DNA from: Psychromarinibacter sediminicola
GTDB taxonomy: Bacteria > Pseudomonadota > Alphaproteobacteria > Rhodobacterales > Rhodobacteraceae
Reading direction: 5' to 3'
NCBI RefSeq assembly: GCF_029168335.1
Contig: NZ_JARGYC010000003.1
Span: 1 to 64,000, forward strand
Length of the DNA: 64,000 nt
Part shown: positions 1 to 64,000 of the stretch, piece by piece
Layout: each line of letters opens with the position of its first letter
Numbering within the stretch: position 1 is the stretch's first letter
Made by a program: the position numbers and the translations under genes
The notes under the pieces: model-generated
Seen by the model: the letters and a program-made list of their open reading frames with translations, nothing else
What the model was told of the DNA's origin: nothing
Database searches by the model: none

Positions 1-59
1 TCTCGGGCATTGCTATGCAATGCCCTGCCGACAGGCGATTGCAGAGCAATCGCCGAGAG
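1..59. repeat. Double hairpin element inside an outer stem (cloverleaf-like)
   Basis: Two perfect hairpins stand side by side. GGGCATTGC (5-13) pairs with GCAATGCCC (17-25), and GGCGATTGC (34-42) pairs with GCAATCGCC (46-54); each has a 3-nt loop. The first six bases (TCTCGG) also complement CCGAGA at 53-58, so an outer stem could enclose both, and it may extend beyond the window. It lies downstream of phnX and could act as a terminator or be an extragenic repeat. No U-run follows on either strand. Confidence 0.55.
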
Positions 60-163
60 GCGGCGCTTGCGCGGCGGCTTCGCCTTGTTCCGCGCGAGGC
101 ACCGTTCAGAGCGAATGCGCCAAACGCCCCCCACCCGCGGCCGCGCTCAGGGTCCGCGACGGA

Positions 164-949
164 TTACTCCGCCGCCTCCAACCCCTCGATCAACGCCGGC
201 AACTCCGCCACCGTGTCGATCACGTAATCGGCCCCCGCCGCCCGCAGCGCCGCGCCGGCCGACTCGCGGAAGCCCTGCAGCTCGGCCTCCGAACAGGCCG
301 CCAGCTCCTCCGGGGTCTTGCCCACATGGTTGCCCGACAGCGTCAGCCCCACGGTCACGCAGCCAGCGGCCACGCCCTCGGCGATCCCCGGCGCGGTGTC
401 GTCCACCTTGATGACGGCCTCGGGCGGATACACGGCGAGGTCAACGAAGCACTGGTACATCCCCAGCGGCCCCGGCCGCCCCTCGGGCAGGTCGTCCGAG
501 CATACCAGGTTGTCGGGCGCGTAGCCCTGCTCGGCCGCCACCGGCAGCACCCGCTCCATGATCGAGCGGGTGTAGCCCGTGGTCGAGCCGATCTTCATGC
601 CGCGCCCGCGCAGATAGGCCAGCGTCTCCAGCGCACCGGGCACCAGATCGGCATACTCGGCCACCACCTCCTCGTTCATCGGCACGAAGACCGCATAGAC
701 CCTGTCCACGTCGGCGTCGGTCGGTGCCGCCCCGTACTTCTCGGCCCAGGCGGCCGCGATCTCCGGCATGTCCATCATCGCCCGGATATGGTCCCACTTC
801 GCCGCGCCCATCGGCGCGCGCGCCTGCGCGATCGTCACCGGGATGCCGAACTGCTCGAACGCCTTCACGAACACGCCCATCGGCGCGAAGGAGCCGAAAT
901 CCACCATCGTGCCGGCCCAGTCGAACACCACCGCCTTGAACCGGCTCAT
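164..949 (-). CDS. phnX: Phosphonoacetaldehyde hydrolase (phosphonatase)
   Basis: This 261-residue HAD-superfamily enzyme cleaves the C-P bond of phosphonoacetaldehyde to acetaldehyde and phosphate in the cytoplasm. The nucleophile motif VFDWAGT places the catalytic Asp at residue 10, and Lys51 in the cap segment GAAKWDHIRAM matches the family's Schiff-base lysine. The later KVDDTAPGIAEG segment is the usual metal-binding HAD motif. The start overlaps the phnW stop by ATGA, which indicates translational coupling and a two-step 2-aminoethylphosphonate route. Length and motifs are normal for the family. Confidence 0.95.
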   Translation of the reverse strand: MSRFKAVVFDWAGTMVDFGSFAPMGVFVKAFEQFGIPVTIAQARAPMGAAKWDHIRAMMDMPEIAAAWAEKYGAAPTDADVDRVYAVFVPMNEEVVAEYADLVPGALETLAYLRGRGMKIGSTTGYTRSIMERVLPVAAEQGYAPDNLVCSDDLPEGRPGPLGMYQCFVDLAVYPPEAVIKVDDTAPGIAEGVAAGCVTVGLTLSGNHVGKTPEELAACSEAELQGFRESAGAALRAAGADYVIDTVAELPALIEGLEAAE

Positions 950-2136
950 GCCGCCTCTCCCAGTTTCGCGCGTTCCGCCAGGGCGGCCGCGGGCGGTGCC
1001 GGGTCCGTCACGCCCAGCGCCCGCAGGGTCGCCTCCACCGCCGCCACGGCCTGCCGCATCACGTCGGCGTCCACCTGGCCGATATGGCCCAGCCGGAACG
1101 ACTCCGCGACCGTCAGCTTGCCGGGATAGATGATGAAGCCGCGCGCCTTCATCCCGTCGTAGAACGCGTCGAACGAGAAGGCCGGATCGGCCGGGCAGAA
1201 GAAGGTGGTGATGATCGGCGACAGCCAGCGGTCGGCCAGCAGCGTCTCGAATCCCAGCGCGCGCATCCCCGCCACCAGAACGTCGCGGTTCTCGGCATAG
1301 CGCGCCCCGCGCGCCGCCACGCCGCCCTCGGCCGCGTGCGCGCGCAGCGCCTCCAGGAAGGCCGCGACGGCGTGGGTCGGCGGCGTATAGCGCCACTGGC
1401 CCGTCGCCTCCATCGCCGCCCATTGCGCGTGCACGTCCAGGCAGAGCGAATGCGCGTTGCCCTCGGCGGCCACGACCGCCTCGCGCCGCGCCAGCACGAA
1501 GCCGAAGCCCGGCACGCCCTCGATGCACTTGTTCGCCGAGGAGACCAGCGCCGCATAGGGCACCTCGGCCGGGGGCAGGGGCAGCGCGCCGAAGGCCGAC
1601 ATCGCATCGACCAGAAGCGTGCGGCCCGCCGCCGCCACCGCCTCGGCGATCTCGGCCAGCGGGTTCAGGATGCCCGACGAGGTCTCGCAATGGATCGCGA
1701 CCACATGGGTGACGGCCGGGTCCGCCGCCAGCCTCGCCGCCACTTCGGGCCCGCGCGGCGGCAGGTAGTCGCCCTTGTCCAGCGCGTCGAAGGCCCGCCC
1801 GATATAGGCCAGCGCCTGCGCCGCCCGCTGCCCGTAGGCGCCGTTGGCCAGCACCAGCGCCTTGCCGTCGCGTGGCACGAAACTGCCCAGCATCGCCTCG
1901 ACCGAGAACGAGCCGGAGCCCTGCATCGGCACGCAGGTGAAGGCCTCGTGACCGTCGCCCAGCATCGCCACCAGCCGCTCGCGCATCTCGGCCGTCATCG
2001 CCCGGAAATCGCCGTCCCAGCTGCCCCAGTCGCGCAGCATCGCCTGCTTGACCGCGTAAGACGTCGTCAGCGGGCCGGGGGTGAGCAGATAGGGCTCTCC
2101 GAGGCGCGGCGGGTCGATGGCGGGACAGTCGGACAT
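946..2136 (-). CDS. phnW: 2-aminoethylphosphonate--pyruvate transaminase
   Basis: This 396-residue PLP-dependent class V aminotransferase converts 2-aminoethylphosphonate and pyruvate to phosphonoacetaldehyde and alanine, which feeds phnX. Lys203 in SSANKCIEGVPGFG is the PLP lysine, and Asp177 in LLVDAMS fits the PLP-ring aspartate. The N-terminal LLTPGPLTTS is typical of PhnW. The start was chosen at the Met opening the conserved N-terminus; an upstream in-frame Met would add 17 unconserved residues. No transporter or regulator for the phosphonate lies on this side of the window. Confidence 0.95.
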   Translation of the reverse strand: MSDCPAIDPPRLGEPYLLTPGPLTTSYAVKQAMLRDWGSWDGDFRAMTAEMRERLVAMLGDGHEAFTCVPMQGSGSFSVEAMLGSFVPRDGKALVLANGAYGQRAAQALAYIGRAFDALDKGDYLPPRGPEVAARLAADPAVTHVVAIHCETSSGILNPLAEIAEAVAAAGRTLLVDAMSAFGALPLPPAEVPYAALVSSANKCIEGVPGFGFVLARREAVVAAEGNAHSLCLDVHAQWAAMEATGQWRYTPPTHAVAAFLEALRAHAAEGGVAARGARYAENRDVLVAGMRALGFETLLADRWLSPIITTFFCPADPAFSFDAFYDGMKARGFIIYPGKLTVAESFRLGHIGQVDADVMRQAVAAVEATLRALGVTDPAPPAAALAERAKLGEAA

Positions 2137-2175
2137 GGGCGCCTCGCGTAGTCGGCAGGGGGCTGTTCGATGCCT

Positions 2176-2190
2176 ACAACTAGACAACTA
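2176..2190. promoter_or_regulatory. Tandem 7-bp repeat upstream of phnW (possible operator)
   Basis: ACAACTA occurs twice, separated by one G, in the 186-nt gap between phnW and the divergent methyltransferase gene. Read towards phnW the same bases give a TATAGT hexamer that could be a -10 element, but no convincing -35 is visible. A GntR-type or similar regulator could bind here. This rests on the repeat alone. Confidence 0.3.
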
Positions 2191-2322
2191 TACATGTCGA
2201 GCGAAAAGCGGTGTCCCCGGATGCCCTGGTTCCGGCGCCCCCTCGGGCCGTCCCGGTTGTCATTCCGGCGGCGGGGTGGTCTGATACGCCCGCAACAGCC
2301 CGGACATCGACGAGCACAGATC

Positions 2323-3444
2323 ATGACCATCGCGACGACCCATGTCGGAAGCCTGCCGCGCGGCGACCGTCTCTCGGCCTTGCTGCTGGCCAAGGACAAG
2401 GGCGAGCCCTACGACCGCGCGGAATTCGAACGGACGGTCCAGGCCGCGATCAACGACGCGGTCCGGCACCAGCGCGAGGCCGGCGTCACCATCGTGTCGG
2501 ATGGCGAGCTGGGGAAGGTCGGCTATTCGACCTACATGCAGGAACGCCTGAGCGGCTTCGGCGGCCATATCGAGCGGAAACCGGCAAAGGACCTCGCCGC
2601 GCATCCGGATCTCGCCAAGAAGCTCGGCGCGATCATGGGCAGCCAGGAATTCACCCGCGCCTCCTGCGTCGACGAGGTCAAGCTGATCGACCTGCAGCCG
2701 GCGCTCGACGATATCCGCCGGTTCAAGAGCGCGCTGGAGGCCGAGGGCGACGGCACGCGCGCCTTCATGAATGCGGCCTCGCCGGGGCTGATCACGGCGT
2801 TTCAGGTCAACAAGTACTACCCCAGCCACGAAGCCTATCTCGACGCGCTGGTCGCGGCGATGCGCCCGGAATACGAGGCCATCCTCGACGCCGGGCTGGA
2901 TATCCAGTTCGACTGCCCCGACCTGGCGATGTCGGCGCATACCGGCTATCAGGACCTGTCCGAGGAGGAGTTCGTCAAGATCGCCGCGCTGAACGTCGAG
3001 GCGCTGAACGCCGCGACCGAGGGGCTGCCGGCCGACCGGATGCGGATGCACCTGTGCTGGGGCAATTACGAGGGCCCGCACGACCACGACATCGCGCTGG
3101 AAAAGGTGATCGACGTGGTGCTGTCGGCGCGGCCGAATACCATCCTGTTCGAAAGCGCCAATCCCTGCCACGAGCACGAATGGGTCGTCTGGCGCGACGC
3201 CGAGATCCCCGACGACAAGATCCTGGCGCCGGGCGTCATCGACACCTGTTCGAACTATGTCGAGCACCCGCAGCTCGTCGCGCAGCGGTTGCAGCGGTTC
3301 ATCGACATCGTCGGCGCCGACCGGGTGATCGCCAGCACCGATTGCGGCTTCGGAACCTTCGCGGGCTTCGGCAAGATCGACCCCGAGGTCACCTGGAAGA
3401 AGCTGAGAAACCTGCGTCTCGGGGCGGACCTGGCCGCGGGCTGA
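2323..3444 (+). CDS. MetE C-terminal-domain-like zinc methyltransferase
   Basis: This 373-residue protein belongs to the UROD/MetE-like barrel family, related to the C-terminal catalytic half of cobalamin-independent methionine synthase. The opening TTHVGSLPR is a family signature. Candidate zinc ligands are His243 and Cys245 (MHLCWGNYEG), a Glu near 278 (FESANPCHE) and Cys341 (STDCGFGTF), in the MetE order His-Cys-Glu-Cys. The N-terminal folate half of full MetE is absent, so the methyl donor is probably not methyltetrahydrofolate-polyglutamate in the classical way. Similar proteins include epoxyalkane:coenzyme M transferase relatives. It is divergent from phnWX. The start was placed at the Met opening the conserved region. 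Confidence 0.75.
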   Translation: MTIATTHVGSLPRGDRLSALLLAKDKGEPYDRAEFERTVQAAINDAVRHQREAGVTIVSDGELGKVGYSTYMQERLSGFGGHIERKPAKDLAAHPDLAKKLGAIMGSQEFTRASCVDEVKLIDLQPALDDIRRFKSALEAEGDGTRAFMNAASPGLITAFQVNKYYPSHEAYLDALVAAMRPEYEAILDAGLDIQFDCPDLAMSAHTGYQDLSEEEFVKIAALNVEALNAATEGLPADRMRMHLCWGNYEGPHDHDIALEKVIDVVLSARPNTILFESANPCHEHEWVVWRDAEIPDDKILAPGVIDTCSNYVEHPQLVAQRLQRFIDIVGADRVIASTDCGFGTFAGFGKIDPEVTWKKLRNLRLGADLAAG

Positions 3445-3460
3445 CCCGTCCGCGGCGGGC

Positions 3461-4510
3461 TCAGCCGCCGACGAAGCGGTGGACGAAGGCGCGGCCGACG
3501 GGCGGAACGGCTGCCGCAAGGCGCAGCACCGAGGTCGCCAGGCCGCGGCGAAGCGGGCCGCCCTGCAGCAGGCGCCGGGCGCGTTCGGTGGCCGTCATGA
3601 TCCGCGCGGAGGCGGCATGGCGGGCGGCGGCGTAGCCGTCGGTGCGACCCTCGACGATGCGCGCGGCAAGGTCGGCGGCGTCGGCGATCCCGAGATTCAT
3701 GCCGCGCCCGCCGACGGGCGAATGGCAATGCGCGGCGTCGCCGGCCAGGAACACGCGGCCCTGCGCATAGTCGCGCACCTGGCGGACCGAGATGTGGAAC
3801 GTGCCCGCGCGATGCGTCGCGTCGACCTGCATCGGCACCGGCAGCGCGGCCAGCGCGTCGGGCTGCGAGGCGATGATGCGAAAGCGGCTGGGGCCGAGGG
3901 GCACCACGACACAGACGGCGCCCTGCGGCAGAAGATAGCCGTGAAAGGCGGTGGGATCGGGCCAGGCGGCGCTTTCGACATCCGCGATGGACCAGGTCTC
4001 GGGCAGCTCGTAGCCCGGGAAGTCGAGGCCGAGCGCCTCGCGCACCGTGCTGCCGACGCCGTCGGCCCCGATCAGCAGGTCGGCGCGGTCCTCGTCCGAC
4101 GCGGTTCGGACGGTGACGCCACGTTCGTCCTGCGCGACCTTCGTCACCGGCGTGCCGTACTCGACCTCGACGCCGTGGCGCCGCAGCGCCTGGGCGAGAT
4201 GCGCTTCGGTCCGGTCCTGCGGCAGGCCCCAGATGCGCGAGCGGTCGTCGAAATCCATCGGCAGATGCGCGATCGGGCGCGCGCCGACATGGAACGCGAT
4301 GGCCGAGAAGGTGACCGCCTCGGCCATCAGCGCCTCGGCCACGCCGGAGGGGCGCAGGATCTCCATCGAGCCGCGGGTGATGCCGACCGCGCGGGAGAAG
4401 GGCGAGGGATCGGGGCGTTTCTCGACGATGCGCAGCTCGGCGCCGCGCCGGGCGAGCTCCAGCGCGGCGGTCAGGCCCGTGGGGCCGGCGCCGGCGACGA
4501 GAACCTTCAT
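3461..4510 (-). CDS. FAD-dependent aromatic-type monooxygenase
   Basis: This 349-residue flavoprotein has the class A (PHBH/UbiH-like) layout. It opens with an ADP-binding GAGPTG motif (about residues 7-12), carries a DG-containing IGADGVGSTVR segment near the middle, and has the FAD ribityl motif LAGDAAHCHSPVGGRGMNLGIADA near residue 270. Such enzymes hydroxylate ring or ring-like substrates with NAD(P)H and oxygen. The substrate cannot be read from sequence. Its start overlaps the stop of the agmatinase-family gene by ATGA, so the two are probably co-translated. Confidence 0.8.
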   Translation of the reverse strand: MKVLVAGAGPTGLTAALELARRGAELRIVEKRPDPSPFSRAVGITRGSMEILRPSGVAEALMAEAVTFSAIAFHVGARPIAHLPMDFDDRSRIWGLPQDRTEAHLAQALRRHGVEVEYGTPVTKVAQDERGVTVRTASDEDRADLLIGADGVGSTVREALGLDFPGYELPETWSIADVESAAWPDPTAFHGYLLPQGAVCVVVPLGPSRFRIIASQPDALAALPVPMQVDATHRAGTFHISVRQVRDYAQGRVFLAGDAAHCHSPVGGRGMNLGIADAADLAARIVEGRTDGYAAARHAASARIMTATERARRLLQGGPLRRGLATSVLRLAAAVPPVGRAFVHRFVGG

Positions 4511-5466
4511 TGCCCGGTCCGCGCGTGGAACACGAAGCCCAGAAAGTTCAGCAGAAGCTGCGCGGCGAGGATCTGGGTGGACCCCGAGGGGTCGTAGTCC
4601 GGCGCCACCTCGACCAGGTCGATGCCGACGATGCGGTGGCGGTTGGCGGCCTCTTGCAGCAGCTCCAGCCCCTCGTAATAGAGAAAGCCGCCATGGCTGG
4701 GCGTGCCGGTCCCCGGCGCAATGGACGGGCAGAAGCCGTCGATGTCGATGGTGACGTAAAGCGGTGCGCCCGCGGGGATGCTGTCGAGCGCGGCGGCGGG
4801 GCCGAGCCGGCGGGCCTGGCGCACCGACAGGATCGTCGAGCCCATGGCGCGGGCATCCTCGTAGCCCTCGCGCGCGGTGGAGGAGACGTTGCGGATGCCG
4901 ATCTGGGTCAGGCCGGTGACATAGGGCTTCTCGGCGGCGCGGCGCATCGGGTTGCCGTGGCCATAGCGCACGCCGTGGCGTTCGTCGACGAAATCCAGGT
5001 GAGCGTCGATCTGCAGGACGTGGAAATCGCCGGATTTTTCGAAAGCGTCGATGCAGGGGATGTTGACCGAGTGGTCGCCGCCGATCACCACCGGCAGGGC
5101 CCCGGCGGCCAGGATCGCCTCGACGCCCTTGCGAATATTTGCGTGGCTTTGTGCGGTGTCGGTATGGACAATGTCGGCATCGCCGATATCGACGAGGCGC
5201 ACATCGGGGCCGAGATAGGTGACGTCGTCCTCGTGGTCGTAGGCGCCGGCATGGCCGAAGGAGAACAGGGTCGACGCCTCGCGCACCGCGCGGGGGCCGA
5301 AGCGGGCGCCGGGGCGGTACTGCGTCCCGCCGTCGAAGGGGGCGCCTAGGATCGCGGCGTCGGCGTCGATCCGCGACCAGTCGGCCTCGACGGGGCGCTT
5401 TCCGAAGCTGGGCAGCCCGACGAAGGGCAGGTCGAGGCGGCCGCTATCGTATCCATGTCCGGTCAT
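4507..5466 (-). CDS. speB: Agmatinase/ureohydrolase family enzyme
   Basis: This 319-residue manganese ureohydrolase is of the arginase/agmatinase fold. The metal ligands are present: His132 in GGDHS, Asp154/His156/Asp158 in DAHLD, and Asp241/Asp243 in DIDGFCPS. The usual DIDxLDP motif has Cys246 where Asp is normal; this position is not a metal ligand, but the change marks a subfamily whose substrate may be another guanidino compound such as guanidinobutyrate. Likely products are urea plus an amine. It is the first gene of a two-gene unit with the FAD monooxygenase. The start follows the last upstream non-conserved stretch. Confidence 0.8.
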   Translation of the reverse strand: MTGHGYDSGRLDLPFVGLPSFGKRPVEADWSRIDADAAILGAPFDGGTQYRPGARFGPRAVREASTLFSFGHAGAYDHEDDVTYLGPDVRLVDIGDADIVHTDTAQSHANIRKGVEAILAAGALPVVIGGDHSVNIPCIDAFEKSGDFHVLQIDAHLDFVDERHGVRYGHGNPMRRAAEKPYVTGLTQIGIRNVSSTAREGYEDARAMGSTILSVRQARRLGPAAALDSIPAGAPLYVTIDIDGFCPSIAPGTGTPSHGGFLYYEGLELLQEAANRHRIVGIDLVEVAPDYDPSGSTQILAAQLLLNFLGFVFHARTGQ

Positions 5467-5587
5467 GGCCGCACGGTTGCGCAGAGCGGGGCAGGGTGCA
5501 AGGCTCGTCTGCGGCGAATGGGCGCTTGGCACGGGAGCGGGCGGGCGCGTAACTGGTCGCATTCGGCAAGCGGAATGCGAGGGGGCG

Positions 5588-6556
5588 ATGAGACAGGATC
5601 CGGTACAGCGCGTGGCCTTCTGGCGGCGGACCCCGCCGGCGGTGTTTCCGCCGCTCATGGGGCTGTTCGGGCTGGCGCTGGCCTGGCGGCGCGCGAGCGA
5701 GGCGTTCGACCGGCTGGGCTGGGTCAGCGACCTGCTGCTGGGCGCGGTGACATTGCTGTTCCTGGGGGCCCTGGCGGCCTATGCGGCGAAGGCGATGCGG
5801 CGGCCGGGGGCCGTGATCGAGGACTTGCGGGTGCTGCCGGGGCGGCTGGGCCTCGCGGCGCTGTCGATGTCGGTGATGCTATTGGCCGCCGGGCTCGTGC
5901 CCTTTGCGCCGGGCGCGGCGCGGGTGGTCCTGGTCTGCGGGCTGGGGCTGCACGGGATGCTGGCGGCGCTTGTCATCTACGTGCTGGTGGCGAGCCCGCC
6001 GGAGGGGCGGATGGTGACGCCCGCCTGGCACCTGACCTTCGTCGGCTTCATCGTGGCGCCGCTCGCCGCCGTGCCGCTGGGGCTGCCGGGTGTGGCCTGG
6101 GCGGCCTTCTACGGCACGCTGCCGGTGGCGGCGCTGATCTTCGCGGTGAGCGCGGTACAGTTCGCCACCCGCCCCCCGCCGGCGCCGCTCCGGCCGCTCC
6201 TGGCGATCCACCTCGCGCCCATGGCGCTGTTCGGCACGGCAGGGGTGCTGCTGGGGCTCACCGGCGTGGCGCTGGCCTTCTGCGCGGGGGCGGCGGTGCT
6301 GTTCGTGGCGCTGGTCGTCTGGAACGTGCCGCTGCGCGCGGCGGGGTTCAGCCCGCTCTGGGGCGCGTTCACCTTCCCGCTGGCGGCCTTCGCCGGGCTG
6401 TTGCTGCTCCTGAGCCCGGTCGCGGCGCCGTTCCGGGTGACCGGCGGCGTGCTTCTGGTCCTCGCGACGTTGCTCTTGCCCTGGATCGCCGCCAAGGTGC
6501 TGCAGATGTGGGCCAAGGGTGCGCTGGCGGTGAAGACGAACAGCGCCGTTGCGTGA
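5588..6556 (+). CDS. TDT-family (SLAC1/TehA-like) membrane protein
   Basis: This 322-residue integral membrane protein has about ten hydrophobic segments. The opening TPPAVFPPLMGLFGLALAWR resembles the first helix of the tellurite-resistance/dicarboxylate transporter (TDT) family. TDT members include anion channels and tellurite or C4-dicarboxylate carriers, and the substrate is not evident here. The ATG is preceded by a purine-rich GAGGGGG. It is divergent from the agmatinase gene across about 120 nt, so the promoters probably lie between them. The next gene is on the other strand, so it appears monocistronic. Confidence 0.7.
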   Translation: MRQDPVQRVAFWRRTPPAVFPPLMGLFGLALAWRRASEAFDRLGWVSDLLLGAVTLLFLGALAAYAAKAMRRPGAVIEDLRVLPGRLGLAALSMSVMLLAAGLVPFAPGAARVVLVCGLGLHGMLAALVIYVLVASPPEGRMVTPAWHLTFVGFIVAPLAAVPLGLPGVAWAAFYGTLPVAALIFAVSAVQFATRPPPAPLRPLLAIHLAPMALFGTAGVLLGLTGVALAFCAGAAVLFVALVVWNVPLRAAGFSPLWGAFTFPLAAFAGLLLLLSPVAAPFRVTGGVLLVLATLLLPWIAAKVLQMWAKGALAVKTNSAVA

Positions 6557-6616
6557 AGAGAGACGCGCAAACATCTGATAATAAAGACAGGGCTCTCCGC
6601 TCGCCCGATCTCCGCA

Positions 6617-6731
6617 CCTTCTTCTGGTCTGAAATATCCCGGGGGGCCGTTCATCGTGCGCCATCGGTTCAAGCCCGATGGACGGCGGGGGCTGGCCCCC
6701 CACCACGGTCGGACCGCGCAGCGGTCCGAAA
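6617..6731. repeat. Extragenic repeat plus GC-rich hairpins between convergent genes
   Basis: The gap between two convergent genes holds, on the minus strand, a TATTT-N6-AGAAGAAG motif (6617-6640) that recurs at 26674-26697. A GGGGGC/GCCCCC inverted repeat and a perfect CGGACCGC-GCA-GCGGTCCG hairpin (6713-6731) follow. Elements of this kind are common at gene ends in Rhodobacterales. The hairpins probably terminate or stabilise the 3' ends of the flanking transcripts. There is no long U-tract. Confidence 0.45.
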
Positions 6732-6738
6732 CCGGCAG

Positions 6739-7899
6739 CTACTCCGCCGCCCGCCCCTCGTCCAGCCAGTCGAGGATCGCCTGCCGGTCGCCGTCCAGTT
6801 CCGGCACCGGCCCGCGCGTGGTGGTGTCGGGCAGCGCCGACATCTTGATCGGGTTGCCGGCGGCGGTGAAGACATGGCCCGACCGGCTGGGCACGTCGAC
6901 CACCATGGAGCGGGCCAGAAGCTGCGGATCCTTCAGCGCCTCGGCCACGTTCTGGATGGCGCCGGTGGGGATGCCGGCCTGCTGCAGCAGGTCGATCCAG
7001 TGCTGCTTGGGCTTTTCCAGCGTGATCGTCTCGATCAGCCGCTTCAGCACCTTCACGTTGTCGCAGCGCGCCCGGTTGGTGGCAAAGCGCGGATCGTCGG
7101 CAAGGTCCATGCCCAGCGCCTCGCAGAGGCGGCGGAACAGCACGTCGTTGCCGGCGGCGATGACGAACAGGCCATCCTTGGCGTGGTAGGTCTCGAACGG
7201 GGTGATCGTGGGGTGGCGGGCGCCCGAGGGGCCGGGGATCTGCCCCGTCGCCGAGGTCAGCGCGACGGCGTGTTCGAGGATGGCGATCTGCGAATCCAGC
7301 ATCGCCACGTCGATCTTCTGCCCTTCGCCGGTCTTCTCGCGCGCGATCAGCGCCGCCATCAGCCCCTGCACCAGGAACATGCCCGCCACGATGTCGCCGA
7401 CCGAGGCGCCGACGCGCACCGGCTCGCGATCCTTCTCGCCGGTGATCGACATCACGCCGCCGCGCGCCTGCACGACCATGTCATAGGCGGGTTTGCCGGC
7501 CTCCGGCCCGGTATGGCCGAAGCCCGAAACGGCGCCGTAGATGAGCCGCGGGTATGTCGCGTGCAGCGCCTCCCAGCCGTAGCCGAGCCGCTCCATCACG
7601 CCGGGGCGGTAGTTCTCCACCACTATGTCGGCGCGCGCCAGCAGGCGGTCGAAGACCTTGCGGTCGTCCTCCTGCCGCAGGTCCAGCGCGATGGACTGCT
7701 TGCCGTGGTTGATGGTGGCGAAATAGGCGCTCATCCCGTCGACGAAGGGCGGGAACTCGCGGGTGTCGTCGCCGGCGCCGGGGCGTTCCACCTTGATCAC
7801 CTTCGCGCCGAGATCCGACAGGATCATCGTGCAGTAGGGTCCGGCCAGAACATGGGTCAGGTCGAGGATGGTGACACCGGACAGCGGCGCGTCGGTCAT
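6739..7899 (-). CDS. CaiB/BaiF family (class III) CoA transferase
   Basis: This 386-residue family III CoA transferase moves CoA between carboxylic acids. The N-terminal LDLTHVLAGPYCTMILSDLGA and VIKVERPG segments are family hallmarks. The catalytic Asp lies in the later conserved block YDMVVQARGGVMSITG, and SGFGHTGP is also typical. The acyl substrate is unknown. It stands alone and reads away from guaB, with the divergent promoter region in the 130 nt between them. Length is normal for the family. Confidence 0.88.
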   Translation of the reverse strand: MTDAPLSGVTILDLTHVLAGPYCTMILSDLGAKVIKVERPGAGDDTREFPPFVDGMSAYFATINHGKQSIALDLRQEDDRKVFDRLLARADIVVENYRPGVMERLGYGWEALHATYPRLIYGAVSGFGHTGPEAGKPAYDMVVQARGGVMSITGEKDREPVRVGASVGDIVAGMFLVQGLMAALIAREKTGEGQKIDVAMLDSQIAILEHAVALTSATGQIPGPSGARHPTITPFETYHAKDGLFVIAAGNDVLFRRLCEALGMDLADDPRFATNRARCDNVKVLKRLIETITLEKPKQHWIDLLQQAGIPTGAIQNVAEALKDPQLLARSMVVDVPSRSGHVFTAAGNPIKMSALPDTTTRGPVPELDGDRQAILDWLDEGRAAE

Positions 7900-7997
7900 C
7901 GCGGGGGCTCCTTAATCGATTCGCGCGAAGGCCAGGGGCGCCTTCTTTCGATTCCATGGATGTCGCCTCTTTCCCCCGATGCCAACCCATGCAATAG

Positions 7998-9482
<1,485 letters not shown>

Positions 9483-9512
9483 TATGTCAGCCGATTACGC
9501 GGTGATCTTCAG

Positions 9513-10691
9513 GTGACGCCCGCGGCGCGGATCGCGGCGGCGATCGAGGTACTCGACGCCGTGCTGGCCGGCGAGGCGGCCGAGAAGGTGCTGACCGGCT
9601 GGGCACGAGGGCACCGGTTCGCCGGCTCCGGCGACCGTGCGGCGATCCGCGACCATGTCTTCGACGCGCTGCGCTGCCGGCGCTCCTGCGCCTGGGTCGG
9701 CGGGGCCGACACCGGCCGTGGGCTGATGCTGGGTGCGGTGCGGCTGGCGGGGGGAGCGCCGGAGGAGATGTTCACCGGCGCGCGCTTCGCGCCGGCGCCG
9801 GTGGGCGCGGACGAGGGCGGCGAGTCGCTGGAGGACGCGCCCGAGGCGGTGCGGCTGGACATGCCGGACTGGCTGATGCCGCCGATGGCCGAGAGCCTCG
9901 GGGACGATTGCACCCCGGTGCTGGAAGCGCTGCGTCGCCGGGCGCCGGTTTTCCTGCGCGTGAATGCGGCGAAGGCGGAGGTGGCCGAGGCCCGCGCCGC
10001 GCTGGCCGAAGAGGGCGTGTCGACCCGGCCGCATCCGTTGGCGGAGACGGCGCTGGAGGTCACCGAGAACCCGCGCCGGGTGCAGGGCACGCGCGCCTAT
10101 CGCGAGGGGCTCGTCGAGTTGCAGGACGCCGCGAGTCAGGCGGTCTGCGCCGCCTTGCCGGCGGGGCCGGGGACGCGGGTGCTGGACTATTGCGCGGGCG
10201 GCGGCGGCAAGGCGCTGGCGCTGGCCGCGCGCGGCGCGGAGGTGGTGGCACACGATGCCGACCCGCGGCGGATGCGCGACCTGCCGGAGCGGGCGCGGCG
10301 GGCCGGGGTGCGGATCGAGACGGTCGCGACGGAGGCTTTGCCGTCGGCGGGACGCTTCGACCTGGTGCTCTGCGATGCACCGTGCTCGGGCAGCGGCGCC
10401 TGGCGGCGGAGCCCCGAGGCGAAGTGGAGGCTGACGCCTGCGCGACTTCGGGAATTGCAGGAAATCCAGATGGATATATTGCTGCGTTCATGTGATCTGG
10501 TCGCGCCGGGCGGCACGCTGGCCTATGCGACCTGTTCGCTGCTGGCGGCCGAGAACGACCGGACCGTGGCGGCATTCCGCGCCGCGGCGCCGGCCTGGCG
10601 GCTGGTGGACCAGCGCCGCTGGACCCCGCGCGACGGCGGCGACGGATTCTACCTGGCCCAGCTGATGCGCGACGAAACCGATCCGCCTTAA
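9513..10691 (+). CDS. RsmB/NOP2-family rRNA (cytosine-C5) methyltransferase
   Basis: This 392-residue SAM-dependent RNA methyltransferase has the AdoMet motif VLDYCAGGGGKALALAA. Its two family cysteines lie in DAPCSGSG and ATCSLLAAEN; one attacks C6 of cytosine and the other releases the product. The N-terminal third resembles the NusB-like part of RsmB but is short (E. coli RsmB is about 429 residues). It likely targets small-subunit rRNA. The start is GTG, 30 nt after guaB, with a weak ribosome-binding site, so co-transcription with guaB is likely. Confidence 0.85.
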   Translation: MTPAARIAAAIEVLDAVLAGEAAEKVLTGWARGHRFAGSGDRAAIRDHVFDALRCRRSCAWVGGADTGRGLMLGAVRLAGGAPEEMFTGARFAPAPVGADEGGESLEDAPEAVRLDMPDWLMPPMAESLGDDCTPVLEALRRRAPVFLRVNAAKAEVAEARAALAEEGVSTRPHPLAETALEVTENPRRVQGTRAYREGLVELQDAASQAVCAALPAGPGTRVLDYCAGGGGKALALAARGAEVVAHDADPRRMRDLPERARRAGVRIETVATEALPSAGRFDLVLCDAPCSGSGAWRRSPEAKWRLTPARLRELQEIQMDILLRSCDLVAPGGTLAYATCSLLAAENDRTVAAFRAAAPAWRLVDQRRWTPRDGGDGFYLAQLMRDETDPP

Positions 10692-10749
10692 GGCCGCGTT
10701 AACTTTTTTCGTGGAAGGGTGGCGCACGGATCGTAAAGGAGCGCTGTGC

Positions 10750-13029
10750 TTGTCGGACGTGGCCGAACCGCCCGGATCGCTGACGCGGATCGCGCTGGCC
10801 GTCGCGCCGCGCTGGCCGCGCGTTCTGGCGCCGGCGGTCGGTTTCCTGGGGCTGGCGCTCTTCTTCCGGGGCGGCTTCGCGGGCAGCCTGTTTCTGGTGG
10901 CCGGCGCCACGCTGATCGCGCTGGGTCTTTCGATCTCCTGGCTGGTGCACCGTCACCGCGCACGGCAGGGCCGGGTGACGGCCGCGGTCGCCGCGCTGAT
11001 CGGCCGCGACGCGGTGCCCAGCTTTCTGACCGACGAAAGCGGCCGCGTCACCTATCGCAACGCCGCCGCGTCGGCGCGCTATCCCGGCCGGCCGGACCAG
11101 ACGCTTGCCGCCGCCATCGGCGATCATTTCGCGGCCCCGGCCCATGTCCTGCGCCGGATGCGGCTGCGCGCCGATGCCCAGGGCGCGGCGGCCGAGGATG
11201 TGGCGACGGCCAAGGGCGCGCTGCGCCTGTCGGTGACGCAGGCGGAGCCGTGCGGGCATATCTGGCGGCTGGACGATCATGGCACCGCCTCGGCGGCCGA
11301 GATCGAGATGCCGATGCTGCGCCTGTCCAAGACCGGCAGCATCGTGGAAATGAACCAGGCCATGGCGGCGCTGCTGGGCGGCCGCCCGGCCAGCATCGAC
11401 CGCATCGTCAGCGACCCGCCGCTGCGCAAGGGCCAGCTGCATCACCTCGACACGGCGAAAGGACAGCTCGCCGCGCATCTGGCGATGCTGGAGGAACCGG
11501 GCGGGCTGACGCAGGTCTATGTCTGGCCCAGCGAGTCGCCCGACCGGCACCTGACCCATGCCGACGCGATTCCCGTGCCGATCATGAAGATCGCGCCGGA
11601 GGGCCGCATCCTGATGGCCAACCGCCGCGCGCGCACCCTGCTGGAGCTGCCGGACGAGGACGGGCTCGAATTTTCGGCGATGGTCGAGGGGCTGGGCCGG
11701 CCGGTGGAGGAGTGGCTGCGCGACGTCTCGGACGGCCGCGGCACCACCCAGGCCGAGGTCGTGCGCGCCACCCGGCCGCAGAAGGACGTGTATCTGCAGG
11801 TCGCGCTGGGGCGGATGGTGGATGGCGGCGGCACCTCGCTTTTGGCGGTGCTGATCGACGCGACCGAGCTGAAGACGCTGGAGGCGCAGTTCGTCCAGAG
11901 CCAGAAGATGCAGGCGGTGGGCCAGCTCGCCGGTGGCGTGGCGCATGACTTCAACAATCTTCTGACAGCGATTTCAGGGCATTGCGACCTGCTGCTGCTG
12001 CGCCACGAGGCCGGGGATCCGGATTACGGCGACCTCGTGCAGATCAACCAGAACGCCAACCGGGCCGCCGCGCTCGTCGGCCAGCTGCTGGCCTTCTCGC
12101 GCAAGCAGAACATGCAGCCCGAGCTGATCGACATGCGCGACGCGCTCGGCGACCTGACGCATCTGCTCAACCGCCTGGTCGGCGAGAAGATCCGGCTCGA
12201 CTGGACCCACGACAACGACCTGCCGCGGCTCCGCGCCGACAAGCGCCAGCTGGAGCAGGTGCTGATGAACCTCGTCGTCAACGCGCGCGACGCGATGCCG
12301 GAGGGCGGCCAGATCCGGATCGCCACCCGCGCCGTCCGGCTGGCCGAGCCGCTGCATCGCGACCGCGCCGAGGTTCCGGCGGGCGACTATGTCGTGGTCA
12401 CCGTCGAGGACGAGGGCTGCGGCATCGCCGCGGACCGCCTGGCGAAGATCTTCGAGCCGTTCTATTCGACCAAGCGCACCGGCGAGGGGACCGGGCTGGG
12501 CCTGTCGATGGCCTATGGCATTGTCAAGCAGACCGGCGGGTTCATCTTTGCCGACAGCGTCCCGGGGCAGGGGACCGTGTTCTCGATGTATTTCCCGGCG
12601 CATCGCGGCGGCGCCCTGCCGGCGGTGGCGTCGGGCGACGCGGTCGCGCGGCCCGCGGCGCGGCCGAATGGCGGTGTCGTGCTGCTAGTCGAGGACGAGG
12701 CGCCGGTGCGGGCCTTTGCCGGCCGGGCGCTGCGGCTGCGCGGGCATACCGTGCTGGAGGCCGACAGCGCCGAGGCGGCGCTGAAGCTCTTGGAGGATCC
12801 GGACCTGGAGGTCGACGTCTTCGTGACCGACGTGGTCATGCCGGGAATGGACGGGCCGACCTGGGTGGCGCAGGCGCTGAAGGCGCGCCCCGACACCCGC
12901 GTCGTCTTCGTGTCGGGCTATGCCGAGGATTCGATCTCGCACAACCGCGCGAAGATTCCGAATTCCGTGTTCCTGCCGAAGCCGTTCTCGCTGGCGCAGC
13001 TGACCGAGACGGTGCAGAGCCAGGTGTGA
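10750..13029 (+). CDS. cckA: Hybrid sensor histidine kinase CckA
   Basis: This hybrid kinase of about 759 residues feeds the ChpT-CtrA phosphorelay that controls the cell cycle, motility and gene transfer agents in alphaproteobacteria. Two N-terminal membrane helices are followed by PAS-like regions. The phosphoacceptor helix is GGVAHDFNNLL, the ATPase domain contains NLVVNARDAM and GTGLGLSMAYGIVKQ, and the C-terminal receiver has its Asp in VDVFVTDVVMPGMDG. TTG was chosen as start because AAAGGAG lies eight bases upstream; an in-frame GTG at 10711 would add 13 residues. Placement directly before recA is a Rhodobacterales trait. Confidence 0.9.
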   Translation: MSDVAEPPGSLTRIALAVAPRWPRVLAPAVGFLGLALFFRGGFAGSLFLVAGATLIALGLSISWLVHRHRARQGRVTAAVAALIGRDAVPSFLTDESGRVTYRNAAASARYPGRPDQTLAAAIGDHFAAPAHVLRRMRLRADAQGAAAEDVATAKGALRLSVTQAEPCGHIWRLDDHGTASAAEIEMPMLRLSKTGSIVEMNQAMAALLGGRPASIDRIVSDPPLRKGQLHHLDTAKGQLAAHLAMLEEPGGLTQVYVWPSESPDRHLTHADAIPVPIMKIAPEGRILMANRRARTLLELPDEDGLEFSAMVEGLGRPVEEWLRDVSDGRGTTQAEVVRATRPQKDVYLQVALGRMVDGGGTSLLAVLIDATELKTLEAQFVQSQKMQAVGQLAGGVAHDFNNLLTAISGHCDLLLLRHEAGDPDYGDLVQINQNANRAAALVGQLLAFSRKQNMQPELIDMRDALGDLTHLLNRLVGEKIRLDWTHDNDLPRLRADKRQLEQVLMNLVVNARDAMPEGGQIRIATRAVRLAEPLHRDRAEVPAGDYVVVTVEDEGCGIAADRLAKIFEPFYSTKRTGEGTGLGLSMAYGIVKQTGGFIFADSVPGQGTVFSMYFPAHRGGALPAVASGDAVARPAARPNGGVVLLVEDEAPVRAFAGRALRLRGHTVLEADSAEAALKLLEDPDLEVDVFVTDVVMPGMDGPTWVAQALKARPDTRVVFVSGYAEDSISHNRAKIPNSVFLPKPFSLAQLTETVQSQV

Positions 13030-13183
13030 GCCGGTGGCGGATTTCCGGGCGATTTCGGATATTTGCGCCTCGCGGGTCATTTTCCTCCGCATCTCAACCC
13101 TTCGTTAAGACCTGGGATGCCAAGCTGGGGACCAGGAAAATTTGGCTTGAAATGTCCACGTTTTGTTCGCATTGTCGCGAACG

Positions 13184-13198
13184 GAACATGAGGCGAAC
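13184..13198. promoter_or_regulatory. LexA (SOS) box upstream of recA
   Basis: GAAC-N7-GAAC, the alphaproteobacterial LexA site, lies 53 nt before the recA start. Just upstream, GTTCGC-N6-GCGAAC (13165-13182) forms a further perfect dyad. A TTGAAA (13147-13152) is a plausible -35, placing the SOS box near the transcription start. The lexA gene at the right end of the window carries the same half-sites. Confidence 0.85.
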
Positions 13199-13250
13199 AT
13201 CGGCAGTCATTGCCGCGGGGCATGCGCTGTGAAATAAGGGACCGGAATCC

Positions 13251-14324
13251 ATGGCTACGGCAGAACTCCTGAACATGATGGACAAGAAGGACAGCGACAA
13301 GCAGAAGGCGCTGGACTCGGCGCTGGCGCAGATCGAACGGCAGTTCGGCAAGGGTTCGATCATGAAGCTCGGCGCCGACAACCCGCTGCAGGACATCGAA
13401 TCGACCTCGACCGGCTCGCTGGGGCTCGACATCGCGCTCGGCATCGGCGGCATCCCGAAAGGGCGGATCGTCGAGATCTACGGCCCCGAAAGCTCGGGCA
13501 AGACCACGCTGACCCTGCATTGCGTCGCCGAGGAACAGAAGAAGGGCGGCGTCTGCGCCTTCGTCGACGCCGAACACGCGCTGGACCCGCAATACGCCAA
13601 GAAGCTGGGCGTGAACCTGGACGAGCTGCTGATCTCGCAGCCCGACACCGGCGAGCAGGCGCTGGAGATCACCGACACGCTGGTGCGCTCGGGCGCCGTC
13701 AACATGGTGGTGGTCGACTCGGTCGCCGCGCTGACGCCGAAGTCGGAGCTGGAAGGCGACATGGGCGATAGCTCGGTCGGCGTGCATGCCCGGCTGATGA
13801 GCCAGGCGATGCGCAAGCTGACCGGGTCGATTGCCCGCTCGAAATGCACCGTCATCTTCATCAACCAGATCCGCATGAAGATCGGCGTGATGTTCGGCTC
13901 GCCCGAGACGACGACGGGCGGCAACGCGCTGAAATTCTACTCCTCGGTCCGGCTGGACATCCGCCGGATCGGCGCGATCAAGGACCGCGACGAGGTGGTC
14001 GGCAACCAGACCCGGGTGAAGGTGGTGAAGAACAAGGTCTCGCCGCCGTTCAAGCAGGTCGAGTTCGACATCATGTATGGCGAGGGCATCTCGAAGACCG
14101 GCGAGCTTCTGGACCTTGGCGTGAAGGCCGGCGTGGTCGAGAAGTCGGGCGCGTGGTTCTCCTATGGCGACGAGCGAATCGGGCAGGGGCGCGAGAACGC
14201 CAAGACCTTCCTGAAGGAGCATCCGGACATGGCGCTGGACATCGAGGACAAGATCCGCGCCGCCCACGGGCTGGATTTCGACATGGGCGCGGGCAGCGAG
14301 GATGACGCGTTGGTCGACGAATAG
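13251..14324 (+). CDS. recA: Recombinase RecA
   Basis: This 357-residue ATP-dependent strand-exchange protein is central to homologous recombination and acts as LexA coprotease. The Walker A motif is [10 protein letters not shown], the Walker B region is VVVDSVAAL, and the L2 loop [18 protein letters not shown] is conserved. The acidic C-terminus ([10 protein letters not shown]) is typical. An SOS box lies upstream and a strong intrinsic terminator downstream, so it is a single-gene unit between cckA and the DUF1127 gene. Confidence 0.98.
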
Positions 14325-14355
14325 GCCTCCGCGCGCAGGGTGCATATCGGACATG

Positions 14356-14385
14356 CGGGGGCGGCGGTTGCCGTCCCCGTTTTTT
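14356..14385 (+). terminator. Intrinsic terminator of recA
   Basis: A ten-base-pair stem (CGGGGGCGGC pairing with GCCGTCCCCG, one G-U pair) closes a GGTT loop and is followed at once by six T residues. It lies 32 nt after the recA stop. The sequence is a textbook rho-independent terminator. Confidence 0.9.
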
Positions 14386-14434
14386 GTATATACGTTCGCT
14401 ATCCTCGAACGACACGAAAACGGAGGATGGCAAG

Positions 14435-14665
14435 ATGCGGACCCTGATCGAGCGGGTAAGGGCGGCGCGCGAGCGGCGCCGGGCGATCCGGGCGTTGCGC
14501 GGATACCCGGCGGAGGTGCTGCGCGACATCGGGATCACGCGGGACGAGATTCGCGATTACGTGACCGGCCGGGGCCGCTTTGCGCCGAATCCAGCACGGC
14601 CGAGCGCCGAAATCATCCCGTTTCCCTGTCCGGCGCGGCCGGCGGGGCGCTGCTGTGCCGCGTGA
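14435..14665 (+). CDS. DUF1127 (YjiS-like) small arginine-rich protein
   Basis: This 76-residue basic protein has the DUF1127 core ERRRAIRALRGYPAEVLRDIGITRDEI at about residues 12-40. After it comes a proline-rich tail (PARPSAEIIPFPCPARPAGRCC) longer than usual and ending in cysteines. In Rhodobacter, a DUF1127 protein has been reported to bind RNA and influence RNA turnover under stress, so an RNA-related role is possible. An AGGAT-like ribosome-binding site lies upstream. A CGTTCG-N7-CGAACG dyad (14393-14411) in the leader may be a regulatory site. Confidence 0.8.
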   Translation: MRTLIERVRAARERRRAIRALRGYPAEVLRDIGITRDEIRDYVTGRGRFAPNPARPSAEIIPFPCPARPAGRCCAA

Positions 14666-14747
14666 GCGCGCGAGCGCAGTGGACACGCGGAAGGCGCGGG
14701 GATAAAGGGGGCCGACGCCTATCTCTCAAGCCCGGACCGCACGCCAG

Positions 14748-17417
14748 ATGGCCAGCCTGAACGACATCCGATCCACCTTCCTCGACTATTTCCGGCGGCA
14801 GGGGCACGAGGTCGTGTCCTCCTCGCCGCTGGTGCCGCGCAACGACCCGACGCTGATGTTCGTCAACTCGGGGATGGTGCAGTTCAAGAACCTGTTCACC
14901 GGGGTCGAGCACCGCGACTACACCCGCGCGACCACCTCGCAGAAATGCGTCCGCGCGGGCGGCAAGCATAACGACCTGGACAATGTGGGCTACACTGCCC
15001 GGCACCACACGTTCTTCGAGATGCTGGGGAATTTCAGCTTCGGCGACTATTTCAAGACCGAGGCGATCCCGTTTGCCTGGGAGCTGCTGACCCGGGATTT
15101 CGGGATCGACAAGAAACGCCTGCTGACCACGATCTATCACACCGACGACGAGGCCTTCGAGATCTGGAAGAAGGTCGGCGTGCCGGAGGACCGGATCATC
15201 CGGATCGATACCTCGGACAACTTCTGGCAGATGGGGCCGACCGGCCCCTGCGGGCCGTGCACCGAGATCTTCTATGACCACGGCGACCATATCTGGGGCG
15301 GCCCGCCGGGCAGCGCCGAGGAAGACGGCGACCGGTTCATCGAGATCTGGAACATCGTCTTCATGCAGAACGAGCAGTTCGAGGACGGCTCGATGCGCGC
15401 GCTCGACATGCAGTCGATCGACACCGGCATGGGGCTGGAGCGGATCGGCGCGCTGTTGCAGGGCAAGCACGACAATTACGACACCGACACGATGCGCGCG
15501 CTGATCGAGGCGTCGGCGAATGCATCCAACACCGACCCCGACGGCGACGGCAACGTGCATCACCGGGTGATCGCGGATCACCTGCGCTCGACGTCGTTCC
15601 TGATCGCCGACGGGGTGATGCCGTCGAACGAGGGGCGCGGCTATGTCCTGCGGCGGATCATGCGGCGGGCGATGCGGCACGCGCATCTGCTGGGCAATGC
15701 CGACCCGGTGATGCACCGGCTGGTCCCGGCGCTGGTGGCGCAGATGGGCCAGGCCTATTCGGAACTCGGCCGGGCGCAGGCGCTGATCCAGGAGACGCTG
15801 GAGCTGGAGGAGACGCGGTTCAAGCAGACGCTCGACCGCGGCCTGCGGCTGCTGGACGAGGAACTCGGCAAGATCCCCGAGGGCGCCGACCTGCCGGGTG
15901 CCGCGGCCTTCAAGCTCTACGACACCTACGGCTTCCCGCTGGACCTGACGCAGGACGCGCTGCGCGAGATGGGGCGGTCGGTCGACGTGGCCGGCTTCGA
16001 GGCGGCGATGGCCGAGCAGAAGGCCAAGGCGCGCGCGGCCTGGGCGGGCTCGGGCGAGTCGAAGGATCTCGCCATCTGGTTCGACCTGGCCGAAGAACAC
16101 GGCGCGACCGAGTTCCTGGGCTACGACACCGAGACGGCCGAAGGGCAGATCCTGGCGATCATCAACGACGGCAAGCTGACCGACTCGCTGCCCGAGGGCG
16201 AGGCCGGCTGGATCATCGTGAACCAGACGCCGTTCTACGGCGAGGCCGGCGGGCAGGTGGGCGACACCGGCACGATCCGCTCGCTGAACGACCACGACGT
16301 CGAGGGCAAGGTCACGGACACGCAGCGCTTCGGCGGCGGCGCGATCCTGGGCCATTTCGTCAAGGCCTCGAAGGGCGCGCTGGAGAAAGGCGAGCCGGTG
16401 GCGCTGAAGGTCGACCACACCCGGCGCTCGCTGATCCGGGCGAACCACTCGGCGACGCACCTGCTGCACGAGGCGCTCAGGCAGGCGCTGGGGGACCACG
16501 TGGCGCAGCGCGGCTCGCTGAACGCGCCGGACCGGCTGCGCTTCGATTTCAGCCATGCCAAGGCGCTGAGCCCGGACGAGATCTCGCGGGTGGAGCGCGA
16601 GGTGAACCAGTTCATCCGGCAGAACACGGCCGTCGAGACGCGGATCATGACGCCCGACGACGCGCGCGAGATCGGGGCGCAGGCGCTGTTCGGCGAGAAA
16701 TACGGCGACGAGGTGCGCGTGGTGTCCATGGGCCGGGCGCCCACGGGCAAGGGGCTCGACAAGGAGACCTACTCGATCGAGCTCTGCGGCGGCACGCATG
16801 TGACGCGGACCGGCGACATCGGCGCCTTCGCGCTGACCTCCGAGACGGCGTCGTCGGCCGGGGTGCGGCGGATCGAGGCGCTGACCGGCGACGCCGCGCT
16901 GAGCGAGCTGCGCGGGCGCGACGCGGTGCTGGGCGAGATCGAGGATCTGGTCAAGAGCTACGGCCCGGATGCGGTGGCGCGGGTAAAGGCGCTGCTGGAC
17001 GAACGCAAGGCGCTGACCAACGAGGTGTCGCAGTTGCGCCGCGACCTGGCGATGTCGGGCGGCGCGAGTGACGGCGGGCCGGCCGCGAAGGAGGTCGGCG
17101 GCCGAAAGTTCCTGGCGCAGGTGCTGCAGGGCGTGTCAGGCCGCGACCTGCCGTCGCTGATCGACGAGCACAAGGCGCGGCTGGGCTCGGGCGCGATCCT
17201 GCTGATCGCGGATGCGGGCGGCAAGGCGGCGGTGGCCGCGGGCGTGACTGAGGACCTGACGGGCTCGGTCAGCGCGGTGGACATGGTCAAGGCGGCGGTG
17301 GCCGAACTGGGCGGCAAGGGCGGCGGCGGCCGGCCCGACCTGGCCCAGGGCGGCGGCAAGGACGCCGGCAATGCAGAGGCCGCCATCGCGGCGGCGGAAA
17401 AGGTTCTGGGAGGCTGA
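14748..17417 (+). CDS. alaS: Alanyl-tRNA synthetase
   Basis: This 889-residue synthetase charges tRNA-Ala. Its class II catalytic core starts at [20 protein letters not shown]. The editing domain carries the zinc motif [12 protein letters not shown] and the later [13 protein letters not shown], and a C-terminal C-Ala/DHHA1 domain ends in a glycine-rich segment. Length is normal. The gene follows recA and the DUF1127 gene, and the small DUF1330 gene begins one base after its stop codon, indicating one transcript. Confidence 0.97.
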
Positions 17418-17418
17418 G

Positions 17419-17703
17419 ATGGGCGCACTCTGGATCGCGCATGTGACGGTGAGCGACGAGGACAGCTACGCGAAATACGCCAAGATCGCGACCGAGGCGA
17501 TCGCGGAACACGGCGGCGTGTTCCTGGCGCGCGGCGGGCGGTATCAGGTGCTGGAGGGCAAGGACCGGCCGCGCAACGTGGTGGCGCGGTTCCCCAGCAT
17601 GGAGGCGGCGGTGGCGTGCTACAACTCGCCGCGCTACCAGGAGGCGCTGGAATTCGCGAAGGTCGCCGCCGAACGCGACCTGATGGTGGTGGAGGAGGTC
17701 TGA
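17419..17703 (+). CDS. DUF1330 family protein
   Basis: This 94-residue protein has a dimeric alpha/beta-barrel (ferredoxin-like) fold predicted from the family pattern: a start like WIAHVTVSDEDSYAKYAKIA, a central GGRYQVLEGKDRPRNVVARFPS, and a final YNSPRYQEALEFAKVAAERDLMVVE. DUF1330 proteins are small cytoplasmic proteins without an assigned reaction. It is tightly spaced after alaS, and a GGAGGAGGT sequence near its 3' end probably serves as the ribosome-binding site for the next gene. Confidence 0.85.
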   Translation: MGALWIAHVTVSDEDSYAKYAKIATEAIAEHGGVFLARGGRYQVLEGKDRPRNVVARFPSMEAAVACYNSPRYQEALEFAKVAAERDLMVVEEV

Positions 17704-18167
17704 GGACCCTTGCCGAGCTGACCGCGACCGACGCGCAGGCGGGGCGAATCGACTGGATCGGGCTGCGGCCGGAGCGGCGCGGCGCGATGCGGCCCGTGAG
17801 CGCGGCGGAGCTGCGCCCGGACGGGCTGGCGGGCGACCACGCGCGGGCCGGAAAGCGGGCGCTGACGCTGTTTCAGGCAGAGCATCTGGCCGCGGTCGCG
17901 GGCTTTCTCGGGCGCGGGGCGGTGCCGCCGGAGCTGTTGCGGCGGAACCTGATGATATCCGGGCTGAACCTCTCGGCGCTGCGCGGCGTGGCGCTGGCCC
18001 TGGATGGGGCCGTGGTGCGGATCACGGTTCCCTGCGCGCCCTGTTCGCGGATGGAAGAGGCGCTCGGCCCGGGCGGGTATAACGCGATGCGCGGACATGG
18101 CGGCTGGTGCGCCGAGGTGTTGCAGCCCGGCCCGGTCGCCACGGGCGCGCCCGTTCGCCGCGTCTGA
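17700..18167 (+). CDS. MOSC domain protein, probable CTG start
   Basis: This MOSC-domain protein of about 155 residues belongs to a family proposed to handle sulfur or metal-sulfur transfer, related to the molybdenum-cofactor sulfurase C-terminus. The core runs from GRIDWIGLRPERR through GLAGDHARAGKRALTLFQAEHL and RRNLMISGLNLSALRG to CAPCSRMEEALGPGGYNAMRGHGG, with conserved cysteines. No ATG, GTG or TTG lies in frame between the MOSC N-terminus and codon 17616, deep inside the upstream gene. A CTG overlaps the upstream TGA (CTGA) seven bases after GGAGGAGGT-type sequence, so CTG is the most economical start. The alternative is the ATG at 17616 with an 88-nt overlap. Confidence 0.75.
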   Translation: MRTLAELTATDAQAGRIDWIGLRPERRGAMRPVSAAELRPDGLAGDHARAGKRALTLFQAEHLAAVAGFLGRGAVPPELLRRNLMISGLNLSALRGVALALDGAVVRITVPCAPCSRMEEALGPGGYNAMRGHGGWCAEVLQPGPVATGAPVRRV

Positions 18168-18509
18168 TCTGGGTCCGATCCGGGCCCAATCTGGGGTTGA
18201 ACCCGGTCAACCGGTTGATCTGCGTGTTTGATTCGTCTTATCCCCAACCATCGGCCGCCGATAGGCCCTCAAAGTCGGAACAATCGCAAAGGCTTAGGCC
18301 GTTTGTTTCGCCCGGATAGCCAATTTATGAATCGCGGCCTCCGGCCCTGCGCGCGGAAGTGATGCGCGATGAACACAAATCCGGTGCGATTCCCGAGAAA
18401 ATTCACGTTTTCCATGCCAATCCACGAATCCGGTAACCGCGGGTACTAGGTCAGATGAAATCCAGCATGGTAAATCTGACTCACTTTTTGGGTAACGGAG
18501 GTTCTAACA
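18168..18509. other. 342-nt non-coding stretch with dyads and a 5'-leader hairpin
   Basis: No gene was found. The stretch is clearly more AT-rich than its surroundings. It contains overlapping palindromes around 18196-18218, including a perfect TCAACCGGTTGA. At 18450-18480 GTCAGAT pairs with ATCTGAC across a 17-nt loop and is followed by TCACTTTTTGGG, just ahead of the ribosome-binding site GGAGG of the next gene. This may be a long leader with an attenuator-like hairpin, or hold a small RNA. Nothing resembles a known riboswitch. Confidence 0.5.
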
Positions 18510-18791
18510 ATGAAATCGATCCTGACCGCTGCAGCTGCCGCTGTTGTTCTCACCGCTGGTTCCGCGATGGCCTGGGAAGGCCGGACTGTCGCCTGCTTCG
18601 ACAAGGTGTGGGTGCCGGCCACCTATGCCACCGACAAGGTTCTCGTGAAGCCGGCGAAAGAGCGCTACGAGCACAAGAACGGCCGCATCGAGCTGGTCCA
18701 CTACGCCCCGGTTTATCGGGAAATCAAGACCCTGGCCTCGAAGGGCTACTGGGTCATGAAGGAAGTCAGCTGCGGCTGCCCCAAGTGCTGA
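18510..18791 (+). CDS. Small exported cysteine-containing protein
   Basis: I do not recognise a named family. The 93-residue product has a clear signal peptide (MKSILTAAAAAVVLTAGSAMA, cleavage before WEG). A mature domain of about 72 residues is rich in Lys, Tyr and Val, with four cysteines: one in VACFDKVW and three clustered at the end (VSCGCPKC). It is probably periplasmic or secreted with disulfides. A consensus GGAGG lies nine bases before the ATG, and strong terminators follow. A long leader and good translation signals suggest high expression. Confidence 0.75.
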   Translation: MKSILTAAAAAVVLTAGSAMAWEGRTVACFDKVWVPATYATDKVLVKPAKERYEHKNGRIELVHYAPVYREIKTLASKGYWVMKEVSCGCPKC

Positions 18792-18860
18792 TGACCTGAC
18801 CGGCGCCGGTGACATCCCCACCGGCGCATCTGTCTTCCGGCGTCTTTCTGTCGCCGGACG

Positions 18861-18889
18861 AGCGCGGGCCTGATCAGCCCGCGCTTCTT
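18861..18889 (+). terminator. Intrinsic terminator after the small exported protein
   Basis: AGCGCGGGC pairs with GCCCGCGCT around a seven-base loop and is followed by TCTTGTTTG. A second perfect stem, GCGCCGGTG/CACCGGCGC (18803-18827), lies closer to the stop codon, and a TCCGGCG/CGCCGGA stem lies between them. The series ends the plus-strand transcript just before the 3' end of the convergent typA. Confidence 0.85.
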
Positions 18890-18901
18890 GTTTGTCCGGA
18901 G

Positions 18902-20722
<1,821 letters not shown>

Positions 20723-20826
20723 TGAGGTCGTCTCTTGTGGGGAGTTGCGCGGCTGATACCTGCTGTCCGGGCCGGTGGCCAGCCCCTACCGCGACACGGC
20801 GCGGGCCCGCGCGCTCTTTCCCGGGG

Positions 20827-21156
20827 TCAGTGCGGCGCGGTCGCCGAGAACAGGTGGATCACCAGGATACCGCCCAGGATCATCGCGATGCCGAGGATCG
20901 CGGGCAGGTCGAGCCGCTGGCCGAAAGCAACATAGCCGATGATCGCGATGAACACGATGCCGAGCCCCGACCAGATGGCATAGGCCACGCCGACCGGTAT
21001 CGTGCGCAGCGCCAGGGCCAGCAGGTAGAAGGCGACCGCATAGGCCACGGCCACCACGACCGACGGCACGAGGCGGGTGAACTGCTGGCTGGCCTGCAGC
21101 GCCGTCGTGCCGATGGTCTCGGCGGCGACGGCGAGGACGAGATACAGGTAGGTCAT
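20827..21156 (-). CDS. SMR-family multidrug/guanidinium exporter (EmrE/QacE-like)
   Basis: This 109-residue protein has four predicted membrane helices. The conserved membrane-embedded Glu lies in the first helix (LVLAVAAETIGTTAL, about residue 13), and GVAYAIWSGLGIVFIAIIGYVAFGQ is the SMR signature. It works as a dual-topology dimer exchanging protons for cationic drugs, or for guanidinium in the Gdx subtype. The pattern GTTALQAS resembles the drug-exporter (Qac) type more than Gdx. It stands upstream of typA on the same strand. Confidence 0.88.
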   Translation of the reverse strand: MTYLYLVLAVAAETIGTTALQASQQFTRLVPSVVVAVAYAVAFYLLALALRTIPVGVAYAIWSGLGIVFIAIIGYVAFGQRLDLPAILGIAMILGGILVIHLFSATAPH

Positions 21157-21259
21157 GGCGCGCTCCTTTGACGGGGGCGTAGCCGCTGAATTCGCAGGGG
21201 GAAAGGGAATTCACTCGCCTCGCCGCTCGTGTAGTCTGGCGGGAAAGAAGGAGGACCGC

Positions 21260-22282
21260 ATGCAGGATTCGGAAAAGCGCGCAGAAGCCCTGCTGGCGCG
21301 GCTGGAGCGCGGCGGGCTGGTGATCGACGGGGACGTGCATATCAGCGACCCGGCCGCGCTGCCCGACTGGCAGGAGCGGCGCCGCGCCGAGGATCCGAAC
21401 TATTTCCACGGGCGCACGATCTCGGCCGAGGACGCGGTCGCCGAGATGGACGCGGCCGGGGTCGACATGGCGCTGGTCTGGCAGAATCCGGCGGCCACGA
21501 CCTACGGCAATGATCCCTGCGCGAATTACCATGCGCTGCTGGAGGCCAACCGCTATATCGCCGAGGCCGCGGCGCGCTATCCCGACCGCTTCATCCCGGC
21601 GGGCTGGACCGACCCGAAGGCGCTGGGGCTGCAGCACGCCTGCGACCTTGTCGACCGGCTGACCGGCGAGATGGGCATGGCCATCGTCAAGATGAACCCG
21701 GCGCAGAACGCCTTCCGCATGGCCTCGGAGCCGGTGATGCGCGTGGTCGAGCATATCGTTGCGCGCGGCGCGGTGCCGGCGTTCCATTTCGGCGCCGACA
21801 CGCCCTATACCCCGGCCGAGGATCTGCGCGCGCTGGCCGAGGCGTTTCCCCAGGTGCCGGTCATCGGCGTGCATATGGGCGGCGGCGGGGCCGCCTATCC
21901 GGACGCGGACGAGACCTATGCCAAGGCGCGGCAATACGGGTTGGAGGTGCCGAACATCTTCTACATCCTGTCGGCCAAGCGCGACACGCATATCGAGAGC
22001 GACCTGATCGCCTATACCGCCGCCGGCCCCGAGGCGGCGGCGCGGATCGCCTGCGCCTCGGATGCGCCCTATGGGCGGATGGCGTGGAACTTCGGCGGCT
22101 TCCGGGCGATGTTCGACACGCTGCGCGCCGGCGTCCCGCCCGATCCGCGGCTGGCGCCGGGGATGTTCACCGACGCGGTCGTGGCCGGCTATATGGGCGA
22201 CAACCTGGCGCGGCTGGCGGCCGGGGCGCTGCGCGGCTGGCTGGCGCAGCGGGCCGATACCCGCGCGGCCGATGCGGGGTGA
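21260..22282 (+). CDS. Amidohydrolase-2 family protein
   Basis: This 340-residue TIM-barrel metal-dependent hydrolase or decarboxylase is of the amidohydrolase-2 group. DGDVHIS at about residue 25 corresponds to the usual HxH region, but only one His is present there, so the first metal site is altered. Further conserved points are IVKMNP, VPAFHFGADTP, GVHMGGGG and ACASDAPYG (Asp). Substrate unknown. AAGGAGG lies directly before the ATG. It is convergent with the icd side, and the remnant of a membrane protein gene lies just beyond its 3' end. Confidence 0.75.
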   Translation: MQDSEKRAEALLARLERGGLVIDGDVHISDPAALPDWQERRRAEDPNYFHGRTISAEDAVAEMDAAGVDMALVWQNPAATTYGNDPCANYHALLEANRYIAEAAARYPDRFIPAGWTDPKALGLQHACDLVDRLTGEMGMAIVKMNPAQNAFRMASEPVMRVVEHIVARGAVPAFHFGADTPYTPAEDLRALAEAFPQVPVIGVHMGGGGAAYPDADETYAKARQYGLEVPNIFYILSAKRDTHIESDLIAYTAAGPEAAARIACASDAPYGRMAWNFGGFRAMFDTLRAGVPPDPRLAPGMFTDAVVAGYMGDNLARLAAGALRGWLAQRADTRAADAG

Positions 22283-22290
22283 GGCTCAGG

Positions 22291-22500
22291 CGCGATGTAG
22301 CGGTCGCGGCGGTGGTTGAAGGCGATCACCAGGTTCAGCACCACCGCGCCCAAAAGCGACCACAGCACGACCGGCACCGGGAACAGCAGAAAGCCCGCGG
22401 CGAAGATGACGGCGTCGGCGATCAGCTGGACATAGCCGGCGCGGAAGCCGGTGGTGTCCTGCACCAGCGGCGCGACGACTCCGAGCCCGCCTCCCGTGCC
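22291..22500 (-). pseudogene. Truncated YitT-family membrane protein remnant
   Basis: On the minus strand the reading frame starting GTGGGLGVVAPLVQDTTGFRAG and ending AVVLNLVIAFNHRRDRYIA looks like the last 70 or so residues of a YitT-family membrane protein. The family typically continues to an Asn-His-Arg ending like this one. The first roughly 130 residues are missing: upstream comes the end of icd in another frame. No proper start or ribosome-binding site is visible and the frame runs on into the antisense of the amidohydrolase gene. It appears to be a deletion relic. Confidence 0.5.
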
Positions 22501-22516
22501 GTCCGGGGCAGGCCGA

Positions 22517-23731
22517 TCAGCCCGACAGCGCCTTGTTCAGATTCGCGTCGATCTTTTCCAGGAACCCCATGGTGGTCAGCCAGCCCTGGTCGGGCCCCAC
22601 CAGCAGCGCGAGGTCCTTGGTCATGTGCCCGTCCTCGACCGTCTGGACCACCACGCGCTCCAGCGTCTGGGCGAACGACATCAACGCGATGTTCTCGTCG
22701 AGCTTGGCGCGGTGCTTCAGCCCGCCGGTCCAGGCGTAGATCGAGGCGATGGAGTTGGTCGAGGTCTGCTTGCCCTCCTGGTGCTGGCGGTAGTGGCGGG
22801 TGACCGTGCCATGCGCGGCCTCGGCCTCGACGATCTTGCCGTCGGGCGTCATCAGCTGCGACGACATCAGGCCCAGCGAGCCGAAGCCTTGCGCCACAGT
22901 GTCGGACTGCACGTCGCCGTCGTAGTTCTTGCAGGCCCAGACGAATTTCCCGTTCCATTTCAGCGCGCAGGCGACCATGTCGTCGATCAGCCGGTGCTCG
23001 TACCAGATGCCGGCCTCCTTGAACCTGTCGGCGAACTCGGCGTCGAAGATCTCCTGGAACAGGTCCTTGAAGCGGCCGTCATAGGCCTTGAGGATGGTGT
23101 TCTTGGTCGACAGATACACCGGCCAGCCGAGGTTGAGCCCGTAGTTGAACGAGGCGCGGGCAAAGTCGCGGATCGACTCGTCCTGGTTGTACATGCCCAT
23201 GTAGACGCCGGCATCGGGGGCGTCGTAGACGTCCTTCTCGATCACCTCGCCGTCGGCGCCCTCCCATTTCATGGTCAGCTTGCCGGCGCCGGGAAAGTGG
23301 AAATCGGTCGCCTTGTACTGGTCGCCGAAGGCGTGGCGGCCGACGACGATGGGCTGGGTCCAGCCGGGCACCAGGCGCGGCACGTTGCGGCAGATGATCG
23401 GCTGACGGAACACGACGCCGCCCAGGATGTTGCGGATCGTGCCATTGGGGCTGCGCCACATCTTTTTCAGCCCGAATTCCTCGACCCGCCCCTCGTCGGG
23501 GGTGATGGTGGCGCATTTCACGCCGACGCCGATCTCCCTGATCTTCTCGGCGGCATCGACCGTGATCTGGTCGTCGGTGCGGTCGCGCTCCTGGATCGAC
23601 AGGTCGTAATAGAGCAGGTCGATGTCCAGATAGGGCTCGATCAGCTTCTTCTTGATGAAGTCCCACATGATGCGGGTCATCTCGTCCCCGTCGAGCTCGA
23701 CGACGGGGTTGTCCACCTTGATCTTGGTCAT
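22517..23731 (-). CDS. icd: NADP-dependent isocitrate dehydrogenase
   Basis: This 404-residue enzyme oxidatively decarboxylates isocitrate to 2-oxoglutarate in the TCA cycle. It is of the eukaryote-like dimeric type: start [21 protein letters not shown], substrate loop [16 protein letters not shown], metal site [29 protein letters not shown], and cofactor region [12 protein letters not shown]. The internal Met before TKIKV was taken as start; five more residues would come from an upstream ATG. It is monocistronic. Confidence 0.97.
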
Positions 23732-23898
23732 GGGGCCTCCGGGCATGTCTGAATCGCGGCTTGCAGGCGTCTTAGCGGAAACGGCTGCCCCGGGGAAGGC
23801 GGTATGCCACGGTATACGGAATGCGGTTCGCCTTTAAGTTGGGCCGCTCAAGGCGCCTGTGGTATTGTCCGGACAGTACTGGTTAGAGGTGTTTGCTC

Positions 23899-25017
23899 AT
23901 GAAACGTATTGCCATCTTCTGCGACGGAACCTGGAACCGCGCAGATGCCAGATTTCGTACGAACGTAATGGAACTGTCCCGCGCCGTTTTGCGAACGGAG
24001 GAGGACGGGATAACGCAACAGGTGATCTATGTGGCGGGCGTCGGGACCGGCCGGGGTACCTCGCGCGCGTCTCGATGGCTGGACAAGCTGACGGGCGGCG
24101 CCTTCGGCTGGGGCTTGGCCCAGAACATCGAGGAGGCCTATTGGCACCTGGCGTTCAACTACGAACCGAACGACGAGATATTCCTGTTCGGCTTCTCGCG
24201 GGGGGCCTTCACGGCGCGGTCGCTGGCGGGGTTGATCCGGTCCTGCGGCATTCCGCCCGTGGAGAACATCCAGCGGATTCCCGAAGCGATGAGGTCCTAC
24301 GAAGCACGTGGGCCGGAGAACCATCCCGATGCGCCGGGCTCGCTGAAATTTCGGGCGGAGTTCTCTCCCAGGGTGGCGACCAGCAAGCGTGACGTCGACT
24401 ACCGCGAGGAGGAAGGGTTCGGCGCGGCGATCCAACTGGAACTCGCCTATCTTGGCGTCTGGGATACGGTGGGCTCCCTTGGCGTGCCAAATCAGCTCAT
24501 GATCAGCAAGCACTGGAACCGCAAGTACCAGTTTCACAACCTCAATCTGTCCCGCAGCGTCGCTTCGGCCAGGCACGCCGTCGCGGTGGATGAACGACGC
24601 AAGAACTTCATGCCGGCGTTGTGGGACAACCTCGACGACCTGAACGGCGACAGAGAGGGCGTGGCGCGGGACTATCAGCAGCTCTGGTTCCCGGGCGATC
24701 ATTCGGCGATCGGGGGCGGCGGCGACAACAAGGCGTTTTCTGCGAAGACGCTGGAATGGGTGGCCGAGGGCGCGACGAGGCAGGGTCTGCGATTCAATAC
24801 GGCCATGCTGGACGAGTTGACGGAACCTGCGGACGCATTCGGGGATGTCCGGGGGTCGACAGAGCCACCATCGTGGCTGGGGCGGGTTCTGCGGTGGTCC
24901 TCGGCGGACCGCGATCCGCCGGACCACCGAGGCGTCCTTGCCGAGTTCACGACCTTGCGGCTGAATGAGGACAGAAGCTACCGGCCGAAAACGCTAGAGC
25001 CGTTCTGGCCGGAGTGA
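23899..25017 (+). CDS. DUF2235 alpha/beta hydrolase (Tle1-like phospholipase family)
   Basis: This 372-residue protein is of the DUF2235 family, which includes type VI secretion lipase effectors of the Tle1 group as well as housekeeping members. It opens with RIAIFCDGTWNR. The nucleophile elbow is FGFSRGAFTAR (Ser100), LGVWDTVGSLGVP carries the probable catalytic Asp, and WFPGDHSAIGGGG carries the His. No VgrG, PAAR or immunity gene lies nearby, so an effector role is not supported by context. Codon use is less GC-biased than its neighbours. A TGTCCGGACA palindrome (23866-23875) lies in the upstream gap. Confidence 0.8.
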   Translation: MKRIAIFCDGTWNRADARFRTNVMELSRAVLRTEEDGITQQVIYVAGVGTGRGTSRASRWLDKLTGGAFGWGLAQNIEEAYWHLAFNYEPNDEIFLFGFSRGAFTARSLAGLIRSCGIPPVENIQRIPEAMRSYEARGPENHPDAPGSLKFRAEFSPRVATSKRDVDYREEEGFGAAIQLELAYLGVWDTVGSLGVPNQLMISKHWNRKYQFHNLNLSRSVASARHAVAVDERRKNFMPALWDNLDDLNGDREGVARDYQQLWFPGDHSAIGGGGDNKAFSAKTLEWVAEGATRQGLRFNTAMLDELTEPADAFGDVRGSTEPPSWLGRVLRWSSADRDPPDHRGVLAEFTTLRLNEDRSYRPKTLEPFWPE

Positions 25018-25110
25018 TGACAGCGTCTTTGAGTGCAGCAGGGGGCAACCGCGGAACCTGACCGGTCAGGCGGCGTTGAGGTCGCGAAAGCCGCGAAAGG
25101 AGACGACCCC

Positions 25111-25287
25111 ATGGACCTGATCCGCATCATCCTTGCCATCATCCTGCCCCCGCTCGGCGTGTTTCTGCAGGTAGGGCTGGGCAAGCATTTCTGGCTGAAC
25201 ATCCTGCTGACACTGCTGGGCTATATCCCGGGCATCGTGCATGCCGTCTGGATCATCGCCAGGGTGCCGGAGCATCGCCCGGCCTGA
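25111..25287 (+). CDS. YqaE/Pmp3 family small membrane protein
   Basis: This 58-residue proteolipid has two membrane helices. The pattern IRIILAIILPPLGVFLQVGLGKHFWLNILLTLLGYIPGIVHAVWII matches the UPF0057/Pmp3 family, small stress-linked plasma-membrane proteins that influence membrane potential. AAAGGAGA precedes the ATG. A GC-rich inverted repeat at 25305-25336 followed by CATTCTT may terminate it before the convergent alpha/beta hydrolase gene. Confidence 0.88.
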   Translation: MDLIRIILAIILPPLGVFLQVGLGKHFWLNILLTLLGYIPGIVHAVWIIARVPEHRPA

Positions 25288-25356
25288 CCGGAGCGGGCCT
25301 CGCGAAGGGCCGGCCCGTCACGGGGCCGGTCCATTCTTACCCGGACGTCGCGGCGG

Positions 25357-26010
25357 TCAGCGCGTCGATTCCGTCAGCCGCCGGCGCACGTAATCGTCGA
25401 CGACGCCGATCATCTGCTCCATATGCGGGTCCTCGAAGAAGTGGCCCGCGCCTTCCACCTCTCGGTGGGTGACGGTGATGCCCTTCTGCTCGTGCAGCTT
25501 GTCGACCAGCGCATAGGTGTCGCGCGGCGGCGCCACGCGGTCGGCCGAGCCGTTGACGATGAGGCCCGAAGACGGGCAGGGGGCGAGGAACGAGAAGTCG
25601 TACATGTTCGCCGGCGGCGAGACCGAGATGAAGCCGGTGATCTCCGGCCGCCGCATCAGAAGCTGCATCCCGATCCACGCGCCGAAGGAGAACCCGGCGA
25701 CCCAGCAATGCTTGGCGTTCTGGTTCATCGACTGCAGGTAGTCGAGCGCCGAGGCGGCGTCGGACAATTCGCCCACGCCCTGATCGTATTCGCCCTGGCT
25801 GCGCCCGACGCCGCGGAAGTTGAACCGCAGCACCGTGAACCCCATGTTGAAGAAAGCGTAATGCAGGTTGTAGACGACGCGGTTGTTCATCGTGCCCCCG
25901 AATTGCGGATGCGGGTGCAGGATGATGGCGACGGGCGAGTCCTTGGTTTTCTGGGGATGATAGCGGCCTTCGAGCCGGCCCTCAGGGCCTGGGAAGATTA
26001 CCTCGGGCAT
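25357..26010 (-). CDS. Alpha/beta hydrolase (YfhR/dienelactone-hydrolase-like)
   Basis: This 217-residue cytoplasmic alpha/beta hydrolase has an oxyanion-type HPHPQFGGTMNNRV segment, FNFRGVGRSQGEYD, the nucleophile elbow VAGFSFGAWIG, a late Asp in NGSADRVAPP and a His in GAGHFFEDP. Its natural substrate is unknown. It is divergent from iscR and shares the upstream region holding the TTAGAA-N3-TTCTAA dyad, so it may be controlled together with the suf genes. This neighbour is commonly seen beside iscR in Rhodobacterales. Confidence 0.82.
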   Translation of the reverse strand: MPEVIFPGPEGRLEGRYHPQKTKDSPVAIILHPHPQFGGTMNNRVVYNLHYAFFNMGFTVLRFNFRGVGRSQGEYDQGVGELSDAASALDYLQSMNQNAKHCWVAGFSFGAWIGMQLLMRRPEITGFISVSPPANMYDFSFLAPCPSSGLIVNGSADRVAPPRDTYALVDKLHEQKGITVTHREVEGAGHFFEDPHMEQMIGVVDDYVRRRLTESTR

Positions 26011-26048
26011 TCTTTTCCTCTTATCATCGGCTCCGACCGCTTCCTTTC

Positions 26049-26085
26049 TTGACTGTTTTCGTCAGACACCTTAGAACAATTCTAA
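26049..26085 (+). promoter_or_regulatory. iscR promoter with overlapping dyad operator
   Basis: TTGACT (26049-26054) and TAGAAC (26072-26077) are separated by 17 bases and make a good sigma-70-type promoter. The perfect dyad TTAGAA-CAA-TTCTAA (26071-26085) covers the -10 element, so a bound regulator would block RNA polymerase. IscR autoregulation or another iron/Fe-S responsive control of the Rhodobacterales type is the natural reading. Confidence 0.7.
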
Positions 26086-26165
26086 TCCGGTGTTGCAGCA
26101 GCGGGCCGCACTGGGTCAGAGTGCAGTTAATGACCGCGCGGCAATAGGTCAATGGAGGGTGCGCC

Positions 26166-26645
26166 GTGAAACTGTCGACGAAGGGCCGGTATGCAATGGT
26201 CGCGCTGGCTGATCTGGCGCTGGAGGGGCCGGAGCGGCTGTCCTCGCTCGGGGACCTGTCGAAGCGGCAGCGGATCTCCTTGCCGTATCTGGAGCAGCTG
26301 TTCGTCAAGCTGCGCCGCGCCGGGCTGGTGGAGTCGGTGCGCGGGCCGGGCGGCGGCTATCGCCTGGCGCGGCCGGCCTCCGAGATCCGGGTGGCGGATG
26401 TGCTGGGCGCCGTGGACGAGACGGTGAGCGCGATGCATACCGGCGCCGGCGCCTCGGGCGGGCTGTCGGGGACCAAGGCGCAGTCGCTGACCAACCGCCT
26501 GTGGGAAGGCCTGTCGGCGCATGTCTACGTGTTCCTGCACCAGACGCGGCTGTCCGATGTGGTCGAGAACGACCTGGCGCCGTGCCCGGCGGTGCCGACG
26601 CTGTTCTCGGTCGTGGACGAGGCGTCGGAGGCGGAAGAGGCGTGA
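26166..26645 (+). CDS. iscR: Rrf2-family regulator IscR, cysteine-poor form
   Basis: This 159-residue winged-helix regulator heads the suf operon. The N-terminal MKLSTKGRYAMVALADLAL, recognition helix region ISLPYLEQLFVKLRRAGLVES and wing GPGGGYRLARP are standard. Classical IscR has three cysteines and a His at about 92-107 that hold a [2Fe-2S] cluster. Here that stretch (VSAMHTGAGASGGLSGTKAQS) has none, and the only cysteine is Cys140. Unusual cluster ligation has been reported for the Rhodobacter sphaeroides protein, so loss of cysteines need not mean loss of function. A dyad operator lies on its own promoter. Confidence 0.9.
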   Translation: MKLSTKGRYAMVALADLALEGPERLSSLGDLSKRQRISLPYLEQLFVKLRRAGLVESVRGPGGGYRLARPASEIRVADVLGAVDETVSAMHTGAGASGGLSGTKAQSLTNRLWEGLSAHVYVFLHQTRLSDVVENDLAPCPAVPTLFSVVDEASEAEEA

Positions 26646-26673
26646 ACGCGCCTGCGGCGCGTGCCTGCGGCGC

Positions 26674-26697
26674 GCGTATTTGGAACGAGAAGAAGCC
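26674..26697 (+). repeat. TATTT-N6-AGAAGAAG extragenic motif
   Basis: This motif sits in the short gap between iscR and the desulfurase gene, right after two direct copies of CCTGCGGCGCG (26651-26674). The same arrangement occurs in reverse orientation at 6617-6640. It may be an RNA processing or stability element. Confidence 0.4.
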
Positions 26698-26709
26698 TGG
26701 GAGCTTGAG

Positions 26710-27756
26710 TTGACCGACCGCGTGTATCTCGACTGGAACGCGACGGCGCCTTTGCGGCCCGAGGCGCGCGAGGCGGTCTGCGCGGCGCTGGACGTCGCGG
26801 GCAATCCGTCCTCGGTCCATGCCGAGGGGCGGGCGGCCAAGGCGATCGTCGAGCGGGCGCGCGGGCAGGTGGCGGCGGCCTTCGGGGCGGAAGGGGCGGA
26901 TATCGTGTTCACCTCCGGCGCGACCGAGGCGGCGGCGCTGGGGCTCGCGGGCCGCGGGCTGATCGGTGCGGATGTGGAGCATGACGCGGTGGCGGCGTGG
27001 ATCGACCCGGTGCTGCCGGTGGACGCATCGGGCCGCGTTCACGTGAAGGACGCCGCGCAAAGCGTTCTGCAGGCGGCGAATTCCGAGACCGGCGTCGTGC
27101 AGGACCTGCCCGAGGGTCTGGCGCTGTGCGACGCGACGCAGGCCTGGGGCAAGCTTCCCGTCGCGTTCAATTGGATGGGCTGCGAGATGGCGCTCGCCTC
27201 GGCGCACAAGCTGGGGGGGCCGAAGGGCGTGGGCGCGCTGATCGTCAGGCGCGGCACCGACCTGGAGGCCCGGCTGAAAGGCGGCGGCCAGGAGATGGGC
27301 CGGCGCGCCGGCACCGAGAACGTCGCCGGCATCGCCGGGTTCGGCGCCGCGGCGGAGGCGGCGGCGCGCGATCTGGCCGACGGCGTCTGGGCGCGGGTGG
27401 AAAAGTTTAGAAATATTCTAGAGAACGGGATTGAGGCTGCCGCGCCAGAGGTTATCTTTGCCGGAAAAGATGCATCGCGGCTGCCGAATACCTGCTGCTT
27501 CGCGATTCCGGGCTGGAAGGGCGAGACGCAGGTGATGCAGATGGACCTGTCCGGCTTCGCCATATCGGCGGGTTCGGCCTGTTCCAGCGGCAAGGTCCGG
27601 GCCAGCCGCGTGCTGCGCGCCATGGGATACGACGACACGGTGGCGTCCTCGGCGATCCGGGTCTCGCTGGGACCGGCCACGACGGAGAATGACATCGGGC
27701 GTTTCATCGACGCCTGGACCGCGCAATACCGGAAGTTCCGGGCCCGCGCGGCGTGA
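26710..27756 (+). CDS. Cysteine desulfurase, class I (IscS/NifS-like)
   Basis: This 348-residue PLP enzyme removes sulfur from cysteine for Fe-S assembly. [18 protein letters not shown] is the N-terminal hallmark, [11 protein letters not shown] carries the PLP lysine, and [17 protein letters not shown] holds the persulfide cysteine in a class I type loop. It is shorter than IscS (about 400). TTG was taken as start, with GGAG seven bases upstream. The operon also has a class II SufS, so both types coexist. A markedly AT-rich patch at about 27400-27480 contains a copy of the iscR-type dyad. Confidence 0.9.
27407..27421. promoter_or_regulatory. Internal dyad resembling the iscR operator
   Basis: TTAGAA-ATA-TTCTAG lies inside the desulfurase coding sequence and matches the dyad on the iscR promoter in both arms except for the last base. 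The surrounding 80 bases are unusually AT-rich and use codons rare in neighbouring genes. It may mark an internal regulatory site ahead of sufB; no clear -35 was seen. Confidence 0.4.
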
Positions 27757-27775
27757 GGGAAAGGAAAGGCCGAGA

Positions 27776-29326
27776 ATGGCAGACGTGCAGGACACTCAAG
27801 TCAAGGACAGCCAGGTCAAGGAAGGCGTGGACCAGGAGACGGTGGACGCCGTCCGCTCGATGGCCGGCAAGTACAAGTACGGCTGGGAAACCGACATCGA
27901 GATGGACTATGCCCCGAAGGGCATCGACGAGGACATCGTCCGCCTGATCTCGGAAAAGAACGGCGAGCCGGAGTGGATGACCGAGTGGCGTCTGGGCGCC
28001 TATCGCCGCTGGCTGGAGAAGGAAGAGCCGAACTGGGCGATGGTCGAATATCCGCGGATCGACTACCAAGAGCAGTATTACTACGCCAAGCCCAAGTCGA
28101 TGCAGGAGAAGCCCAAGTCGCTGGACGAGGTGGATCCGAAGCTCCTGGAGACCTACGAGAAGCTGGGCATCCCGCTGAAGGAGCAGATGATCCTGGCCGG
28201 CGTCGAGGGGGCCGAGAACGCCCCCGCCGAGGGCCGCGAGGCGGATCGCAAGGTCGCCGTGGACGCGGTGTTCGACTCGGTCTCGGTGGGCACGACCTTC
28301 AAGAAGGAGCTGGAGAAGGCGGGCGTCATCTTCTGCTCGATCTCCGAGGCGATCCGCGAGCATCCCGAGCTGGTGCAGAAGTATCTCGGCTCGGTCGTGC
28401 CGGTCAGCGACAACTACTTCGCCACGCTGAACAGCGCGGTGTTCTCGGACGGCTCCTTCGTCTACGTGCCGCCGGGCGTGCGCTGCCCGATGGAGCTGTC
28501 GACCTATTTCCGGATCAACGCCGAGAATACCGGCCAGTTCGAGCGCACGCTGATCATCGCCGACAAGGGCTCTTACGTGAGCTACCTCGAAGGCTGCACC
28601 GCGCCGCAGCGCGACACCACCCAGCTGCACGCGGCGGTGGTCGAGCTGGTCGCGCTGGAAGACGCCGAGATCAAGTATTCGACGGTGCAGAACTGGTTCC
28701 CCGGCGACGAGGAAGGCCGGGGCGGCATCTACAACTTCGTCACCAAGCGCGCCGATTGCCGGGGCGACCGGTCCAAGGTGATGTGGACCCAGGTGGAGAC
28801 CGGCAGCGCGGTGACGTGGAAATACCCGTCCTGCATCCTGCGGGGCAATGAATCGCAGGGCGAGTTCTACTCCATCGCGATCACCAACAACTGGCAGCAG
28901 GCCGATACCGGCACCAAGATGATCCATCTCGGCAAGGACACGCGCTCGCGCATCGTGTCGAAGGGGATCAGCGCCGGCCAGGCGCAGAACACCTATCGCG
29001 GGCTGGTCTCGGTGCATCCCAAGGCCACGAACGCGCGGAACTTCACGCAATGCGACTCGCTGCTGATCGGCGACAAGTGCGGCGCGCATACGGTTCCGTA
29101 TATCGAGGTGAAGAACAACTCCTCGCGCTGCGAGCACGAGGCGACCACCTCGAAGGTCGACGAGGATCAGCTGTTCTACTGCCGCCAGCGCGGCATGGAC
29201 GAGGAAGAGGCCGTGGCGCTGGTCGTCAACGGGTTCTGCAAGGACGTGCTGCAGGCACTGCCGATGGAGTTCGCGATGGAAGCGCAGCAGCTGGTGGCGA
29301 TCTCGCTGGAAGGCTCGGTGGGGTGA
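27776..29326 (+). CDS. sufB: Fe-S cluster assembly scaffold SufB
   Basis: This 516-residue core subunit of the SufBCD scaffold is where Fe-S clusters are built from persulfide and iron. Family blocks include [76 protein letters not shown] and [18 protein letters not shown], with the conserved cysteines. The N-terminal 20 residues ([14 protein letters not shown]) are a charged extension. GGAAAGG lies before the ATG, 19 nt after the desulfurase stop. Confidence 0.97.
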
Positions 29327-29418
29327 CGCGCCCTGTGGCCGGATATCCCGCCCCTTGCGGCTGCGCGGTGGCGCCGGCGGGCGCCGGGCGGCCCTGACGC
29401 GCGGCGCGAGGCGATCCG

Positions 29419-29742
29419 ATGGTTGGGAATTCCGCGGAAGAAGGCGTGCTGCAGCAGCTCCGGCACCCGTCGCATTCGGACCCGGCGCGCATCGTGGCGC
29501 TGGCGGCGCTGGTGGCGGGCCTGCTGGCCGGGTGGGGTGCCTGGGCGTGGATCCCCGGGCTTGCCTTCGTTGGCGCGCTCGCATTCGGGCTGCTGGTCTG
29601 CATCGGGGTCGCCTGGACCCTGGGGCGCCGGGTCGCGGCGCAGGCAGAGGCCCGGCGGGGGGCCGAGTTGGAGGCACAGCGCCGGGCCGAGACGGCGGCG
29701 GCCGATCTGGCCCTGGCGCGCATGAAGGAGACCGGCAAATGA
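29419..29742 (+). CDS. Small membrane protein of the suf operon, unknown function
   Basis: I do not recognise a family. The 107-residue product has a polar start, two adjacent hydrophobic helices (about residues 25-42 and 45-65), and a charged alanine-rich tail (RRVAAQAEARRGAELEAQRRAETAAADLALARM) that should form a coiled coil in the cytoplasm. The stop overlaps the start of the cupin gene (ATGA), so it is translationally coupled within the suf transcript. Confidence 0.65.
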   Translation: MVGNSAEEGVLQQLRHPSHSDPARIVALAALVAGLLAGWGAWAWIPGLAFVGALAFGLLVCIGVAWTLGRRVAAQAEARRGAELEAQRRAETAAADLALARMKETGK

Positions 29743-30242
29743 CCATTCCTGTCGTCAACGTCCACGATGCCGAAGGCTTTCCCAGCGGTCCCGAGGGCAG
29801 CGACCGTTTCGGCGCGACGATCGCGCCCCTGACGGACGCGCTGGGGATGCGCGGACTGGGAGCGATGTACGTCACGGTCGAGCCGGGACGGCGCGCCTTT
29901 CCCTTCCACAATCACCTGGGCAACGACGAGATGTTCGTCGTGCTGGAGGGCGAGGGAACCTACCGCTTCGGCGAGCAGGAATACGAGGTGCGCGCGGGCG
30001 ATGTGTGCTCGGCCCCGCGGGGCGGGCCGGAAGCGGCGCACCAGCTGATAAACACGGGCGACAGGCCGCTGAAATATCTCGGGATCTCGACGCTGAACGA
30101 TCCCGACATCATGGAGTATCCCGACAGCGGCAAGTTCGCCGCGCTGGCCATCGCGCCGGGCGACAGCTTCATGGCGGCGCATCTGAAGCATGTCGGCCGC
30201 CGCGAGGACGCGCGCGAGTATTTCGAGGGCGAGGAGCTCTAG
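29739..30242 (+). CDS. Cupin domain protein of the suf operon
   Basis: This 167-residue protein contains one cupin barrel. Motif 1 is PFHNHLGNDEMFVVLEGEGTYRFG, with two His and a Glu for metal binding, and the second motif region is GDVCSAPRGGPEAAHQLINTG, with one His. A C-terminal extension of about 45 residues ends GRREDAREYFEGEEL. A metal-binding or small-molecule sensing role is likely, but the reaction is unknown. The start overlaps the upstream stop and the next gene begins three bases after its stop. Confidence 0.78.
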   Translation: MTIPVVNVHDAEGFPSGPEGSDRFGATIAPLTDALGMRGLGAMYVTVEPGRRAFPFHNHLGNDEMFVVLEGEGTYRFGEQEYEVRAGDVCSAPRGGPEAAHQLINTGDRPLKYLGISTLNDPDIMEYPDSGKFAALAIAPGDSFMAAHLKHVGRREDAREYFEGEEL

Positions 30243-30245
30243 CCG

Positions 30246-30848
30246 ATGAACGCGCCCGAGACCCCGCAGATCGAGCGCCCCGCGCTGACCCTGCCGCCCG
30301 CCGAGGCGGCCTGGCTGCAGGAGCGCTATGCCGCGGCGGGCGTGATCCTGGAATACGGCAGCGGCGGCTCGACGGTGATCGCGGCCGAGCTGGGCAAGAC
30401 GGTCTTCTCGGTGGAAAGCGACCGGGACTGGGCGGCGATGATGGCCGGCTATTTCGACGCGCATCCGCCCGAGGGCGCCGTGCACCTGCATCCGGTGAAT
30501 ATCGGGCCGACCGGCAAATGGGGCTCGCCGCGCAACGAGAACGGCTGGCGCAACTATCACAAGTACCCCGTAACCGTCTGGGACCGCAAGGATTTCCGCC
30601 AGCCGGACCTGGTGCTGATCGACGGGCGGTTCCGCGCGGCGTGCCTGGTGGCCACGATGATCCGGACCGCGCGGCCGGTGACCGTGCTGTTCGACGACTA
30701 TGTCGGGCGCAAGCCCTATCACGCGGTCGAACGCTGGATCGCGCCGGCCGAGACGCGCGGCCGCATGGCGCGGTTCGAGGTGGAGCCCTGGCAGATCCCG
30801 CCGCAGGACCTGGCGCAGGTGCTGATCCTGTTCAACCGGCAGCAATGA
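30246..30848 (+). CDS. SAM-methyltransferase-like protein of the suf operon
   Basis: This 200-residue protein begins, after a short polar segment, with ILEYGSGGSTVIAAELGKTVFSVESDRDWAAMM, a Rossmann motif I and acidic loop of methyltransferase type, followed by PDLVLIDGRFRAACLV and VLFDDYVGRKPYHAVERWI. It resembles proteins annotated as FkbM-like or class I SAM-dependent enzymes, without an assigned substrate. It sits three bases after the cupin gene. A gap of about 120 nt with a GC palindrome separates it from sufC. Confidence 0.65.
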   Translation: MNAPETPQIERPALTLPPAEAAWLQERYAAAGVILEYGSGGSTVIAAELGKTVFSVESDRDWAAMMAGYFDAHPPEGAVHLHPVNIGPTGKWGSPRNENGWRNYHKYPVTVWDRKDFRQPDLVLIDGRFRAACLVATMIRTARPVTVLFDDYVGRKPYHAVERWIAPAETRGRMARFEVEPWQIPPQDLAQVLILFNRQQ

Positions 30849-30966
30849 GGCGATGGCGATGATCGTGACCACCCCGCCCGGCGCCCGGCGCCCCCAAGCG
30901 GATGCGACCATCGGCTGAGAATGCAAACCGGCCGCCACGGCGGCCCGCGACGAGATGAGGAAGAAC

Positions 30967-31739
<773 letters not shown>

Positions 31740-31740
<1 letters not shown>

Positions 31741-33029
31741 TGGCTCTGCCGCAGGCGAAACAGGACACGACCGAGGCCCGGCTCGCGGCGCTGACGCGCC
31801 CCGAGGGCGCGGCCTGGGCGAGCACGGCGCGCGACGCGGCGCTGGCCCGGGTTCGCGAGATGGGGCTGCCGCACCGGCGCGACGAGTACTGGAAATACAC
31901 CCGGCCCGACGGCCTGACCGCGCCCGAACCGGCGCCCGCGGCGCTGTTCTCGGGCGACGAGCAGCCGCTGTTCTCCGAGATCGACCGGGTGCGGCTGGTC
32001 TTCGTGGACGGCGTGTTCGACCCGGACCGGTCCGACGACCCGACCCTCGCCGGCGTCGAGATCGAGCGGCTGCAGGACGCCAGCCGCGCCGACATCCACT
32101 GGGCCAAGGAGGTCTACGGCGTGCTGGAGGCGCGGGGCCAGGTCCCGGTGCAGCGGCCGCTGGCGGCGCTGAACACCGCCTTCGCGACGGACGGCGTGCT
32201 GATCCGGGCGACCGGCAAGGCGGAGCGGCCCGTATCGCTGATTTATCTCCATGAATCAGAGACCTCCGACGCGATCCTGCACCACGTTGTGAAGGTCGAG
32301 CCCGGCGCCGAGCTGACGCTTCTGGAGAACGGCCCCGCCGCCGCGCGGTTCAACAAGGTGCTGGAGGTCGAGGTCGCCGACGGCGCCGCCTTCCACCACG
32401 TCCGCGCCCAGGGCCGCGACCACGAGCGGCAGGCGGTCACCCATACCTTCGCCCGGCTGGGCAGGGAGAGCACGTTCAAGTCCTTCACCATGACGGCGAA
32501 CGGCGTGATGACCCGCAACGAGAGCGTGATCGAGCTGACCGGCGACGACGCCACCGCGCATGTCGCGGGCGCCTGCATGGGCGACGGCGACTTTCACCAC
32601 GACGACACGGTCTTCGTCACCCATGACGCGGTGAATTGCGAAAGCCGGCAGGTGTTCAAGAAGGTGCTGCGCAACGGCGCCACCGGCGTGTTCCAGGGCA
32701 AGATCCTGGTGAAGCCCGAGGCGCAGCGCACCGACGGCTACCAGATCAGCCAGTCGCTGCTGCTGGACGAGGACAGCCAGTTCTACGCCAAGCCGGAACT
32801 GGAGATCTACGCCGACGACGTGCAGTGCTCGCACGGCTCCACCTCGGGCGCCATCGACGAGACGGCGCTGTTCTACCTGCGCTCGCGCGGGCTGCCGGAG
32901 AGCGAGGCGCAGGATCTGCTGGTGCTGGCCTTCCTGGCCGAGGCGATCGAGGAGATCGACGACCCGGCCATCGCCGAGGACATCCGCGTCCGGCTGGAGG
33001 CCTGGCTGGCGCGGCGGCGCAAGGACTGA
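31740..33029 (+). CDS. sufD: Fe-S assembly protein SufD
   Basis: This 429-residue SufB paralogue completes the SufBC2D complex and helps iron entry. The N-terminal helical part includes MGLPHRRDEYWKYTRPDGL. The beta-helix core and the C-terminal CSHGSTSGAIDETALFYLRSRGLPESEAQDLLVLAFL are characteristic; the conserved His and Cys lie in the CSHGST block. It is coupled to sufC upstream and to a Yip1-type gene downstream by TGATG overlaps. Confidence 0.95.
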
Positions 33030-33523
33030 TGGCGGTGACCACCGACATCGCGGGCATGTATGTCCGCCCGCGGGCGGTGGTCCGCCGGCTTCTGTCCATG
33101 GGCCAGCGCGAGGACCGGGCGCTGCTCTACCTGATGCTGTCCTGCGGGCTGATCTTCGTGGCGCAGTGGCCGCGACTGTCGCGCGAGGCGTATCTCGACC
33201 CCGAGGTGCCGCTGCAGGCGCTGATCGGCGGGGCGCTCCTGGCCTGGCTGTTCCTGGCGCCGCTGATCCTCTACGCGCTGGCGGCGCTCACGCGGATCGT
33301 GGCGCGCGTGCTGGGCGGGCAGGGGACATGGTTCACGGCGCGGCTCGCTCTGTTCTGGTCGCTCTTGGCGGCGGTGCCGGCCTGGCTGCTGACGGGGCTC
33401 GTGGCGGGGTTCGTCGGCCCCGGCCCGGCGCTGAGCCTGACGGGGGCTCTTGCGTTCGGCGTGTTTCTTCTGTTCTGGGGGCTGAGCCTATGGGAAACGG
33501 AGCGGACGGGCCTGTTGGCATGA
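33029..33523 (+). CDS. Yip1-family membrane protein (first of two)
   Basis: This 164-residue integral membrane protein has a short N-terminal YVRPRAVVRRLLSMGQREDRALLY, typical of bacterial Yip1-domain proteins, then four to five hydrophobic helices. Its role in Fe-S assembly is unknown, but the TGATG and ATGA overlaps with sufD and the next gene tie it firmly to the suf operon. Confidence 0.78.
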   Translation: MAVTTDIAGMYVRPRAVVRRLLSMGQREDRALLYLMLSCGLIFVAQWPRLSREAYLDPEVPLQALIGGALLAWLFLAPLILYALAALTRIVARVLGGQGTWFTARLALFWSLLAAVPAWLLTGLVAGFVGPGPALSLTGALAFGVFLLFWGLSLWETERTGLLA

Positions 33524-34120
33524 TGCCGGATCTGAAGACGCTGATCGCGCAGGCCTGGGCCAGCGTCACGCAGCCGCGCGAGGCGGCGCGCTGGGTCATG
33601 AGCTTCGACATGCCGCGGCTGGCGCGGTGGGAGGTGCTGCTGCTGGTGGTGGCGCTGTCGGTCATCGCGGCGCATATCAGCATCGTCTGGCTCATCGGCC
33701 CGGGCCCCGAGGCCGGCATGATGGCGCCGCTTTTGCAATATCCCTGGACCACGGCGATCATCCAGATGTCGATCCTGGTGATCTCGGTCTTCGCGGTCTT
33801 CTGGATCGGCCGCGCCATGGGCGGCACCGGCGGCTTCGGCGACGCGATCCTGCTGGTGGCCTGGCTGCAGTTCTGTCTGCTGTGCCTGCAGGTGGTGCAG
33901 ACCGCCGTGATGCTGGTCTTCCCGCCGCTGGCCGGTCTGATCGGGCTGGCGGGCGTGGGGCTGTTCTTCTGGCTCCTGACCAATTTCGTGGCCGAGCTGC
34001 ACGGCTTTCAATCGCTGGGGCAGGTCTTCCTGATGGTGATCGTGTCGATCCTCGGGATCGTCTTCGCCCTGTCCCTGATCCTCACCCTCATCGGCATCAC
34101 CGTGCCGGGAGCGCCAGGCA

Positions 34121-34128
<8 letters not shown>
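33520..34128 (+). CDS. Yip1-family membrane protein (second of two)
   Basis: This 202-residue membrane protein has the Yip1-like opening LIAQAWASVTQPREAARWVMSFDMPRLARWEVLLL and about five helices, including an AVFWIGRAMGGTGGFGDAILLVAWLQF segment. It is probably a diverged partner of the preceding gene; the pair may form a membrane complex. The start overlaps the preceding stop (ATGA), and its 3' end overlaps the sufS start by eight bases. Confidence 0.78.
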
Positions 34129-35344
<1,216 letters not shown>

Positions 35345-35460
35345 AAAACTTACGCAGCGAAACAATTGTTGGCGCGCCGCACGCGGTGGTTGTCTAGCGT
35401 GAACGGGGCAAGGACACGAACCGCCGGGCGGTCCGGCGCAGGCCTTACCGGAGGGAGTTC

Positions 35461-36081
35461 ATGCCCGATGGAGACACCGCCGCGATGGATCAGGGGCTGC
35501 AATACCGCGAATCCTGGCACCGGCTGAAAAACGCCCTGCAAACCGTTGAAATCCTGACCAGGCGCGAAATGCGCGCGGCCCAGGGCGACGAGGCGCGCCG
35601 GCGCCTGAAATATCTGGACGACAACATCCTGATGCTGATGCGGCTGAACGATGCGCTGAACCGCGGCGTCGACCTGCAATCGGCGTTCCGCGACGTCACC
35701 GAATACTGGCGCAGCGCCTGCGCCGATTACGGGATCGAGGTGCGGTTCCTCTGCGGCAGCCGCGCCGCCCTGCCGGAGCGCAACGCGACCTCGCTCGCGC
35801 TCCTGACGCACGAGGCGGTGACGAATTGTATCGAACACGCATTCCCTGACGGCCGAACCGGGCTAATTGTCATCAGTATGCGCGCGGACGGCGATGGCCA
35901 TAGCGCGCTGGAGGTGGCCGACGACGGTGTCGGGATCCGCCAGACGGGCGGCACGCTCGGACAGTCGCTGATGCATGCCCTGGCCGCCAGCATGGACGGC
36001 GCGCTTTCGGTCCAGGAGCGGGACCGCGGCGGAACCTCCGTCGTCGTCCGGTTTCCGTCCAGAGGACAGGAGGTTACTTGA
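35461..36081 (+). CDS. Soluble HisKA_2-type histidine kinase without sensor domain
   Basis: This 206-residue kinase consists only of a dimerisation/phosphoacceptor helix (ESWHRLKNALQTVEILTRREMR, His20 as likely acceptor, matching the HRxKN pattern of HisKA_2 and HWE kinases) and a HATPase domain with LLTHEAVTNCIEHAFPDG, DDGVGI and GGTSVVVRFP. It has no membrane helix, PAS or GAF region, so it must sense through a partner. Its stop overlaps the TTG start of a Crp-type regulator. The leader contains the palindrome AACAATTGTT. Confidence 0.8.
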   Translation: MPDGDTAAMDQGLQYRESWHRLKNALQTVEILTRREMRAAQGDEARRRLKYLDDNILMLMRLNDALNRGVDLQSAFRDVTEYWRSACADYGIEVRFLCGSRAALPERNATSLALLTHEAVTNCIEHAFPDGRTGLIVISMRADGDGHSALEVADDGVGIRQTGGTLGQSLMHALAASMDGALSVQERDRGGTSVVVRFPSRGQEVT

Positions 36082-36791
36082 AAAATGCAACGGCCAAAAG
36101 ACTTGGTCACGGCGCGGCGCTGAACCGCGAGGATCTTGCGCGGCTCGACCGATTTCTGCACCCCGTTCGCCGCGTGCCGGCGGGGACCGACCTGATCCAG
36201 CGGGGCGAGACGGTGAGCTGCGTGCGGCTGATGATCAGCGGGCTGTCAGCGCGCTACAAGCTGCTGCCGGACGGGCGGCGGTCGATCATGGCGCTGCTGC
36301 TGCCCGGCGATTTCTGCGATCTGCATGTCGGCGTTCTCGGACACATGGATCATTCGGTGATGACCCTGGCCGAAAGCGAGGTGGTCGAGACCTCGCAATC
36401 CGACATCGACGGGATGATGGGCGCGTTTCCCAATATCGCAAGAGGCATGCGGTGGATCGACATGGTCGACCAGAGCATCACGCGGGAATGGCTGGTCAGC
36501 ATGGGGCGGCGGCGCGCCGACCGGCAGATGGCGCATTTCTTCTGCGAGATCTATCACCGCATGGACATGATCGACGAGGTCGGCTCGAACAGCTTCGCCC
36601 TGCCGATGACGCAGGAGGAGCTGGCCGACACGCTGGGCATCACGCCGGTCCATGCGCTGCGCGTGCTGCAATCGCTGCGCCAGTCCGGGATGGTGCAATT
36701 CCAGGACGGCCGGATCAGCATTCCGAAACTCGATTCGCTGGAAACCTTCGCCGAGTTCGAGGGCGACTATCTGCATCTGGGGCGATCCTAG
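36078..36791 (+). CDS. Crp/Fnr-family transcriptional regulator
   Basis: This 237-residue regulator has an N-terminal cyclic-nucleotide-binding-type barrel (about residues 20-140, with LMISGLSARYKLLPDGRRSIMALLLPGDF) and a C-terminal winged helix with the recognition segment MTQEELADTLGITPVHALRVLQSLRQSGMVQF. The Fnr-type N-terminal cysteine cluster is absent, so it does not look like an oxygen-sensing Fnr. The TTG start overlaps the kinase stop (TTGA), implying paired expression. Ligand unknown. Confidence 0.85.
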   Translation: MKNATAKRLGHGAALNREDLARLDRFLHPVRRVPAGTDLIQRGETVSCVRLMISGLSARYKLLPDGRRSIMALLLPGDFCDLHVGVLGHMDHSVMTLAESEVVETSQSDIDGMMGAFPNIARGMRWIDMVDQSITREWLVSMGRRRADRQMAHFFCEIYHRMDMIDEVGSNSFALPMTQEELADTLGITPVHALRVLQSLRQSGMVQFQDGRISIPKLDSLETFAEFEGDYLHLGRS

Positions 36792-36835
36792 GACGGCTCG
36801 CACCTCGATAACCGGCGCGGCTGGGAAGGAGAGCC

Positions 36836-37072
36836 ATGTCACTTTATTTCTTCGACATCGACGACGGCGAGGTCGAGACACGGGACTCCACCGGCCAGGA
36901 GCTGGCCCGGAGCGAGGACATCCGGTGGTCGGCGATCTCGGTCCTGCCGGAACTGGCAAAGGATGCGCTGCCGGACAGCGACAAGCGTACCTTCCGCGTG
37001 AACGTCCGCGACGAGGCGGGCACGGTCGTCTACCGCGCCACGCTGACGCTCGTCGCGGAATGGCTGCAGTGA
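36836..37072 (+). CDS. DUF6894 small protein
   Basis: This 78-residue acidic protein matches the pattern of DUF6894: MSLYFFDIDDGEVETRDSTGQEL at the start, then a helix LARSEDIRWSAISVLPELAKDALP and a final strand pair FRVNVRDEAGTVVYRATLTLVAEWL. The function of the family is unknown. GGAGAG lies eight bases before the ATG, and it follows the Crp-type gene by 44 nt on the same strand. Confidence 0.75.
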   Translation: MSLYFFDIDDGEVETRDSTGQELARSEDIRWSAISVLPELAKDALPDSDKRTFRVNVRDEAGTVVYRATLTLVAEWLQ

Positions 37073-37078
37073 CCCGGC

Positions 37079-38092
37079 TCAGCCCGGCTTGCGCGCCTCG
37101 CCCAGCATGGTCATCTCGGGGATCATCGGCGCGACCTCGGCGGCCTCGAACCCCGTTTCGGTGAGCGCGGTGGCCAGCGTGTCCGCGTCCAGAGAGGCCG
37201 CGTGCGGCGTGAACGCCGTGTGCTGCAGCTGCCAGAGCGCCGTCAGGTGCGGCCCGCTCCGGTCGCCCGCCACGATGAAATCGTGGACCAGGATGCGTCC
37301 GCCGGGGGAGAGCGCGTCGAAGGCCGCCTTGAACATCGGCGCGTGCATCTCCGCCGGCACGCCCGACAGGAGATAGGACATCAGCACCACGTCCTGCTCG
37401 CCCGGCCAGTCGAAGCCGGTGGCGTCGGCTTCGACATAGGCGATCCGGTCCGCCAGCCCCGCCTCGGCCACCTTCTCGCGCCCCACCGCGACGACGTTGG
37501 GAAAGTCGACGATGGTGGCCGTCAGCTCGGGAAAGGCCTGGCAGAAGGTGATCGAGAAAGCGCCGGTGCCGCCGCCCACATCGAGCATCCGCCGCGCCCC
37601 GGACAGGTCCAGCCGCCGCGTCAGCGCCCGCGCCGGGCCCAGCGAGCCCGCGTGCTGGCTGTCGGAATAAAGCCGCGCCTCGGCCGGGTCCGAGAACCAG
37701 TCGGCGTAGGAGCCGGTCGCCTCCTCGGGCAGCTCGTCCTTCAGGGCGGGCACCAGCTGATCCATCAGCTTGTACATCTGCCGGCCGACCTGAAGCTGCA
37801 GGTAGTCGCTGAAGTCGTATTTCTGGCCCGTGACAAGGAACGCCGCCGCGGCCGGAGAATTCGCGAAGCGGCCGTCCTCGACCGACACCAGCCCCAGCCC
37901 CGCCAGCGCGGTCAGCAGGGTCCGGCAGCGCTCGGCATGCAGCCCGGCCTTCGCACCCAGCGCGTCGGCGGTCAGCGCACCCTCGGCGAGGTGGTCGAAC
38001 AGGCCGAACTCCAGCGCGGCGAACAGCGCCTTCGATCCCATGAATCCGAACGCGATGTCCGAGATCTCGTGCGCTTCGGTTGCCAGGGCCAT
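37079..38092 (-). CDS. SAM-dependent O-methyltransferase (PF00891 type; DsyB-like candidate)
   Basis: This 337-residue methyltransferase has an N-terminal helical dimerisation domain (about residues 10-90, [23 protein letters not shown]) and a C-terminal SAM domain with motif [32 protein letters not shown] and [11 protein letters not shown]. Members include acetylserotonin and hydroxyneurosporene methyltransferases and DsyB, the methylthiohydroxybutyrate methyltransferase of DMSP synthesis. Length and taxon fit DsyB, but motifs alone do not separate the subfamilies. No carotenoid or bacteriochlorophyll genes are nearby. The start is the Met directly after the tail of tRNA-antisense sequence. 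Confidence 0.75.
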
Positions 38093-38203
38093 CTGTGTCT
38101 CCTTGGTTATGGTCGCACATAACCTGTCCCGTCCGCGCCGGAGCCGCAAGCGGGACGGATTGTCATTGCACGCCGACGCGCGGGCCGATATAGGAGCGCC
38201 GAG

Positions 38204-38280
<77 letters not shown>

Positions 38281-38700
38281 CTTCATCACGGAAGAGCGAT
38301 GACGTTGGTCCGGGGCGCGGGGGCGCTATCCGGCAAAGCCCGAAGAACTCGTACCGTGCAGCACCGTCCGGGCCATCCTATACGACATTGGACCAGCCGT
38401 GGGACATTTCCACCTGCGTCGCGCGGCGGAACGCCGTGCAGCGCCGCCCCGCCCCCCCGGGGCGGCGCTTCTGGCGAGGACGGTGCCAAGTGCCCGACAT
38501 TCATGCTTATGTCTCCGGCATCGCAAGGCTCGACCGCGCCCCGGCGGGTCGGCGCTGCACGGCGTTCCGCTCGAGCGGGAGCACTAATCGGCAAGGCCTG
38601 AGAAGTAGTGTCGCATAGTACGCGCCCGGGCTTACCCGTTAGCGCTAGCTATAACAAAATCAAAGACTTGATATACCGTCCAACCTTGGACGCCCAGCCC
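38281..38700. other. 420-nt non-coding region with large inverted repeat and GC hairpin
   Basis: No gene was found. A perfect 21-bp inverted repeat joins 38426-38446 with 38550-38570. The left arm also belongs to a 12-bp hairpin (38440-38469, six-C loop), so two folds compete. Imperfect direct repeats (38325-38350 and 38582-38609, both around CGGCAA) flank this core. A GTTAGCGCTAGC palindrome lies at 38638-38649. The origin may be a small RNA or the remnant of a mobile element beside the tRNA. Confidence 0.55.
38638..38649. promoter_or_regulatory. LacI-type palindrome near-copy
   Basis: GTTAGCGCTAGC differs by one base from the perfect palindrome in front of zwf and shares the preceding CCC. 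It lies beyond the 3' end of the radical SAM gene with no obvious promoter, so it may be an auxiliary operator. Confidence 0.45.
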
Positions 38701-39651
38701 TCACCCCGAGCAACTCGCCCCGCCCAGCACGCAGAACTTCGCACAATGGGGATGGTTCAGCGCCACCTCGCCCTCGGCCTCCGCCAGGCTCTCGCCCAGC
38801 TCGAACCGGGGGTCGTAGGCCAGCAGGGTGCAGGCCATGACGACGGGCCTCTCGGCCCCTTTCCGCTTCACCACCATCCGGCTCGACGCGCACATCACGT
38901 CGGCCGGGCGCTTGCCCAGGATGCCCCAGCAGGCGGTGGTGATCTCCGGCACCTCGACGCTGGTGTCCATTTCCGGGAACAGGACCGTCTCGCCCGGATC
39001 GAAGGCGTCGATCGCGAAGCTGTTCTGCCGATAGAAGGCATCGTATCCGAGCCGCGCCTCCGCCTCGGTCTCGCCCCACAGGCTGCGCCCGGCGACGGCC
39101 ATCCGCGCGCCGATGTCGCGCAGCCAGGTCATCCCGGCGACGGTCTGCGCGAAACTGCCGGCCCCGCGCTCCTCGTCGTGGCGGGCGGCCTTCCAGTGAT
39201 CCACCGATATCCGCAGGGTCAGCCGGTCGCCCCAGGTCTCGACCAGGTCGCGAAGACCCTCCTGCACACGGGGCCGCATCATCGGCCGCATCGCGTTGGT
39301 CAGGATCAGCACCTCGTAGCCCCGCTCCAGGCAGGCCCGCGCCATCTCGATCATCTCGGGGTTCATGAAGGGCTCGCCGCCGGTGAACCCGATCTCGCGC
39401 ACGCCCCAGCGCCGCTCCTCCAGCTGGTCCAGATAGTCGCGGACCTCGGCGGCCCGGATATAGACCAGCGCATCGTTCTCGGGCGAGCTCTCGATATAGC
39501 AGTTCAGGCAGGCGATGTTGCACAGCGTGCCGGTATTGAACCACAGCGTCTGCGGGTCGCTCAGCGAGACCTTCGCCCGCGGCTCGCCCTTGGCCGTGAC
39601 CTCCGGATCGCGGAACTTGCCCGCATTCGCCTCGACGATCTGGTCCTTCAT
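38701..39651 (-). CDS. Radical SAM protein, unknown substrate
   Basis: This 316-residue radical SAM enzyme has the cluster motif CNIACLNC at about residue 44 and the GGE motif FTGGEPFMNPEM. A cysteine-containing C-terminus (HPHCAKFCVLGGASCSG) may hold an auxiliary Fe-S cluster. Additional cysteines (ITTACWG, VMCASSR, VMACTLL) lie in the second half. Radical SAM proteins with C-terminal cysteines often modify peptides or other enzymes, but no small substrate peptide is evident nearby. It is divergent from zwf, and its expression may share control with zwf. Confidence 0.8.
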   Translation of the reverse strand: MKDQIVEANAGKFRDPEVTAKGEPRAKVSLSDPQTLWFNTGTLCNIACLNCYIESSPENDALVYIRAAEVRDYLDQLEERRWGVREIGFTGGEPFMNPEMIEMARACLERGYEVLILTNAMRPMMRPRVQEGLRDLVETWGDRLTLRISVDHWKAARHDEERGAGSFAQTVAGMTWLRDIGARMAVAGRSLWGETEAEARLGYDAFYRQNSFAIDAFDPGETVLFPEMDTSVEVPEITTACWGILGKRPADVMCASSRMVVKRKGAERPVVMACTLLAYDPRFELGESLAEAEGEVALNHPHCAKFCVLGGASCSG

Positions 39652-39732
39652 TCGTCCTCACCCGGTCCCACGGTCCGCAGAGCTAGCCTGCGCCTTAAGC
39701 ATCGAAAACCCGTCATTCGCCCCATGACGCGG

Positions 39733-39801
39733 TTGTGATGCACGTGCAGCACGCTAGACTTTGCGCCGGCTGGGGGCTAGTCAGGGCCCGTTAGCGCTAA
39801 C
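39733..39801 (+). promoter_or_regulatory. zwf promoter and LacI-family-type operator
   Basis: TTGTGA (39733-39738) and TAGACT (39755-39760), 16 bases apart, form a plausible promoter. A perfect 12-bp palindrome GTTAGCGCTAAC (39790-39801) with a central CG, typical of LacI-family sites, lies about 25 bases into the leader. It would act as a roadblock when occupied. The cognate regulator is not in the window. Confidence 0.6.
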
Positions 39802-39824
39802 CACAGCCCGTGAGAGGTCCGCAT

Positions 39825-41282
39825 ATGGTTTCCCGCGTCATCCCCGTCGACCCGTTCGACCTGGTCATCTTCGGCGGCACCGGCGACCTGGCCCGGCGCA
39901 AGATCCTGCCCGGCCTCTACCGGCGCTACTGGGCGGGCCAGCTGCCCGACGACGCCCGCATCGTCGGGGCGTCGCGCCACGAGATGCCCGACGAGGAGTA
40001 CCGCGCCATGGTCCGCGCGGCGATCGAGGAATTCGCAATCGAGGGGCGCGACGATGCCGCCCGCATCGACGGCTTCCTGAGCCTCGTCAGCTTCGTCGCG
40101 GTGGACGCGACCGGCGAGGCCGGCTGGAGCGAGCTGGCCGAAAAGATCCGCCCCGACCTGATCCAGGCCTATTACTTCTCGGTCGGCCCCAGCCTGTTCG
40201 GCGACCTCGCCGAGCGGCTGCACAAGCACAAGATGGCCGGCAAGGAGACGCGGATCGTCGTCGAGAAACCCTTCGGCCACGATCTCGAATCGGCGCGCGA
40301 CCTGAACCGGACGCTGCGCTGCTACTTCAGCGAAGAGCAGATCTACCGGATCGACCATTACCTGGGCAAGGAGACGGTGCAGAACCTGATGGCCGTGCGC
40401 TTCGGCAACGTTCTGTTCGAGCCGCTGTGGAACGCGCTCTATGTCGATCACATCCAGATCACCGTGGCCGAAACCGTGGGCGTCGGCGGGCGCGGCGCCT
40501 ATTACGACCGCTCGGGCGCGATGCGGGACATGGTGCAGAACCACATGATGCAGCTTCTCTGCCTGATCGCGATGGAGCCGCCCTATCACTTCGACCCCGA
40601 CGCGGTGCGCGACGAGAAGCTCAAGGTGATCCGCGCGCTGGACCCGGTGCCGCCCGAGGATATCGTGCGCGGGCAATATGCCGGGGCCGAGGGGATCGAG
40701 AGCTATTTCACCGATGTCGAGGACGAGGCCTCGCTGACCGAAAGCTTCATCGCGATGAAGCTGCACATCTCGAACTGGCGCTGGAAGGGCACGCCGATCT
40801 ACGTGCGCACCGGCAAGCGGCTGAAGGCCCGCGCCTCGGAGATCGCGGTGGTGTTCAAGCATCCGCCGCATTCGGTGTTCGGCCAGAAGACGAACGACCG
40901 GCGCGGCAACGTCCTGGTCATCCGCCTGCAGCCCAACGAGGGCATGAACCTGCGGGTGACGATCAAGGAGCCGGGGCCGGGCGGCATGCGGCTGATCGAG
41001 GTGCCGCTGGACATGTCCTTCGCCGAGGCGCTGGGGCCCGAGGCGGCCGACGTGCCCGACGCATATGAACGGCTGATCATGGACGTGATCCGTGGTAACC
41101 AGACCCTGTTCATGCGCGGCGACGAGGCCGAGGCGGCCTGGGCCTGGACCGACCCGATCATCGCGCAGTGGGAAGAGCAGGGCGACCGGCCCAAGCTGTA
41201 CGATCCGGGCTCGACCGGCCCCGAGGAGTCGCTGATGCTGCTCTACCGCGAAGGCCGAAGGTGGAGGGACATACAGGCATGA
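39825..41282 (+). CDS. zwf: Glucose-6-phosphate dehydrogenase
   Basis: This 485-residue enzyme oxidises glucose 6-phosphate to 6-phosphogluconolactone with NAD(P)+. The coenzyme motif is [18 protein letters not shown] and the active-site block is [21 protein letters not shown], with the catalytic His region intact. ATG was preferred over a GTG fifteen bases earlier because GAGAGG lies six bases before it. The stop overlaps pgl (ATGA). With pgl and pgi it forms the entry to the Entner-Doudoroff pathway. Confidence 0.97.
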
Positions 41283-41953
41283 ACTTCGTCGAGTATCCCG
41301 ACCGCGACCTGATGATGATCGACCTGGCGAACAAGATCGCCGGCGAGCTGAACAGCCACGTCCAGCGCCACGAGGCCGCCACCCTGGCCGTGCCGGGCGG
41401 GACCACGCCGGGACCGGCCTTCGACGCGCTGAGCGCCGCGACGCTCGATTGGTCCAGCGTGCGCATCCTTCTGACCGACGAGCGCTGGGTGCCGGTGGAG
41501 GATGCGCGCTCCAACACGCGGCTCCTGCGCCAGCGTCTGCTGGTCGACCGGGCCGCGGCGGCGACCTATGTGCCGCTTTACGCCGACACGCCCGAGCCGG
41601 AGGACGCGCTGGAGCATCTGACGGCGCAGGTGCAGGGCGTGCTGCCGCTGACCGTTCTGCTTCTGGGCATGGGCGACGACATGCATGTCGCCTCGCTGTT
41701 TCCCTTCGCCGAGGGGCTGGAGGCGGCGCTCGCGGACGACGCGCCACCGCTTCTGCCGGTGCGCAGCGCCGACGTGCCCGAGGCGCGGATCACCCTGACG
41801 GCGCCGGTCATGAAACAGGCCATGTCGACCCATATCCTGATCACCGGGCCGAAGAAGCGCGAGGCGCTGGAGCGGGCGCGGCGCGAGGGCGACCCGGTGA
41901 AGGCGCCGGTGATCTCGGTGCTGGGCGAGGCCACGGTCCACTGGGCGGAGTGA
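41279..41953 (+). CDS. pgl: 6-phosphogluconolactonase
   Basis: This 224-residue hydrolase opens 6-phosphogluconolactone. It is of the DevB/NagB-like fold with [33 protein letters not shown] and [15 protein letters not shown], the last corresponding to the usual GxGxDGHTASLFP block (Met in place of Gly). It starts inside the zwf stop and is followed after five bases by pgi, giving a compact operon. Confidence 0.95.
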
Positions 41954-41958
41954 GAGAG

Positions 41959-43566
41959 ATGTTCGAAGAGCTGAAGTCCTACCGGGACGGCGTCGCCGAC
42001 CGGCCGATCCTGTCGCTGTTCGAAGACACCGGGCGGGCCGAGGCGTTCTCGGTCTCGACGCTGGACATGCTGTTCGACTATTCCAAGACGAATATCGACG
42101 CGCGGGCGCGCGACATGCTGCTCGCGCTGGCCGAGGAACGCGGCGTGGCCGAGCGGCGCGAGGAGATGTTCGCGGGCGCGAGGATCAACGAGACCGAGGG
42201 CCGCGCGGTTCTGCACACGGCGCTGCGCAATCTGGACACCGCGGTGCTGGTCGACGGCTGCGACGTGATGCAGGGCGTGCGCGAAACGCTGCACCGGATG
42301 GAGACCTTTGCCAGCGGCATCCGGTCGGGCGCGTTCCATGCGCCGGGCGGCGCGGCGTTCACCGACGTGGTCAATATCGGGATCGGCGGGTCGGATCTGG
42401 GCCCCGCGATGGCCGTGCAGGCGCTGACGCCCTATGCCGATGGGCCGCGCTGTCACTTCGTGTCGAACGTGGACGGCGCGCATATCCACGACGTGCTGGC
42501 GGGGCTGAACCCGGCGGCCACGCTGTTCATCGTGGCCTCCAAGACCTTCACCACCATCGAGACGATGACCAACGCCGAGACCGCCCGCGACTGGGTGGCG
42601 GCGAAGGTGGGCAACGAGCAGGCCGGCGGGCATTTCGCGGCGCTGTCGTCGAACCTGGAGAAGACGGCCGAGTTCGGCATCGACCCGGCCCGCGTCTTCG
42701 GCTTCGAGGACTGGGTCGGCGGGCGCTACTCGATGTGGGGGCCGATCGGCCTGTCGCTGATGCTCGCCATCGGGCCGGAGCGGTTCCGCGCGTTCCTGGA
42801 CGGCGGCGCGGCGATGGACGCGCATTTCCGCGCGGCCGAGGGCGCCGACAACATGCCGCTGATGCTGGCGCTGGTGGGGCTGTGGCACAACCAGGTCTGC
42901 GGCCACGCGACCCGCGCGGTGCTGCCCTACGACCAGCGGCTGGCGCGGCTGCCGGCCTATCTGCAGCAGCTGGAGATGGAATCGAACGGCAAGTCGGTGG
43001 CGATGGACGGCGCCGATCTGCCCTACGACTCCGGCCCCGTCGTCTGGGGCGAACCGGGCACGAACGGCCAGCACGCCTTCTACCAGCTGATCCATCAGGG
43101 CACGCGGGTCGTTCCCTGCGAGTTCATGGTCGCTGCGCGGGGGCACGAGCCGGATCTGGCGCATCAGCACCGGCTGCTGATGGCCAATTGTCTCGCGCAG
43201 TCCGAGGCGCTGATGCGCGGCCGCTCGCTGGACGAGGCCAGGGACAGGCTCGCGGGCAAGTTCGAGGGCGCCGAGCTGGAGCGCCAGGCCCGCCACCGGG
43301 TGTTTTCGGGCAACCGGCCGTCGACGACGCTGGTCTATCCGCTGCTCACGCCGCGGATGCTGGGCCAGATCGTGGCGCTCTACGAGCACCGGGTCTTTGT
43401 GGAGGGGGTGATCCTCGGCATCAACTCGTTCGACCAGTGGGGCGTGGAGCTCGGCAAGGAACTGGCCACGGCGCTCGGCCCGATCGTCGCGGGCGAGGCG
43501 CCGGCCGACGACAAGGACGGCTCCACCCGCCGGCTCGTCGACTGGCTGCGCAGCGCGGCCGGGTAG
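41959..43566 (+). CDS. pgi: Glucose-6-phosphate isomerase
   Basis: This 535-residue enzyme interconverts glucose 6-phosphate and fructose 6-phosphate. Signatures include [64 protein letters not shown] and the C-terminal [12 protein letters not shown]. Length is normal. AGAGAG lies before the ATG. It ends the zwf operon, which converges on the following catabolic block with only about 50 nt between them. Confidence 0.97.
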
Positions 43567-43619
43567 ACCCGCGCGGCGGCGGGGCGGTTCGGCTCCTCTG
43601 TTGGGAATATCTCCGGGCG

Positions 43620-45670
43620 TCAGGCGTCTCGCACCCGCATACCGCCGTCGAAACGGCGTGCGATATGGTCTGCGGTCCTCAGGGCAAGCGCCATGATCGT
43701 CAGCACCGGATTGAACGCACCGTTGGTCGGGTGCAGGCTGCCATCGGCCACGAAAAGGTTCTCATGGTCCCACACCCGGCCATAGGGATCGGCGACGGAC
43801 GATTGCGGGTCGGTGCCGAAGCGGCACGTGCCGGCCTGGTGCTGATGCGCCGATAGACGCGGCGCCTGGGGGCTGCCCCAGACATCGCCGGCGCCCGCAG
43901 CACGAAGCCAGTCCTTGGCCCGCTCGCATACAAAGGCCGCCGTGCGTTGCGTCTCGGGATGCACCACGCCCTGGAGCCGGGCGACGGGGCGGCCCAGATG
44001 GTCGCGATATGCGTGCTCCAGCGTGACACGGCAGACCGGGGTCGGGATCTCCTGGACCGGCCCGCGCAGATGGGCGACCTTGCGATAGCATTCGGCCATG
44101 AAGCGATGCGGCGGTGCGCCCCATCGCGGCAGATCGTCTGGCAGGGCCGTGTCCCAGAACATGACAGGCGGCATGACGAAATCGTCCGCCAGCATCGCCC
44201 CGCCGATGATCCCCGGATTGCCGTGGACCCAGGCCGTGGTCGCGATGCTGGGGCCGGGGCCGCGGGAGGTCGCCACGTCCTCCTCGAACCGGCCGAAGGC
44301 CAGCGGGTAGGTGTGGCCCTGAAGGTTGCGGCCGACGAGATCGGTGCCGTTGCCCAGGCCGTCCGGCTCGCGCGATGAGGCCGAGAGCAGCAAAAGGCGC
44401 GCCGTCTCGATCGCGCCGGCGCAGAGCACGACGATGCCGGACGCGACCGTTCGCCGATGCAGGGCCCCGTCGTCCAGCCAGGCCAGCCGGACGCCCGTGA
44501 CGCGCCCCGTGTCGTCGGTTTCCACCCGCTCCGCCGTGGTTTCGGTGCAAAGGGTCAGGTTGCCTGTGGCGAGCGCCTTGGGCAGCAGCGTGTTCTGGGT
44601 GCCGTTCTTGGCATCCACCGGGCAGGGGAAGCCGACGCAGCTTCCGCACTCGATGCAGGCGGCCCGGCCGTCACGCCGGCGGGTGTTGACCGCAAGCGGC
44701 GGCGTGAACGTCTCGATGCCGAGCGCGGCCGCGCCGGCGTCGAGCACGCGCGCGGACCTATAGCGGGGCACGGGCGGTAGCGGCAGGTCGGTGCTCCGGT
44801 ACGGCTCGTGGGGCAGGGCGCCACGTGGACCGGCAATCCCGACCGCCTGCTCGATGCGTCCGTACCACGGCTCGAGCGTGTCGTAGTCGACCGGCCAGTC
44901 CGCCAGCGAAGACCCCTCGGGCACGCCGTAGCGCGAGGCCATGCGGAAATCGTCGGGGTGAAAGCGCCAGGCGAGACCGCCATAGAGGAAGGTGCCCGCC
45001 CCGACGCAGGGGGCATTGTCGGCATAGCCCGCCTCGTGCGGCCGGACGAGGGCCGCCGCGCCGTCGCCGTCCGCCGCCACGCGCCTGTCGCGCTCGGCCG
45101 GCGGGCCGGTGTTCGTGCCGTAGACGGCGTTACGGTGGTTTCTGAGATGATCGCGCCGTCCGCTGTCCCGATAGCTCAGGTGCCGGCCCTTCTCGACCAG
45201 CAGGACGCGAAAGCCGCGCTCGGCCATTTCGGTCGCGGCCACGATGCCGCCCGCGCCCGCTCCGACGACGACTGCGTCCCAGCCTTCGTCCGCGGGGGGG
45301 CGCTGGGCGGGCGGCGGCGTGCGCCACGGCGGCCCGTCGGGACCTTCGGGCAGGCCGTGGCGATAGCCGAGCGCGTCCCAGACCATCCCGCCGCGGTTGC
45401 CGCCCTGGCCGGGATCGGCATAGAGCCCTTCCGCCACCCAGCGGCAGAGATGCCGAAACCACGGCGTGTCTTCGACATCGGCCAGGCGCGCGGCAAGGTC
45501 GGCTTGCGCGGCATCGCCGGCCAGGGTGTCGAGCCCGGCGCGCACCTCGCCCGCGGCCGGGTCGCGGTCCAGCCGTTCGGCGACGTAGCGATGCGCCCCT
45601 GCCGCGAGGGCGCCGATCCGCGGGTCCGGCGCGATGGCGTCGATCACCCGCCGCAGCAACGCGCCGTCCG

Positions 45671-45674
<4 letters not shown>
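43620..45674 (-). CDS. GMC oxidoreductase fused to a gluconate 2-dehydrogenase subunit-3-like domain
   Basis: This 684-residue fusion has an N-terminal domain of about 115 residues with PWFRHLCRWVAEGLYADPGQGGNRGGMVWDALGY, the hallmark of gluconate 2-dehydrogenase small subunits. The remainder is a GMC flavoenzyme with FAD motif VVVGAGAGGIVAATEMAERG (from about 135), Cys340/343/346/351 in CIECGSCVGFPC (possible Fe-S ligands as in FAD glucose dehydrogenases), and C-terminal HQAGTCRFG and PTNGAFNPV with the catalytic His/Asn. No signal peptide, so it is probably cytoplasmic. It is the last gene of the minus-strand unit led by the ROK gene and overlaps the ATPase gene (ATGA). Confidence 0.85.
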
Positions 45675-46758
<1,084 letters not shown>

Positions 46759-46759
<1 letters not shown>

Positions 46760-48300
46760 CAGGCGTCTCCCGACAGGACCGCGGCGCGCCGGCCCTGCGC
46801 CTCGTAGGTGTTGGCTTCGGGATCCCAGTCGAAGCCGGTGTCGAGCGGCCACATGGGCCGCGGGATGCGTCGCCACTCCAGATGGCCGAGATCGAGCTCG
46901 GCGCATCCCTCGCTGGACAGCAGGATATGCGCCGCCGCGAAGTCCTCCAGCTGGGGATGCAGATAGCCGAGCTTGACCACCAGCACCTTGTGCGCGAACG
47001 GGTCGATCCCCATCGCCCGGAAATGCGTGGGTGTCGTGATGCCGATGGGCTGGGCGTGGAACGTTGCGGTGACGCTGCCGATCTGGACGCGCGCCCAGGC
47101 GGCCTCGCGCGAGCGGTAGGGCTGAAAGCCGTCGAGTTCGAGATGCGGACCGCCATCCATCACGCGCGCCGTCACCCGGCGCTCGGTCGGCGGGCGCGAG
47201 ACATGCTCTTCGCCCAGCGTGATCTCCAGGTCTGCGCCGGGCCCTGCCTCCAGCAGTCGCGCGACCAGGGCCGGCGCCGTGATGCCGGCCACCACCACGT
47301 CGCCGCCCCTGTCGTTGGTCGTGTCGTTGGTCGTGTCGATGGCGGCAGACAGGACATGCGTCAGATCGCCCGGCGCGCCGGCCGTGGTGTTGTCGCCCGA
47401 ATCCGACAGGAAGACCGGCGCCGCATCCATCGCCAGGGCTCGTCGCAACCCGTCCTCGACCGAGGCGACATCCATCCGCACGACGAAGTCGCGGCGGGAC
47501 TGCCAGACCCGCCTTGCCAGATCGGTGGCGGCCTCGCGTGCCCGCGCCATGTCGCCATCCGAGACCGCGACCGCCGTCACCGAGGTCCAGGGCCGGTCGT
47601 TCCAGGCAAAACCGAGCAGCAGGTTGGCTTCCATCAGCCCGTCGCGCCCGTCGAGCGCCGCGAGCGAGCCGTAGAGGTCATCCGCCGGGGGATGGGCCGT
47701 GACGGCGGTTTCGCCCGGAACCAGAAGCGGAATGCGCACCGCGGCCCGCGCGGGGGACAGGTCTTCGCGCAGCACGCGAAGCAGCTGGCCGGCCACCCGC
47801 TCTCCCACCTCGGCATCGTCGCGGTGCGGGGCCGTGCGCAGGACCGAGACGACCTCGACCGAGGACAGCAGCTCGGGCGTCATGTCGCCATGCAGATCGA
47901 GCGCGAGTCCGATCGGCACGTCGGGCCCCACCGAGCGGCGTATCGCAGAGACGAAATCGCCGTCGGCATCGGTGCCGAGCCCGTCGACTTCCAGAGCGCC
48001 GTGATTGACCAGCAGGACACCGTCGAACGGCCCCTGCGCGACCAGCATCGCGAGTGTCCGGTCGAGGACACGGCGATAGGCGGCCTCGGTCATCGGGCCG
48101 CCGGGCAGGGCCGTCGCCCAGCAGAGCGGGACGGCTTCGACGTCATCCTCGCGCGACAGCCGGTCCAGGATGCCCCGGATCATCCAGAGGTTGCCCTCGC
48201 GCATCTCGTGGCCCGAATACTCCTGAAGGGCGTCGATGTCCGTCTTCAAGGGAGACGACAGCATCATTTCTATCGACAGCCCGGCAATCGCAATGCGCAT
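46759..48300 (-). CDS. M81 family metallopeptidase (MlrC-like)
   Basis: This 513-residue protein is related to microcystinase C. Candidate zinc ligands Asp135 and His137 in LALDLHGDM and His159 in TAPHRDDAEVG have the spacing I recall for MlrC. The substrate-side block FLSDSGDNTTAGAPGDLTHVL and the C-terminal region PTHFRAMGIDPFAHKVLVVKLGYLHPQLEDFA are family features. These enzymes cleave short peptides or amides. A tandem 12-bp repeat encodes a TTNDTTND segment. It is coupled by TGATG overlaps to the ROK gene upstream and the ATPase gene downstream. Confidence 0.88.
47311..47334. repeat. Tandem 12-bp repeat inside the MlrC-like gene
   Basis: The unit GTCGTTGGTCGT occurs twice in a row and keeps the frame, adding a repeated TTND segment in a likely surface loop. 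A slippage origin is probable. Confidence 0.8.
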
Positions 48301-49493
48301 CACGCTTCCTCGTTGTCCGCTTCGCCTGCCATCCTGGCGGTTTCGTTGGTGGCGGTGCGCCCGGTGACCCCGTCGAGCGCCAGCGCCACGCCGCCGAGAA
48401 AGGGCGACTGCGCCGACAGCTCCGAAAAGCGGATGCCGGTCCGTTCGGCCATCGCCGGATGCGCGAGGCGCTGCAGCGCGCGCATCATCGGCGCCTCGAT
48501 CCAGGGGCGCGCCAGCGATAGATCGCCGCCGAGAAGCACCATGTTCGGGTTGAAGATGTTCATCAGGCTCGACACCGCCGTGCCCAGAACGTCGCCCGCG
48601 CTTTCCAGAACGGTCAGCGTCGACGGATCGCCGGCCTCGGCCCGGGCGCGGAGAGTGGCGAAGTCCTCCGGCCTGTCGCCGCTCAGGCGCCCGATCTCCT
48701 CGCAGAGCGCCGGTTCGGAGAGGTAGGCGGACAGACAGCCCGACGCGCCGCAGGAACAGAAGCGGCCCTGGGGCACGATCTTGATGTGCCCCAGTTCGCC
48801 GGCCAGGCCGTCGGCGCCGGCATAGACCTGGCCGTCGAGAACCATCGCGCCCCCGACACCGGAACCCGAGAAGAGATAGATGAAGTCCCCGCCGTCCTTT
48901 CCGGCGCCGAACATCCGCTCGGCCATGGCGCCGGCCTTGCCGTCGTTGCCGACGAAGACCGGGGCCTTCACCGCCGAGGCCAGCCGGTCGAGCAGTGCAA
49001 CGTCGCGCCAGCCGAGGACCGGCAAGTGGACGAGCACGCCGTCCGCGCGCAGCAGGCCCGGAACCGAGACCCCCACGGCAAGAAGCGGCGACCCGGCGGC
49101 GGGGTCGGACGCGATGGCGTCGATCTCCCTGACGAAGATCCGCTGCATGTCGTCGACGCTGCCGTCGAAGCGGCACGCCCGGCGAAACCGCGGCTTCCCG
49201 TCGAGCGCGCTGCCGACGAACCGCACCTCGTCCGCCTCGATCCGCACGCCGACGAGAATCCCGGATGCCTGCGACACCCGAAGCCCCTTGGACGGGCGGC
49301 CGCGGCGGTTCTGCGCGGGGCGTTCGACCTCTTCGACAAGGTCGGCGTCGTGGAAGGCGCCGATGATGCTGGACACCGTGGATTTGTCGAATCCGGTCTG
49401 CAGGACGATCTCGCGTTGCGAGATGCCCGGAGCCTTGCGAATTGCATGGAAGATGTCGCTGGCGTTGGATCGACGTGTGAACAGGTTTTCCAA
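48300..49493 (-). CDS. ROK-family transcriptional regulator
   Basis: This 397-residue repressor has an N-terminal MarR-like winged helix (GISQREIVLQTGFDKSTVSSIIGAFHDADLVEEV) and a ROK sugar-kinase-like domain with the zinc motif GHIKIVPQGRFCSCGASGCL and the glycine-rich FSGSGVGGAMVLDGQVYAGADGLAGELGH. Such proteins sense sugars or sugar phosphates. TTG is the only usable start before the conserved helix. It is the first gene of the minus-strand unit and stands back-to-back with the binding-protein gene, so it probably controls both directions. Confidence 0.9.
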   Translation of the reverse strand: MENLFTRRSNASDIFHAIRKAPGISQREIVLQTGFDKSTVSSIIGAFHDADLVEEVERPAQNRRGRPSKGLRVSQASGILVGVRIEADEVRFVGSALDGKPRFRRACRFDGSVDDMQRIFVREIDAIASDPAAGSPLLAVGVSVPGLLRADGVLVHLPVLGWRDVALLDRLASAVKAPVFVGNDGKAGAMAERMFGAGKDGGDFIYLFSGSGVGGAMVLDGQVYAGADGLAGELGHIKIVPQGRFCSCGASGCLSAYLSEPALCEEIGRLSGDRPEDFATLRARAEAGDPSTLTVLESAGDVLGTAVSSLMNIFNPNMVLLGGDLSLARPWIEAPMMRALQRLAHPAMAERTGIRFSELSAQSPFLGGVALALDGVTGRTATNETARMAGEADNEEA

Positions 49494-49590
49494 GAGGCCA
49501 CTTTCTCTACTTGCGAGAATTAAAACTATGCACAGCGCTGGAGAACGGTCAATAGCCCTTCCGCAGCGGTTCCGCCACGATAATGGGCAG

Positions 49591-49623
49591 TTTTTCTAAC
49601 GTGCTGGGGTATAATGAGAAAAA
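49591..49623. promoter_or_regulatory. Dyad and TATAAT between ROK and binding-protein genes
   Basis: TTTTTCT (49591-49597) and AGAAAAA (49617-49623) form an inverted repeat around a perfect TATAAT (49610-49615) in the 262-nt divergent gap. A TTGACA lies further on at 49677-49682. The dyad is a candidate ROK operator. A GTCGA/TCGAC half-dyad near 49713-49732 is a second possibility. Confidence 0.4.
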
Positions 49624-49755
49624 TGGATTCGGACGGCTTTCGCTGTGTCGATCCCGTTTTCGGCGCGCGTTTCCGGTTGACATGGCGCCTGCCTTCGCTG
49701 TCTTTTTGATCTTGTCGATAGAATAAATTCGACGCGGCTGTGACAGGAGAATACC

Positions 49756-51030
49756 ATGAACAGGACAGCGACACTTGCGCTCATCGCGGGCGCCGCGTTC
49801 GCTGGCGCCCCTGCTGGCGCCCAGGAGACGTACGAGATCTGGCACTACTATGCCGCCGGCTCCGAACTCGCCGGCATGAATGCGATGATCGAGAACGGCA
49901 ACGCCGCCTCCGACGACGCGGTTTTCGAAGGTGTGATCATCCCCGGCAACGTCGTCGAACTGCGCCGCCAGCTTCAGAGTGCGATGCTCGGCGGTCAGCC
50001 GCCGGCGGCCTATCAGAGCTCGATGGCGTTCGAGCTGCGCACCTTCGTGGACAGCGGCCAGCTGCATCCGCTGACCGACGTCTGGAACACGGTCAACGGC
50101 GACGAGATCTTCCCCGAGGGCGTGCAGCGCGTGGTGAAGATCGACGGTGTGCCCTACGGCGTGCCCTACGACCTGTCGCTGATCAACAACATCTTCTACA
50201 ACAAGGAGATCTTCGAGGAACTGGAACTCGACGCGCCCACGGACTGGGACGAATTCGATGCGACCTGCGCGGCGCTGTCCGAGGCGGGTTATGAGCCGCT
50301 CGGCAATGCCGGCGGGCCGTTCTGGAGCCTCTACAACTTCTACGCGCCCCTGGTCTCGGTCGTCGGCGTCGACGGCTACTACGACCTGGCCTCGGGCGAG
50401 CTCGGGTTCGACAGCGAAGAGTTCTCCACGGCCCTCGACCTTTATGCCGAGCATATGGTGCCGTGCTACGCCGACAACTGGAGCGGCAAGACCTGGACCC
50501 AGACGGCCGACGACGTGGTCAACGGCGACACCGGCATGTTCATGATGGGGATCTGGGTCGCCGCCTATTTCGAGCAGGCGGGCTTCATGGCGGGCGAGGA
50601 TTTCGACATGTTCCCGGCGCCCGGCACGGCCGATGCGGCGATCTTCCAGATGGACGTTCTGGCGGTCCCGAACGGGCCCGACGACGCCATCGCGGCCGCG
50701 GAGGTCTTCATCGAGGCAGCCGCCTCGACCGAGGGGCAGGCGGCCTTCGCGGTGCCCAAGGGCTCGCTGGCGCCCAACGTGAATGTGGACCCGTCGGTCT
50801 ACGGCTACGCGGGCGCCTCGTTCTCCGAGCAGTTCTCGGCCGCGTCCGAGGCGGGCAAGGTTCTGCCCAACCTGTTCTTCCTTCTGCCGACGGATGTGGG
50901 CACGGAACTGGGCGTCCAGATCGAGCGGTTCGCCATCGACCCCAGCGACGAGACCAAGGAAGAGGTGATCTCGACCCTCGAGGCGATGCGCCAGTCGGCC
51001 CTGGAAGAGGACGCCTTCCTGAACTGGTAG
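49756..51030 (+). CDS. ABC transporter sugar-type substrate-binding protein
   Basis: This 424-residue extracellular family 1 binding protein has a signal peptide (MNRTATLALIAGAAFAGAPAGA, cleavage near QETYE). Typical segments are EIWHYYAAGSELAGMNAMIE, GQPPAAYQSS, GVPYGVPYDLSLINNIFYNKEIFEELELDAPTDWDEF and GDTGMFMMGIWVAAYFEQAGF. The family binds mono- or oligosaccharides, glycerophosphodiesters and other polar solutes. The ligand is not evident. It is the first gene of the plus-strand unit and is followed by two permease genes. Confidence 0.92.
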   Translation: MNRTATLALIAGAAFAGAPAGAQETYEIWHYYAAGSELAGMNAMIENGNAASDDAVFEGVIIPGNVVELRRQLQSAMLGGQPPAAYQSSMAFELRTFVDSGQLHPLTDVWNTVNGDEIFPEGVQRVVKIDGVPYGVPYDLSLINNIFYNKEIFEELELDAPTDWDEFDATCAALSEAGYEPLGNAGGPFWSLYNFYAPLVSVVGVDGYYDLASGELGFDSEEFSTALDLYAEHMVPCYADNWSGKTWTQTADDVVNGDTGMFMMGIWVAAYFEQAGFMAGEDFDMFPAPGTADAAIFQMDVLAVPNGPDDAIAAAEVFIEAAASTEGQAAFAVPKGSLAPNVNVDPSVYGYAGASFSEQFSAASEAGKVLPNLFFLLPTDVGTELGVQIERFAIDPSDETKEEVISTLEAMRQSALEEDAFLNW

Positions 51031-51103
51031 GGACAGGGCAGACTGCCCTTGCCCTGCAACGATTTGGCGCCCTGCCTTCAGGCGGGGCGCCGGCACGAAA
51101 CGG

Positions 51104-52012
51104 ATGCCCCAGATGTCGCTTATTCCCAGAAGCCGCACGGCCCGCGCGCATATTCTCTTCCTCGCGGTTCCGATCCTGCTGTTCGGCGCATTCTACATCT
51201 ATCCGATCGCGGCGAGCGTGCGCCTGTCGCTGCACGACTGGAACGGTTTCTCGCCGGATCAGAGATTCGTCGGGCTGCGCAACTATGCGGCGCTCTGGGG
51301 GCAGCCGCGGTTCATCAATGCGGTGCTGAACAACCTCGCCTGGGTGGCGTTCATGCTGACGGTCCCCACGGGCATCGGTCTGGCGCTGGCGGCGATCCTG
51401 GACCGCGGCATTCGCGGCGAAACGATGTTCCGCATCATCTTCTTCCTGCCGTTCACGATTCCCGCCGTGTCGGTCGGCGCGATCTGGCGCTGGATGTACG
51501 AACCGTCGAACGGCCTCCTGACGACCACGCTGGAGCTGGTCGGGCTGGGCGGGCTGGCGCAGAACTGGCTGGGTGATCCGGACATCGTCACCTTCGCGCT
51601 GATGGGCGCGGTCGCGTGGTGGACGACAGGCTTTGCCTTCCTCGTCTTCTTCGCCGGTCTCCGGAACATCCCCGAGGAATGCATCGAAGCCGCGCGTATC
51701 GAGGGCGGCAGCGACTGGCAGATCTTCTGGAAGGTCTCCTTCCCGCTGCTGTGGCCCTCGACGATCATCGTGCTCGGCATCTCCGCCATCGACGCCATGC
51801 GCCTGTTCGACGTGATCTGGGCCACGACCAAGGGCGGCCCGGCCTATGCCTCGGAGGTGCTGGCGGTACAGATGTACGACCTGGCCTTCGGGCGCTTCCA
51901 GATGGGCCGCGCCTCGGCCGTCGCGGTGAGCCTGCTGGTGCTCTCGGCCGTCGTGATCATGCCCTACATCTGGTACATGACCCGCCGCGTCCAGGACGCG
52001 GAGGTCGAATGA
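51104..52012 (+). CDS. Carbohydrate ABC transporter permease (MalF-type)
   Basis: This 302-residue inner-membrane permease has six helices. The ATPase-coupling EAA loop is EAARIEGGSDWQIFWKVSFPLLWP near residue 200, and SVRLSLHDWNGF early on is typical of CUT1 MalF/UgpA-type subunits. It pairs with the next permease, whose start overlaps its stop (ATGA). An ATG three codons later is an alternative start. Confidence 0.93.
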   Translation: MPQMSLIPRSRTARAHILFLAVPILLFGAFYIYPIAASVRLSLHDWNGFSPDQRFVGLRNYAALWGQPRFINAVLNNLAWVAFMLTVPTGIGLALAAILDRGIRGETMFRIIFFLPFTIPAVSVGAIWRWMYEPSNGLLTTTLELVGLGGLAQNWLGDPDIVTFALMGAVAWWTTGFAFLVFFAGLRNIPEECIEAARIEGGSDWQIFWKVSFPLLWPSTIIVLGISAIDAMRLFDVIWATTKGGPAYASEVLAVQMYDLAFGRFQMGRASAVAVSLLVLSAVVIMPYIWYMTRRVQDAEVE

Positions 52013-52833
52013 TGGCCGATCCGCTCAAACGCCGACAGACGATCCTGACCCGGCTGGTCCTGGTCTGCGCCGCCATCGTCTTCATCGCGCCGTTGATCGT
52101 CGCCGCGCTCACCTCGCTGAAATCGCCGGCCGAGATCACCCGCGTGCTCAGCCTGCCGACGGATCTCTGGTGGCAGAACTATGCCGCGGCCTTCGACCGG
52201 ATGGGGCGCAGCTTCTTCAACTCGATCGCCATCACCGTTCCCGCGGTCGCCTTCTCCATCCTGATCGGGGCGGTGGCGGGGTATCCTCTGGCCTACATGC
52301 GCGGGGCAGGGGGCAAGGCGATCTACTTCCTGCTGCTCACCGGCATGCTGGTGCCGTTCCAGATCGTGCAGATCCCGCTCTTCTTCATGATCCAGGGGCT
52401 CGGGCTCTACGATACGGTCCCGGGCATGTGGCTTGTCCACACGGCCTATGGCATTCCGTTCTGCACCTTCTTCATGCGGAATTTCTTCGCCTCGGTGCCG
52501 CGCTCGATGTACGAGGCGGCGCAGATCGAGGGCTGTGGCCCCGCGCGCTATTTCTGGAAGCTCCTGCTGCCGGCCTCCACCTCGGGGCTGTCGGCGCTGG
52601 CGATCATCCAGACCCGTGCGATCTGGAACGACCTTCTGTTCGCCATCACCATCACTTCCAGCGACAACGCCCGCCCGGTAACGGTCTCGATCGCCGGATA
52701 TGCCAGCAGTCTCCAGGTGGAATACGGGCCGCTGATGGCGGGCACGCTGGTGTCGATCCTGCCGGTGATGGCGGCTTTCCTGCTGTTCCAGAAGGCGTTC
52801 GTTCGCGGTCTGCTCGGCGGGGCGGGGAAATGA
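52009..52833 (+). CDS. Carbohydrate ABC transporter permease (MalG-type)
   Basis: This 274-residue second permease has six helices. TSLKSPAEITRVLSLPTDLWWQNYAAAF is the periplasmic start and the EAA loop is YEAAQIEGCGPARYFWKLLLPAS. Together with the previous gene and the ATPase encoded on the other strand it completes a CUT1 importer. A short gap separates it from the Gfo/Idh/MocA oxidoreductase gene. Confidence 0.93.
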   Translation: MMADPLKRRQTILTRLVLVCAAIVFIAPLIVAALTSLKSPAEITRVLSLPTDLWWQNYAAAFDRMGRSFFNSIAITVPAVAFSILIGAVAGYPLAYMRGAGGKAIYFLLLTGMLVPFQIVQIPLFFMIQGLGLYDTVPGMWLVHTAYGIPFCTFFMRNFFASVPRSMYEAAQIEGCGPARYFWKLLLPASTSGLSALAIIQTRAIWNDLLFAITITSSDNARPVTVSIAGYASSLQVEYGPLMAGTLVSILPVMAAFLLFQKAFVRGLLGGAGK

Positions 52834-52867
52834 GGCGCGGCACGGCGTCCAGCAGCGGAGCGAGGCC

Positions 52868-54007
52868 ATGACACCGCTCGGGGTCGGCCTGATCGGCTGC
52901 GGCGACATCTCCGCCACCTATCTCCGTCTGGCGCCGCTCTTTCCGGATTTCGAGATTCGCGCCGTCGCCAGCCGTTCGCCGGGGCCGGCGCAAGCGCGCG
53001 CTGCCGAATTCGGGCTGCGCGCCGCCTCGCCCGAGGCGCTTCTGGCGGCCGACGATATCGACGCGATCCTCAACCTCACGCCGCCGGCCGCCCACGCGGA
53101 GGTGACGCGCGCGGCCCTGGCGGCGGGCAAGCACGTCTATTCCGAGAAGCCGCTGGCCACCACGACCGACGCGGCGCGCGCGCTTCTCGACTTGGCGCAG
53201 TCGGCGAACCTGCGGATCGGCTGCGCGCCCGACACGATCCTCGGCGGCGCCTGTCAGGCGGCGCGCGGCGCCATCGAGACGGGCCGCATCGGGCGCGTCG
53301 TCTCGGGAACCTGCCATTTCCTCAACGCGGGGATGGAGCAGACGCACCCGAACCCATGGTTCTTCTTCCAGCCCGGCGGCGGACCGGGGCTCGATGTCGG
53401 TCCGTATTACGTCACGACGCTGATCGCCCTGCTCGGGCCGGTGAAGCGGGTCGCGGCGATGACCGGGAAAGGGGCCGACAGGCGCATGATCGGCGCGGCG
53501 GCCCGGCGCGGGGACGTGATCGAAGTCCGGACACCGACGACGATCAGCGCGCTTCTGGATTTCGCCCGCGGCGCGGTCATCACCCTGTCGCTGAGTTGGG
53601 ACGTCCGCGCCCATGGCCACCGGCCTATCGAGCTTTACGGCACGCATGGCAGTCTCTTCCTGCCCGATCCCGACTTCTTCGCCGGCGACGTGATCGTGGC
53701 GGGCACAGCGGACGATGCCGCTCTGCCGGCCGCGCCGCACCCGTTCGGGCGTCCCAACGATCCGGCGGTCGAGGGGCGTGCGAACTATCGCGGCGCCGGC
53801 CTTGCCGACATGGCGCGGGCGATCCGCGAGGACCGGCCGCACCGATGCAGCGGCGAGCTGGCGTTCCATTGCCTCGAAGTCCTCTCGGCCCTTCCGCGCT
53901 CGGGCGAGGCGGGGCGGTTCGTGGACATCGAAAGCGCCTGCGCCCGGCCCGACCCCTTCCCCTCGTCCGAAGCCGACCGCTTGCGTCACGCCGCGCCCGC
54001 GCCATGA
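52868..54007 (+). CDS. Gfo/Idh/MocA family oxidoreductase
   Basis: This 379-residue NAD(P)-dependent dehydrogenase has the N-terminal Rossmann motif GLIGCGDISATYLRLAPLF and the conserved lysine motif KHVYSEKPLATT. The C-terminal alpha/beta domain contains GGGPGLDVGPYYVTTLI, where Asp and Tyr sit in the usual substrate-binding block. Members oxidise or epimerise sugars and cyclitols. The substrate is presumably the imported compound or its hydrolysis product. It follows the permease genes and precedes the M24-like gene. Confidence 0.88.
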   Translation: MTPLGVGLIGCGDISATYLRLAPLFPDFEIRAVASRSPGPAQARAAEFGLRAASPEALLAADDIDAILNLTPPAAHAEVTRAALAAGKHVYSEKPLATTTDAARALLDLAQSANLRIGCAPDTILGGACQAARGAIETGRIGRVVSGTCHFLNAGMEQTHPNPWFFFQPGGGPGLDVGPYYVTTLIALLGPVKRVAAMTGKGADRRMIGAAARRGDVIEVRTPTTISALLDFARGAVITLSLSWDVRAHGHRPIELYGTHGSLFLPDPDFFAGDVIVAGTADDAALPAAPHPFGRPNDPAVEGRANYRGAGLADMARAIREDRPHRCSGELAFHCLEVLSALPRSGEAGRFVDIESACARPDPFPSSEADRLRHAAPAP

Positions 54008-54070
54008 CGGGTGGTGACACTCGGCGGCGCCGACCCCATGAAACCAACCCACCGCAATGGAGTATCCCCG

Positions 54071-55426
54071 ATGGCCGGACTTCGTTCCATCCAGATCCCC
54101 GACTTCGGCAGCCCGCTCGCGGCGCCGCCGATTCCGGCCGAGACCTACGCGGCCCGGTGCGATGCGGCGTTCGCCGCGGCCGGCACCGACTGGCTCTATG
54201 TCTACGCCGACCGCGAGCACCTGGCCAACATCATGCACCTCACCGGGTTCGAGCCGCGCTTCGAGGAGGCGGCGCTGCTTCTGGGCCGAACCCGGCGCGT
54301 GCTCTTCGTCGGAAACGAAAGCATCGACTACGCGGTCCGGGCCGGTCTGCCCGACCTCGAGCCGGTGCTGGCGCAATGCTTCAGCCTGCCCGGACAGGAT
54401 CGCAGCCGGGCACCGGACCTCAAGGCCCTGCTGGGTGCCGCGGGGGTCAAGAAGGGCGACACCGTCGGCGTGGTCGGCTGGAAATACGACGAGGAAGGCG
54501 ATCCGGAGACGCGCGGCTTCTACGTCCCTCACGCGCAGATTCGGGCGCTCGCGGCCGCCGTGGGGGGCGAGGAGGGGCTTGTCGAGCGGACCGAGGTGCT
54601 GCTGCATCCGGCCACCGGGCAGCGCCTGACCGTCGACGCCGACCAGATCGCCGCGTTCGATTGGGGCGCGGCCCGGGCGTCCGAGGCCGTCTGGCGCGTG
54701 GTGTCGGGCACGCGGCCGGGGCAGGCGGAACTCGAAGCGGCGCGCGCACTCGGCTATGCCGGCGAGCCGCTGACGGCGCATGTCATGCTGTCCTCGTCGG
54801 GCCGCGACGGCAACGTTGTCGGTCTTGCCAGCCCCTCGGGGCGGATCCTGAACAAGGGCGACGGGATCACCTGCGGTATCGGCTTCTGGGGCGGGCTGTC
54901 CGCCCGTGCCGGCCTGCTGACCGACGCGGCGGACGAGGCCTTCCTCGACCACGCCAGCGCCTATTTCCGCGCGCTCGTCCGGTGGTACGACACGGCCGAT
55001 CTGGGCACCGAGGGCGGCGTGCTACACGCGGCGACGGTCGAGGCATTGCGGGCCGGCGGTCTCGACGCGGCGCTGAACCCGGGGCACTTGACCTCCTATG
55101 ACGAATGGAGCCAGACACCGGTGCGCCCCGGCGCGACCGAGACCCTGAAATCCGGGATGATGATCCAGGTCGACGTCATCCCCGTCCCGATGACCCCGGG
55201 TGAGGCGCTGAACTGCGAGGATACTGTCGTCTTCGCCGACGCGGCGCTGCGCGACGACCTCGCCGCGCGTCACCCCGATGTCTGGGCCCGGATCGAAGCG
55301 CGGCGGGCTTTCGTGGCCACCGAAATCGGGGTCGAGCTCAAGCCCTGCATCCTGCCCTTGTCGAACACGCCGCTCTGCCTGGCGCCCTTCTGGCTTGCGC
55401 CCGATCGCCTGTTGGCCGCGCGGTAA
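54071..55426 (+). CDS. Creatinase/M24 (pita-bread) family protein with altered metal site
   Basis: This 451-residue protein has a creatinase-like N-terminal domain (YVYADREHLANIMHLTGFEPRFEEAALLLG) and an M24-like C-terminal domain. The usual Asp pair of M24 peptidases is missing: the matching stretch reads GDGITCGIGFWGGLSARAG. NPGHLTSYDEW and NCEDTVVF keep a His and a Glu. It may be a metal-free hydrolase like creatinase, or use a different metal set. GGAG lies eight bases before the chosen ATG. It ends the plus-strand catabolic unit. Confidence 0.75.
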   Translation: MAGLRSIQIPDFGSPLAAPPIPAETYAARCDAAFAAAGTDWLYVYADREHLANIMHLTGFEPRFEEAALLLGRTRRVLFVGNESIDYAVRAGLPDLEPVLAQCFSLPGQDRSRAPDLKALLGAAGVKKGDTVGVVGWKYDEEGDPETRGFYVPHAQIRALAAAVGGEEGLVERTEVLLHPATGQRLTVDADQIAAFDWGAARASEAVWRVVSGTRPGQAELEAARALGYAGEPLTAHVMLSSSGRDGNVVGLASPSGRILNKGDGITCGIGFWGGLSARAGLLTDAADEAFLDHASAYFRALVRWYDTADLGTEGGVLHAATVEALRAGGLDAALNPGHLTSYDEWSQTPVRPGATETLKSGMMIQVDVIPVPMTPGEALNCEDTVVFADAALRDDLAARHPDVWARIEARRAFVATEIGVELKPCILPLSNTPLCLAPFWLAPDRLLAAR

Positions 55427-55552
55427 CTTCCATGGCGCCGCGCGCCTTTCGCCCGTCCTGAGACACAGGTGGCAGATCGTTCGGCCCGACGATGTCACCC
55501 ATGTCTTAGGGACACGCCGTTCGCCATGTCGCCGGGCTGTACAGGGAATGGA

Positions 55553-55626
55553 TGGAGCGGGTGAAGGGAATCGAACCCTCGTCTTAAGCTTGGGAAGCTC
55601 CTGCTCTACCATTGAGCTACACCCGC
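55553..55626 (-). tRNA. tRNA-Gly (CCC)
   Basis: A 74-nt cloverleaf with encoded CCA on the minus strand. The acceptor stem is GCGGGTG/CACCCGC, the D arm is GCTC-AATGGTA-GAGC, the anticodon loop TTCCCAA gives CCC, and the T arm is GAGGG/CCCTT around TTCGATT. The first anticodon-stem pair is a G-A mismatch; the rest pair. Confidence 0.95.
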
Positions 55627-55669
55627 CGTGCCGGTTCAGATACTGCGCGTGTCGCGGCGCGTCAAGACG

Positions 55670-57706
55670 TCACGCGCGGCGGCGGCGGCGTTTGGGGCCG
55701 TCCTCGCCGCCGGTGTTGAAGGCCACGTCCGGCAGATCCACCACCTTGCGCAGCTCCGGGAACGGCGCGGTGGCGTGCGGGATCGCGTTGGCGGCGACGA
55801 AGTGCTCCTGGAAGCGCGGCTCGATCGCGGTTTCGACCTTGTGGATCTCGTGGACCCGCCGCTCGATCTCGCCTCGCGCCGCGCGGTTGCACAGGGCGAT
55901 GCGCGCGCCGGTGCCGGCGGCGTTGCCGGCCGAGGTGACCTTGTCCAGCGGGCAGTCCGGGATCATCCCCAGCACCATCGCGTGCTTGGGCGAGATATGC
56001 GCGCCGAAGGCCCCGGCCAGCACGACGCGGTCCACGGTGTCGGTGTCGATCTCGTCCATCAGAAGCCGCGCCCCCGCGTAGAGCGCCGATTTGGCCAGCT
56101 GGATCGCCCGGATGTCGCCCTGCGTGACCGTGATCAGCGGCCCGCCATCGGCCCGGCCGTCATGGATCGCATAGGCATGGGTCCGCCCCTCGGCGATGCA
56201 GCGCTCGGTGCCGGTCTGCGCCGCCGAGCCGATCAGCCCCTTGGCGTCCATGACGCCAGCCGAGCGCATCTCGGCCACCGCCTCTATGATGCCGGAGCCG
56301 CAGATGCCGCTGATCCCGGTGGCCGCCGCCGCTTCGGCGAAGCCGTCCTCGTCCGACCACAGGTCGCAGCCGATCACCTTGAAGCGGGGCTCCTTGGTGG
56401 CGGGGTCGATCTCCACCCGCTCGATCGCGCCGGGCGCCGCGCGCTGGCCGGAACTGATCTGCGCCCCCTCGAAGGCCGGGCCGGTGGGCGAGGAACAGGC
56501 CAGCACCCGGCGCTTGTCGCCCAGCTGGATCTCGGCGTTGGTGCCCACGTCCACGATCAGCACCAGGTCGTCGGACAGGTACGGCTCTTCGGACAGCGCG
56601 ACGGCCGCGGCGTCGGCGCCGACATGGCCGGCGATGCAGGGCAGGACATAGGCCCGCGCGGCCGGATTCACCGCGCGCAGGTCGAGCTCGTCCGCCGCCA
56701 GCGACAGCGAGTCGGAGGTGGCCAGCGCGAAGGGCGCCTGACCCAGCTCCACCGGGTCGATCCCCAGCAGGAGGTGGTGCATCACCGGATTGCAGACGAA
56801 CACCGTCTCCATGATCTGCGCGGGCTCGATGCCCGCCTCGCCGGCGATCTCCTCGGCCAGGGTGTTCAGCGCGCCGCGGACGGCCGTGGTCATCTCGCCC
56901 GCGCCGCCCTCGTTCATCATCGAATAGGACACCCGGCTCATCAGGTCCTCGCCGAAGCGGATCTGCGGGTTCATCACGCCGGCGCTGGCCACCACCTCGC
57001 CGTTGCGCAGGTCGCACAGATGCGCCGCGATGGTGGTCGAGCCGAGGTCGATGGCCAGGCCGTAGAGCCGCTCCTCCCAGAAGCCGGGCCAGACGTCCAG
57101 CACCCGCTCGTTCGCGTCGCCGTGGCCCTTGTAGAGCGCCACGGTCACCGCCCAGTCGCCCTTGCGCAGCGCCGGCTGCAGTTTGGACAGGACGGGCAGG
57201 GGGACGGACAGCCCGTCGGTCCCGATCTCCCATTGCTCGGCCAGCGCGCGTTTCAGCCGCTCCAGGTCGCCGGAGGGCTCGTGCATGTCGGGCTCGGCCA
57301 CCTCGACGTAGTAGAGCCGCGTGGCCGGGTCCATGGTGATGGCGCGGACGGCGGCGGCCTTGCGGACGACCTGCTTGTGCACCTGGCTTTCCGGCGGCAC
57401 GTCGATGACGACGTCGCCCTGCACCGTCGCCTGACAACCCAGCCGGCGGCCCTCCTTCAGGCCGCGGACCCGGTCGTACCGTGCCTCGACATCGTTCCAC
57501 TCCGACAGCGCGTCGGGCTTCACCGTCACGCCGTGCTTGGAGAACTCGCCATAGCTCGGGCTGACCTGGCATTTCGAGCAGATGCCGCGCCCGCCGCAGA
57601 CGGAATCGAGGTCGACGCCCAGCTGCCGCGCCACGGTCAGGATGGGCGTGCCTTTGGGGAACCGGCCGCGCTTGCCGGAGGGGGTGAAGATCACCAGGGG
57701 GTCCAT
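55670..57706 (-). CDS. ASKHA-domain corrinoid reactivation protein (RamA/RACo-like, DUF4445)
   Basis: This 678-residue protein has an N-terminal [2Fe-2S] ferredoxin domain (CGGRGICSKCQV and a later Cys in RRLGCQATV), a linker, and a C-terminal ASKHA ATPase-like domain with YGLAIDLGSTTIAAHLCDLRNGE, LIVDVGTNAEIQLGDK, CSSPTGPAFEGAQIS and VVLAGAFGAHISPKHAMVLGMIP. Relatives reduce inactive Co(II) corrinoids of methyltransferases at the expense of ATP. No corrinoid protein or matching methyltransferase is in the window, so the client lies elsewhere. A basic tail (PKRRRRR) ends the protein. Confidence 0.85.
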   Translation of the reverse strand: MDPLVIFTPSGKRGRFPKGTPILTVARQLGVDLDSVCGGRGICSKCQVSPSYGEFSKHGVTVKPDALSEWNDVEARYDRVRGLKEGRRLGCQATVQGDVVIDVPPESQVHKQVVRKAAAVRAITMDPATRLYYVEVAEPDMHEPSGDLERLKRALAEQWEIGTDGLSVPLPVLSKLQPALRKGDWAVTVALYKGHGDANERVLDVWPGFWEERLYGLAIDLGSTTIAAHLCDLRNGEVVASAGVMNPQIRFGEDLMSRVSYSMMNEGGAGEMTTAVRGALNTLAEEIAGEAGIEPAQIMETVFVCNPVMHHLLLGIDPVELGQAPFALATSDSLSLAADELDLRAVNPAARAYVLPCIAGHVGADAAAVALSEEPYLSDDLVLIVDVGTNAEIQLGDKRRVLACSSPTGPAFEGAQISSGQRAAPGAIERVEIDPATKEPRFKVIGCDLWSDEDGFAEAAAATGISGICGSGIIEAVAEMRSAGVMDAKGLIGSAAQTGTERCIAEGRTHAYAIHDGRADGGPLITVTQGDIRAIQLAKSALYAGARLLMDEIDTDTVDRVVLAGAFGAHISPKHAMVLGMIPDCPLDKVTSAGNAAGTGARIALCNRAARGEIERRVHEIHKVETAIEPRFQEHFVAANAIPHATAPFPELRKVVDLPDVAFNTGGEDGPKRRRRRA

Positions 57707-57821
57707 GCTGCCTCGCGTTGTTGGATTGCGGCGCAGCATACTGATGTGGGGCGCAGTTAAAAGCCGGTCGGCGGCATCCGGCGGCGCGCGCGCGGCATCG
57801 GCGGGCGAAGACCGCCAAAGC

Positions 57822-57851
57822 AAAACGCCCCGCCGGTTCCGGCGGGGCGTT
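57822..57851 (-). terminator. Intrinsic terminator of gltA
   Basis: Read on the minus strand after the gltA stop, AACGCCCCGCCGG pairs with its complement around a very short loop and is followed by TTTTGCTTT. It should end the gltA transcript before the ASKHA gene. Confidence 0.9.
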
Positions 57852-57877
57852 CGGGGTCTGACAGGAACGGCGTCGCG

Positions 57878-59173
57878 CTAGCGGTTCTCGACCTCGACGT
57901 AGTCGCGGCGGGTCGCGCCACAGTAGAGCTGCCGCGGCCGGCCGATCTTGTGCGCCGGATCGGACAGCTGCTCCTTCCACTGCGAGATCCAGCCGACGGT
58001 GCGCGCCAGCGCGAAGATCGGCGTGAACATCGAGGTCGGAAAGCCCATCGCGTCCAGGATGATGCCCGAGTAGAAGTCGACGTTGGGATAGAGCTTCTTG
58101 TCGACGAAGTAGTCGTCCTCCAGCGCGATCCGCTCCAGTTCCTTGGCGGTCTGCAGGGTCGGGTTGTCCTCGATCCCCAGAAGCTCCAGCACCTCGTCGG
58201 CCGACTGCTTCATCACCTTCGCGCGCGGGTCGAAGTTCTTGTAGACCCGGTGCCCGAAGCCCATCAGGCGGAACGGATCGTCCTTGTCCTTGGCGCGCTC
58301 GATATATTCGGGGATCTGGTCGGGCGTGCCGATCTCGCGCAGCATCTCCAGGCAGGCCTGGTTGGCGCCGCCATGGGCCGGCCCCCAGAGACAGGCGATG
58401 CCGGCGGCGATGCAGGCGAACGGGTTGGCGCCCGAGGAGGAGGCGAGCCGCACGGTCGAGGTCGAGGCGTTCTGCTCGTGATCGGCGTGCAGCGTGAAGA
58501 TCCGGTCCATCGCGCGCGACAGGATCGGGTTCACCTCGTATTCCTCGGCCGGCACGGCAAAGCACATGCGCAGGAAGTTCGCGGCATAGTCCAGGTCGTT
58601 GCGCGGATACACGAAGGGCTGGCCGATATGGTACTTGTAGGCCCAGGCCGCGATGGTCGGCATCTTGGCGATCAGCCGGATCGAGGCGACCTCGCGCTGC
58701 CACGGGTCGGTGATGTCGGTCGAGTCGTGGTAGAAGGCCGACATCGCGCCCACGACCCCGACCATGATCGCCATCGGGTGCGCGTCGCGCCGGAAGCCGC
58801 GGAAGAAATAGGTCATCTGCTCGTGCAGCATCGTGTGGTTGGTCACACGGAACTCGAAATCCTCCAGCTGCGCGGGCGTCGGCAGGTCGCCGTAGAGCAG
58901 CAGGTAGCAGACCTCCAGGAAGTGGGATTTCTCCGCCAACTGGTCGATCGGGTAGCCGCGGTGCAGCAGCTCGCCCTTTTCGCCGTCGATGAAGGTGATG
59001 GTCGACTCGCAGGACGCGGTCGAGGTGTAGCCCGGATCGAACGTGAAGACGCCGCCCTGGGCATAGAGCTTGCCGATGTCGATGACATCCGGGCCCGCGG
59101 TCGGGCTGTACATCGGCAGGGTCAGTTCCTTGTCGTCGAACGTCAGGACCGCCGTCTTGTTGGTGTCAGCCAT
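57878..59173 (-). CDS. gltA: Citrate synthase
   Basis: This 431-residue type II (hexameric) citrate synthase condenses oxaloacetate and acetyl-CoA. Conserved blocks are [51 protein letters not shown], the active-site His in [17 protein letters not shown], and [17 protein letters not shown] with the catalytic Asp further on. AAGGGGA precedes the ATG. Terminators on both sides suggest a single-gene unit. Confidence 0.97.
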
Positions 59174-59189
59174 CTCATCCCCTTCCTAG

Positions 59190-59211
59190 AAAAAGCGCCC
59201 CGGCCGGGGCA
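59190..59211 (-). terminator. Intrinsic terminator between gltX and gltA
   Basis: On the minus strand the palindrome GCCCCGGCCGGGGC is followed by GCTTTTTC. It lies between the gltX stop and the gltA start. A TTGACC immediately before the palindrome could instead be a -35 element for gltA, so terminator and promoter may overlap. Confidence 0.65.
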
Positions 59212-59236
59212 GGTCAACTCGGGCGCGACACGGACG

Positions 59237-60640
59237 TCACGCGGTTACATCCCCAAGCCGCGCCAAGGTCTCGTCGCGGCCGATCACCAGCATCATGTCG
59301 AAAACGCTGGGGGACACCGTGCGTCCGGCCAGGGCGGCCCGGAGCGGCTGCGCCACCTTGCCGAGCTTGGTGTCGTTCGCCTCTGCCACCTGGGTCACGA
59401 CCTCTTCCAGCGTGTGACGGTTCCAGCTAGCATTTTGCAACTGCGGCGTCAATTCGGCCAGTATACCACGGGATACATCATCCAGCGCCTTCGCCGCCTT
59501 CTCGTCCGGCCGCAGCGGCCGCTCGGCCAGGACAAAATGCGCCTTTTCAAGGATTTGCCCGAAGGTCTTCGCGCGATCCTTCAGGCAGAACATGGCCCGC
59601 TGCAGCCCGTCGATCTGGTCTTCGGACAGCGCCGGCTGGCCCGAAGCGGCCAGATAGCTCTCGATTTCCGCTATCAGTGCAGCATCGTCGGCCACGGCGA
59701 TATGCTGGCCCGAGAGATGTTCGAGTTTCTTCATGTCGAACCGCGCCGCCGCCTTGCCGATTCCGTCCAGGTCGAACCACGCCTTGGCCTGCGCGTCGGT
59801 GAAGAACTCGTCGTCGCCGTGGCTCCAGCCCAGCCGCGCCAGGTAGTTGCGCACCGCCGCGGCGGGAAAGCCCATCGCCTGGTACTCGTCGACCCCGAGC
59901 GCGCCGTGGCGCTTGGACAGTTTCTTGCCGTCGGGGCCGTGAATCAGCGGGATATGCGCCCAGACCGGCACGTCCCAGCCCATCGCCTCGTAGACCAGCA
60001 TCTGCCGCGCGGCGTTGTTCAGGTGGTCGTCCCCCCGGATCACATGCGTCACGCCCATGTCGTGGTCGTCCACCACCACGGCCAGCATGTAGGTCGGTGT
60101 GCCGTCCGAGCGTAACAGGATCATGTCGTCGAGCTGATCGTTGCGCACGCTCACGTCGCCCTGCACGCGGTCGGCGACGACCGTCGTGCCCTCCAGCGGC
60201 GCCCTGATGCGGATGACGTAGGGCGCATCGGGATGGTCGGCCGGGTCGGCGTCGCGCCAGGGCGAGCGGAACTGGGTCGAGCGGCCCTCGGCCTTCGCCT
60301 GCTCGCGGGCCGCGGTGATCTCGTCCTGCGTCGAGAAGCACTTGTAGGCCTGTCCTCGCGCCAGCAGCTCGCGGGCGACCTCGGCGTGGCGGCCGTGCCG
60401 CTCGGCCTGGCTGACGGCGTCGCCGTCCCAGTCGAGGCCCAGCCAGGTCAGCCCGCGAAAGATCGCCTGCGTCGCCTCGGGGGTGGAGCGGGCGCGGTCG
60501 GTATCCTCGATTCGCAGCAGGAATTTCCCGCCGCGGCCGCGCGCGTAGAGCCAGTTGAACAGGGCGGTCCGGGCGCCGCCGATATGCAGGTAGCCGGTCG
60601 GCGAAGGAGCGAAACGGGTGACCACGGGGGCGTCGGTCAT
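59237..60640 (-). CDS. gltX: Glutamyl-tRNA synthetase
   Basis: This 467-residue class I synthetase has the HIGH-type motif [22 protein letters not shown], the KMSKS-type motif [12 protein letters not shown] and the specificity region [11 protein letters not shown]. The zinc-binding cysteines of some GluRS are not evident. The start was set at the Met preceding [12 protein letters not shown] because AAGG is then about eleven bases upstream; a Met three codons earlier would be too close to it. It is divergent from comEC. Confidence 0.96.
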
Positions 60641-60718
60641 GGGCGGCATTAACCTTTTGGAAAGGATGGGTCTCTAGCGTTTGTCGCGGTCTAGTCAATC
60701 GGGGTCGGGAGAACAAGT

Positions 60719-62755
60719 GTGGAACCCCTCCGCTGGATCGCGAACCGGGTCGAGGCGCAGCGCGGCCATCTGTTTGCGTGGGTTCCCGTGGCGCTCGCCG
60801 TCGGGATCGGCACCTACTTCGCGCTGCCGTGGGAGCCGGGCCTCCCGGTCTATGCCGGCTGTGCGGCGCTGGTCGGCGGGCTCGGCTGGCTGGCGGCGCG
60901 GCTCGGGCCGCGGCTGTCGCCCTTTCTGCTGGTCCCGGCGCTGGTGCTGGCGGGGCTGTGCCTTGCCGGGCTGCGCGCGCATCTGGTGGCAGGGCCGGTT
61001 CTGGACTTCCGCTACTACGGCGCGGTCGAGGGGCGCATCGTCGAGATCGACCGCTCCGCCTCGGACGCGCCGCGGCTGACGCTGGACCGGGTGGTCCTGG
61101 AACGCACGGCGCCGCACCGGACACCCGCGCGGGTGCGCGTGTCGCTGCACGGCGCGCAGGGCTACATCGTTCCGGTGCCGGGGCTGCGCGTGATGACGAC
61201 GGCGCACCTCGCGCCGCCCTCGGGGCCGACCGAGCCAGGCGGCTTCGACTTCCGCCGCATGGCCTGGTTCGACCGGCTGGGCGCGGTGGGATACACGCGG
61301 ACCCCGGTGCTGGCCGTGGCGCCGGCCGCCGAGGGGATCGCCGGGGTGCGCCTGCACCGGCTGCGGATGGCGATTTCCACCGCCGTGCAGGCCGCCCTGC
61401 CGGGCGAGGCGGGAGCCTTCGCCGCCGCGATCACCACCGGCGACCGGTCCGGCATGGGGCGCGGCACGCTGGAGGCGCTCCGGGCCTCCAACCTCGCGCA
61501 TCTTCTGGCGATCTCGGGGCTGCATATGGGGCTGCTGGCCGGCTTCGTCTTCGCGGCCCTGCGGTTCGGGATGGCCGCCGTCCCGAAGCTCTCCCTGACC
61601 TGGCCGATCAAGAAAATCGCCGCCTTTTTCGCGCTTTGCGCAGCGTTCTTCTACTATCTTCTGTCCGGCGGCAACGTCGCGACCGAGCGGGCGATGATCA
61701 TGATCGCCGTGATGCTGATCGCCGTCATGCTCGACCGCCGGGCGATCACGCTGCGCGCGGTGGCGATCGCCGCGATCCTCGTATTGAGCTTCCGGCCCGA
61801 GACGCTGACCGAGCCCGGCTTCCAGATGTCCTTCGCCGCCACCACCGCGCTCGTGGCGGTGTTCGGGGCGCTGCGCGACCGCGAGGGCTGGACCGTGCCG
61901 CGATGGGCCCGTCCGATCCTTGCCGTCGTCGTCTCCTCCGCCGTCGCGGGCGCGGCCACGGCGCCGGTTGCCGCGGCGCATTTCAACCGCATCGCCGATT
62001 ACGGCCTGATCGCCAACCTGGCCGCGGTGCCGCTGATGGGCACCATCGTGATGCCGGCGGCGGTGCTGGCGGCACTCCTCTGGCCCGCGGGCCTGTCGCA
62101 CCTGGCGCTGGCGATCATGCGGCCGGCCATCGAGTGGATCCTGGGCGTGGCGCATTGGGTCTCCGGCCTCGACGGGGCGATCACGCCGGTGGTCGCGCCG
62201 GGCCCCTGGGTTCTGCCGATCCTGGGCCTCGGCCTGCTCTGGCTGATCCTCTGGCAGGGCCGGGGACGGCTCGCGGGGCTTGCCCCGGCGGCCCTGGCCA
62301 TCGCGCTGTGGGCGCAGGCAAAGCGGCCGCCGGTGCTGGTCTCCGACACCGGCGGCCTCGTCGGGCTGATGACGGAGACGGGGCGCGCCCTGTCGAAGCC
62401 GAGGGGCGAGGGGTTCGTCGCGCTGAGCTGGCTGGAGAACGACGGCGACGCGGCGGACCAGGCCGGGGCGTTCGCGCGTCCGGGCCTCGCCGCGGGGCGC
62501 TTCGACCTCGACGGGCGCAGCGTGGTCCACATCACCGGCCGCGGCGCGACGGAGCGGGTCGCCGAGAGCTGTCGCACCGCCTCGCTGGTGATCACTTCGG
62601 TCGAGGCCGGCGCCGATACGGGCGCGGCCGGCCCCTGCATCCTGGTCGACGAGGCAAAGCTGCGCGAGACCGGATCGCTGGCGGTCTTTCCCGAAGCGGA
62701 CCGGCTGCGTTTCGTCGGCGCGAAGACCGGCGCGCGGCGGCTGTGGTCTCAGTAG
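60719..62755 (+). CDS. comEC: ComEC/Rec2-family DNA-uptake channel protein
   Basis: This 678-residue inner-membrane protein is of the competence channel family. It has an N-terminal DUF4131-like region, the ComEC core with [45 protein letters not shown], and several helices to about residue 520. The C-terminal 130 residues lack the metallo-beta-lactamase HxHxDH motif, as usual in alphaproteobacteria. The start is GTG after GGGAG. Its 3' end overlaps the 3' end of the convergent lexA by seven bases. Confidence 0.9.
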
Positions 62756-63438
62756 GTGCGGATCAGCCCGACCAGCTTGCCCTGCACCTTGACCTGATCG
62801 TCGCGGAACACGCGGGTCTCGTAGGCCGGGTTCGCCGCCTCCAGCGCGATGGCCCCGCCCTTGCGGCGGAAGCGCTTCAGCGTGGCCTCCTGGCCCTCGA
62901 CCAGCGCCACGACGATGTCGCCGTTGTCGGCCGTCGCCGCCTCGCGGATGACGACGATGTCGCCGTCGTTGATCCCGGCGTCGATCATCGAGTCGCCGCG
63001 CACTTCCAGCGCATAGTGGTTCGCCGTGCCCGACACCATGCCGCCCGGCACCGACACCTGCCGCTCGACATGGCTGATCGCCTCGATCGGCACGCCGGCC
63101 GCGATCCGGCCCATCAGCGGCAGTTCGGCGGCGGCGCCGGTCGCCACGCCCAGCGCCCGCGCCGGCGGCGCGCTCCGGCTGCCCTCGATGACGCGCGGCT
63201 TGAAGCCCGCGGCCTTCTCCATCGACTCCGGCAGCTTGACGATCTCGATGGCCCGCGCCCGATGCGCCAGCCGCCGGATGAAGCCACGCTCTTCCAGCGC
63301 CGTGATCAATCGGTGGATGCCCGATTTCGACCGCAGGTCCAGCGCCTCCTTCATCTCGTCGAAGGAGGGCGGCACGCCGTCGCGCTGCATCCGCCTGTTG
63401 ATGAAATCCAGAAGTTCCAGTTGCTTCCTGGTCAGCAT
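62749..63438 (-). CDS. lexA: LexA repressor
   Basis: This 229-residue SOS repressor and self-cleaving serine protease has a winged helix [29 protein letters not shown], the cleavage site Ala-Gly in [12 protein letters not shown], the catalytic Ser in [11 protein letters not shown] and the Lys in [11 protein letters not shown]. The start was put at MLTRKQ, the family N-terminus. Three phased GTTC half-sites in the upstream gap indicate autoregulation, and recA carries the same type of site. It follows moeA on the same strand. Confidence 0.97.
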
Positions 63439-63482
63439 TGCCTCGCCCCTGCCTCGCGGCCGTTCGATATGGTCACCACCGC

Positions 63483-63508
63483 GTTCAGGGAATGTTCTAA
63501 GCCCGTTC
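63483..63508. promoter_or_regulatory. Triple LexA half-site upstream of lexA
   Basis: GTTC occurs three times with exactly seven bases between successive copies (63483, 63494, 63505), giving two overlapping GTTC-N7-GTTC LexA boxes about 45 bases before the lexA start. Autorepression by LexA follows from the family's known site. Confidence 0.85.
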
Positions 63509-63534
63509 TCTATATGTGTCAATGCATTCGCGAA

Positions 63535-64000
63535 TCACAACGCGATGTAGTCGACCAATGTGCCCGCCTTGCGCGCGCCGTCCCCGGGCGGGCGGACCAG
63601 AAGCGCGTCGGCCTCGGCCAGCACCGTCAACAGCGACGAATCCTGGCTGTCGAAGGCGGCGATGCCGGTCTCGGTCAGCCGGGCGCGCATGTAATGCTCG
63701 CGCGGGCCGTTCGGGCCGATATCGGCCTCCAGCGGGCGGCTGCGGCGCGGCGCGGGGCTGTGCGGCAGACCCATCATGGCGCGCACCAGCGGCAACATGA
63801 AGAGTTGCCCGCAAACCATGGCCGAGACGGGATTTCCCGGCAGCCCCAGCATGGCGGCGCCGCCGAGGCGCCCGGCCATCAGCGGCTTGCCCGGCCGCAT
63901 CGCGACCTTGTAGAAGGCGCGCTCCAGCCCCAGCTCTTCGGCCACCGGCGCCACCAGGTCGTGGTCGCCCACCGACGCGCCGCCGATGGTCACGATCAGG
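63535..64000 (-). CDS. moeA: Molybdopterin molybdotransferase MoeA (3' part, runs off the window)
   Basis: The last 155 or so residues of a MoeA/gephyrin-type enzyme, which inserts molybdate into adenylylated molybdopterin, are visible. TIGGASVGDHDL, AMRPGKPLMAGRLGGAAMLGLPGNPVSAMV and the C-terminal domain IV (PREHYMRARLTETG to DYIAL) are typical. The N-terminus lies outside the window. lexA follows across a 96-nt gap with its own operator. Confidence 0.93.
   Translation of the reverse strand, partial: LIVTIGGASVGDHDLVAPVAEELGLERAFYKVAMRPGKPLMAGRLGGAAMLGLPGNPVSAMVCGQLFMLPLVRAMMGLPHSPAPRRSRPLEADIGPNGPREHYMRARLTETGIAAFDSQDSSLLTVLAEADALLVRPPGDGARKAGTLVDYIAL

Follow-up and report, generated by a model that had tools for sequence, protein, structure and literature searches.

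An intragenic dyad in iscS as the probable Irr box of a second suf promoter, conserved across much of the Rhodobacteraceae

The window, the whole 64,000-nucleotide stretch of DNA that was analysed, has a mean GC content of 68.5% and carries an iscR-suf operon with two predicted promoter regions, P2 ahead of iscR and P3 inside iscS, named here after their counterparts in R. sphaeroides (Table 1). Two reading frames lie between sufB and sufC (29355-30848): one encodes a cupin protein (PF07883, 63.3 bits), and the other, of 200 aa, has no Pfam match and looks methyltransferase-like by eye. For the same interval of R. sphaeroides, PMC6956336 names one hypothetical gene.

Table 1 Features of the iscR-suf locus, in window coordinates.
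Feature	Position	Strand	Basis
Predicted IscR box at P2, GAC-N7-GTC core 26051-26063, overlapping the -35 TTGACT	26049-26066	+	Sequence; matches the R. sphaeroides P2 box at -36 to -19
Irr-type dyad TTAGAACAATTCTAA at P2, over the -10; predicted start ~26085	26071-26085	+	Matches the predicted R. sphaeroides Irr box at -13 to +1
iscR, single-cysteine type	26166-26645	+	One Cys, in PCPAV; TIGR02010 138.1 bits, under the cut-off of 207.55
iscS, NifS/IscS-like cysteine desulfurase, predicted TTG start	26710-27756	+	TIGR03402 252.6 bits, under the cut-off of 530.75
Intragenic Irr-type dyad TTAGAAATATTCTAG, iscS codons 233-238, centre ~-50 of P3	27407-27421	+	Sequence, conservation
Predicted P3 -35, TTGAGG	27431-27436	+	Column conservation; R. 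sphaeroides P3 TTG at ~-34
Decayed IscR-like motif GGTTATCTTTGCCGG (family consensus GACTATTTTTGTCGG)	27450-27464	+	4 mismatches
Predicted P3 -10, TATCTT (family consensus TATTTT)	27453-27458	+	Column conservation; R. sphaeroides P3 A at -10
sufB, first complete gene after P3	27776-29326	+	PF01458 SUFBD_core 273.6 bits

A pattern scan of the window for TTAGAA-N3-TTCTAA at up to two mismatches returned only the two dyads of Table 1, that at P2 with no mismatch and that in iscS with one. The mean chance expectation is 0.04, and none of 100 shuffles contained two matches. A sequence-only reading of the window had claimed two such dyads in the operon, and both are found at the positions it gave, in a number above chance for 64 kb. 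It had placed the first on the -10 of an iscR promoter, as is borne out by TTGACT at 26049-26054 and TAGAAC at 26072-26077 with a 17-base spacer between them, and the second in the desulfurase gene about 350 bases ahead of sufB, where it lies 355 bases before the ATG. The AT-rich patch described around the second dyad is also present: 12 of the 15 dyad bases are A or T, and at least 13 of 15 is reached at 6 of the 63986 15-base positions of the window, coding and noncoding counted together, four of which start at 27401-27406 and overlap the dyad. The symmetry of this dyad, reported as 14 of 15 positions, is in fact 11 of the 12 specified arm positions, which is also its agreement with the Irr-box type TTAGAA-N3-TTCTAA, a type string rather than a curated matrix; in both dyads the first and third of the three spacer bases are noncomplementary. 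Across the genome (5.03 Mb) there are 10 dyads at up to two mismatches, four of them with zero or one. A reversed-pattern control gives 39 matches against these 10, so that the 2-mismatch dyads taken as a group show no enrichment, and such sites say little genome-wide.

An internal transcription start in R. sphaeroides iscS was reported by Remes 2015, where the promoter was termed iscR-independent (PMC4618611). Nie 2019 named the intragenic iscS promoter P3 and described it as the strongest sense promoter in R. sphaeroides (PMC6956336). In that paper the sequence TTAGAAATATTCTAGA, ~50 nt upstream of the P3 start, is the putative Irr site and GACTATTTCTGTCGG, around the start, is an IscR-like motif, with gel shifts for Irr and IscR, respectively; P3 activity is 2.5 to 2.8-fold higher without IscR, and in an irr mutant iron has a ~2-fold effect on P3. 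At P2, an IscR box is placed at -36 to -19 and an Irr box is predicted at -13 to +1, although binding of Irr to P2 could not be demonstrated; IscR binds both the P2 and the P3 fragments. The P3 gel-shift fragment is 190 bp long. Because by position it should span both motifs, and no mutated-box control is seen in the available part of PMC6956336, the assignment of motif to protein at P3 is unproved.

The window element at 27407-27464 lies within iscS and upstream of sufB, just as R. sphaeroides P3 lies inside iscS and serves the suf genes. Positions 27407-27422 are identical to the putative Irr site over all 16 bases, and if transcription in the window starts at ~27464, as we infer, the two promoters also share a dyad ~50 nt before the start, a TTG near -34 and an A at -10. 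They differ at the IscR-like start-site motif, which in the window is altered in both arms and, with four mismatches to the family consensus, does not qualify as such a motif. The P2 region would likewise fit the R. sphaeroides map, with an IscR box followed by an Irr box that ends at the predicted start (Table 1). The dyad is found at P2 with up to two mismatches in 92 of the 104 loci examined, and the GAC of the adjacent IscR box is invariant across these 92 regions. The core of the Iron-Rhodo-box reported for IscR (PMC4618611) takes the form GAC-N7-GTC or GAC-N7-CTC in the aligned P2 regions; this box belongs to the same operon and adjoins the dyad at P2, but has a different sequence, and its core is missing from the dyad itself and found in the neighbouring element. 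The Irr boxes, or ICE, of mbfA and ccpA, both Irr targets in R. sphaeroides (Peuser 2012, PMC3413700), lie upstream of the start as here (~40 nt for ccpA), the likeness being the common label Irr box in the available parts of the papers. Unlike these, the box at P3 is intragenic, and its last arm base is mostly G, opening a Glu or Asp codon. Rodionov 2006 predicted just two Irr boxes in R. sphaeroides according to PMC3413700, whereas the available part of PMC6956336 credits the same work with a further Irr box upstream of iscR.

On this comparison, the internal dyad is likely to serve as operator for P3, a second suf promoter inside iscS, and is itself most likely an Irr box, that is, an iron control element. 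Irr is encoded in this genome (G000:C237, NF045678, 205.6 bits, cut-off 150), and in a profile search 226 of the 248 family genomes exceeded this cut-off. The P3 box is present in 45 of 63 evaluable Irr-positive genomes and in 5 of 17 Irr-negative ones (Fisher p 0.004, phylogeny ignored, as for all co-occurrence p-values), which leaves 18 Irr-positive genomes without the box and five Irr-negative genomes with it; the P2 box is present in 55/61 and 4/14, respectively. Thirty genomes of the Irr-positive set were picked by hand among the 227 that have a match, roughly every second one in the range G062-G128; 20 of the 21 genomes without an Irr match were looked at, 17 being evaluable. At a completeness of at least 97%, a cut set after the data were seen, seven of eight Irr-negative genomes have no P3 box and the one box has two mismatches; at a completeness of at least 90%, 3 of 14 evaluable Irr-negative genomes have it. 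All eight near-complete genomes also have a poor IscR-like motif at P3, with at least four mismatches each. On the tree, Irr changes ~12 times and the box ~14 times. Among the 14 outgroup genomes, six have Irr above the cut-off, yet none of these six has the box.

Four of the eight other dyads in the genome (L003, L004, L006, L007) were followed to genes and stand 21-179 bases ahead of genes for iron or peroxide functions: a Nfu scaffold, a ferritin-like protein that by reading is Dps-type, a LysR regulator/peroxidase pair that by reading is OxyR/KatG, and a rubrerythrin-VIT protein that by reading is MbfA-type and whose gene faces away from a TetR gene. No iron gene was recognised at the other four (L005, L008, L009, L010), all of which have two mismatches. 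The dyad between the divergent LysR regulator and peroxidase genes (L006, positions 1501-1515, G000:C66) may link iron and peroxide control; the link is a weak one because this too is a 2-mismatch site, a class not enriched over the control.

The sequence-only reading had assigned the dyads to IscR. That the dyad is an IscR site through which IscR controls both promoters is considered unlikely, even though iscR heads the operon and the R. sphaeroides P2 and P3 fragments are both bound by IscR. The R. sphaeroides copy of these 16 bases is the putative Irr site and the IscR motif there is a different one, and the reported IscR box at P2 is the adjacent -36 to -19 element, with the dyad as the predicted Irr box. 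The co-occurrence with irr agrees: six of the eight near-complete Irr-negative genomes have IscR, and five of these six are without the P3 dyad. Moreover, in two genomes (G020, G074) iscR is preceded by a TTGAC-N7-CTC element but by no dyad. The candidate that both dyads are IscR-bound Iron-Rhodo-boxes was dropped, given the site assignments in the available part of PMC6956336 and the irr co-occurrence counts. In all likelihood both dyads are Irr-type boxes that were mislabelled as IscR sites; this correction of the regulator from IscR to Irr has good but not conclusive support. The P3 promoter as such may still be controlled by IscR, because IscR binds the R. sphaeroides P3 fragment.

IscR itself varies in the family: in 4 of the 17 genomes examined it has two to four cysteines instead of one (L216, L221, L219 and L223, from G018, G189, G233 and G021, respectively). 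Three of those in G021 are clustered, in a manner reminiscent of the classical Fe-S ligands.

Conservation of the intragenic box was assessed over 156 family loci, which include three pairs that each represent one genome twice; three further loci were not evaluable. The box is present at up to two mismatches in 116 loci, and the 40 losses or absences comprise two loci with three mismatches, one with four and 37 with five to eight. It was found in none of 14 loci from other families (14 of 24 such genomes examined). The 80 named loci are the best matches to the window iscS and are skewed to close relatives; in two less biased sets of Irr-positive genomes the box occurs in 26 of 33 (29 genera) and 19 of 30. 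The intragenic box is common in the family and not universal. Far from being lost in close relatives, the outcome that had been named as counting against a function, the internal dyad is retained by the window and all four other genus members examined. Two loci, L033 (G020) and L198 (G074), have a P3 dyad with no arm mismatches but have no dyad at P2; their P3 dyads have A as the last arm base, which opens codon 238.

Across 106 distinct family genes, four duplicate loci having been dropped, codon surprisal peaks and third-position GC reaches its minimum for the gene in the six codons that begin at codon 232. Codon 234 is AGA in 91 of the 106 genes and codon 237 is CTA in 90 of 105, against shares of 0.07 and 0.06 predicted from the genes' own usage. 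The mismatch counts are bimodal, with zero to two in 90 genes, five to nine in 16 and three or four in none. Within one mismatch, the box is observed in 87 of 106 genes against 0.07 expected from synonymous sampling, a contrast that is not a probability, as the sampling takes the genes to be independent and related genes share history. These data support constraint on the internal site at the DNA level, beyond that on the protein. A slowing of translation by the rare codons AGA and CTA, with the dyad as a by-product, is very improbable. AGA is missing elsewhere in the gene in 67 of 90 box-bearing genes and CTA in 71 of 90, as such slowing would suggest, but the constraint runs over codon boundaries, extending to the third base of codon 233 regardless of whether L, F or I is encoded, and the -10-like and IscR-like motifs are conserved downstream. 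The spacer is a weaker point against slowing, being only partly free (ATA or ACA in 78/90, 12 triplets overall). Protein constraint or a chance AT-rich patch can be given almost no credence, despite R234 in 156/156 and L237 in 151/156 family loci, in view of the excess over synonymous sampling and of box-less relatives, which mostly use other codons for the same R.

The proposal that the internal site is an operator or promoter element therefore stands in part: it is favoured by the DNA-level constraint and by the match to a mapped R. sphaeroides promoter, and the part that fails is IscR as the protein on the dyad.

To hold the box, codon 235 must begin with A and codon 236 must be NTT, and the IscS protein differs accordingly. 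Asp235 is encoded by 2/116 genes with the box, by 32/40 without it and by 11/14 in the outgroup, Asn235 by 102/116 genes with the box, and Ile or Val at 236 by 116/116 box-bearing against 3/40 box-less genes, a contrast at both residues that follows largely from the definition of the box. The outgroup state suggests that Asp235 is ancestral. A purely synonymous loss of the box was considered and rejected: R234 is kept and recoded, and residues 235 and 236 also change.

The IscR-like start-site motif has zero to two mismatches in 81 of 106 loci and four to six across the five genus members (the window and four others), all of which keep the dyad despite the decay. Conversely, 10 of 16 dyad-less genes retain the IscR-like motif at up to two mismatches, and 12 of 90 dyad-bearing genes have it with at least four. 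The dyad and the IscR-like motif are lost separately. The decay of the one and retention of the other in the genus predict that P3 may there be mainly under Irr control.

In the Irr-box reading preferred here, Irr would bind ~50 bp upstream of the P3 start when iron is scarce, and bound Irr would restrain suf transcription from P3, opposing the release of the upstream iscR promoter. Codons 233-238 of iscS would then carry a regulatory and a protein message in one stretch. The P3 start, its activity, the binding of Irr and IscR to the fragment and the iron response are those reported for R. sphaeroides, and they are transferred to this organism by analogy. A more tentative suggestion, for which the case is nearly balanced and falls slightly short, is that an operator arising inside iscS rewrote the protein, codon 235 changing from Asp to an A-starting codon (mostly Asn) and codon 236 to NTT (Ile/Val), and that these changes were kept across much of the family; the Irr and IscR modules would then have been lost independently, so that in lineages such as the genus of the window suf control may have passed from IscR and Irr together to Irr.

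The internal dyad is best regarded as a real, strongly conserved intragenic operator, which the sequence comparison indicates to be orthologous to the published R. sphaeroides promoter element. Three points are new here, with no earlier report found in the available parts of the literature searched: the dyad is retained across the family, a residue change goes with it, and the IscR-like motif has decayed in a lineage-specific manner. A published intragenic promoter element is thereby seen to be widespread in the family and no quirk of R. sphaeroides. Retention of the box overrides codon preference and apparently accompanies a fixed residue change, and the cases in which the Irr box, the IscR-like motif or irr itself has been lost naturally provide a test set for the wiring of iron and Fe-S cluster control.
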